A stretch of 29,717 bases of DNA from a virus. Below the pieces are notes generated by a model that saw only the letters and a list, made by a program, of their open reading frames with translations, was not told the DNA's origin and made no database searches. A program made the position numbers and the translations under genes. Numbering within the stretch: position 1 is the stretch's first letter; each line of letters opens with the position of its first letter. The stretch is taken from positions 1 to 29,717 of IMG/VR virus record IMGVR_UViG_3300032288_002284; one strand, given 5' to 3'. Shown piece by piece: positions 1 to 29,717 of the stretch.

Positions 1-55
1 ATCGATGGCGACCACCCTGGCAGATTCGATGCTCCCCCCGTCTTAGGGCTGGCCC

Positions 56-280
56 CTAGTCATCACCATCTCCGAGTCGCTCAGCCTCGCCACCAGCCGA
101 GTCAGTGCGAAGCTGCGAGCGATCACGCTGCTCACTGTTCCAATGCGATCTGCTGTGAGTGTCTGTCAGATAGCCCGACTCACGCATCTGCTTCATGACC
201 TCAGCCCTGCATGCCGAGCAGTATCGCTCACCCTTAACCTTGTCTCGCTTGTTGCATCGACCGCAGATAGGTGAACTCAT
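56..280 (-). CDS. Small zinc-ribbon protein, 74 aa
   Basis: I place the start at the ATG at 280, which overlaps the stop of the upstream RusA gene as ATGA and gives a 74-residue protein; a longer reading from 337 would run deep into rusA. Near the N-terminus are two cysteine pairs, CGRC and CSAC, about 15 residues apart, the pattern of a single zinc ribbon or knuckle. The rest is polar and charged, ending in an acidic tail (GDGDD). Small proteins of this kind are common in phage early operons, where they may bind nucleic acid or protein, but I do not recognise the family and assign no function. It is the last complete gene at the left edge. Confidence 0.7.
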   Translation of the reverse strand: MSSPICGRCNKRDKVKGERYCSACRAEVMKQMRESGYLTDTHSRSHWNSEQRDRSQLRTDSAGGEAERLGDGDD

Positions 281-696
281 TGCAATGCCTCTACACTCAG
301 CACGATCGAGCCTTGCTCGGCCCACTTCTTTTCGCACAAATCAATCCGGCAGATCTGCGAATCATCATGCCAGATGATTCCGTTGACAGCATCAAAGATC
401 AGCTTAAGTGCATTATCCACATCGGGCTTATTGCAATGCCAATTGCACTGGCGTTGCTTCTTTGTGTGACTCTTTGGCCGGCTAAAACACATCATCACGC
501 TCACGGCCACTGGCCCTGTCATCAGATCATGACCTGCCATCGCTTGTTTGGCTTGTAGTTTAATAACTTCCTTGAGTGCATGACTGCCATGCTTAGCTGG
601 CACATAAGCCCGAGGAACACCACCACGCATGCTGACTTGCGGTCTGGGTTGACCAATTGGCTCAGCGTCGATCTTGATTGTTATCACTTGATCCAT
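277..696 (-). CDS. rusA: RusA-family Holliday junction resolvase
   Basis: About 139 residues, the usual RusA size, when started at the ATG at 696 (the frame is open to 771, but that reading overlaps the upstream gene far more). The C-terminal half holds the RusA signature KPDVDNALKLIFDAVNG followed by WHDDSQI, carrying the family's conserved aspartates that bind magnesium. The N-terminus, with IDAEPIGQPRPQ, matches the family's opening strand. RusA proteins cut four-way DNA junctions symmetrically as dimers; in phages they resolve recombination intermediates and branched replicating DNA before packaging. Its place in the early operon with a Sak4-type recombinase and primase fits this. The first 35 bases overlap the end of the DUF3310 gene. 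Confidence 0.88.
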   Translation of the reverse strand: MDQVITIKIDAEPIGQPRPQVSMRGGVPRAYVPAKHGSHALKEVIKLQAKQAMAGHDLMTGPVAVSVMMCFSRPKSHTKKQRQCNWHCNKPDVDNALKLIFDAVNGIIWHDDSQICRIDLCEKKWAEQGSIVLSVEALQ

Positions 697-964
697 CCTT
701 GTAGTAACCCTGCCCATCCTTGCCACTAAACATCTGACCGCTTTGCACTTCTTCCTCGAGCCCTGCGCCAACGGCCCACGACAAATAGACCATTGCCTTT
801 TGCAAGTCCTCGACGCCTCCTTTGTGCTTCCATCGCCAGACGTACTTGATGACGTTCCCGATGCAGTAATCAGCGAACGCCGGCCCTAGTGCAGCTTTGA
901 TCGCGTCAATACACTGCACATTTCCTTGATTGTAATGGCTCGGACTGTTGACTCTATCGCTCAT
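662..964 (-). CDS. DUF3310 protein (often mislabelled nucleotide kinase)
   Basis: A 100-residue protein with the DUF3310 pattern: PSHYNQGNVQCIDAI near the start, then FADYCIGNVIKYVWR and KGGVEDLQKAMVYL. This family is widespread in phage early regions and is often named after the SaV-type nucleotide kinase, but it has no P-loop here and its reaction is not established as far as I know. The start overlaps the preceding stop as ATGA at 961-964, so translation is probably coupled. The tail after residue 75 is polar and looks unconserved; its last 35 bases double as the start of rusA. Confidence 0.85.
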   Translation of the reverse strand: MSDRVNSPSHYNQGNVQCIDAIKAALGPAFADYCIGNVIKYVWRWKHKGGVEDLQKAMVYLSWAVGAGLEEEVQSGQMFSGKDGQGYYKDGSSDNNQDRR

Positions 965-1146
965 TTTGGTGACTCTCTAAAAACTGGATGATCTGACCTA
1001 ACCACTTTGCGCAAAGCATCAAAGTAATACTTTGCCCTGGCTTGCGATTGCGTCAACTTTCTGCTGGTTCGCTCCAGCTCCTTACGCAGCTGTTTGACCT
1101 CAGCCTCAAGATCCTCGATCATGGCGAGCGTTTCACTTTGTTTCAT
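961..1146 (-). CDS. Small coiled-coil protein, 61 aa
   Basis: Started at the ATG at 1146, behind a GAGGGT ribosome site with a 4-base spacer; the frame is open up to 1269, but that part lies inside the upstream gene. The product is 61 residues with a long charged heptad-like helix (METLAMIEDLEAEV-type repeats through KQLRKELERTSRKL) and a short basic C-terminus. It should dimerise as a coiled coil. No family recognised. It overlaps its upstream neighbour by 14 bases and the downstream DUF3310 gene by 4, so it belongs to one translationally coupled early operon. Confidence 0.6.
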   Translation of the reverse strand: MKQSETLAMIEDLEAEVKQLRKELERTSRKLTQSQARAKYYFDALRKVVRSDHPVFRESPK

Positions 1147-1321
1147 GGTTACCCTCGCTCTTGACCGGCCGGCCACGCTTTCGACGCTTGACATCGATCC
1201 CGCAAGCATCATTGCAGACTTTACCAACCCACTCGCTAAGGCTGAGCCCTTCGGCCTTGGCTTTATCACGCCAGCGATCTAGGGATCCTGCTGGTTGACT
1301 TGTTGTCACGAACTCTGACAT
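1133..1321 (-). CDS. Small ribbon-helix-helix-like protein
   Basis: About 62 residues from the ATG at 1321, which has AGGA eight bases upstream; an ATG at 1330 in the same frame is the alternative. The central stretch WRDKAKAEGLSLSEWVGKVC resembles the two helices of ribbon-helix-helix DNA-binding proteins (hydrophobic helix, Gly turn, Ser-x-Ser-x-W/Y helix), followed by a strongly basic tail, KRRKRGRP, resembling an AT-hook core (RGRP). Together these suggest a small DNA-binding regulator acting as a dimer. The 67-residue plus-strand gene at 12677 has the same helix-turn-helix rhythm (KKSGLSVRKWLL). Function is inferred from pattern only. Confidence 0.6.
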   Translation of the reverse strand: MSEFVTTSQPAGSLDRWRDKAKAEGLSLSEWVGKVCNDACGIDVKRRKRGRPVKSEGNHETK

Positions 1322-1331
1322 TGCTTTCATC

Positions 1332-1694
1332 CTACTTTGCTACGGCGATCATCGATGACCAATCGCCAAGATACTTTTGACCAATCGAATCTGCCAATTG
1401 CTTTGCTTGCATCGTAACATCACCGCTGATCTTGTAGTTAGCAAAGCCATTGTCGTTGTAGAAAAAGAGCTTGCAACCACGACCAAGCACCCTGTCGTTG
1501 ACATAGATCCTGACCTCGCCGGTCGCTGGATGATCCCACTTAGCAAGCGTTGTCTCTGGCTCTGGCTTAGCAGCAAGACGCTTAGCAACTGCCTTGCGAG
1601 CCGCCTCGTCTTTGATGCCATCGACTGTTAGCTCACCGTTGTTGACTTGCTCGACCAATGCATTGACAACCCAGTTCTTTACTTTGCCTGCCAT
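1332..1694 (-). CDS. Hypothetical protein, 120 aa, first gene after the origin-like region
   Basis: ATG at 1694 is preceded by AGGAG with a 6-base spacer, a good ribosome site. The 120-residue product starts with an alpha-helical Ala/Lys-rich part (residues 1-45) and continues with a strand-rich domain containing GEVRIYVNDRVLG and KLFFYNDNG. I do not recognise it. It heads the leftmost five-gene operon and is the first gene past the repeat-rich region at 1695-2137, so it is probably expressed early from the promoter proposed at 1738-1765. Confidence 0.7.
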   Translation of the reverse strand: MAGKVKNWVVNALVEQVNNGELTVDGIKDEAARKAVAKRLAAKPEPETTLAKWDHPATGEVRIYVNDRVLGRGCKLFFYNDNGFANYKISGDVTMQAKQLADSIGQKYLGDWSSMIAVAK

Positions 1695-1737
1695 GATTCA
1701 CTCCTGTGAAAAAGTTTTGATCACCAACTACGCCTAA

Positions 1738-1765
1738 ATCTTAGTAGCTTTATCGACGGAATCAA
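1738..1765 (-). promoter_or_regulatory. Candidate sigma70-like promoter for the leftmost operon
   Basis: On the minus strand TTGATT (1765-1760) and TAAGAT (1743-1738) are separated by 16 bases, matching four of six consensus bases each. It lies about 45 bases upstream of the ATG at 1694 and downstream of the repeat cluster. It is only a fair match in AT-rich DNA, so chance is possible. Confidence 0.3.
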
Positions 1766-1909
1766 GACCAGCCGAAAGATATTTTGCAAAATTTTCCAAA
1801 TTGATTTTTGTCACTTAAAAAGACATCATCAAAGACAGCCCAACAACCAAGACAACCAACACCCCTAATACTGGGACAAAAATCAACTACAAACACTACT
1901 AACACCATT

Positions 1910-1931
1910 AACATATACATATATATATGTT
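1910..1931. repeat. AT-rich 22-bp palindrome
   Basis: The sequence from 1910 to 1931 reads as a near-perfect palindrome (10 of 11 base pairs) of alternating A and T flanked by AAC/GTT. Such DNA melts easily, and it lies between forward and reverse iteron-like copies, as expected of an unwinding element. Confidence 0.6.
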
Positions 1932-2052
1932 TTATATAGCTAAGGGCAGGATAACCGCCTTAAGGAGAGTGATTTTTGTCCCGAATGGTCTGTGACAAAA
2001 ATAGGACAAAAAGGACAATAATCGACCCTGAGCACCAATTTCAGATACTTTT

Positions 2053-2078
2053 GCTAATACTGCTTAGGAGGTATTAGC
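2053..2078. repeat. Perfect 8-bp inverted repeat, GCTAATAC / GTATTAGC
   Basis: Arms at 2053-2060 and 2071-2078 are separated by 10 bases. Arm spacing of about 18 bp centre to centre suits a dimeric DNA-binding protein, so an operator is plausible. It sits 60 bases downstream of the primase stop, but there is no T-run after it on the minus strand, so it is not an ordinary intrinsic terminator. Confidence 0.5.
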
Positions 2079-2137
2079 ACGCAGTAATGCAAGGTTTCGG
2101 GACAAAAATAGCCCAAACAACGATTTGGTGACAAAAA

Positions 2138-4321
2138 TCACTCGCCGAAATCAGGCTTGATATACATCTTTTTCGGCCGGCCACGATTGCGATTGTCACG
2201 ATTTTCGATCAGATAACCAAGCTTTACCGCAGCAGCATCAAGATCACCGGCCGTGAGCGATCTGCATTGCCTGAGTGCAGTCCTAGCCGACACTGGCCCA
2301 TGTGCTGCCAAACCCTCCAAAACGCGTTTAGCCAGCGTCAATTGCTTGTCCGCCATATTCTGCTGGATCAAATCACAAGCGATTCTAGAGAGCCAATTAG
2401 AGAGCCTAACACCCCAATTGACATCTTGCAGCTCGATCACCGCTCCATGAGCCTCAATGGGGTGATGCATGCGTGAGCAGCGATGCACCATCGCCAGCAG
2501 AAGTGACCTCGCAGCAGTCCTGCCCCACATAGCAGATCGCTGGCTAGATTCCGACTCCATCTTGCAATCGATCTGGTTTGAATGCTCATCCCACCGGGCC
2601 CGGGCATCATCGCTGATCCCGAGCCTGATCGGATGGGGAAAAATCTCTGCAAGGCTCGTTCGACTCGACTTTCCAAAGTCGGCCGAGGGATCCCATGCTT
2701 GACCACCGACCTTTGCTTGTGGATCGAAGTCCACCCAGGATTTGATCGACGCAATGAGCTCAACTGGAATCTCTGGAGCATCAAAGTTGCTTTTACGCTT
2801 TGGCCTTTCTTGCACAGGCCAAAACGCAATTCGATTAAGCAATCCATCGCTAACCTGTTCCTCGGAAATGCCAGAGAATATCGTTGACGAGGTTGAGAGC
2901 CCCAATACACAAAGATGGGGCTGATCAATTCCGTTCTTTTTGCCAGCAGCATGAGATGCACCTAGAAACCTGCCGGCTGACTCACCATAAAGGCTCAAAA
3001 GATGCTTGCCAATGTTCTTCATGTGCTGGCTACCCTTTTTGTCTAGGATCCCCTGGAGCACCTTGCCGAACTCGTCACCGATCCATAGCGAGCATGGTTC
3101 GGCAGCTAAAGCAGTGATTAGACCATTGCCGGACTGCACATCGGGAGGCATCAAGAAACGCTCAGCACCAGCCGCGCAAAACATCTTGACCAATGCCGAT
3201 TTGCAAGTCTCTTTACCAGATGCCGTTTGAGCCATGATCAGGTTGTAATCATTTGATCGTAAATCAGTGTGAGTTGCGATCTTTCGGCCGAGCAGGGTTT
3301 GCACCGCACTGATGGCAACTGCCAACCCCATGATTGGGCTTGAGCGTGATCCCATCAGATCGTAGAAGTCATAGATCTGCCTTAAAAGCCCAGACTCTGG
3401 TAGCATGCCTAGGCAGAAATCGTCATCTGTGTCCTCATCCTCATCGGCCTGTTCTGCTGCCTTCGTCGGCCAAACCAATTCCACCAGCCGATCACCCTCG
3501 GCCACCAGCTCCGCGTCAATGCCAACCTCCTGATGCGGTTTTCTGGCTCGAGGAGTTCCGTTAATCTTGGCACTCTTGACCACCGCCGCGACTTCATCGG
3601 GGTGCATTGGAGGCGAGTTATAGGTGTTCCACTGGCTTACCAGCGACTCGATCTCTGACTCGCTCATGCTCTGGCCGAACTCGTCAACCATAGCCCAAAG
3701 ATTACCGGCTAGCTTAAAAGCTACTTCATTTCTTGAGCCCTGGCCGGCTTGAGGCACGCTAGCGATATACTTTTGACCACGCTCAAAGAGTGTTGTTTTG
3801 CTCGCCTGACCAAATAGCATTTTTGCGTTGACGACTTGATCAACCGCCGGCTTTGATTGTCTCAAATAGACATCAAGAAAACGCTCTAGCTCGGCCTGGC
3901 ACTCTGTGATCTGATCATTTGATCCTGCGATCTGTCCCGTCATGATCCAAAATCGACTGTGTTCATAGCACTCAACCTTGCCGACTTTGCATACCGACCA
4001 TGCCGGCTTTTTGCCACGCAGAATGATGTGCAAGCCTTTACCACTGAAAGATCGTTCGATGTACGCCTTGCCGTTAAACAGTTCCCAAGCTAGCTTTGCC
4101 GGCTCGTTAAGCTCGCCGCTCTCATCAAAGCAGTCATCAAGATCTATACCGACATAGGGATCATCAGATGAGAACACAAAAGCGATCTTATTGAAGGCAC
4201 TGATTTCATCGAAACTGTGCCATGTACTAGGATCATTTGACTTGCCAATGGGTATCTTTCGATCACCATCAAGCCGCCAGGTGAGCCACTGCTTGCGATC
4301 TGTTAGTTCTTTTGGAAACAT
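2138..4321 (-). CDS. Primase-helicase (AEP-like primase domain plus DUF3987-type P-loop domain)
   Basis: A 727-residue replication protein. Residues 1-170 look like an archaeo-eukaryotic-type primase domain: VGIDLDDC (about 57-64) supplies the acidic metal-binding residues, SGKGLH (93-98) and EHSRFWIMTG (120-129) match the later motifs. A linker helical domain at about 195-255 resembles the primase C-terminal (PriCT) type. Residues 300-540 carry a RecA-like domain of the DUF3987 kind, with a variant Walker A, AQTASGKET, and a Walker-B-like LWIGDEFGK. The last 70 residues look like a winged helix with basic NRGRPKK. It should make primers and unwind at the fork. It follows the helicase gene by 12 bases and is followed directly by the iteron region, supporting an origin-binding or initiator role. 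Confidence 0.85.
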   Translation of the reverse strand: MFPKELTDRKQWLTWRLDGDRKIPIGKSNDPSTWHSFDEISAFNKIAFVFSSDDPYVGIDLDDCFDESGELNEPAKLAWELFNGKAYIERSFSGKGLHIILRGKKPAWSVCKVGKVECYEHSRFWIMTGQIAGSNDQITECQAELERFLDVYLRQSKPAVDQVVNAKMLFGQASKTTLFERGQKYIASVPQAGQGSRNEVAFKLAGNLWAMVDEFGQSMSESEIESLVSQWNTYNSPPMHPDEVAAVVKSAKINGTPRARKPHQEVGIDAELVAEGDRLVELVWPTKAAEQADEDEDTDDDFCLGMLPESGLLRQIYDFYDLMGSRSSPIMGLAVAISAVQTLLGRKIATHTDLRSNDYNLIMAQTASGKETCKSALVKMFCAAGAERFLMPPDVQSGNGLITALAAEPCSLWIGDEFGKVLQGILDKKGSQHMKNIGKHLLSLYGESAGRFLGASHAAGKKNGIDQPHLCVLGLSTSSTIFSGISEEQVSDGLLNRIAFWPVQERPKRKSNFDAPEIPVELIASIKSWVDFDPQAKVGGQAWDPSADFGKSSRTSLAEIFPHPIRLGISDDARARWDEHSNQIDCKMESESSQRSAMWGRTAARSLLLAMVHRCSRMHHPIEAHGAVIELQDVNWGVRLSNWLSRIACDLIQQNMADKQLTLAKRVLEGLAAHGPVSARTALRQCRSLTAGDLDAAAVKLGYLIENRDNRNRGRPKKMYIKPDFGE

Positions 4322-4333
4322 TGATATAACTTT

Positions 4334-6016
4334 CTAAAATGGTGCATCTTCCAGATTTTGAATCACTTTGACCTCGGGAATTGGCCCGAGCTCAACGGCC
4401 TGGATCTTCCAATATTTGCCCTCACGCTTGGCCTTGATCTTGACGGCATCAGCAATGCCACCAAACAGGCATGCAGTCAGTGCTGAATCAATCGTAACTG
4501 GGATCGGCCACTTGGATCTTGCGATCCACCACAATCCAGCCTTTTTAAGTGCGAAACCATCAGACTCAAAACCAACCCATTCGCTGATCTTATCTGGCAG
4601 CGTCTTACCTGATTGAGTCTGAACTGTGTAATCAATTCTGAGTGTTGCCGGCTTTCCAGTGAGCCAGGTTTTATCATGCTTTGTGTACTCGATGTCCAGA
4701 ACCTTAAAGTCAATCAGATCACCCTCGCCAATGATCGGCGTAAACTCATCGGAATGATCATTGTGCCGGCGAGTAACCGGCATGATGCACCCGCACTCGC
4801 ACTCAAGCTCGGTTGTCGGCACATGCTGATGACACGATGGACAGATCCTAGTTTTCACCTCAGCCTCAGCGTCGTCTTTTTCAACTTGTTCTACTGTTTG
4901 TAGTTTTCCTTTTCGGCCTGGTCTGATCCGGTCAATTGATCCATGCCTTTGAATATTCTCGCCAAAGTCTAAGACCAAGAAATCTTCCTTCGATGGATCG
5001 ACCCGCATGCCACGCCCTACGATTTGAGCGTATAGCCCTGGCGATGCAGTTGCTCGCAGAATCGCAATCGCATCGACAACAGGAGCATCAAACCCAGTCG
5101 TTAAAACATCGACGTTGATTACAAACTTGATCCGCATTGCCTTAAACCGCTCAAGAATCGCTTGGCGATCCGCTGGTAGAGTATTGCCAAAGATGCAAGC
5201 AATCGAACTTGCCAATTGGCCTTGCTTGACCAGCTCCAGCTCAATCGCCAAAGCATGCCTGACGCATGTGGCAAAGATCATGATCGAGTGCCTTCGCCAA
5301 GTCTTTTCGATGATCTCAGCAACGGCCCGGGATAAATCCTGGCCGTCAAAAAGTGTTTCGACTTCCTTGCCAATGAACTCGCCCTTTTGCTTGTGCAAGG
5401 CCGAAGTATCCACCGATTCAACCGCAGCGGTTGAGCATGGTCGGCAAAGAAAACCCTCATCCATAAGCCTGATAGCATCAACGCTGTAGCACGCCTGGCT
5501 GAAAATGCGATCCTCACCAAAGCAATAACCCTCGCCAGTTCTGTACGGGGTTGCAGTCAGCCCAACGATCCTGGCTCGAGGGTTCCGCTCTTTGATGTCA
5601 CTTAAGAAACTACGATACATGCCCTCGCCCTCACTCGGAACAAGATGGCACTCGTCGATGACGATCAATTGACGCGGCCCGAGCAGTTCTGCCTTGTCGT
5701 ACATGGACTGGATGCCGGCAACGACAATATCACCATCAGCATCTCGCTGTTTGAGCCCTGCTGAAAACAAAGACACCTTCAAGCTGCCTTCCATCGCGGC
5801 TTGAATCTTGCTGGCGTTCTGCTCAATCAACTCTTTGCGATGTTGGAGCACGACCACTCGGCCTTTGTACTGGTTGACCGCTCGCTCACACAGTCCAGCG
5901 ATAATGTGACTCTTGCCTGACCCAGTTGGAGCAACGATCACTGGAGATGCTTTTGGATCGCTTAAAAGCGTTTTGTAGGCAGCTTCGATTGCCTCTTGTT
6001 GATACCAGCGATGCAT
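4334..6016 (-). CDS. Superfamily 2 DEAD/DEAH helicase, UvsW/RecQ-SSL2 type, with zinc ribbon
   Basis: 560 residues, ATG at 6016 behind AGGAGG with an 8-base spacer. Motifs in order: Q-like MHRWYQQEAI at the start, Walker A PTGSGKS (30-36), DECH (121-124), LTATPYRT (153-160), TTGFDAP (about 306-312) and QIVGRGMR (331-338). A zinc ribbon follows at 392-410 (CPSCHQH then CECGC), and about 130 further residues form an extra C-terminal domain of unknown fold. Relatives such as T4 UvsW unwind D-loops, R-loops and stalled forks. Being directly upstream of the primase-helicase, it most likely acts in replication restart or recombination-dependent replication. Its ribosome site lies only about 10 bases past the terminator-like hairpin at 6041-6086. 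Confidence 0.9.
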   Translation of the reverse strand: MHRWYQQEAIEAAYKTLLSDPKASPVIVAPTGSGKSHIIAGLCERAVNQYKGRVVVLQHRKELIEQNASKIQAAMEGSLKVSLFSAGLKQRDADGDIVVAGIQSMYDKAELLGPRQLIVIDECHLVPSEGEGMYRSFLSDIKERNPRARIVGLTATPYRTGEGYCFGEDRIFSQACYSVDAIRLMDEGFLCRPCSTAAVESVDTSALHKQKGEFIGKEVETLFDGQDLSRAVAEIIEKTWRRHSIMIFATCVRHALAIELELVKQGQLASSIACIFGNTLPADRQAILERFKAMRIKFVINVDVLTTGFDAPVVDAIAILRATASPGLYAQIVGRGMRVDPSKEDFLVLDFGENIQRHGSIDRIRPGRKGKLQTVEQVEKDDAEAEVKTRICPSCHQHVPTTELECECGCIMPVTRRHNDHSDEFTPIIGEGDLIDFKVLDIEYTKHDKTWLTGKPATLRIDYTVQTQSGKTLPDKISEWVGFESDGFALKKAGLWWIARSKWPIPVTIDSALTACLFGGIADAVKIKAKREGKYWKIQAVELGPIPEVKVIQNLEDAPF

Positions 6017-6040
6017 AACTAAATCCTCCTGATGAAGTGT

Positions 6041-6086
6041 AAAAAAATGCCTGGGCTCAGCCGGAAAGTTACAACTGACCCAGGCA
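6041..6086 (-). terminator. Intrinsic terminator or attenuator upstream of the helicase
   Basis: Read on the minus strand, arms at 6086-6079 plus 6078-6075 pair with 6060-6056 and 6055-6048 (TGCCTGGG core, 12 base pairs with one bulged base) around a 14-base loop, followed at once by seven T residues (6047-6041). This is a canonical rho-independent terminator after the HNH gene. Because the helicase SD starts only about 10 bases later with no room for a promoter, some read-through must occur, so it may act as an attenuator. Confidence 0.85.
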
Positions 6087-6181
6087 GCGGCAGTTTAGGT
6101 TTATGACTCCTGGCACACACCGCGCACCAGCTCATCTTGATCCGACCATCAGCAGATCATGGCGAGCCAACCGTTTCGCTC

Positions 6182-6655
6182 TCAGCCGTGAGATCGATAA
6201 GTTCCAGCACGAATTTGCCAAATATAATTCGCGTTGCATTTCAGCTCGTCTGCCCAAGATTGTGCAGTTCTGTCATTGCGTTTAATCGCTTGGACAACTG
6301 CTGCTGGAATCTTGCATCTTGAGTTTGATTCTCCATGCTGAGTTTTACCAAGCACATTGCGAGCATGATCAACATTTTCTTGCGCGGTGACAAACTCCAA
6401 GTTCTCTAGCCTGTTGTCAGTTTTGTCGCCGTTTTTGTGATTGATCTGCAAATCGTTTTTGCCAAAAAAAGCTTCTGCAATCAACCGATGAACAAGAAAT
6501 GATTTTGCTTTCTTTGGACTTGATCCGTCATACAGCGAGACGGTCATGTATCCCCTGCTGTTTTTGCCAGGTTTCAATTGCTTCCCAGTGATTGCATTGA
6601 AAACACAACCAGCCTGATTGACTGCATAACGATCATAATAAATCAACTTTTCCAT
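6182..6655 (-). CDS. HNH homing endonuclease (NUMOD-type)
   Basis: 157 residues from the ATG at 6655, which overlaps the upstream stop as TAATG. The order of elements is typical of free-standing phage HNH homing enzymes: an N-terminal strand region (YAVNQAGCVFNAITGKQL, NUMOD4-like), the HNH core LVHRLIAEAF then INHKNGDKTDNRLENLEFVT, and a C-terminal helix-turn-helix-like DNA-binding part (IKRNDRTAQSWADELKCN). Such enzymes nick or cut a cognate allele and spread themselves between phages; they are often inserted at operon junctions. It sits just before the terminator, consistent with a mobile insertion at the operon end. Confidence 0.88.
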   Translation of the reverse strand: MEKLIYYDRYAVNQAGCVFNAITGKQLKPGKNSRGYMTVSLYDGSSPKKAKSFLVHRLIAEAFFGKNDLQINHKNGDKTDNRLENLEFVTAQENVDHARNVLGKTQHGESNSRCKIPAAVVQAIKRNDRTAQSWADELKCNANYIWQIRAGTYRSHG

Positions 6656-7068
6656 TATTTCACCACTCCCATAATCTTCCACTCACAAGGTAAACACCGA
6701 TTCTTTGTATACACATGCCCACAACCTGGGCATCTGTATAGCTTTCGTTTTTGGCCGTCGATCAATGCTGGATCTGCTCTGTAGGTAACTTTCATCCCTT
6801 CCCTGAGAGCGATGATCTGATCACGGATCGCTTGCTCCCTGCCGGCATTGGCCGAGTAAAGCAGATGCTGATTGAAGTGCAGCTCTGCCTGCTTTTCAAA
6901 GTGTGCAGCTAACTTACCACCACGGCTTGCGAGCGTCTCGCAGACTTCATGGTAAAGCATCCCGCTTCGTTTGAGTGGCTCACAGCGTCCACAGTAGACA
7001 TTCTTTTTAGCCTCTGCATTTGTCGGCAGATTGCAGCATCGACATCGCTTTTTAGTTGGCTCGGTCAT
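6655..7068 (-). CDS. Zinc-binding protein with N- and C-terminal cysteine clusters, 137 aa
   Basis: ATG at 7068 overlaps the stop of the preceding gene (ATGA at 7065-7068). The N-terminus has CRCC and CGRC, and the C-terminus has CPGC and CLPC about 13 residues apart, giving two separate zinc-ribbon-like modules joined by a helical middle of about 75 residues. Two ribbons bracketing a helix bundle suggest nucleic-acid or protein binding. No family recognised. It follows the clamp gene and a 58-residue gene, so it travels with replication functions. Confidence 0.7.
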   Translation of the reverse strand: MTEPTKKRCRCCNLPTNAEAKKNVYCGRCEPLKRSGMLYHEVCETLASRGGKLAAHFEKQAELHFNQHLLYSANAGREQAIRDQIIALREGMKVTYRADPALIDGQKRKLYRCPGCGHVYTKNRCLPCEWKIMGVVK

Positions 7069-7241
7069 TGCTTTGCCTCCTGAGGTAAAATCTGTTTAAT
7101 CGCCTCTTGCCACGCTAGCCATGCAACCTCCGTTTGAAAGTAAGCATAGCTGTTGGTCATTGGCAATCGTTTGAGTTTGAGCTGAATGGTTTGCGCCCAC
7201 TCTTCAAAAAGCCTTCTTTGTCGTTCGAGTTCAGTGTCCAT
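7065..7241 (-). CDS. 58-aa protein beside the clamp gene, with a clamp-binding-like pentapeptide
   Basis: Start ATG at 7241, one base after the dnaN stop; a longer frame to 7271 would run into dnaN. The product is a short helical protein with the phage-typical ending AYFQTEVAWLAWQEAI, seen in many small phage proteins of unknown role. Residues 8-12 read QRRLF, which fits the bacterial beta-clamp-binding pattern QxxLF. Since it is encoded immediately downstream of a sliding clamp, binding to that clamp is a reasonable but untested idea. Confidence 0.65.
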   Translation of the reverse strand: MDTELERQRRLFEEWAQTIQLKLKRLPMTNSYAYFQTEVAWLAWQEAIKQILPQEAKQ

Positions 7242-7242
7242 G

Positions 7243-8337
7243 TTAGCTTTTCTCCATCGGCATGATGACATAAGTTGCCAAACCCCAGGTAAACACCACT
7301 GGAGATTTTGGATTCTTTATGACCATCTCAATCATTTCGTCTTTAGGCAATCGACCGACCCAGTCGGCAACGAATCGATGATCAACTGTCAGCTTGAGCG
7401 ATCCGGTAAACGTGATCGGCAGGTTAACCTCAGACTCACCAATCTCAGCAGTCCTAGCAGCAATCCCGCAGTTGTCATGCGCAAAGTAAAACACGACGCC
7501 ATTTGAATCTGGACTGGTTACAATCGCAGCTTGCTTAACGGCCTGGCTGAAATCACCAGCGTTTAGCTCAATCCGCTCGCAGTTTGCTTGGTTTGGAATC
7601 ACGCTTCTCCAGACTGGATATTTACCCTCGATCAATTGGCTTTTGATCGTGATCCCACCGACCTGAAAACTAATCGCATTTTTGGTTGCTCGAATCTTGC
7701 ATGGATCGATTGATCCGGTCAAAGTCTTTGCAACTAACGCCAGGGGTTTGCAAGGCACAATCGATGCCGATGCTTCTGGGTTTGGAGTTTCCTCTGACAA
7801 TGGGACAACCACGCTGGAAAGCCTTCGGCCATCGGTCGCAACCACGTTGACCTCATCGGCACTGATGTCAACCAAGACCCCGTTGAGCTGAAACCTGGTT
7901 GCATTGGAATCGACCGCAAATGTCGTCAATGAGAGTGCCGTTAGCAGATCTTGAGCATGCACCATGACATCGTCGCCATCAATGCTGTCGATGTCTGGAA
8001 ACACCGATGGATCCTCTGTCGGCAGCGTGTACTGGCCCTCAGCGGTTGAAAACACAATCCCCTTCTTTTGAGCCTCCAGCGTGATTGAGTCTCCTCGGCT
8101 TTCCTTGAAGATTGCAACTGTCCGCTTTGGATCAAGCAGCACGATTCCCGCCGATCTGCTCTCTACGGCATCGCCACAGTCCACCGTGATCGATGTCTCG
8201 CCATCAGTCGCTTCTAGTTGCGCGGTATGAGCGACGAACCGAACCTTGCCGTAGAGATCCTTGGCCCTGGAGCTGGCGACCGACGCGGCTAGCTCTAGGC
8301 ACTCCAAAAACGGCTTTCTTTGCAATGTGACTTTCAC
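7243..8337 (-). CDS. dnaN: DNA polymerase III beta subunit (sliding clamp)
   Basis: 364 residues, the normal length of bacterial beta clamps (about 366). GTG start at 8337 behind AGAGG with a 6-base spacer. The three repeated clamp domains are visible: an opening MKVTLQRKPFLECLELAASV, a middle domain with TRFQLNGVLVDI and VVATDGRRLSSV (the classic ATDGHRL-type motif), and a C-terminal domain ending TYVIMPMEKS, resembling the YLLMPMRL ending that forms the hydrophobic pocket for partner peptides. It would encircle DNA as a dimer and tether a polymerase or other partners. No polymerase is encoded in this window, so it probably works with the host enzyme or with one outside the window. Confidence 0.95.
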   Translation of the reverse strand: MKVTLQRKPFLECLELAASVASSRAKDLYGKVRFVAHTAQLEATDGETSITVDCGDAVESRSAGIVLLDPKRTVAIFKESRGDSITLEAQKKGIVFSTAEGQYTLPTEDPSVFPDIDSIDGDDVMVHAQDLLTALSLTTFAVDSNATRFQLNGVLVDISADEVNVVATDGRRLSSVVVPLSEETPNPEASASIVPCKPLALVAKTLTGSIDPCKIRATKNAISFQVGGITIKSQLIEGKYPVWRSVIPNQANCERIELNAGDFSQAVKQAAIVTSPDSNGVVFYFAHDNCGIAARTAEIGESEVNLPITFTGSLKLTVDHRFVADWVGRLPKDEMIEMVIKNPKSPVVFTWGLATYVIMPMEKS

Positions 8338-8422
8338 TTTTAACCTCTTGAATATAATAAAAACTTTTTGACTGATCGGCCCGACACCCCGCCAAGCACA
8401 AGATCAACAATACGATTCTCAC
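8204..8422 (-). CDS. Possible small lipoprotein, 72 aa, overlapping dnaN
   Basis: GTG at 8422 overlaps the previous stop as GTGA, with GGTG eight bases upstream. The N-terminus is a compact lipoprotein signal: one Arg, a hydrophobic run, and the lipobox LAGC at residues 11-14. Mature protein from Cys14 is polar. The reading frame runs 134 bases into dnaN, where its composition becomes Arg/Ser-rich and is set by the dnaN frame. A lipoprotein made early could modify the host envelope, for example superinfection exclusion. The perfect lipobox and coupled start argue for a real gene; the long overlap argues against. Confidence 0.4.
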   Translation of the reverse strand: MRIVLLILCLAGCRADQSKSFYYIQEVKSESHIAKKAVFGVPRASRVGRQLQGQGSLRQGSVRRSYRATRSD

Positions 8423-8775
8423 TGGTTCACCAGATCGGTAAACTTGGCTTTGATCTGATCATAGCTCATGCCTCGCTTAGCCAGCTCGTCAACCACGCTT
8501 GTTGCCAGGATGTTCGCATCCTGCTTCCTGTCGGCAATCATGTCAAAGGTTGTGTGAGCGTAGATGCTGAATCTTGGCTTTTCAGGATCGGCAGCTCTGA
8601 GCATGGTTGAGGCAAAGGTTGTCTCAAACTCGATGCCAAGCAGCTCTTCAAGCTGATGAACATCGTGCCAATCCTTGAGGCCTAGAAACGAGATCATGAT
8701 ATTGGCTCGATCATGCATTGCCTCTGGCATTGCCTCGATCTTCGTAAGCACATCAAACACATCGGGAAAACTCAT
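8419..8775 (-). CDS. Hypothetical helical protein, 118 aa
   Basis: ATG at 8775 has GGAGG with an 8-base spacer, so I prefer it to the upstream in-frame codon at 8808. The product is mostly helical, with an acidic start (FPDVFDVLTKIEAMPEA) and a helical end (SYDQIKAKFTDLVNQ). No recognised domain. It lies between a tRNA-like gene and the possible lipoprotein/clamp pair. Its leader shares the TTTGTTTC...TTGGAGG layout with the leader of the Sak4 gene, hinting at similar translation control. Confidence 0.65.
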   Translation of the reverse strand: MSFPDVFDVLTKIEAMPEAMHDRANIMISFLGLKDWHDVHQLEELLGIEFETTFASTMLRAADPEKPRFSIYAHTTFDMIADRKQDANILATSVVDELAKRGMSYDQIKAKFTDLVNQ

Positions 8776-8813
8776 CTTAAAACCCTCCAAAGTAAGCGAA
8801 ACAAACAAACAAA

Positions 8814-8887
8814 AGGATCGTGCAGGAGTCGAACCCGCGTTTCACGGCGTCACGCCATGCGTCCTAGTCCACTAGACGACCGATCCT
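8814..8887 (-). tRNA. tRNA-like gene with an abnormal anticodon arm
   Basis: The minus strand shows a 7-bp acceptor stem (8887-8881 with 8820-8814), a D-arm very like those of Glu/Asp tRNAs (CGTC, loop with TAGTGGACTAG, GACG) and a T-arm GCGGG-TTCGACT-CCTGC. The anticodon arm is odd: the best 5-bp stem (CATGG/CCGTG) leaves a loop CGTGACG, which lacks the normal T at position 33 and would place TGA at the anticodon; an alternative stem gives only a 5-base loop. CCA is not encoded and the discriminator base is T. It may be a degenerate tRNA or a tRNA-like element. The identity is left open. Confidence 0.6.
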
Positions 8888-8892
8888 GAGCA

Positions 8893-9561
8893 TTACTGGT
8901 CGACCGAGATTCTGACTGGTCTTGCGTATTGCTGGTAAGGAACCGTTGCGCCAATAATTGTTACATCGTAGACGTCAACGTATGTCGAATTATTGATGCC
9001 TGTTTGCGCACCGATGATCGTGCAATCGAGAACTTCTCCGATGCAGTTTGTGTCGGCAGTTGCCGAGACGCTGCCAATAAACTGCAAGGCTGTCGTTGGC
9101 AATCCTCTCGCGTTTATCGATGGCATGGAGAAGGTGCAATTGTGGAAAATCGCGTCGACATTCCACAATTTTATGCCAGGCGCGTTACCCGAACCGATGC
9201 CTTGCATACCTTCAAAGTCAGTGCAAGCAACTCGCAACACTGGCCGAGTTGTTCGCATAAAGTTCTCAACGCCAGACCACCCCGTACCAATCGGTCTGAC
9301 CCTGATCCTTTGCGTCTCTGTACCTAGAAAGTAGATCTTCGCAGTTGAGTAAATCGCAAACCTCGTCGAGCCTCCCGTCACCAACTCAACTCCTGCCTCC
9401 ACGTTGAGCGTACCGTAAACCGACAAACTGTTGATGTACACAGGACTTTCAGCCTTCGTGATCGTTCTCACTGTATTGACAGGCACGTTGATGTTTTGCC
9501 AAGTCTGCGCCTGCGAAACACCAGCCAACAGTAGAACCAACAAAATAGCAATCGTTCTCAT
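8893..9561 (-). CDS. Secreted beta-helix-like protein, 222 aa
   Basis: ATG at 9561 has AAGGGG with a 7-base spacer. Residues 1-18 form a classic Sec signal peptide: MRT, a run of Ile/Leu/Val, then AGVSQA with probable cleavage before QTW. The mature part consists of short repeated strands with turns (INSLSVYGTLNVEAG, FHNCTFSM, VLDCTIIGAQTGINN, VYDVTIIGATVP), the look of a right-handed parallel beta-helix. Secreted phage proteins encoded among early genes, away from the tail genes, are usually accessory 'moron' functions; exported from the infected host it could coat or modify the cell surface. It is bracketed by two tRNA-like genes, which fits lateral acquisition. Exact role unknown. Confidence 0.75.
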   Translation of the reverse strand: MRTIAILLVLLLAGVSQAQTWQNINVPVNTVRTITKAESPVYINSLSVYGTLNVEAGVELVTGGSTRFAIYSTAKIYFLGTETQRIRVRPIGTGWSGVENFMRTTRPVLRVACTDFEGMQGIGSGNAPGIKLWNVDAIFHNCTFSMPSINARGLPTTALQFIGSVSATADTNCIGEVLDCTIIGAQTGINNSTYVDVYDVTIIGATVPYQQYARPVRISVDQ

Positions 9562-9602
9562 CGTAAACCCCTTCAAAACTAAAAACTAAAAACCGACACA
9601 AG

Positions 9603-9676
9603 ATCCCCTGGCAGGAGTTGAACCTGCAACTGCACTTTAGAAGGGTGCTGCTTTGCCTGGATTAAGCTACAGAGGA
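9603..9676 (-). tRNA. tRNA-Arg(TCT) candidate
   Basis: Minus strand cloverleaf: acceptor TCCTCTG (9676-9670) with CAGGGGA (9610-9604), seven pairs including one G-T; T8, A9; D-stem GCTT/AAGC; anticodon stem GCAC/GTGC plus a C-A mismatch closing the loop CTTCTAA with anticodon TCT; T-arm GCAGG-TTCAACT-CCTGC. CCA is not encoded; the T discriminator is unusual for arginine. It would read AGA/AGG codons. Phages commonly carry this tRNA when those codons are rare in the host. Confidence 0.75.
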
Positions 9677-9682
9677 AACCAC

Positions 9683-9748
9683 CTACAAATCGTACAAGCT
9701 GTAAACCAGCCAGCACGCTGAAATCACAATGAACCACAGCTCTACCAC
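9683..9748 (-). CDS. Doubtful 21-aa membrane peptide
   Basis: A GTG at 9748 overlaps the end of the DUF669 gene and opens a 21-codon frame whose product (MVELWFIVISACWLV then YSLYDL) is almost wholly hydrophobic, like a single membrane helix. The ribosome site is weak (GCGAG). It fills the gap between the DUF669 gene and the tRNA. Length is too short to judge by composition, so treat as a candidate only. Confidence 0.2.
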   Translation of the reverse strand: MVELWFIVISACWLVYSLYDL

Positions 9749-10203
9749 GGCGACTCGCTAACTACCACATCTTGCGGTGCTGGAGGAGTAACGGTTGGCT
9801 GAGTTGTGGCCGGCAGGTAAACCTTGATGTGATTCTCTTCCTTGCCTTTGTAGTCATTGTGCCGAACGCCGACACCCACAACCAAAGTCTTATTGAGAAT
9901 CGCACTAGTGTCCCTGGGACTCTTAACACCAACGGCCTTGCAAATCGATGCAAAGGTCGCTCGAGCAATTGAGCGTGGCTTTTCGTTGGAGTGCCACAAG
10001 TTCAGCGACTCCCACAGCAGCCGGCCCTTGAATTGCCCATCAGCGATCTGCACCGTCAATTGAACGTACCGATCTCCTTTGCTACTGATCTTTTCCTCGT
10101 CTTGAATGATCTGAGCTTGATAGTTGCCAGGAGGCATCGGCGCATAATCACCGCCCCTTGGTGCTTCGTAAAACTCATCTGCATTGAAATCAATGTTTGG
10201 CAT
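9742..10203 (-). CDS. DUF669 single-stranded DNA-binding-like protein
   Basis: 153 residues from the ATG at 10203, preceded by AGGAGG with a 9-base spacer. The N-terminal pattern (NIDFNADEFYEAP, then MPPGNYQAQIIQDEEK and GDRYVQLTVQIADGQFKGR) and the middle LNLWHSNEKPRSIARATFASICKAVG match the DUF669 family found beside phage recombinases. The fold is expected to be an OB-like ssDNA binder. The C-terminus is a proline-rich linker followed by a short acidic-hydrophobic tip, SESPW, reminiscent of the partner-binding tail of SSB proteins. It lies 17 bases after the Sak4-type ATPase gene, the usual arrangement, so the two likely act together in single-strand annealing or strand exchange. Confidence 0.82.
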   Translation of the reverse strand: MPNIDFNADEFYEAPRGGDYAPMPPGNYQAQIIQDEEKISSKGDRYVQLTVQIADGQFKGRLLWESLNLWHSNEKPRSIARATFASICKAVGVKSPRDTSAILNKTLVVGVGVRHNDYKGKEENHIKVYLPATTQPTVTPPAPQDVVVSESPW

Positions 10204-10220
10204 GCTCGCCACCTCCTAAA

Positions 10221-11000
10221 TCAAAACGTGACCGACTCTTCCAACTCTGTCTCTTTGACGCTCACAACGACGCTCGTTGCAGGCTTTACGTCTGGTTTTG
10301 CCATAAATCGCTTAAAAGATTCAATGTTCATCGGCAGCTCGTCAGGCATGCCCAATCGATTCTTGGCCTCGATTGCTTGCATGTTGTTGCAAATGATGAC
10401 ACGTTCGCCCTGGAGAGCAATCGTACGCTTTCCATCGTCAGCTTTTTTAGTCGAACGACTGTAACGGCAGAATAGCACCTCGTCGCACCACTCAGCCACA
10501 CATACTGAGCCTGACTTGTGCAAGCTTGGCCGGTAGTAGTTGTACCCATCACCCTCTGGATCAGCGAAGCGATCAATAGTGGCGTGACAGGTAAACACAA
10601 TGTGCCGACCTTGATTCCACAGGTGGGACAACGCAACAAACACATCTTGCCAATGCTTGGCGAGGGTTTGATAACCTTTGCCGAACCCGATATCCTCAAT
10701 CGTCGCTTTGCCGGCCTTTTGAGCAACGTCATGCATCAAAAGCTTCTCCAGCCAATCGACAGTATCGATGACGATGGTTGCATAGTCGCTCGCCGGCAGC
10801 TCTGCCACCAGATACTGCATGAACTCCTTAGTCGTCCTGATCTGATCGGTATGATCACAATCAAGATCGCGGATTCCATCCTCTAGGTTAAGAAACACTG
10901 GCCGAGGAAACTGAGATGCAAGTGTTGACTTTCCAACGCCTGGCTCCCCGTAAATCAAGATCCTGCGGGCTTTTGCCTGCTTTCCTTTGTGAATAGCCAC
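10221..11000 (-). CDS. Sak4-type RecA-fold ATPase (phage recombinase)
   Basis: 259 residues. I choose the GTG at 11000 because GGAGG lies 8 bases upstream; the in-frame extension to 11048 is a low-complexity TTTGTG tract that would encode a Phe/Val/Cys run. Walker A GEPGVGKST is near residues 17-25 and a Walker B strand TIVIDTVDWLEKLL around 75-90, followed by IVFTCHAT (sensor-like strand). This matches the short RecA-core ATPases called Sak4 or AAA_24, which anneal or pair DNA strands together with an SSB. The DUF669 gene follows directly. C-terminal 50 residues are polar and may be a tail. Confidence 0.85.
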   Translation of the reverse strand: MAIHKGKQAKARRILIYGEPGVGKSTLASQFPRPVFLNLEDGIRDLDCDHTDQIRTTKEFMQYLVAELPASDYATIVIDTVDWLEKLLMHDVAQKAGKATIEDIGFGKGYQTLAKHWQDVFVALSHLWNQGRHIVFTCHATIDRFADPEGDGYNYYRPSLHKSGSVCVAEWCDEVLFCRYSRSTKKADDGKRTIALQGERVIICNNMQAIEAKNRLGMPDELPMNIESFKRFMAKPDVKPATSVVVSVKETELEESVTF

Positions 11001-11021
11001 AATAAAATCCTCCAATAAACA

Positions 11022-11051
11022 GAAACAAACACAAACAAACACAAACACAAA
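11022..11051. repeat. TTTGTG/TTTG simple repeat in the leader of the Sak4 gene
   Basis: On the minus strand, imperfect tandem TTTGTG and TTTG units span about 30 bases between the ParB-like stop and the Sak4 ribosome site. A shorter TTTG run (about 8798-8811) stands at the same place before the 118-aa gene. Slippage-prone tracts in a leader can change spacing or structure. Confidence 0.65.
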
Positions 11052-11058
11052 TCAATTG

Positions 11059-11853
11059 TTAGAAAACGATTGGGAAAGCTTCGTGAGTCGCTCCAACTTT
11101 TCCAAATCGCAGTATTTTTAACTTTTCGTTTTTACGCATAGCATTCCACGTTTTTATCATGATTGCCATGATGTATTGCTGCGAATGTTTATTCCGCTCG
11201 ATGGCGTTTCTCATCAACGCTTCTCTCAAAACGTAAATCGGAGAATCTTCAACCAATCCAACACCCGAAAGCAGTTGTTCAAAAAACACCTCTGCCAACT
11301 CTGGATCCTTTAATCGAAAAAGGTAATTGCAAGCAGCAGCAACAGTGCGGAACACAAGCCCTTTCGTGTGATACAAGCCTGACAATGCCTCTCTTGCCCC
11401 TGGGTATTTTTCAAGAAGCACTAAGATTTGCTGATTGTTGAACTTTGATCTGACACTGATCACATCTCCGGTGAAGTATCGTTCAATCCAGCCAAGTGTA
11501 GCCGCTAGATCCTTGCAGCTCTTTTCTCCAGCGACGTACAGCGTATTAGCCGCAGTTCGTTTGCTTTGTTGGTCAATCGTTGCAAAAACCACCCTCGGCA
11601 AGCCAACAATCAGGATTGTCTTAAATGGTACTCCAGATTTTACGCAAGCCAAAAGACGATGTTGACCATCGAGAACATTACCATCGCTATCAATGCGAAT
11701 CGCATCACCGTTGAACAAAAAACTTCCATCGCTCATCATCCGACTTAATCTTCGAACGTGTTCCACGGCGACATTGCGATTGCCGACATTCTTTTCGAGA
11801 AACTGCTTAGCCATTTCTGGCGTAATCGTGACAATACTGGTTTGCACTTCCAT
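11059..11853 (-). CDS. ParB-N/sulfiredoxin-like domain protein, 264 aa
   Basis: ATG at 11853 follows the stop of a 32-residue gene by six bases, with GGAGAG upstream. Residues 1-95 resemble the ParB N-terminal domain: ITPEMAKQFLEKN, then FNGDAIRIDSDGNVLDGQHRLLAC, in which DGQHRL corresponds to the ParB GERR-type box. The rest is helical with no partition helix-turn-helix that I can see. Proteins with this box in phages are often annotated ParB-like nuclease; ParB-fold domains bind or hydrolyse nucleotides (CTPase) or act on DNA, but the role of this branch is not settled. Sited just upstream of the Sak4/DUF669 pair. Confidence 0.75.
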   Translation of the reverse strand: MEVQTSIVTITPEMAKQFLEKNVGNRNVAVEHVRRLSRMMSDGSFLFNGDAIRIDSDGNVLDGQHRLLACVKSGVPFKTILIVGLPRVVFATIDQQSKRTAANTLYVAGEKSCKDLAATLGWIERYFTGDVISVRSKFNNQQILVLLEKYPGAREALSGLYHTKGLVFRTVAAACNYLFRLKDPELAEVFFEQLLSGVGLVEDSPIYVLREALMRNAIERNKHSQQYIMAIMIKTWNAMRKNEKLKILRFGKVGATHEAFPIVF

Positions 11854-11859
11854 TTTAAA

Positions 11860-11958
11860 TCACTCTCCACTTTCGATTCCACAGAACAAAATCAAACCAA
11901 CTCCAAGCGGGATACCGACGAGGATCCCGCTGCCGAAAATGATCAGATCACTCCACAC
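11860..11958 (-). CDS. Single-membrane-segment peptide, 32 aa
   Basis: A short frame starting at GTG 11958 with GGAGG nine bases upstream, better than many longer genes here, and overlapping the upstream stop by 11 bases. The product begins MWSDLIIFGSGILVG, continues through a Gly/Leu/Val-rich hydrophobic stretch of about 20 residues and ends FCGIESGE. That is one transmembrane helix with a short acidic tail. The next gene starts six bases after its stop. Possible roles include a small holin-like or membrane-anchoring peptide; nothing further can be said. Confidence 0.55.
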   Translation of the reverse strand: MWSDLIIFGSGILVGIPLGVGLILFCGIESGE

Positions 11959-12142
11959 CTTGGCAGTCCTCCACGATGCGAAAGCCAATGTCCCAACCAG
12001 CATCGATCATGCGACTTTCACGCTTTTCGTAGAAGTTGCAAATCGTGTCAGCACCCCAATCACAAGGCACTTCAAACTGGCCGAGCTCCATGCGTGACAT
12101 GGTCGTTAGCCGAACCAAAAACACTTCAATCAATCGATTCAT
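11948..12142 (-). CDS. Hypothetical protein, 64 aa
   Basis: ATG at 12142 is preceded by TAGGTG and lies seven bases after the CsrA-like stop. The 64-residue product, with ELGQFEVPCDWGADTICNFYEK and RMIDAGWDIGFRIVEDC, resembles no family I know. An internal ATG at codon 15 is an alternative start. It overlaps the 32-residue membrane peptide gene by 11 bases, implying coupled translation. Confidence 0.6.
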   Translation of the reverse strand: MNRLIEVFLVRLTTMSRMELGQFEVPCDWGADTICNFYEKRESRMIDAGWDIGFRIVEDCQGVE

Positions 12143-12149
12143 CTTGCAC

Positions 12150-12548
12150 CTAGCCCAGTGTCCAAAAAGAATGCATGTCGTTGAGGCTAACGCAGATGTC
12201 GCCTGGCTCGAGCGTCAAGCCATTGTTGTACGCCACAGCAATTACGGCATCTTCAAGCTTGGTATAATCATGAGCTCCGATCATGTCGTAGTGCTTGATC
12301 AGAGGCTCAGAGATGCCATTAACCTTGCAGTACCATCGATCTTTTTTCGAGCAGTAATAAACATCGATCTTCTCGATTGGCTTAGCAGCGAGCTCTCCGC
12401 GAATGATCTTGACATGCTCTGGTGCAGTGATTTGTAGCTTGCACTGCTTGCCTCTTCCCGATGACACATGCACAGTCACGCATGCGTCACCGATCCACAC
12501 TTGCTGCCCGTCTTTGCGAGCGATCATCAAATTACCAGCGTTCATCAT
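12150..12548 (-). CDS. csrA: CsrA-like RNA-binding regulator with C-terminal extension, 132 aa
   Basis: ATG at 12548 (or 12545) with AAAGGA just upstream. Residues 6-55 align with CsrA/RsmA: NLMIARKDGQQVWIGD matches the opening strands with the IGD turn; VTVHV, then KQCKLQITAPEHVKIIRGEL matches the RLGI-AP-V-HREE segment, including the arginine (CsrA R44 position) that binds GGA in RNA. CsrA is normally about 60 residues; here about 75 more follow, of unknown fold, with DRWYCKVNG and HDYTKLEDAVIAV. CsrA dimers block ribosome sites or alter mRNA stability, so the phage could seize host carbon-storage/motility control or regulate its own GGA-rich leaders. It heads the early minus-strand operon. 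Confidence 0.75.
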   Translation of the reverse strand: MMNAGNLMIARKDGQQVWIGDACVTVHVSSGRGKQCKLQITAPEHVKIIRGELAAKPIEKIDVYYCSKKDRWYCKVNGISEPLIKHYDMIGAHDYTKLEDAVIAVAYNNGLTLEPGDICVSLNDMHSFWTLG

Positions 12549-12591
12549 CAATTCCTTTGTTTGAGTTGCCTAACTTTGGCGTGAGTGCTAT

Positions 12592-12620
12592 TTTGTATCG
12601 ACACGAAAACGCGGTTGCAA
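12592..12620 (-). promoter_or_regulatory. Weak candidate promoter for the early leftward operon
   Basis: Minus-strand TTGCAA (12620-12615) and TACAAA (12597-12592) are separated by exactly 17 bases, each with four consensus bases, about 45 bases upstream of the CsrA-like start. This is the divergent gap where an early promoter is expected, but the match is modest. Confidence 0.3.
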
Positions 12621-12653
12621 TAGGGCAGCCGCAAATTGTAGCTACTTTTTCCA

Positions 12654-12663
12654 AAAATATTTT
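12654..12663. promoter_or_regulatory. AAAATATTTT palindrome in the divergent intergenic gap
   Basis: A perfect 10-bp AT palindrome lies 13 bases upstream of the plus-strand ATG at 12677; another palindrome, GTAGCTAC, is at 12638-12645. Either could be an operator for a small dimeric regulator such as the gene they precede. Confidence 0.35.
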
Positions 12664-12676
12664 CAGGGATCAAAAG

Positions 12677-12880
12677 ATGTCAAAGGCAGGGATTTTGCCA
12701 CGAAAAGACTACGGAAAGCCTCGATGCCTGGCCCGATTGACCGACGATGAACACCAAGCAATCTTGTCGGCCGTCAAGAAATCTGGCCTGTCTGTCCGCA
12801 AATGGTTGCTTGCTAAGGCTGACGAGTATAACCAAGCCTCGTCAAAGCCCTTGCCAAAGAAGTCGCGGTCGAATCAATAG
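12677..12880 (+). CDS. Only plus-strand gene: small ribbon-helix-helix-like regulator, 67 aa
   Basis: ATG at 12677 with AGGG about 9 bases upstream; the frame is open further left but that part runs over the CsrA-like gene. The 67-residue product has CLARLTDDEHQAILSAVKKSGLSVRKWLL, the strand-helix-turn-helix pattern of ribbon-helix-helix or MobC-like DNA-binding proteins, and a basic tail KPLPKKSRSNQ. It diverges from the CsrA-like early operon and converges with the metallopeptidase-like gene, overlapping it by 68 bases. Sitting alone at the boundary between early and late arms, a switch regulator is the obvious guess. Confidence 0.65.
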   Translation: MSKAGILPRKDYGKPRCLARLTDDEHQAILSAVKKSGLSVRKWLLAKADEYNQASSKPLPKKSRSNQ

Positions 12881-13076
12881 CATCTTCTGCAATGTCTGGC
12901 ATGGCAGCATGCAGGATTTCATGGCATATCGTGTCTAGCTCCAGCTCGCCCTTAACTCGCTTTGATGTGCTGATCGTGATGGTTCTGGATGCCCAATCGC
13001 ACAATCCAAGCGTTGATCTTGGAAGCTTGCTCCAGACGATCTGCCAGTACTGGCCGCGAATCTTGAAACGCATCAC
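12813..13076 (-). CDS. Small HExxH metallopeptidase-like protein, 87 aa
   Basis: Start overlaps the phosphoesterase stop as ATGA (13073-13076). The 87-residue protein carries CHEILHAAMPD around residues 51-61, the HExxH zinc-site core of SprT-like and related minimal metallopeptidases, preceded by the strand ASRTITIS typical of such phage proteins (product of a strand before the active-site helix). Only one domain fits this length. Its substrate is unknown; phage versions are common near tail or lysis genes. Its 3' end is overlapped by the plus-strand regulator gene. Confidence 0.72.
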   Translation of the reverse strand: MMRFKIRGQYWQIVWSKLPRSTLGLCDWASRTITISTSKRVKGELELDTICHEILHAAMPDIAEDAIDSTATSLARALTRLGYTRQP

Positions 13077-14074
13077 GCACCTCGAACTTCTCCGCGTTTG
13101 TTGATTCTAAAGTTGCTGACGTTGAACGATTGGTCTGAAGCCACTTCAACGAACGCGAAACCATGATTCCATCTGTTTACTCGAGCGTACTCTGGAGTCA
13201 GGTCGCATAGGCAACCAGTTGACCACACAAAAGTCTCGCTGTGAAACATGTCAGCGTCGGCGTGTCCGCTGGTTTGGTGCGAGTGACCAACTAGGACAGT
13301 ATGATGCGTCCGCAAGAATGCACCCCTCGCAGGATTGACTGGACTAAAAATTGACTTGCCTAGTTCATGACCATGAAGGACTGGCAGCTTGCCTAGCATT
13401 ATCGGCAATTGATCGCCAATCATCTCAATACCGAGTCGCTTGCATTGCGTCAACTCGTCAATTCTTACCGCTGCGAGGTCGTAGATTTCAGGGGCTCGAT
13501 TCCAAATAAAGTGATCCCACCGCTCTTCGTGATTGCCTTGCTTGTAGATGATTCTGATTTTTGGAAACTCTGATCGCAACCACTCTAACCCTTCGATGAC
13601 CAATTTGAGTTCCGCTGAAAACTTCCGCTTAGATGGATCGCGTTGATGCCTGCTGACTTGGTAGAAATCTGCGAAGTCTCCATTAATTAGGAGACAGTCA
13701 GGCTTCATCGTCTTCAAACGCTTTACCGCTGCGTCAAACGCAACTTCGGAGTGATATGGGATGTGAACATCGGAAATTATCCCAACACGTTTAGCGTTAA
13801 TCTGGACTGGCTCCCAGCCTTCTGCTAGGGATGGAGGCATCTTAGGCTTCTGGCCGGCCTTACCTTTTTGCCTGATTTGAGTTGCTGACCTCAAATTGCG
13901 TTTACCAGCCGCGCCGCGAATGATGCGTATCACCGTCCTGGCGTGATCGACGTTGGTGAACATCTCGGGATGTTCTTTTTTCGCTTTCTTGGCTAGCCCT
14001 ATGTTCGACGCATCTGGAAACTTGGCGCAGAGTTCTTCAAGATACAATCTCCCCGCTGTTTTGGGACTGCCCAT
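13073..14074 (-). CDS. Calcineurin-like metallophosphoesterase, 333 aa
   Basis: ATG at 14074 with GGAGGT seven bases upstream. All family motifs appear in order: SDVHIP (101-106), NGDFAD (131-136), QGNHEER (179-185), LHGH (233-236) and GHSHQTSG (263-270), so the two-metal site is intact. The first 90 residues are helical and basic and may bind nucleic acid, since they contain a helix-rich segment DASNIGLAKKAKKEHP like a small DNA-binding domain. Family members act on phosphodiesters of DNA, RNA or nucleotides. Located between late tail genes and the early arm; its job in the phage is not known. Confidence 0.88.
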   Translation of the reverse strand: MGSPKTAGRLYLEELCAKFPDASNIGLAKKAKKEHPEMFTNVDHARTVIRIIRGAAGKRNLRSATQIRQKGKAGQKPKMPPSLAEGWEPVQINAKRVGIISDVHIPYHSEVAFDAAVKRLKTMKPDCLLINGDFADFYQVSRHQRDPSKRKFSAELKLVIEGLEWLRSEFPKIRIIYKQGNHEERWDHFIWNRAPEIYDLAAVRIDELTQCKRLGIEMIGDQLPIMLGKLPVLHGHELGKSIFSPVNPARGAFLRTHHTVLVGHSHQTSGHADADMFHSETFVWSTGCLCDLTPEYARVNRWNHGFAFVEVASDQSFNVSNFRINKRGEVRGA

Positions 14075-14447
14075 CGTTTGACCTCCAAATAGAGTAAGCT
14101 TCGTCCATCGTGATTTGTGGCTTGTTTAGCTTCGCGTTGACCGCATTGTGCAATCGAACACCCCAAGCGAAGAATGCTTCTGAACTGCTGAAGTCTGGTT
14201 GATTGTCGGCTTTCCAGTCGGCATAAAACCGCTTGCATTGACAACCATATTGAGGGATCTTCAACTCCCAATCTGCGAGCGTTAATGCATCGTGAACTGT
14301 GCCGTTGTGAAGATCAGCCCATAGCGAGCGAACAAACAGCAAACGTGATCGCAGTTTACTTTCGCCAGTTTGATTTTTGTTGACTGTCCATTGGCCGGCA
14401 TTTCCACCGACAAGAACAATCGTTTTTACGCGAATACTATTGTCCAT
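14037..14447 (-). CDS. Erv/Alr sulfhydryl-oxidase-like protein, 136 aa
   Basis: I start at the ATG at 14447; the frame is open to a TTG at 14489. Residues from about 45 follow the Erv1/Alr helical-bundle pattern: RSLWADLHNGT, then YGCQCKRFYADWK, PDFSSSEAFFAWGVRLHNAVNAKLNKP. The HNxVN helix followed by L-x-KP is characteristic of the FAD-binding part, and the cysteine pair precedes it as in that family, although here it is CxC rather than CxxC. Erv/Alr enzymes make disulfides with FAD and oxygen. It lies directly downstream of an exceptionally cysteine-rich tail protein. Classification is by eye and needs profile support. Confidence 0.6.
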   Translation of the reverse strand: MDNSIRVKTIVLVGGNAGQWTVNKNQTGESKLRSRLLFVRSLWADLHNGTVHDALTLADWELKIPQYGCQCKRFYADWKADNQPDFSSSEAFFAWGVRLHNAVNAKLNKPQITMDEAYSIWRSNDGQSQNSGEIVS

Positions 14448-15733
14448 GTTGGTGCATTGATGCAAAGCGATTGAGTCGTGTTTGTACAAGTTTGAGTGTA
14501 GTTGTAAGTCGTTACATCTAAAAACTTTTCTCCAAATCTAGGCCATCCAACTGCATCATCTCCGCATGGATCGTCGTAATAACAACTTGACGGGAATGGA
14601 GTTTTTCCGACTATGCAATCGCCTAAACTGCCAATTCCAAGATATGGAGGATCAAGCTCAGTTGATGCACCGTTAAAAAGCCCGCCAACTTGAGGCACAA
14701 AAAGGCATCTAGTAGGTTCCTCTGTAGCTGCGCATTGATCATCCGCTGGAAAGTCTATCGCTGTTCTAGTGAGCTCGTCGCATAACCTGGTATCTGGCTC
14801 ATTATCGGTGTAAATATCTATCGTTGGAAACGGAGAGTCGCAATCCGAATAGACATATTGTTCCTGCAAGCCGTCACATGCATTTTCAGGTCGCCACGTT
14901 TGCTCGACAAGCTCACCTGGCGTGCAATCGTAACCGCAACCCTCTCCAGTTGCACTCAAGCAAACCTGGTTAGCGTAATCCTGCTCGTTACAAATCTCTA
15001 CCTCACAACCTTCCTCCGGTATAGCGTCGTTGTTTATTACGACGCTTCCAGTCGGCCAAGCATCGTAAATCTTTACGCGATTAAATGAAAACTCTTGCAA
15101 TAGAAGAACTGGCGTAGTGCAATCAAACGAGCCAGCTGGATTGCTTTCACTTCCCGAGCACAAATTAGCTGGAACGCTTGTTTGCTCAAAACATGAAGAA
15201 TTAGGATCTGCCTCTACCGCGTATTCCGATCCTGAGCCTAGTTCAGTCATTTCAAAGTAACCGTACTCATAAACGTAACTTGTAGATAAAACAAGCTTGC
15301 ATGAGGTCGATCCGTTGCATGTAACAGACTGCTTGCTTGCCCTTACTACGATCTCTTTTGGTCTGTATGAGATCTTTACTTTTGATTCAAGTGTGCCGCT
15401 ACATGACGCGGTCGCAGTACCAATAAAAGTTTGACCAGAATCACAACAGTACTCCAATGGAAGCGGAAAGTCTTGCTCAGTTAAAAACAAAGGAGGTGTC
15501 TTTTTGTCCATGATGTAAACATCGGCTTCCAGCGTGGCCTCATAGGACTGCACGCTGTGCGACGCAAGGCATGTCGTCGTTGTGGTCTGCGTTGTATTAA
15601 ACGTGAATGTTTTAGTCCAGCAACATGTTGATGCGACCCATGAGCCGCCAGTCATCCCGCTAATTGAAATACTCGGCAAATCGCCTACTTCCAAACATTC
15701 GCATGCGCAACAACACCCTCCGAGCTTACCCAT
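14426..15733 (-). CDS. Cysteine-rich tail-tip or receptor-binding protein, 435 aa
   Basis: ATG at 15733 directly follows the preceding stop (TAAATG). About 31 of 435 residues are cysteine (7%), including an N-terminal cluster GGCCCACEC at residues 5-13, a STCCW motif and pairs spread along the chain. The body is Ser/Thr/Asp-rich and strand-like with no collagen repeat. Position after the tape measure and two tail proteins suggests a distal tail or fibre component. The cysteines might form a disulfide-stabilised fibre or bind metal. No family recognised. No signal peptide, so disulfides would have to form in the cytoplasm or after lysis. Confidence 0.75.
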   Translation of the reverse strand: MGKLGGCCCACECLEVGDLPSISISGMTGGSWVASTCCWTKTFTFNTTQTTTTTCLASHSVQSYEATLEADVYIMDKKTPPLFLTEQDFPLPLEYCCDSGQTFIGTATASCSGTLESKVKISYRPKEIVVRASKQSVTCNGSTSCKLVLSTSYVYEYGYFEMTELGSGSEYAVEADPNSSCFEQTSVPANLCSGSESNPAGSFDCTTPVLLLQEFSFNRVKIYDAWPTGSVVINNDAIPEEGCEVEICNEQDYANQVCLSATGEGCGYDCTPGELVEQTWRPENACDGLQEQYVYSDCDSPFPTIDIYTDNEPDTRLCDELTRTAIDFPADDQCAATEEPTRCLFVPQVGGLFNGASTELDPPYLGIGSLGDCIVGKTPFPSSCYYDDPCGDDAVGWPRFGEKFLDVTTYNYTQTCTNTTQSLCINAPTWTIVFA

Positions 15734-16063
15734 TTAGCAAACCTCCACGGCAAGCCATGAGCCGCCAGAACGCAGCAAAACAACGTAAGATCCATTTGCA
15801 ATTGCTGACCCAGGATTCAGTACGTTGAGGATGTCGGTATTTTGCAATACGTTCGACGAGTCAATATATTTTGCCTGAGCTGTCCCTGTCCCTAGCGTGG
15901 TTCCAGCTCTTGCGGTAATCGTCGATGTCGCAACCGCAACCAACACTGACGCTGCCTCTGGAGCTCCAAGAGGACTGCTAGCTTGCGGATTTGCTCCACC
16001 AAGGATCCCCCGCAGCTTTTCAGCTTCGCCCTCACCCAATGCATAGTAAACTTCTTCGGCCAT
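15734..16063 (-). CDS. Small tail-region protein, 109 aa
   Basis: Start overlaps the preceding stop (TAATG at 16063) and the stop abuts the next start. An acidic helix (EEVYYALGEGEAEKLRGIL) is followed by an Ala/Thr/Ser/Gly-rich strand segment (VLVAVATSTITARAGTTLG) and a C-terminal strand ending LAVEVC. Size and composition suit a small structural linker or a stalk that attaches the next protein, but no family is recognised. Strictly coupled with its neighbours in the tail operon. Confidence 0.7.
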   Translation of the reverse strand: MAEEVYYALGEGEAEKLRGILGGANPQASSPLGAPEAASVLVAVATSTITARAGTTLGTGTAQAKYIDSSNVLQNTDILNVLNPGSAIANGSYVVLLRSGGSWLAVEVC

Positions 16064-16941
16064 TATGCCCTCAGGAAGCTAAACGAGATTTCTTTCTTGA
16101 TTCTAAAAGTAAGCACGCTCGGAGTTGTCGATTTAGCTCCAGATCCGTTGAGAGCACCGATTATTGGGAATGTGTTTGTCTTGTCTTTATAGACCTGCGT
16201 ATCGCCAGATCCATCGAGATAATATGGCCCAACATCAAGCCGCTTTTCATCATGCGTCAAAGGATCATAGGTAAACCTGTATTTGATCCTCCACGCTTGA
16301 TAGCCGGCGAATGAACCGAGCTCTGCTTCTTGAACTGCAACCAGAAGCGTTCTGGCTCCATAGGTCTGGCCGTCAGTCACATAGCTTGACGCATTCACGC
16401 AATCATTGCGATCCATGATCGTCTTGAGCTTGAGCGTAGGATCCTCGAACTGAACAAATGAAAATTGACACTGAGTAGATGACGACACTAAAGGCGAGTC
16501 AAACGGAGTGCCAGCTGAGTTAAGCGGCTTTTTAGCCGTTGGCGTTGTATAATCCTCGTCAATTACTCGCTCCCGCGTCGTAAACGAATCGACAGTAAAG
16601 ATCGGAGTCCAGGTCAACGGATCAGGACTAGGTTGATTTTCATCCTGTGCCTTCTGCTGTGCTGTACCTGTCTGGAATCTAGCTTGCACGTTCCAATAAA
16701 GAGTGTGCTTTGTGTCTCGCTCGCAAGTGACCTCATCGCAGATCAAACCAAGCGGCCCATAGATCAAGCCGGCATAGGGCAAACCTGGCGTGTTATAAAG
16801 GACGTCAAGTCGATCAGAGCTAACCTGGTCTGTTTTGACTCGAAAGTTCCAAGTCTCGCCAAAGATCAGCTTAAACCCTTCGCCCTTGCGAGCAAAGCCA
16901 GATCCAGCCCGCAGCTCTGATCCAACCAAACTATTTGCCAT
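16063..16941 (-). CDS. Tail protein after the tape measure, 292 aa
   Basis: ATG at 16941 with GAGG eight bases upstream. The sequence is strand-rich with aromatic and Asp/Thr residues (KLIFGETWNFRV, HTLYWNVQARFQT, WRIKYRFTYDPLTHD), as in distal tail or tail-tip hub proteins, but carries no motif I can name. The gene order (tape measure, this protein, small protein, Cys-rich protein) places it at the position of the distal tail protein. Structural assignment from position only. Confidence 0.7.
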   Translation of the reverse strand: MANSLVGSELRAGSGFARKGEGFKLIFGETWNFRVKTDQVSSDRLDVLYNTPGLPYAGLIYGPLGLICDEVTCERDTKHTLYWNVQARFQTGTAQQKAQDENQPSPDPLTWTPIFTVDSFTTRERVIDEDYTTPTAKKPLNSAGTPFDSPLVSSSTQCQFSFVQFEDPTLKLKTIMDRNDCVNASSYVTDGQTYGARTLLVAVQEAELGSFAGYQAWRIKYRFTYDPLTHDEKRLDVGPYYLDGSGDTQVYKDKTNTFPIIGALNGSGAKSTTPSVLTFRIKKEISFSFLRA

Positions 16942-16942
16942 G

Positions 16943-18820
16943 TTACAACCTCGCCAATCTTGGGGCTTGTCTGTTCAGTTCGTTGGCTTTCTTTTGCTCT
17001 TCAAGAATCGCCTCTTGGATCTTCTTTTGCTCTGCTTGCTGCGTTGCTTTGGCTTGTTGATCACCGAGAAATCGGAAAGCCTCAGCAGTTCCGGCCTTGA
17101 GTGCTGGAGCGATGTTTGCAATTGCTTTTTCTGCTTCTTTGGCTGGAGCCTTTTCCTGTGCCAATCGTTTCTTTTCACGCTCTGCTGCGATCCTACGATC
17201 AAAATCCTCAGCAATAGCCATTTCCTGCTCTGTATAACCAGCGGCCTCGCGTTTTTTTCGGTTGTACTCTTCCTCGCTCATGACAAGTCTGTCGTACTCA
17301 TCGCGCATCGCCATGATCTCTTTGGACACTTTATTTCGCTCATCGGCCTCAGCTTGAACTCCAGCAAGCATCTTCTTTTCAGCCTCTGCTGCTTCTTTGC
17401 GAGCCACTGCTGCTTCCTTCTCAATCGCAGCTTGCTCAGCGAGTACTTTTGCTCGCTCTGCCTCCTGAGCATTGCTCAAGGTTATTTGATCCTGGCGATC
17501 TTGCTCTGCCTGTTTGAGCTCTTCGTACGAATCTAGGATATTGCCAAAAACAGTGTTTTGACCGCTCACGACATCTTGAACAAAGCCAATTGGTGAAATC
17601 ATCGACGATAGATCAGTTTTTTGCAAACCACCGATGATGCTTGTGTAAGCATCGGAGATTAGCCCGATGTTAAAACCAATCACGCCTGGCCCCTCGCCAC
17701 CGCTCTCGGTTTGAAAGAGTTGCCTCAGCCCTTCAGATGCTTTTGATAATAACGGGATAAGCTCTGTGCCTACTTCAACAGCCAAAGCTTTGATATCCCC
17801 TTCTATCTTGCTGTACTGGCCGGCAATGCTGTTGGCAAGTCGCTCATTCATGCCAGCAAACCGGCCACCCTCTTCAGTTGCAGTCATAAAAGCTTTAGCG
17901 ACCATGTCAGCAGAGATCCCGCCGGCTTCCATCTGCTTTTTAAGATCAACCATTGCAATGCCGGTCGTTCTGCTGATCTCCTGCAATGGATTAAAACCAG
18001 CGTTGACCATTTGCAACAGCTCGCCACCCATCAATCGACCATTGGCAGCAACCTGACCAAAAGCGAGCGATAGACTCTGGAACTGCTGAGTGTTTCCTAG
18101 CGAGATCGCTGACATTGAACTGAGTATCCCAGGAATCGATTCGGCAGCTAAGCCAAATTGCATCAATGTTTTCGCTGCGCTGGCAAAATCGCCTGCGTTG
18201 ATCGGGCTTTGCACATCGAGAGCCTTGAATTGATCCATCAGCATCTGCGCTGTGGAAATTGATCCGGTCATCACCTCAAAAGCGATCCTGGTCTGCTCAG
18301 CCTCAGATGCAAACGAGATAGCTTGCTTTAGTCCACTGACAGCAGCTGTTGCGCCAATGTACCCTGCTGCCATGCTCTTAAGCTGGCTCATTGCATTGGC
18401 ATTCGATCCAATAGATCTGGTTTGCTCTTGAACTGATTGCGTGACAGCTCCAAGTGATCGTTGCAAATTGGCCTGAGCAACTCTGAACTGATCAGCAGAC
18501 ATTGTGCCAGCTTCAAGCTTGGCCCTGAGTGCCTGCATTCCGGTTGAATATGCCTCAAGATTAGCAGTTGGGATCTTCACTCCGAGCTTTTGGCTAAGTC
18601 GCTCCTGCATCCTAACGAACGCTTCAGCACTAACACCCCCGGCCCGGTATGCTCGAGCCAACTTATCCATCTCGTCAGCGTACTTATCAAACGGATCAAT
18701 TGACTCCCTAGCGAGCTTGCTGATGCTATTCAACTCAGCCCTAGTAAACTGCCCGTTTTTGCGCAGCTCGTCAACATCGAGCCCAATCTTGATGTTGGCA
18801 ACATTGATCGTTTGAGCCAT
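16943..18820 (-). CDS. Tail tape measure protein, 625 aa
   Basis: ATG at 18820 follows the chaperone stop (TAGATG) with GGGGAGG upstream. Residues about 165-300 match the conserved tape-measure domain (EQTRIAFEVMTGSI, INAGDFASAAKTLMQFG, NGRLMGGELLQMVNAGFNPL). Before it are helical parts and a small hydrophobic stretch near residue 155-170; residues 430-625 are a long Glu/Lys/Gln/Ala coiled coil. The protein sets tail length; at about 1.5 angstrom per residue, 625 residues imply a tail of roughly 90-95 nm. It follows two chaperone frames, as is standard. No lysozyme or peptidase domain is evident. Confidence 0.93.
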   Translation of the reverse strand: MAQTINVANIKIGLDVDELRKNGQFTRAELNSISKLARESIDPFDKYADEMDKLARAYRAGGVSAEAFVRMQERLSQKLGVKIPTANLEAYSTGMQALRAKLEAGTMSADQFRVAQANLQRSLGAVTQSVQEQTRSIGSNANAMSQLKSMAAGYIGATAAVSGLKQAISFASEAEQTRIAFEVMTGSISTAQMLMDQFKALDVQSPINAGDFASAAKTLMQFGLAAESIPGILSSMSAISLGNTQQFQSLSLAFGQVAANGRLMGGELLQMVNAGFNPLQEISRTTGIAMVDLKKQMEAGGISADMVAKAFMTATEEGGRFAGMNERLANSIAGQYSKIEGDIKALAVEVGTELIPLLSKASEGLRQLFQTESGGEGPGVIGFNIGLISDAYTSIIGGLQKTDLSSMISPIGFVQDVVSGQNTVFGNILDSYEELKQAEQDRQDQITLSNAQEAERAKVLAEQAAIEKEAAVARKEAAEAEKKMLAGVQAEADERNKVSKEIMAMRDEYDRLVMSEEEYNRKKREAAGYTEQEMAIAEDFDRRIAAEREKKRLAQEKAPAKEAEKAIANIAPALKAGTAEAFRFLGDQQAKATQQAEQKKIQEAILEEQKKANELNRQAPRLARL

Positions 18821-19228
18821 CTATTTGCTGCCTCCCCAAAACATTGATTTAGCTCGCTCTGCTTGACGCTTGACAGCATCGGCGGATTGAAACAGTTGAC
18901 TCGCTAGACGCTTCTTAGGTCGCTTGTAACGCGATGGCATAAAGTCATCGACCTCCGGCAAGGTTTGACCAGAACGAGCGAATAGAGGCAGATTAACCGC
19001 TTGCAAGATGCTTGCTGTTTGCTGCCATTGTTCGCCCATTGGTTCTACCTTGTCAAAAGCGATCCATTGATCCAATGCGCCCTCAGGCAGCGATTTAAGC
19101 CACCCTTGAACGTCCAGAATCCCCCATTGCAAAGCCAGACGGAAAGCAATTTTTAACCGCTGGCTTCGCTGGATTTTTTTGCCAGATCTTCGACCTCTAA
19201 GGCGGAGTAATTCGAGAGATTCAAGCAA
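18821..19228 (-). CDS. Tail assembly chaperone, downstream (T) frame of a G-GT frameshift pair
   Basis: This frame has no good start of its own; it is reached by a -1 slip at the heptamer A AAA AAA (19180-19174) inside the upstream chaperone frame. The fused GT protein would take 113 residues from the G frame (start 19512) and continue at Ile of this frame for 117 more, about 230 residues. The T part includes AFRLALQWGILDVQGWLKSLP, typical of tail chaperone T domains, and a basic C-terminus. In lambda, gpG and gpGT in a fixed ratio hold the tape measure and recruit the tube protein. Confidence 0.85.
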   Translation of the reverse strand: MLESLELLRLRGRRSGKKIQRSQRLKIAFRLALQWGILDVQGWLKSLPEGALDQWIAFDKVEPMGEQWQQTASILQAVNLPLFARSGQTLPEVDDFMPSRYKRPKKRLASQLFQSADAVKRQAERAKSMFWGGSK

Positions 19229-19512
19229 CGATCATAAATCTGGCCGATCACAACCTTCGGGCAATCCTTGAGCTCATCAGGATCCTCGATGATTTGCTTG
19301 CCGGCTTCATCGACCAAGCAAGCTGAAACCATCAGCCGACGATGCCGAGTGAAATCAAACTTGCCATCCTTCGATTGCATTTTGATTTCAAGATCGGCAG
19401 CGTCAGATTCTGACAACTCACGAATGATAAAGGATTCCCCGTTGATCGTGATCGATTCGGTTTTAAGCGGTCGCTTAGCAACCGCAAAGAACCTGTTCTT
19501 GGCATCACTCAT
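19153..19512 (-). CDS. Tail assembly chaperone, upstream (G) frame
   Basis: 119 residues from the ATG at 19512, nine bases after AGGAGG (an ATG at 19518 is closer than is comfortable). Sequence contains FIIRELSESDAADLEIKMQS and RRLMVSACLVDEAGKQI, the look of the phage tail chaperone family (phage minor tail protein G type). It terminates 7 codons after the slippery stretch, so most ribosomes make this short form. It is followed by the T frame and the tape measure, exactly the lambda G-T-H order. Confidence 0.88.
   Translation of the reverse strand: MSDAKNRFFAVAKRPLKTESITINGESFIIRELSESDAADLEIKMQSKDGKFDFTRHRRLMVSACLVDEAGKQIIEDPDELKDCPKVVIGQIYDRCLNLSNYSALEVEDLAKKSSEASG
19174..19180 (-). promoter_or_regulatory. 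Programmed -1 ribosomal frameshift site, A AAA AAA
   Basis: Seven A residues on the minus strand are phased as GCA AAA AAA TCC in the G frame, so A AAA AAA is in the correct slip register. Slipping back one base yields ATC CAG..., entering the T frame. Phasing was checked by counting from both starts. Confidence 0.88.
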
Positions 19513-19813
19513 CGTCATCTTCCTCCTGAGCTCTGATTGCTAAAGCCTCCTCGACAAATTGACGAGAGAATTCTTCTGGCCGAGTCACTTGGCAATTGTC
19601 AACTCCAAGCTTTTCAGCCTGAAGCATTGCAAACTCTGCCAAAACGTCATCGGTCAATTCATCATGTGGAAACTCAAATAGAGCCTGGATCTGAGCCGAT
19701 TGAGTTTGTGGCAAATAACCGACGAGGACATCCCCGTAGTAAATCTGCCACTGTTTGAGCTCAACAGTTTCACCAGTAAACTTGATGCCAGTCTGCTGCT
19801 GCAATCTAAACAT
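19505..19813 (-). CDS. Small tail-region protein, 102 aa
   Basis: ATG at 19813 has GGAGG with an 8-base spacer; an upstream TTG at 19828 is less likely. The protein begins with a strand-rich half (FRLQQQTGIKFTGETVELKQWQIYYGDV) and ends in helices with a strongly acidic tail (AQEEDDDE). It lies between the tail tube gene and the chaperone pair. Not recognised; the acidic tail and location suggest a tail assembly accessory factor. Confidence 0.68.
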   Translation of the reverse strand: MFRLQQQTGIKFTGETVELKQWQIYYGDVLVGYLPQTQSAQIQALFEFPHDELTDDVLAEFAMLQAEKLGVDNCQVTRPEEFSRQFVEEALAIRAQEEDDDE

Positions 19814-19837
19814 TGCTAAACCCTCCAATCAATGTAA

Positions 19838-20260
19838 TTAAGCAGGCGTGAACGTGATGTCGGTTGCACCATCGAATTGCAGTGTATAGCTGCCCTTCAT
19901 GATTGTGCCTTTTTCGCAACTTGGAAACTTGACCGACTTGACAAAAGCAGTTCCAGCGAGTGATCCAGCACCTGGGAAGGTGATCGTCACGCTGATCCCC
20001 GCGTATGGTTCACTTGATGGAATCATCGCCGTCGTGATCGGCGGAGCTGCACCGAGCCAATTGAACTCGACTTCAACCTCTGGATTCTTTCGCAGATCAC
20101 TTGGCCTGAGTTCTTCATATCCAGTCGTTCCAAGATGCGAGATTTCCAATTGGTCAACGCTGACCGTGAAATCTCCAATCCGAGTGATCTGAGTAGTCAC
20201 CAAACCAGTGCCGGAAATGGTTGCTCCAAGTCCGGTGTCCGCAACAGTCAATGCAGCCAT
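19838..20260 (-). CDS. Major tail (tube) protein, 140 aa
   Basis: ATG at 20260 with AAGGAG upstream. The 140-residue sequence has alternating strands rich in Gly/Thr/Ser with EISHLGTTGYEELRPSDLRKNPEVEVEFNW and ITFPGAGSLAGTAFVKSV near the middle and end, which is the general pattern of phage tube proteins of the lambda V/HK97 type (LxxSDL..PxxxTFxF). It lies between the tail completion protein and the chaperones, where the tube gene is expected. It polymerises as stacked rings around the tape measure. Confidence 0.85.
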   Translation of the reverse strand: MAALTVADTGLGATISGTGLVTTQITRIGDFTVSVDQLEISHLGTTGYEELRPSDLRKNPEVEVEFNWLGAAPPITTAMIPSSEPYAGISVTITFPGAGSLAGTAFVKSVKFPSCEKGTIMKGSYTLQFDGATDITFTPA

Positions 20261-20262
20261 TT

Positions 20263-20679
20263 CTAGGGCTCCTTGTAGTGAACCAAGAGATCAAAAGAAA
20301 CCAAATACCGATGCTCTTGGTTGCCATCGGTCGGTATATCGTTTAGGTACTCATCGCCAGAATCGAAATCGACTCCGCAAAATGTATAACTGCTGACGAC
20401 ACCTCTAAAAGCATCGATTCCAGTCTCACGGATCGCCTTGCTAAGTGCTGATGCTGCAACCCTCGTCAAAGCGTAGCATTCAATGGTAAATCTGGCATGT
20501 GCCGATTTACCAAGCCCGCTCAAGTGATGATCTCGCTGAGTTGATGTCACATAGTAAACCACTGCCGGCAAAGATGCCTTTTGCACCAATGCATCAGGAT
20601 ACATACGTTGACCGATGATGTCGGTCACCGTTGCATAGGTCAGTAGCTTTGTTCTAAGTGCCTCACCGATTCCGCTCAC
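20263..20679 (-). CDS. Tail completion (DUF3168-like) protein, 138 aa
   Basis: GTG start at 20679 with GGAGAG upstream. The pattern GEALRTKLLTYATVTDIIGQRMYPDALVQKASLPAVVYYVTS is characteristic of the tail completion/gpU-like family (DUF3168): helix, a hydrophobic VTDIIG..R.YP segment, then LPAVVY. It caps the tail so it can join the head. Order with gp10-like protein upstream and tube protein downstream agrees. Confidence 0.85.
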   Translation of the reverse strand: MSGIGEALRTKLLTYATVTDIIGQRMYPDALVQKASLPAVVYYVTSTQRDHHLSGLGKSAHARFTIECYALTRVAASALSKAIRETGIDAFRGVVSSYTFCGVDFDSGDEYLNDIPTDGNQEHRYLVSFDLLVHYKEP

Positions 20680-20681
20680 GC

Positions 20682-21014
20682 TTACAGCTCTCCACTGATG
20701 ACGTAAATGGTTCTTGATGCACCCTCGGACGATCCGCTCACCAGCCGCACATATTGCACTCCCTGAAACACATCAGGATTTAGTGCGATGTATCGACTGG
20801 CCGCAACCGTGACGCTGTACTCAGTGCCACCGTTGTAAAGGTCGTAGAAGTTTGTGCCGTCAACACTTGCCTCAAATGTAAACGTCGTCCCGGTTAATGC
20901 TGCTGGAGTCAGCACAGCCAAAGGCACTCGGCCACGGCTCATGCTGATCGATGTTGATGTCGTGCCTGCGTTAGCTATGGTTACCGTGTCGGTTAATGCA
21001 AGATTTTTAGCCAA
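20682..21014 (-). CDS. Small beta-sandwich protein, 110 aa
   Basis: TTG start at 21014, AAGGAG seven bases upstream. Thr/Ser/Ala-rich strands throughout (TVTIANAGTTSTSISMSRG, FTFEASVDGTNFYDLYNGG, YVRLVSGSSEG) suggest an all-beta fold, with an ASVDGTNFYDL segment seen in phage structural proteins that compare replicate 'samples', for instance Ig/fibronectin-like decoration modules. It is inserted between two joining proteins; its role may be surface decoration. Not a recognised family. Confidence 0.7.
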   Translation of the reverse strand: MAKNLALTDTVTIANAGTTSTSISMSRGRVPLAVLTPAALTGTTFTFEASVDGTNFYDLYNGGTEYSVTVAASRYIALNPDVFQGVQYVRLVSGSSEGASRTIYVISGEL

Positions 21015-21552
21015 GGCGTAACTCCTTAAGTTCTTTTTGCAATTGTGCTAGAAATGCCGCTTCTGCGGATGAACGCATCTGATCAAAAGCCTTTACGGTC
21101 GCCCTTTCAGCTTTCGGGAATCTGGCCGTTGTTGGCTTTGTGTTGACCCTGACGTTATAAACCACGCCGTTTTTGCTTACTCTTTGAACAACCTGGCCTG
21201 GCTTGCCCCAATGGTAGCGAGTGTACGAATCACCCTTTTTGACTGGCATCACAAACTGCTGTTTGTTGCCCTTTGGGTAAGTTGCCCCAACGTATACCGA
21301 GGATCCAGTCTTTGTAACTTTGATCCCCATGTGGTTGCGTGAATCACTCTGGAAAGCTGGATTGTCTTTGTATTTGCGTGACCATTTGTCACGACTGTTC
21401 GATTCCCTAGATGATCGAGCTAGCGATTCAGCCCTGGGCGCAACAGTCTTGCCAAACTCACGCAAGCAACGACCAAACGGCCCAGATCGCAGAGTGATCG
21501 GGATCGCATTGAGTGCTTGAATCAAATTGTTGTTGATTTCAACTTTGATCAT
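21007..21552 (-). CDS. HK97 gp10-like / tail terminator-side protein, 181 aa
   Basis: ATG at 21552 overlaps the adaptor stop as ATGA. A conserved opening (MIKVEINNNLIQALNAIP), basic middle with KDNPAFQSDSRNHMGIKVTKTGSSVYVGATYP, and a C-terminal helix with AEAAFLAQLQKELKEL match the phage proteins placed between the head-tail adaptor and tail completion genes (HK97-gp10_like). Basic and probably located at the head-tail joint. Longer than the usual 110-150 residues. Confidence 0.8.
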   Translation of the reverse strand: MIKVEINNNLIQALNAIPITLRSGPFGRCLREFGKTVAPRAESLARSSRESNSRDKWSRKYKDNPAFQSDSRNHMGIKVTKTGSSVYVGATYPKGNKQQFVMPVKKGDSYTRYHWGKPGQVVQRVSKNGVVYNVRVNTKPTTARFPKAERATVKAFDQMRSSAEAAFLAQLQKELKELRLG

Positions 21553-21896
21553 GGAACCGCCGAGCAAATAAACTCTAGATACTTTTTCAAACCATCAACG
21601 CGATTGATCGCAGTAATCCCATAACGCTCGCCGTCAAACACAACGCTCATTTGCTCGTTGTAGCCTGATCTGTATCTCATGACAAAAACGGCCCGAGTTC
21701 CTGCCTCGAGCTGCCTTCCTCGCATGTTTTCAATGCCACTTGTCGGCATATACTCGCAAGGCTCGTTTTCAACATAATCAGTCCATGAAACGACAGGTTG
21801 ACCAGAGGCATCCTGAGTCTCTGTCACCTGCTGAATCGTGCAGCGATGACGCATGCTTCCAACTCTGTGTCTGTTTGGCCTTCCTGAGCCGCTCAT
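21549..21896 (-). CDS. Head-tail adaptor (head closure) protein, 115 aa
   Basis: Starts by ATGA overlap at 21893-21896. The sequence MRHRCTIQQVTETQDASGQPVVSWTDY, then RGRQLEAGTRAVFVMRYR and VVFDGERYGITAI is the standard head closure (SPP1 gp16-like, Phage_H_T_join) profile. It forms a ring beneath the connector that plugs DNA and binds the tail. Gene order supports this. Confidence 0.92.
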   Translation of the reverse strand: MSGSGRPNRHRVGSMRHRCTIQQVTETQDASGQPVVSWTDYVENEPCEYMPTSGIENMRGRQLEAGTRAVFVMRYRSGYNEQMSVVFDGERYGITAINRVDGLKKYLEFICSAVP

Positions 21897-22468
21897 GGAT
21901 AGCTAGCCCTCATAAATCGCCTGACCAATGCCTCATAAGGTCGCATCGTTTGCAATGCTTCACTCATAAGCATGTCACGATTCTCAAAGTAATGAGCAAC
22001 CAAAAGCATCATGGCTCGCTTGGCAATCGCGGGAACCAGTGAAGCATCTTGGCTATAACCGCTCTTGTAGGTGATGACCCAAGCATCCCATCTTGCTGAC
22101 CAAGCCGGCAAACTGACTTGATAGCCGAGCCTGATCTCGTCTTTGTGCAAGCTGTAGTTTGCAGCCGAATAAGTCTGCAAAGTGTTGTTGCCGTCATAGT
22201 ATTGGATTGATGTGATCGATGAAACTGGCCCCTTAGGTAGCTCAAAGCCATCGTAGAAGTCGCTTAGCTTGACCCTGAGCGTCGTGTAGCATGTCACGCT
22301 GTCGGTATCATGCTCCCACTGCTCTCTAGCCTCCTGAATCATCGCTGCGAGCTGGAGATCGTGCGTTGTGTCGCTGCTTGAGATTTCGAGTTGCTTTTTT
22401 ACCTGATCCAGCGTCAGAGGCTCGACACTCGGCCCCGATACTGTCTCTGCTTTGATTGTTGTCGGCAT
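21893..22468 (-). CDS. Head-tail connector (gp6/gp15-like) protein, about 191 aa
   Basis: I choose ATG at 22468, ten bases after AGAGG; a TTG at 22477 adds three residues. LTLDQVKKQLEISSSDTTHDLQLAAMIQEAREQWEHDT is the typical N-terminal helical hairpin of gp6-like connectors, and YENRD.. corresponds to the usual HYFENRDM near the C-terminus, after the TYKSGY segment. It would form the ring under the portal. Its 5' part overlaps a small gene on the same strand by about 140 bases. Confidence 0.9.
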   Translation of the reverse strand: MPTTIKAETVSGPSVEPLTLDQVKKQLEISSSDTTHDLQLAAMIQEAREQWEHDTDSVTCYTTLRVKLSDFYDGFELPKGPVSSITSIQYYDGNNTLQTYSAANYSLHKDEIRLGYQVSLPAWSARWDAWVITYKSGYSQDASLVPAIAKRAMMLLVAHYFENRDMLMSEALQTMRPYEALVRRFMRASYP

Positions 22469-22577
22469 CTTTAGCAAAGCCTCTTTGAATCAGGATCTCA
22501 GCTTGACCACGTTGACAGCCGACCAGTTGAAAACCAACTGGCCGTCCCATCCATTCTTTAATCAAAATCAGGTTCAT
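22326..22577 (-). CDS. Possible small protein, 83 aa, long overlap with connector gene
   Basis: ATG at 22577; ribosome site is weak. The first 38 residues look genuine: LIKEWMGRPVGFQLVGCQRGQAEILIQRGFAK has the pattern of small phage proteins of about 40-60 residues found between head and connector genes (with LLxxGxA). The remaining residues, encoded in the same bases as the connector gene, are Ser/Arg-rich and low complexity. Either a short real gene with a shadow-like tail or a gene whose ending was altered by a frameshift. Confidence 0.4.
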   Translation of the reverse strand: MNLILIKEWMGRPVGFQLVGCQRGQAEILIQRGFAKDADNNQSRDSIGAECRASDAGSGKKATRNLKQRHNARSPARSDDSGG

Positions 22578-22616
22578 GCTTTGAATTTTACCTCGCCGTC
22601 ATGAACCTGACCTGGA

Positions 22617-22633
22617 GGGATCCATTGGATCCC
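22617..22633. repeat. Perfect 7-bp hairpin GGGATCC-ATT-GGATCCC
   Basis: It lies just after the stop of the 152-aa head gene (22637). There is no T-run, so it is not a classic terminator; it may protect or process the mRNA between head genes. Confidence 0.5.
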
Positions 22634-22636
22634 AGA

Positions 22637-23095
22637 CTAGACAACGATGCAGCAATCGCCGTCAGCAACGCCGGTTGACGTTGTTGGGGCGATCTTGCCA
22701 CGGCTCAGGCACGCAACAGCGGAGATAAAACCGCCGGTGCTTCCATCACCAAAGGTCGCAACGACCTTCAAGAATGGATTCTTGCCTCGCATGTCGATGT
22801 GGAAAACACAAACCTGACCATCATCGGTTGCACTAGGCAGAGCCAAAGTCGCTCCACCAAGTCCACTGCCACCATCGAAGGTAGCTCCAGTGATGTCAGC
22901 GTAAGTTCCACCAGAAGCATCGGACGATTGCACCTTCAAGGCAGTCACGGCGATGTCAGTTGCCCCGAGGGTAACTGCAATCGTCACAAAGTCCCAGTTG
23001 GTGCAATCAATCGCTGTTGCGGTTGCTGATGCATTATCAAGGATGGCTGCCGGCTTGATCGCTGCAACCCATTTGCTGTGCTGAATACTGTTCAT
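22637..23095 (-). CDS. Small head protein (decoration-like), 152 aa
   Basis: ATG at 23095, AGGT upstream, 21 bases after the capsid stop. Gly/Ala/Thr-rich with strand pattern (DFVTIAVTLGATDIAVTALKVQSSD, GGTYADITGATF) and ending CLSRG...CCIVV. The position right after the major capsid gene and its all-beta look suit a head decoration or fibre-base protein. The DASGGTYADITGATF segment is like other phage proteins with a short sample-like fold. Family not named. Confidence 0.7.
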   Translation of the reverse strand: MNSIQHSKWVAAIKPAAILDNASATATAIDCTNWDFVTIAVTLGATDIAVTALKVQSSDASGGTYADITGATFDGGSGLGGATLALPSATDDGQVCVFHIDMRGKNPFLKVVATFGDGSTGGFISAVACLSRGKIAPTTSTGVADGDCCIVV

Positions 23096-23116
23096 GTGAA
23101 TTACCTACCTTTTTGA

Positions 23117-24418
23117 TTAGGAACCAGCCTTGAGTTGAACGATTGGCCCGGCAACGCTTGCCGTTCCGATCTCGTGTACGTTGATGTCGTAGCGCATCGA
23201 GCTGAAAACGCCAACCTGGTCGTATTCAACGTAACGCGACGCGTCAGACTTGAGCGACAAGCTGCGACGCATGCCCATCGTGCAAGCAAGCGAAAGATCG
23301 CCAAAGTAAGCGAACTTGGTGCTAGCGGAGATGGTGCTTGGGAGCGTCTGGCTGAACACGACTGGGTAGCCCATGAACTGTTGAACGGGAGCATCACCAA
23401 GGTTCATCACAGTGTTGCCACCAGCAGCAAACTGGAGTCGTGCCATCACGTTCCAGTAGTTTGCCGAGTGAACAAACCACACTGGACGGATGCCAGGGAT
23501 TTGTGGCAACTTGGCAACAGCATCTTGGAACACTGCAATTGTCAGTTCAGCAGCAGTATCTAAGCCGGATCCAGCCGTCGCAACCGAACCGGCAGCAAGG
23601 ACGTTAGCCAAGCCAACGATCCCGCCATAGGTCGGCAGACCATCACCGAGGAAACCGCAAGCATCTTGCTTAACGGCATGAGCGTAAGCGATCTCGCTAG
23701 CGAGCATGTCAGCAAGAGCAATCGCAGCATCTTCGCTGAGTTCGCTCGAGACTTTCGTCAGCGTTGCGAACTTGCGAGCGGTAAGATTGACTTGACCAAC
23801 GGTCACATCCGAGGCGGTGATTTCAGCATTCTCTCCGACTGCGTAAGCGGTCAAACCACCGGCGCGTCGCGGAAGGGTTGCCGAATCGCTGGTCATCGGA
23901 TAGTTGCGAGCGTAACGAGCAAAGACGCCGTACTCTTCAAGCAAACTGATGACACTGTTTTCAAACTGGACTGGAACCAACGATCCACCTTTGAGATCGT
24001 CGTTCTCGCCCATTGCATTGAGGATGCCGTGATCCTTGCACCAACGCTTCGACCCTTCGTTGCCACAAACAGCAGCAATGAATTGACCGCTGGCGTAGGC
24101 ATCAGCCTCAGCGTTTGGCCCCTTAAAGCTCTTGAGTTGACGAACTCGACGAGCAGAGGCAGGAATGCGGATCGACGTTGGCGATTGGTCAACGCTGTTG
24201 TTTTCAATCTTGGCAACCTTAGCAGCAACGAAAGCTTCAACCTTTTCGGCCCGCTTGAGTTGCTCGCTTAGACCCTTGACCGCTTCGATGCTCGCATCGA
24301 CGCTCGAGGATTCTTCGCTGGTAAGTTCACGATTCTCTTGAGTTGCCAAAGCGGTGATCGCTTCGACCTCGGCTTGCTTGGCTTGAATCTCCAAGCTCAA
24401 ATCTTTGGAATTCTTCAT
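23117..24418 (-). CDS. Major capsid protein, HK97 family, 433 aa
   Basis: ATG at 24418 with AAGGTG upstream. Residues 1-85 are a helical charged region (MKNSKDLSLEIQAKQAEVEAI, then SIEAVKGLSEQLKRAEKV), like the scaffold-like delta domain removed by the prohead protease. The core contains VPVQFENSVISLLEEYGVFARYARNYPM and YAVGENAEITASDVTVGQVNLTARKFATLTKVSSELSED, the HK97 hallmark sequence. About 420 residues agrees with the family. It has its own promoter candidate and a structured leader (24419-24568), and is encoded right after the protease. Confidence 0.95.
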   Translation of the reverse strand: MKNSKDLSLEIQAKQAEVEAITALATQENRELTSEESSSVDASIEAVKGLSEQLKRAEKVEAFVAAKVAKIENNSVDQSPTSIRIPASARRVRQLKSFKGPNAEADAYASGQFIAAVCGNEGSKRWCKDHGILNAMGENDDLKGGSLVPVQFENSVISLLEEYGVFARYARNYPMTSDSATLPRRAGGLTAYAVGENAEITASDVTVGQVNLTARKFATLTKVSSELSEDAAIALADMLASEIAYAHAVKQDACGFLGDGLPTYGGIVGLANVLAAGSVATAGSGLDTAAELTIAVFQDAVAKLPQIPGIRPVWFVHSANYWNVMARLQFAAGGNTVMNLGDAPVQQFMGYPVVFSQTLPSTISASTKFAYFGDLSLACTMGMRRSLSLKSDASRYVEYDQVGVFSSMRYDINVHEIGTASVAGPIVQLKAGS

Positions 24419-24456
24419 TTCTGCGCACCTTGTGGTAGAAAGTTGCGGCAGAGAGA

Positions 24457-24558
24457 GCTATCAACCGTTAGATAGCAACACACTGCCACGAAAACATTGG
24501 TTTTCGCTGCTGTGTGCCGCTAATCAGTTGCACTTTTGCAGACACGGGACTTAGCCCG
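24457..24558 (-). promoter_or_regulatory. Hairpin-rich 5' leader of the capsid gene
   Basis: Between the promoter and the capsid ATG, the minus strand carries three dyads: CGGG/CCCG (24558-24545), CGAAAAC-CAAT-GTTTTCG (24506-24489, inside a longer CACAC...GTGTG stem), and GCTATC...GATAGC (24476-24457). Dense structure in the leader of a very highly expressed gene suggests mRNA stabilisation or translation control; none ends in a T-run. Confidence 0.55.
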
Positions 24559-24568
24559 ACTTCAAAAT

Positions 24569-24597
24569 AATCTACGCTACTGCTTGACAGATGTCAA
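24569..24597 (-). promoter_or_regulatory. Strong sigma70-type promoter candidate for the capsid gene
   Basis: Minus strand: a perfect TTGACA (24597-24592), exactly 17 bases, then TAGATT (24574-24569), four of six matches to the -10 consensus. Transcription would start near 24562. It overlaps the last few bases of the protease gene, so capsid mRNA can be made apart from the rest of the late operon. Confidence 0.7.
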
Positions 24598-25229
24598 CCG
24601 GCAGCAATCGCCATTCTCGCTTTTGCAAAATCTCGCTTGCATGCAGCCGCAACCAGATCCTGTGGAGGATTCTTGAACCAGTTCGCCATCGCTGCTTTAC
24701 TGGTAGATCTGGTTGCAGTCTGATCAGTTGCGATCTTTGCATCGACTGCTTCAGCCGAGTTGTACCAAGTCTCAGCCGAGAGCAAAGCTTCGATTTCGTC
24801 ATCTGCCTTGTCAAGGTAACTTGCGTAGATCTCAACAAGCGAGCGATCATACGAATCGAGAACAGATGCAGTTTTGCGCATCTGATCAGCGTTGCCGATC
24901 TCAATCGTCAATGCCTTGTGGATCATCACACGGGATCCTGCTCCCATTGTTCGCTTCTGGCCGGCAAGGAAAATCACGCTTGCCGCCGAAGCAGCAAGAG
25001 CATCGTTGACCGTATCAACCCCACCAGGGTAACGCTTGAGCAGATTGTAAATTGCGATTCCTTCGTCGGCAGCTCCACCAGGAGAGTTTATCCTGATTGT
25101 CACCTTTGCGTTTTGCATTGTGTCGAGCGCCTCGGAAATGCCAGCAGCAGTAATACCCTCACCAAGCCAATCCTGGCCGATCACACCGTCAAGGATGATC
25201 TCTTTTTTTGCAGTGTTCGTGATAATCAT
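24594..25229 (-). CDS. ClpP-like head maturation protease, 211 aa
   Basis: ATG at 25229 overlaps the portal stop (TAATG). Features of the ClpP/crotonase-fold prohead protease: INSPGGAADEGIAIYNLL, then ALAASAASVIFLAGQKRTMGAGSRVMIHKA. Ser81 in LAASAAS is the expected nucleophile and His104 in MIHKA the general base. It cleaves the capsid protein N-terminal extension during maturation. The order portal-protease-capsid is standard. Confidence 0.93.
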   Translation of the reverse strand: MIITNTAKKEIILDGVIGQDWLGEGITAAGISEALDTMQNAKVTIRINSPGGAADEGIAIYNLLKRYPGGVDTVNDALAASAASVIFLAGQKRTMGAGSRVMIHKALTIEIGNADQMRKTASVLDSYDRSLVEIYASYLDKADDEIEALLSAETWYNSAEAVDAKIATDQTATRSTSKAAMANWFKNPPQDLVAAACKRDFAKARMAIAAG

Positions 25230-26812
25230 TATTTATTGACTCCCATCAAGCTAAAGATCCTTCGATCCGACCAATCCCTCACCTCTGACTGTATAGCGTT
25301 TTGCAATTGATCTGGCTCAGTTCTGGCCGCGATCAATGCAAGTGCTTGGGTAGACTCTTGGCAGTGTTTAACTGCCAAATCCCGATCGAGCCCTATTGCC
25401 TCCAGCTTGTCGGCAAGCTTTGCTTCCCAACCAGTGTAGTTTTTGTTGATCCAAGCTGCAAAATCCTTTTTCTTCGCAGCATTGACCGCATTAGTTGCTT
25501 CTCGCTTGATCAAGCTGCGCACTGTCTCTTCTGCGGCTCGATTATTGATCGCAGTTTCGTTGTTTGCTTGTTCATCAGCATCGTCATCGTTGCTGTCGTC
25601 ATCTGGTTCCATCGGCTCATTAGCCGGCCCCGATGTCGTGTTGGGATTCTCGTAAACATCGCCGCCCTCGTATGGGTTCATGTCAAGCTTGGCTCGGCAC
25701 TCATTGGGTGACATGATACGAGCCCCAATAGCCTGAACAAAACTCGTCATTGTGGTTGCCAGGTCAGTCCTCAAGATCGCGGCTCGGTTGAACTTGTGAT
25801 AGTGCGATCTACGAGTCTTTTGAACCGGAGAAAGCAGTTTCATATCAAGTTGCTCTTCCCACTTGACCAGCCATCGATCCAACGCAACAAGATACGCCTG
25901 GTTCTTTTGCTCAAGACTGTTATAGCTGACCGAATCGCCATCGCCAGGCATGCTTTCAAGGCCGAACATAAGCCCAACGTCCTGCCGACTGAATCGCTTT
26001 AGCTCTGCAAATTGAGCTTCGTTGTTAGTCACTGTCACAGCATTCATCTTGATGCCTTCTCTGAGCAATGCTGCTTTGCCAGCGTTGTCAGATCCTGCCT
26101 CATGCTTGTTGAATGCAGCGATAAACTTTTGAGCATCTTCCTCGTTGCGAAACATGCCTGGGGGTGCTTCAAGCGTTAGCTTTCCTCTAAAGCCTCGGCC
26201 AAGCTGATTGACTTCATAATTTTGAGCCTGATAAGGGATCTGCAACGCTTTATTGAGCATCTGCATCACACCCACACCGCTTACCCCGTCATAGGTAAAA
26301 CCTGGGATATGAATGACATCAGCATCAAGCAGGACAACCCAACCGTTCTTGTCGGTCGGTTGTCCAAGCATCATATCGGTATCATCATCCTTATCGGGCT
26401 TGGTTGCATGATATTTGACGCCCTCGTAAAGAAAAGTGATCGAGCGATCTGGCAACATCGGAATCAACTCGATTGGGTTGCCGATATTGTCCCGAATGAT
26501 CGCAGCTCGCCCGTTGCCTTGCATGATGGCATGACTAGAAATCTGCTCTTTGAAAACAGATGGGGCTTGCACTTGATTGGGTTGCTCTCTAAGCAAAGCA
26601 TACGATGGATGCCGCTCGTCGGTCTTTGCACCGTCCCCTGTTTTCTTTTTGATATCGATTGGCAATTGGCCGATATCACCGCAGATTTTATTGTGAGCGT
26701 ACCAAACTGGAGGCAAGCCCAATGCCTCAGTTTGACCAAGCCTCTTCGACAAAGGCCACTGCTCCCAATCCAGCCCCATCCATCGTGAAATCGATCCTAA
26801 AAAGTTTGCCAT
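25229..26812 (-). CDS. Portal protein, HK97/lambdoid-type (phage portal family), 527 aa
   Basis: ATG at 26812 with AGAGGA upstream. The family signatures are present: LPPVWYAHNKICGDIGQLPID near the start (VA..a..L), VSYNSLEQKNQAYLVALDRWL and the long central domain with RQDVGLMFGLESMPGDGDS. It forms the dodecameric DNA channel at the head vertex. The last 130 residues, Asn/Asp/Glu-rich with DDDSNDDDADE, are an acidic, probably flexible C-terminal extension followed by a helical part. Follows the large terminase by 11 bases. Confidence 0.93.
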   Translation of the reverse strand: MANFLGSISRWMGLDWEQWPLSKRLGQTEALGLPPVWYAHNKICGDIGQLPIDIKKKTGDGAKTDERHPSYALLREQPNQVQAPSVFKEQISSHAIMQGNGRAAIIRDNIGNPIELIPMLPDRSITFLYEGVKYHATKPDKDDDTDMMLGQPTDKNGWVVLLDADVIHIPGFTYDGVSGVGVMQMLNKALQIPYQAQNYEVNQLGRGFRGKLTLEAPPGMFRNEEDAQKFIAAFNKHEAGSDNAGKAALLREGIKMNAVTVTNNEAQFAELKRFSRQDVGLMFGLESMPGDGDSVSYNSLEQKNQAYLVALDRWLVKWEEQLDMKLLSPVQKTRRSHYHKFNRAAILRTDLATTMTSFVQAIGARIMSPNECRAKLDMNPYEGGDVYENPNTTSGPANEPMEPDDDSNDDDADEQANNETAINNRAAEETVRSLIKREATNAVNAAKKKDFAAWINKNYTGWEAKLADKLEAIGLDRDLAVKHCQESTQALALIAARTEPDQLQNAIQSEVRDWSDRRIFSLMGVNK

Positions 26813-26823
26813 CGCATCCTCTG

Positions 26824-28524
26824 CTAGTACATCACCAAGGAACCGGAAAATCGCTCAGGTTGCAAACTGCAAATCCGATAAGCCATTACAACAGCGACGA
26901 TTGGATCGATCTTGTCCTTTGATTTTGCTTTGTCAAACATCCATCGATCTTGTCGATCTTTGCAAAGCATTGCATTGCCGGCGCACCAGCGGAGCAAATC
27001 ACCCCCCTCAAAGACAATTCTACCATCTGCAAGCAATTTAATAAAATCTCGGATAGCTTCGTTGAAGTTGGCTTGGTTCTGAGCCATGCGAGCCGCAACT
27101 AATCCGGCTTTTGTCAGTGTTTCGCCAAGCTGCTGACCGTTGAATGGATCATAAGCAACAGTCTGAATATTATTGATCGCACACTCTTCAATCAAACTTT
27201 GACTCAAGTCCTCAATAGGGAACTTTGACTTGGTTATTTCGCCAGAGTAAATCCATTGAGAAAAAGGCATGATCGTCAGATCTCGTTTTGTATCGTCTGC
27301 AATATAAGCCTTGATTTTGAACTCATAGCGATACAAAGGCCGGCCCTCTGTGTCGTCACCGACTCGAAACCTGGCACAAGTCGCATAAGCCGCTAAGTCG
27401 TCCCTAGCTCCAAGGTCAACGCCAGCACCAAATGCACAAGCACCACGCCAGTCGGCAAGTTGACCGATGCACTTATCGAACTGCACCGGATCAAATGCTC
27501 TTTCGGTTGATGTCACCAGCCGATTGCCGTGATAACGAGTGAATCGGTTGCGTCCTAGCGATGTCCTAGAATCTTCTTTCCATCGCTGGCGAAGATAATC
27601 CATCTTGACTGAAACGCCCAAGTTTGGGTTGGACTTAGCCCAACATGCCTCGTCTGCTGGATCGTCCTTTTCATCCAGTTCATAGATTAACGCAAAAAGC
27701 GATTCATCTTTAAACTCACCTTTCATGACGCTGGAAGCGTAGTTGTAGTCATCAAGCCAAAGATGTGACTGATCGTCGCCGGCAGTCGTAATGATGATGT
27801 GCAAGGGCTGAGTTCTGGATGCTGACCCTGTAACCATCGTGTCGTAGAATTTGCGATGGTATTCACACCAACCATGCAGCTCGTCCATGATCACGCAGTG
27901 AGGACTTAGTCCGTCGAAAGGCTTGTCGCTTGAGACTTTGCGAATGTAACTTTTAGATCTGTTGAAAGTGATCTGATCGTTCTTCTCAACGCACTCTTTA
28001 AGAAACCACGGCGATTGCTCTCTCATTCGTTTGGTTTCACTATAGACGACCTCGGCTTGTTCCTTTTTGGTTGCAGTCAGCAAGATCTGGCCGACGCTCT
28101 CTGGCCGGCCTGTAGCCGGATCAATGTCACCAACACCGAGAAACAAACAGATACCAGCAGCAAGCGTTGATTTACCGTTCTTTCTAGCCATTGACCAATA
28201 CACTTTGCGAAACCTACGAGAGTTATCCTCGTTGCGTTTCCAACCAAAGATATTCCAAAGGCCAAACAATTGCCAATTCTCAAGATCTAGCGGTCTACCG
28301 GCGAACTCTCCAATACTGTGCCTGAGCATGATCGGAAAGAACTGGCAAACACCAGATGCCCATCGAGCATCGAAATGATACGGGAAGTCTTGAGTATTCT
28401 GCCTTGCTAAATCGTCAACGTGTCGGCGCACAGCATCCTTGACCCGCTGACAAGCGACGATCTCGCCTGACAGCACGCCATCTATGTAATCCTGCACTCT
28501 GCCTCTGACGTTGTTGGTGATCAC
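26824..28524 (-). CDS. terL: Terminase large subunit
   Basis: Probable start GTG at 28524, which overlaps the small-subunit stop as GTGA; a TTG at 28551 in frame is the alternative. 566 residues. ATPase motif KVYWSMARKNGKSTLAAG with the RKNGKS variant of Walker A (typical of this terminase class), Walker B-like HCVIMDELHGW, ITTAGDD (motif III-like), then the nuclease domain with GVDLGARDDLAAY (metal-binding aspartates) and FNGQQLGET. It pumps DNA into the head and cuts it. N-terminus helps bind the small subunit. Confidence 0.95.
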   Translation of the reverse strand: MITNNVRGRVQDYIDGVLSGEIVACQRVKDAVRRHVDDLARQNTQDFPYHFDARWASGVCQFFPIMLRHSIGEFAGRPLDLENWQLFGLWNIFGWKRNEDNSRRFRKVYWSMARKNGKSTLAAGICLFLGVGDIDPATGRPESVGQILLTATKKEQAEVVYSETKRMREQSPWFLKECVEKNDQITFNRSKSYIRKVSSDKPFDGLSPHCVIMDELHGWCEYHRKFYDTMVTGSASRTQPLHIIITTAGDDQSHLWLDDYNYASSVMKGEFKDESLFALIYELDEKDDPADEACWAKSNPNLGVSVKMDYLRQRWKEDSRTSLGRNRFTRYHGNRLVTSTERAFDPVQFDKCIGQLADWRGACAFGAGVDLGARDDLAAYATCARFRVGDDTEGRPLYRYEFKIKAYIADDTKRDLTIMPFSQWIYSGEITKSKFPIEDLSQSLIEECAINNIQTVAYDPFNGQQLGETLTKAGLVAARMAQNQANFNEAIRDFIKLLADGRIVFEGGDLLRWCAGNAMLCKDRQDRWMFDKAKSKDKIDPIVAVVMAYRICSLQPERFSGSLVMY

Positions 28525-29012
28525 TCGGCCCCCGTTGCTTGCGAAAGCCAAATCTCAAATGGATCTTCTTCCTTCGGCTTATCTGGCGAGTATTTATTGC
28601 GCTGCGTTGGAGCAAGGCCAAGCTCAGGCAAAAGCTTGTTTGCTTGATCGCGATACTTGTGGAGGTCTGGAAGCAGCGGATGCCTTTTGTGATCTGTCTC
28701 CCCACCAGTCTTGACGAAGGTCACAACCTCGCCCTCTTTGGCGATCCTTCGACGCACGCTGATCCAGCTAGCATAGGCGACAACGTAAGCCTCGATGATC
28801 TGGCCCAGATCACTGCTAAGCGATCCCATTCGACGCATGTCGTCAATGGTTCTCATCCAGATTTGCCTTTCTTCTTCCGTAAAGAAATCGGGCATGCGTG
28901 GTTCTTTGCCGTCAGCCTTGGAAGCATCTTTGTTTTGACGCTCAGGATGCTTCTTGTAATAGCCATCCTTTTCTGCTTGCTCTGGCGTTTTTGCTTTTCG
29001 ACCTCTAACCAT
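28521..29012 (-). CDS. terS: Terminase small subunit (P27 family)
   Basis: 163 residues; ATG at 29012, GGAGG seven bases upstream. Typical P27-like features: basic N-terminus VRGRKAKTPEQ, helical middle MPDFFTEEERQIWMRTIDDMRRMGSLSSDLGQIIEAYVVAYASW, and conserved HPLLPDLHKYRDQANKLLPELGLAPTQRNK at the C-terminus. Recognises the packaging site and passes it to TerL. Neighbouring HNH endonuclease and P27/TerL arrangement is typical of cos-type phages; the cos site itself is not visible. Confidence 0.93.
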   Translation of the reverse strand: MVRGRKAKTPEQAEKDGYYKKHPERQNKDASKADGKEPRMPDFFTEEERQIWMRTIDDMRRMGSLSSDLGQIIEAYVVAYASWISVRRRIAKEGEVVTFVKTGGETDHKRHPLLPDLHKYRDQANKLLPELGLAPTQRNKYSPDKPKEEDPFEIWLSQATGAE

Positions 29013-29379
29013 GATTTCCTCCGATTAGCCAATCGTATTGATTTGACCTTGATTTGATCTCGAGCCCTGCCATCGCATCACCTTCGATCTGCTCATGGCA
29101 TGGTCTACAAAGTGCAAGCCAATTTGACCTCTTCATTCGCAGCTCAGGATTGCTGGCAATTGCGTAGATGTGATGCATGTCCTCAGTTGGATTAGCTTGC
29201 TCAACGCCGTATAACGCCACGCAACGCTCGCACAAAGGATGATTGGCCCTGTACCGCTCTGATGCCTTGCGGTGATCGTAGCCATGCCCCTCGCTCGTTG
29301 TGGAGCGTTTCTGCGTTGAAGATCTTTTACAGTCGCATTTATCAGCGACGATTCTACCGCACTGGCACAGCTTAGGCAT
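29005..29379 (-). CDS. HNH endonuclease next to terminase
   Basis: 124 residues, start ATG at 29379 overlapping the preceding stop. C-terminal HNH: DMHHIYAIASNPELRMKRSNWLALCRPCHEQIE, with two cysteine pairs CERC and CRPC framing the metal/zinc site; two CxC groups (CQCG, CDCK) at the N-terminus may add a zinc module. HNH enzymes in this position, as in HK97 and phi-type phages, are needed together with terminase to cut cos. Overlaps terS by 8 bases. Confidence 0.93.
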   Translation of the reverse strand: MPKLCQCGRIVADKCDCKRSSTQKRSTTSEGHGYDHRKASERYRANHPLCERCVALYGVEQANPTEDMHHIYAIASNPELRMKRSNWLALCRPCHEQIEGDAMAGLEIKSRSNQYDWLIGGNHG

Positions 29380-29717
29380 CTTTGCTTGCTGCCGCTTGTA
29401 CGCTCAGCACTCCTCTTGCAAGGACACTGTTTCCTGTCGTAATGTCTCGCAACGTCCAGTTATAGACTGCGATCTCATCAGTGAGGGTCGATGGAATCTG
29501 CAAAGTCGCAGACGTTGCTGTCCTGGCAGCGAAACCAGCATTCTCGACGACAAGCACGTCCTCTCCCGCTCGATTTTCAGCAACGAACCGCAAGGTCAAT
29601 CCCGTCAGCGTTGCACTCGTGCTGATCGTGACATTGGTTTGCTCGTCTTTGTAGACCGTTATTGTCGTTCCGTTGACTCGCTCTGGAGTCGATGCTGAGA
29701 CTGGGTACACGTTGATG
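29372..29717 (-). CDS. Partial beta-sandwich-like protein at the window edge
   Basis: The frame is open to the right edge of the window (the GTG at 29710 may be internal), so the true start may lie outside. At least 112 residues, Thr/Ala/Val-rich with alternating strands (TTITVYKDEQTNVTISTSATLTGLTLRFV, LQIPSTLTDEIAVYNWTLRD). Such proteins upstream of HNH-terminase in phages often resemble tail or head surface domains with immunoglobulin-like folds. No family named. Confidence 0.65.
   Translation of the reverse strand, partial: INVYPVSASTPERVNGTTITVYKDEQTNVTISTSATLTGLTLRFVAENRAGEDVLVVENAGFAARTATSATLQIPSTLTDEIAVYNWTLRDITTGNSVLARGVLSVQAAASKDA

Follow-up and report, generated by a model that had tools for sequence, protein, structure and literature searches.

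A Cys-X-Cys homologue of the Erv/ALR sulfhydryl oxidases is encoded beside a cysteine-rich, probable tail protein in uncultured tailed phages

Introduction

Why would a tailed phage carry, side by side in its tail module, a gene for a protein packed with cysteines and a gene for a relative of the FAD-linked sulfhydryl oxidases? The question arises from a virus record in IMG/VR, 29,717 bases long and referred to here as the window, which is the whole stretch of DNA that was analysed. A sequence-only reading of the window had suggested that the two proteins may be a dedicated pair, which forms disulfides in the cytoplasm and so rigidifies the tip of the tail.

Poxviruses, African swine fever virus (ASFV) and baculoviruses are already known to encode the means of forming disulfides in their virion proteins. 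In vaccinia virus E10R, A2.5L and G4L constitute a virus-coded cytoplasmic disulfide pathway for virion proteins, and pB119L of ASFV is active in a reducing compartment. In baculoviruses disulfides cross-link capsid proteins, with Ac92/P33 as the oxidase, and a 2024 survey, which also deals with the fold of E10R, locates the homologues of this oxidase in other viruses of eukaryotes (PMC11654684). Our search of the open-access literature returned no phage Erv protein, though subscription journals or preprints could contain one.

Results

The cassette lies in the tail module

The window carries head genes (terminase, portal, protease and an HK97-type major head protein) together with a replication module, and its large terminase subunit is less than 33% identical to that of each listed phage. 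Gene calls here and below are based on open reading frames, and the virus contigs are from uncultured viruses. The genes of interest are all on the minus strand. The tape measure protein (16943..18820, 625 residues) is identified by matches to PF20155 TMP_3 (65 bits) and phrog_9959 (137 bits). It is followed in order by genes for a protein of 292 residues (16063..16941), which has no match in Pfam or PHROG and is assigned to the tail module from its position between the tape measure and the cassette, a small protein of 109 residues (15734..16063), the Cys-rich protein (14426..15733, 435 residues from an ATG) and the Erv-like protein (14037..14447, 136 residues from an ATG). The cassette thus starts two genes past the tape measure gene, which places it in the tail module, and this order fits the earlier placement of the Cys-rich protein on the tail-tip side. 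The open reading frames of the Cys-rich and Erv-like proteins share 22 nt. Neither protein has a hydrophobic stretch at its N-terminus when inspected by eye, in keeping with the suggestion that both lack signal peptides.

The Cys-rich protein stands out from its surroundings. Cysteine makes up around 0–3% of the residues in most of the 35 listed genes of the window, as against 7.1% in this protein, and a comparable fraction is seen only in two short open reading frames, at 6655-7068 and in the HNH gene at 29005-29379. The former (minus strand, 137 residues, 10 Cys, 7.3%) adjoins an HNH endonuclease gene and has no match in Pfam or PHROG. Elsewhere on the minus strand of the window, a protein of 152 residues encoded after the major head gene (22637-23095) has another Cys pair in its C-terminal end, DGDCCIVV, and 12150-12551 encodes a CsrA-like regulator that is extended at its C-terminus (PF02599, 46.6 bits).

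The 136-residue protein is a homologue of the Erv/ALR oxidases

The sequence-only reading had noticed a resemblance to FAD-linked sulfhydryl oxidases from a CQC followed by an HNxVN motif. Searches confirm it: the protein matches PF04777 with 34.8 bits, above the curated cut-off of 27.6, and phmmer finds ALR in the PDB. Searching with the protein gave relatives on 73 viral contigs, while a second search, made with a DNA pattern for HNxVNxxLGKP so as to be unbiased toward the Erv family of the window, gave at least 120 stretches, and the pattern matches listed were on translation mostly Erv-like ORFs of phage contigs. PF04777 was matched by all 61 aligned phage relatives among the matches listed, and a profile built from these 61 matches ASFV pB119L and human ALR over nearly the whole domain with E=2e-16.

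The predicted structure agrees. The AlphaFold (AF2) model has a five-helix core with a pLDDT of 92-97, residues 1-21 and 126-135 being of low confidence. The best 24 Foldseek matches to the model are all Erv/ALR proteins (ALR, Erv1 and pB119L), and in VIA-align it superposes on pB119L (3gwl) with a Z of 11.6 and an rmsd of 1.9 Å over 88 residues, the first unrelated row being at Z 3.3. The ERV/ALR fold, on which the earlier suggestion had been made to depend, is therefore predicted.

Although the 61 relatives have otherwise diverged down to 24-30% identity, Trp43, His47, Cys69, Cys71, His100, Asn101, Val103, Asn104, Leu107 and Lys109 are invariant. These include the FAD-site residues, W..LH on helix 1 and HNxVN-x-x-L-x-K on helix 4, which are kept in 61/61 and align with those of ALR and pB119L. 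Chance resemblance in the HNxVN motif is ruled out by the profile, fold and Pfam matches, and the protein is genuinely homologous to the FAD-linked sulfhydryl oxidases of the Erv/ALR family. It would be expected to bind FAD.

The protein consists of a single domain, with neither the extra pseudo-Erv domain nor the thioredoxin domain of the Ac92/QSOX type. It has just two cysteines, in the CQC of IPQYGCQCKRFY, with HNAVNAKLNKP downstream, and so has no shuttle cysteine pair. In being a single Erv domain without a shuttle pair it resembles the compact viral Erv enzymes that lack a shuttle disulfide, which are known to exist (PMC3509050).

The active-site cysteines are separated by one residue

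Two features of the locus go beyond the sequence-only reading. The first is the spacing of the two cysteines, Cys69-Gln-Cys71, a CxC in place of the CxxC that is the standard Erv signature (PMC10598087). The same spacing is seen in 48 of the 61 representatives, with CxxC in the other 13 (among the matches listed). On a tree of the 61 the two forms have switched at least 2 times, most simply 4, and CxC and CxxC proteins adjoin one another, with L166 and L201 next to L155, L251 and L175. This interchange suggests that the Cys pair is under a redox-type constraint, the pair being kept while the spacing drifts. A redox-active CxC is also found, as CPC, in Mia40, the partner of Erv1 (PMC4019985). 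By analogy, the CxC may do here what CxxC does in other Erv enzymes, and we regard the protein as a variant rather than a standard member of the family, which from its sequence probably works like an Erv oxidase.

The absence of CxxC from the window protein and from 48/61 relatives, the lack of a shuttle disulfide and the location of the gene among tail structural genes would all fit a catalytically dead protein that uses an old fold to bind the Cys-rich protein, as a tail chaperone or structural piece. A dead scaffold should, however, lose its catalytic residues, whereas both cysteines and all of the FAD-site residues are invariant in 61 proteins; in addition, CxxC members are found next to CxC members and they too have Cys-rich neighbours. 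We consider a dead protein unlikely.

A protein with 31 cysteines

The count of about 31 cysteines given earlier for the 435-residue protein is exact, and the GGCCCACEC that had been picked out is at its N-terminus (MGKLGGCCCACEC). A search with this single sequence found no relatives; these came only when alignments were used. Across the 35 aligned sequences of the group to which the window protein belongs, Met1 and 17 cysteines are invariant and nearly everything else varies. A tight cluster of cysteines at the N-terminus, for instance MGKIGKCCC..C, is seen across unrelated groups, 104 of 108 Cys-rich proteins having 4 or more Cys within 14 residues (mean 4.7, as against 2.2 in shuffles of the 108).

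The AF2 model (pLDDT 86, pTM 0.73) is nearly all beta and includes a long hairpin, 101-139/142-175, with strands of 39 and 34 residues. No convincing match to it was found in the PDB or BFVD, and none to a tail-tip protein, although such an absence is no proof of a new fold; nor did the sequence match families in Pfam, PHROG or the PDB. From its position after the tape measure it is probably a tail-tip or adhesion protein, which would put it in the virion. In five other Cys-rich proteins (L158, L160, L183, L202 and L204) the CCC cluster is followed by EDDFNRA...L.GSW, which resembles LamG/concanavalin-like adhesion domains and is candidate support for a binding role.

Clusters such as CCCxCxC can in general bind metal, and the cysteines might accordingly hold zinc, iron or an Fe-S cluster, leaving the Erv-like protein some other redox step. 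The window protein, however, has only one CxxC and one His in its 435 residues, and hence bears little resemblance to a protein built around zinc or Fe-S. The unrelated groups of partner proteins (see below) have Cys richness alone in common, one of them looking EGF-like by eye, and the neighbouring gene encodes a disulfide-making fold. Metal binding therefore seems to us very improbable.

The two genes are paired across unrelated Cys-rich proteins

The claim of a dedicated pair holds up from both directions. Directly upstream of the Erv gene there is a protein with at least 12 Cys in 63/70 phage loci, compared with 9/731 other genes of the same contigs (matches listed), and at least two of the 7 exceptions (L181 and L225) have a Cys-rich gene one position further upstream. 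Two loci, L230 and L252, have an Erv-like gene without a clear Cys-rich neighbour. In the reverse search, three alignments of Cys-rich proteins were run against viral contigs with no reference to Erv, and a contig counted as testable if its Cys-rich gene was complete and was followed by no less than 450 nt. In 73/73 such contigs, representing 61 distinct Cys-rich proteins, the Cys-rich gene is directly followed by an Erv ORF. As many contigs are near copies, 63/70 and 73/73 overstate the number of independent cases.

The strongest argument comes from the Cys-rich proteins themselves. They fall into at least 8 groups with no BLAST similarity to one another at the threshold used, the partners of CxxC Erv proteins (L170, L184 and L216) included, and so descent from a single ancestral block cannot account for the pairing, which probably reflects a functional link. 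That the oxidase instead targets host thiols or redox balance at lysis, the Cys-rich protein being oxidised by air afterwards (which is chemically plausible for virion thiols) and the genes merely travelling together, is scarcely probable, given that the genes stay adjacent although the Cys-rich proteins are unrelated, and that the adjacency is exceptionless from the Cys-rich side and goes as far as overlapping ORFs, an arrangement for which a host-directed enzyme would have no need.

The pairing is also seen in a Verrucomicrobiota prophage with an integrase, where a CxC Erv gene adjoins that of a 571-residue protein with 32 Cys. The C-terminal repeats of this protein look EGF-like by eye, EGF being a classical disulfide domain. 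On a Flavobacteriaceae MAG contig with phage-like genes (L281; L288:10705-11955) an Erv-like CxC domain lies inside an ORF of 416 residues, which has a Cys pair region at its N-terminus and a long extension at its C-terminus and adjoins the gene for a 933-residue protein with 33 Cys.

Erv relatives are rare in bacterial genomes, being found in 1/392, 3/388 and 1/395 of the genomes sampled from three phyla. A match in a Roseibacillus MAG (L282, genome G002) was not counted as bacterial; it adjoins an ORF that looks like a FYVE-type zinc finger by eye and is probably eukaryotic contamination. None of 50,697 named phages matched the Cys-rich protein, the 109-residue protein or any of five Erv queries, and PHROGs contains no clearly matching family.

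The preceding protein ends in a cysteine

The second feature beyond the sequence-only reading is in the gene upstream of the Cys-rich gene. The 109-residue protein has a single cysteine, at its very C-terminus (SWLAVEVC). Among the 52 distinct proteins encoded at this position, most of which belong to one diverged family (39 members), 36 end in a cysteine and 5 more have one within the last 3 residues; in a comparison set of 597 other genes the corresponding numbers are 9 and 20. The last codons of the gene overlie the ribosome-binding region of the Cys-rich gene (GGAGGTTTGCTAAATG), and this could explain the 'VE' before the terminal cysteine but would not force a Cys codon.

The natural guess from the sequences is that this terminal cysteine forms a bridge to the N-terminal CCCxC cluster of the Cys-rich protein, making the 109-residue protein a candidate disulfide partner. 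The number of cysteines is odd in 83 of the 108 Cys-rich proteins and even in 25, so that, as a general rule, the cysteines of one chain cannot all pair with each other. An odd count fits an inter-chain bridge, although this is a weak hint, as clade structure alone could give it. Co-variation between Cys columns was dropped as evidence, since clade structure alone yields the same pattern.

Discussion

Taken together, we think it likely that these genes form a disulfide cassette of two or three genes in the tail module of a tailed phage, made up of a CxC Erv oxidase and a Cys-rich substrate. The Erv-like protein would be made from the same message as its putative substrate and would bind FAD of the host. 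The disulfide between Cys69 and Cys71, next to the flavin, would take electrons from the thiols of the Cys-rich protein, and these would pass via FAD to oxygen or another acceptor. Disulfides would in this way form in the reducing cytoplasm of the host during synthesis and assembly, and would harden a beta-rich tail-tip or adhesion protein. Some of them may link the terminal cysteine of the 109-residue protein to the CCCxC cluster at the N-terminus of the Cys-rich protein. More tentatively, and with rather less confidence than in the cassette itself, we suggest that in several lineages of uncultured tailed phages the CxC Erv protein not only rivets the Cys-rich protein but also ties its N-terminal CCCxC cluster to the cysteine that ends the preceding tail protein, such that the end of the tail would be covalently cross-linked before lysis.

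The closest structural match, pB119L of ASFV (3gwl), is likewise a small, virus-encoded protein with a single Erv domain. It differs, however, in having a CxxC site, in belonging to a large DNA virus of eukaryotes and in not being known to pair with one particular Cys-rich structural gene next to it. Human ALR and yeast Erv1 and Erv2 share with the window protein the fold, the W..H and the HNxVN-x-x-L-x-K of the FAD site, but they have both a CxxC and a shuttle pair, are mitochondrial or in the ER, and act through Mia40 or PDI. The window protein has only the CxC, and its link between the first two helices is shorter.

Baculovirus Ac92/P33 is comparable as a virus-encoded oxidase in a reducing compartment, but it has an extra pseudo-Erv domain, matches the structure of the window protein weakly (Z 4.5) and has its substrates among the nucleocapsid and entry proteins of an insect virus. 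The vaccinia pathway differs in being a relay with a thioredoxin-like carrier, whereas the genes of the window that were run against Pfam include no thioredoxin- or PDI-like partner. As for the active site, the CPC of Mia40 (PMC4019985) is also a redox-active CxC within an Erv-linked pathway, but there it is on the partner at the substrate side, while in the window it is in the homologue of the flavoprotein.

As judged from these sequences, what appears to be new is the use of such a system by tailed phages, together with the CxC site and the fixed Cys-rich neighbour. The locus suggests disulfide-stapling of a part of the tail inside the bacterial cell, which has not previously been described for tailed phages in the open-access literature. 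If this is true, virus-coded disulfide formation in a reducing compartment would extend to the viruses of bacteria, phages could use disulfide-hardened adhesion proteins without secretion, and a CxC active site would be added to a family defined by CxxC. A single enzyme of this kind might also be a possible tool for producing disulfide-rich proteins in the bacterial cytoplasm.
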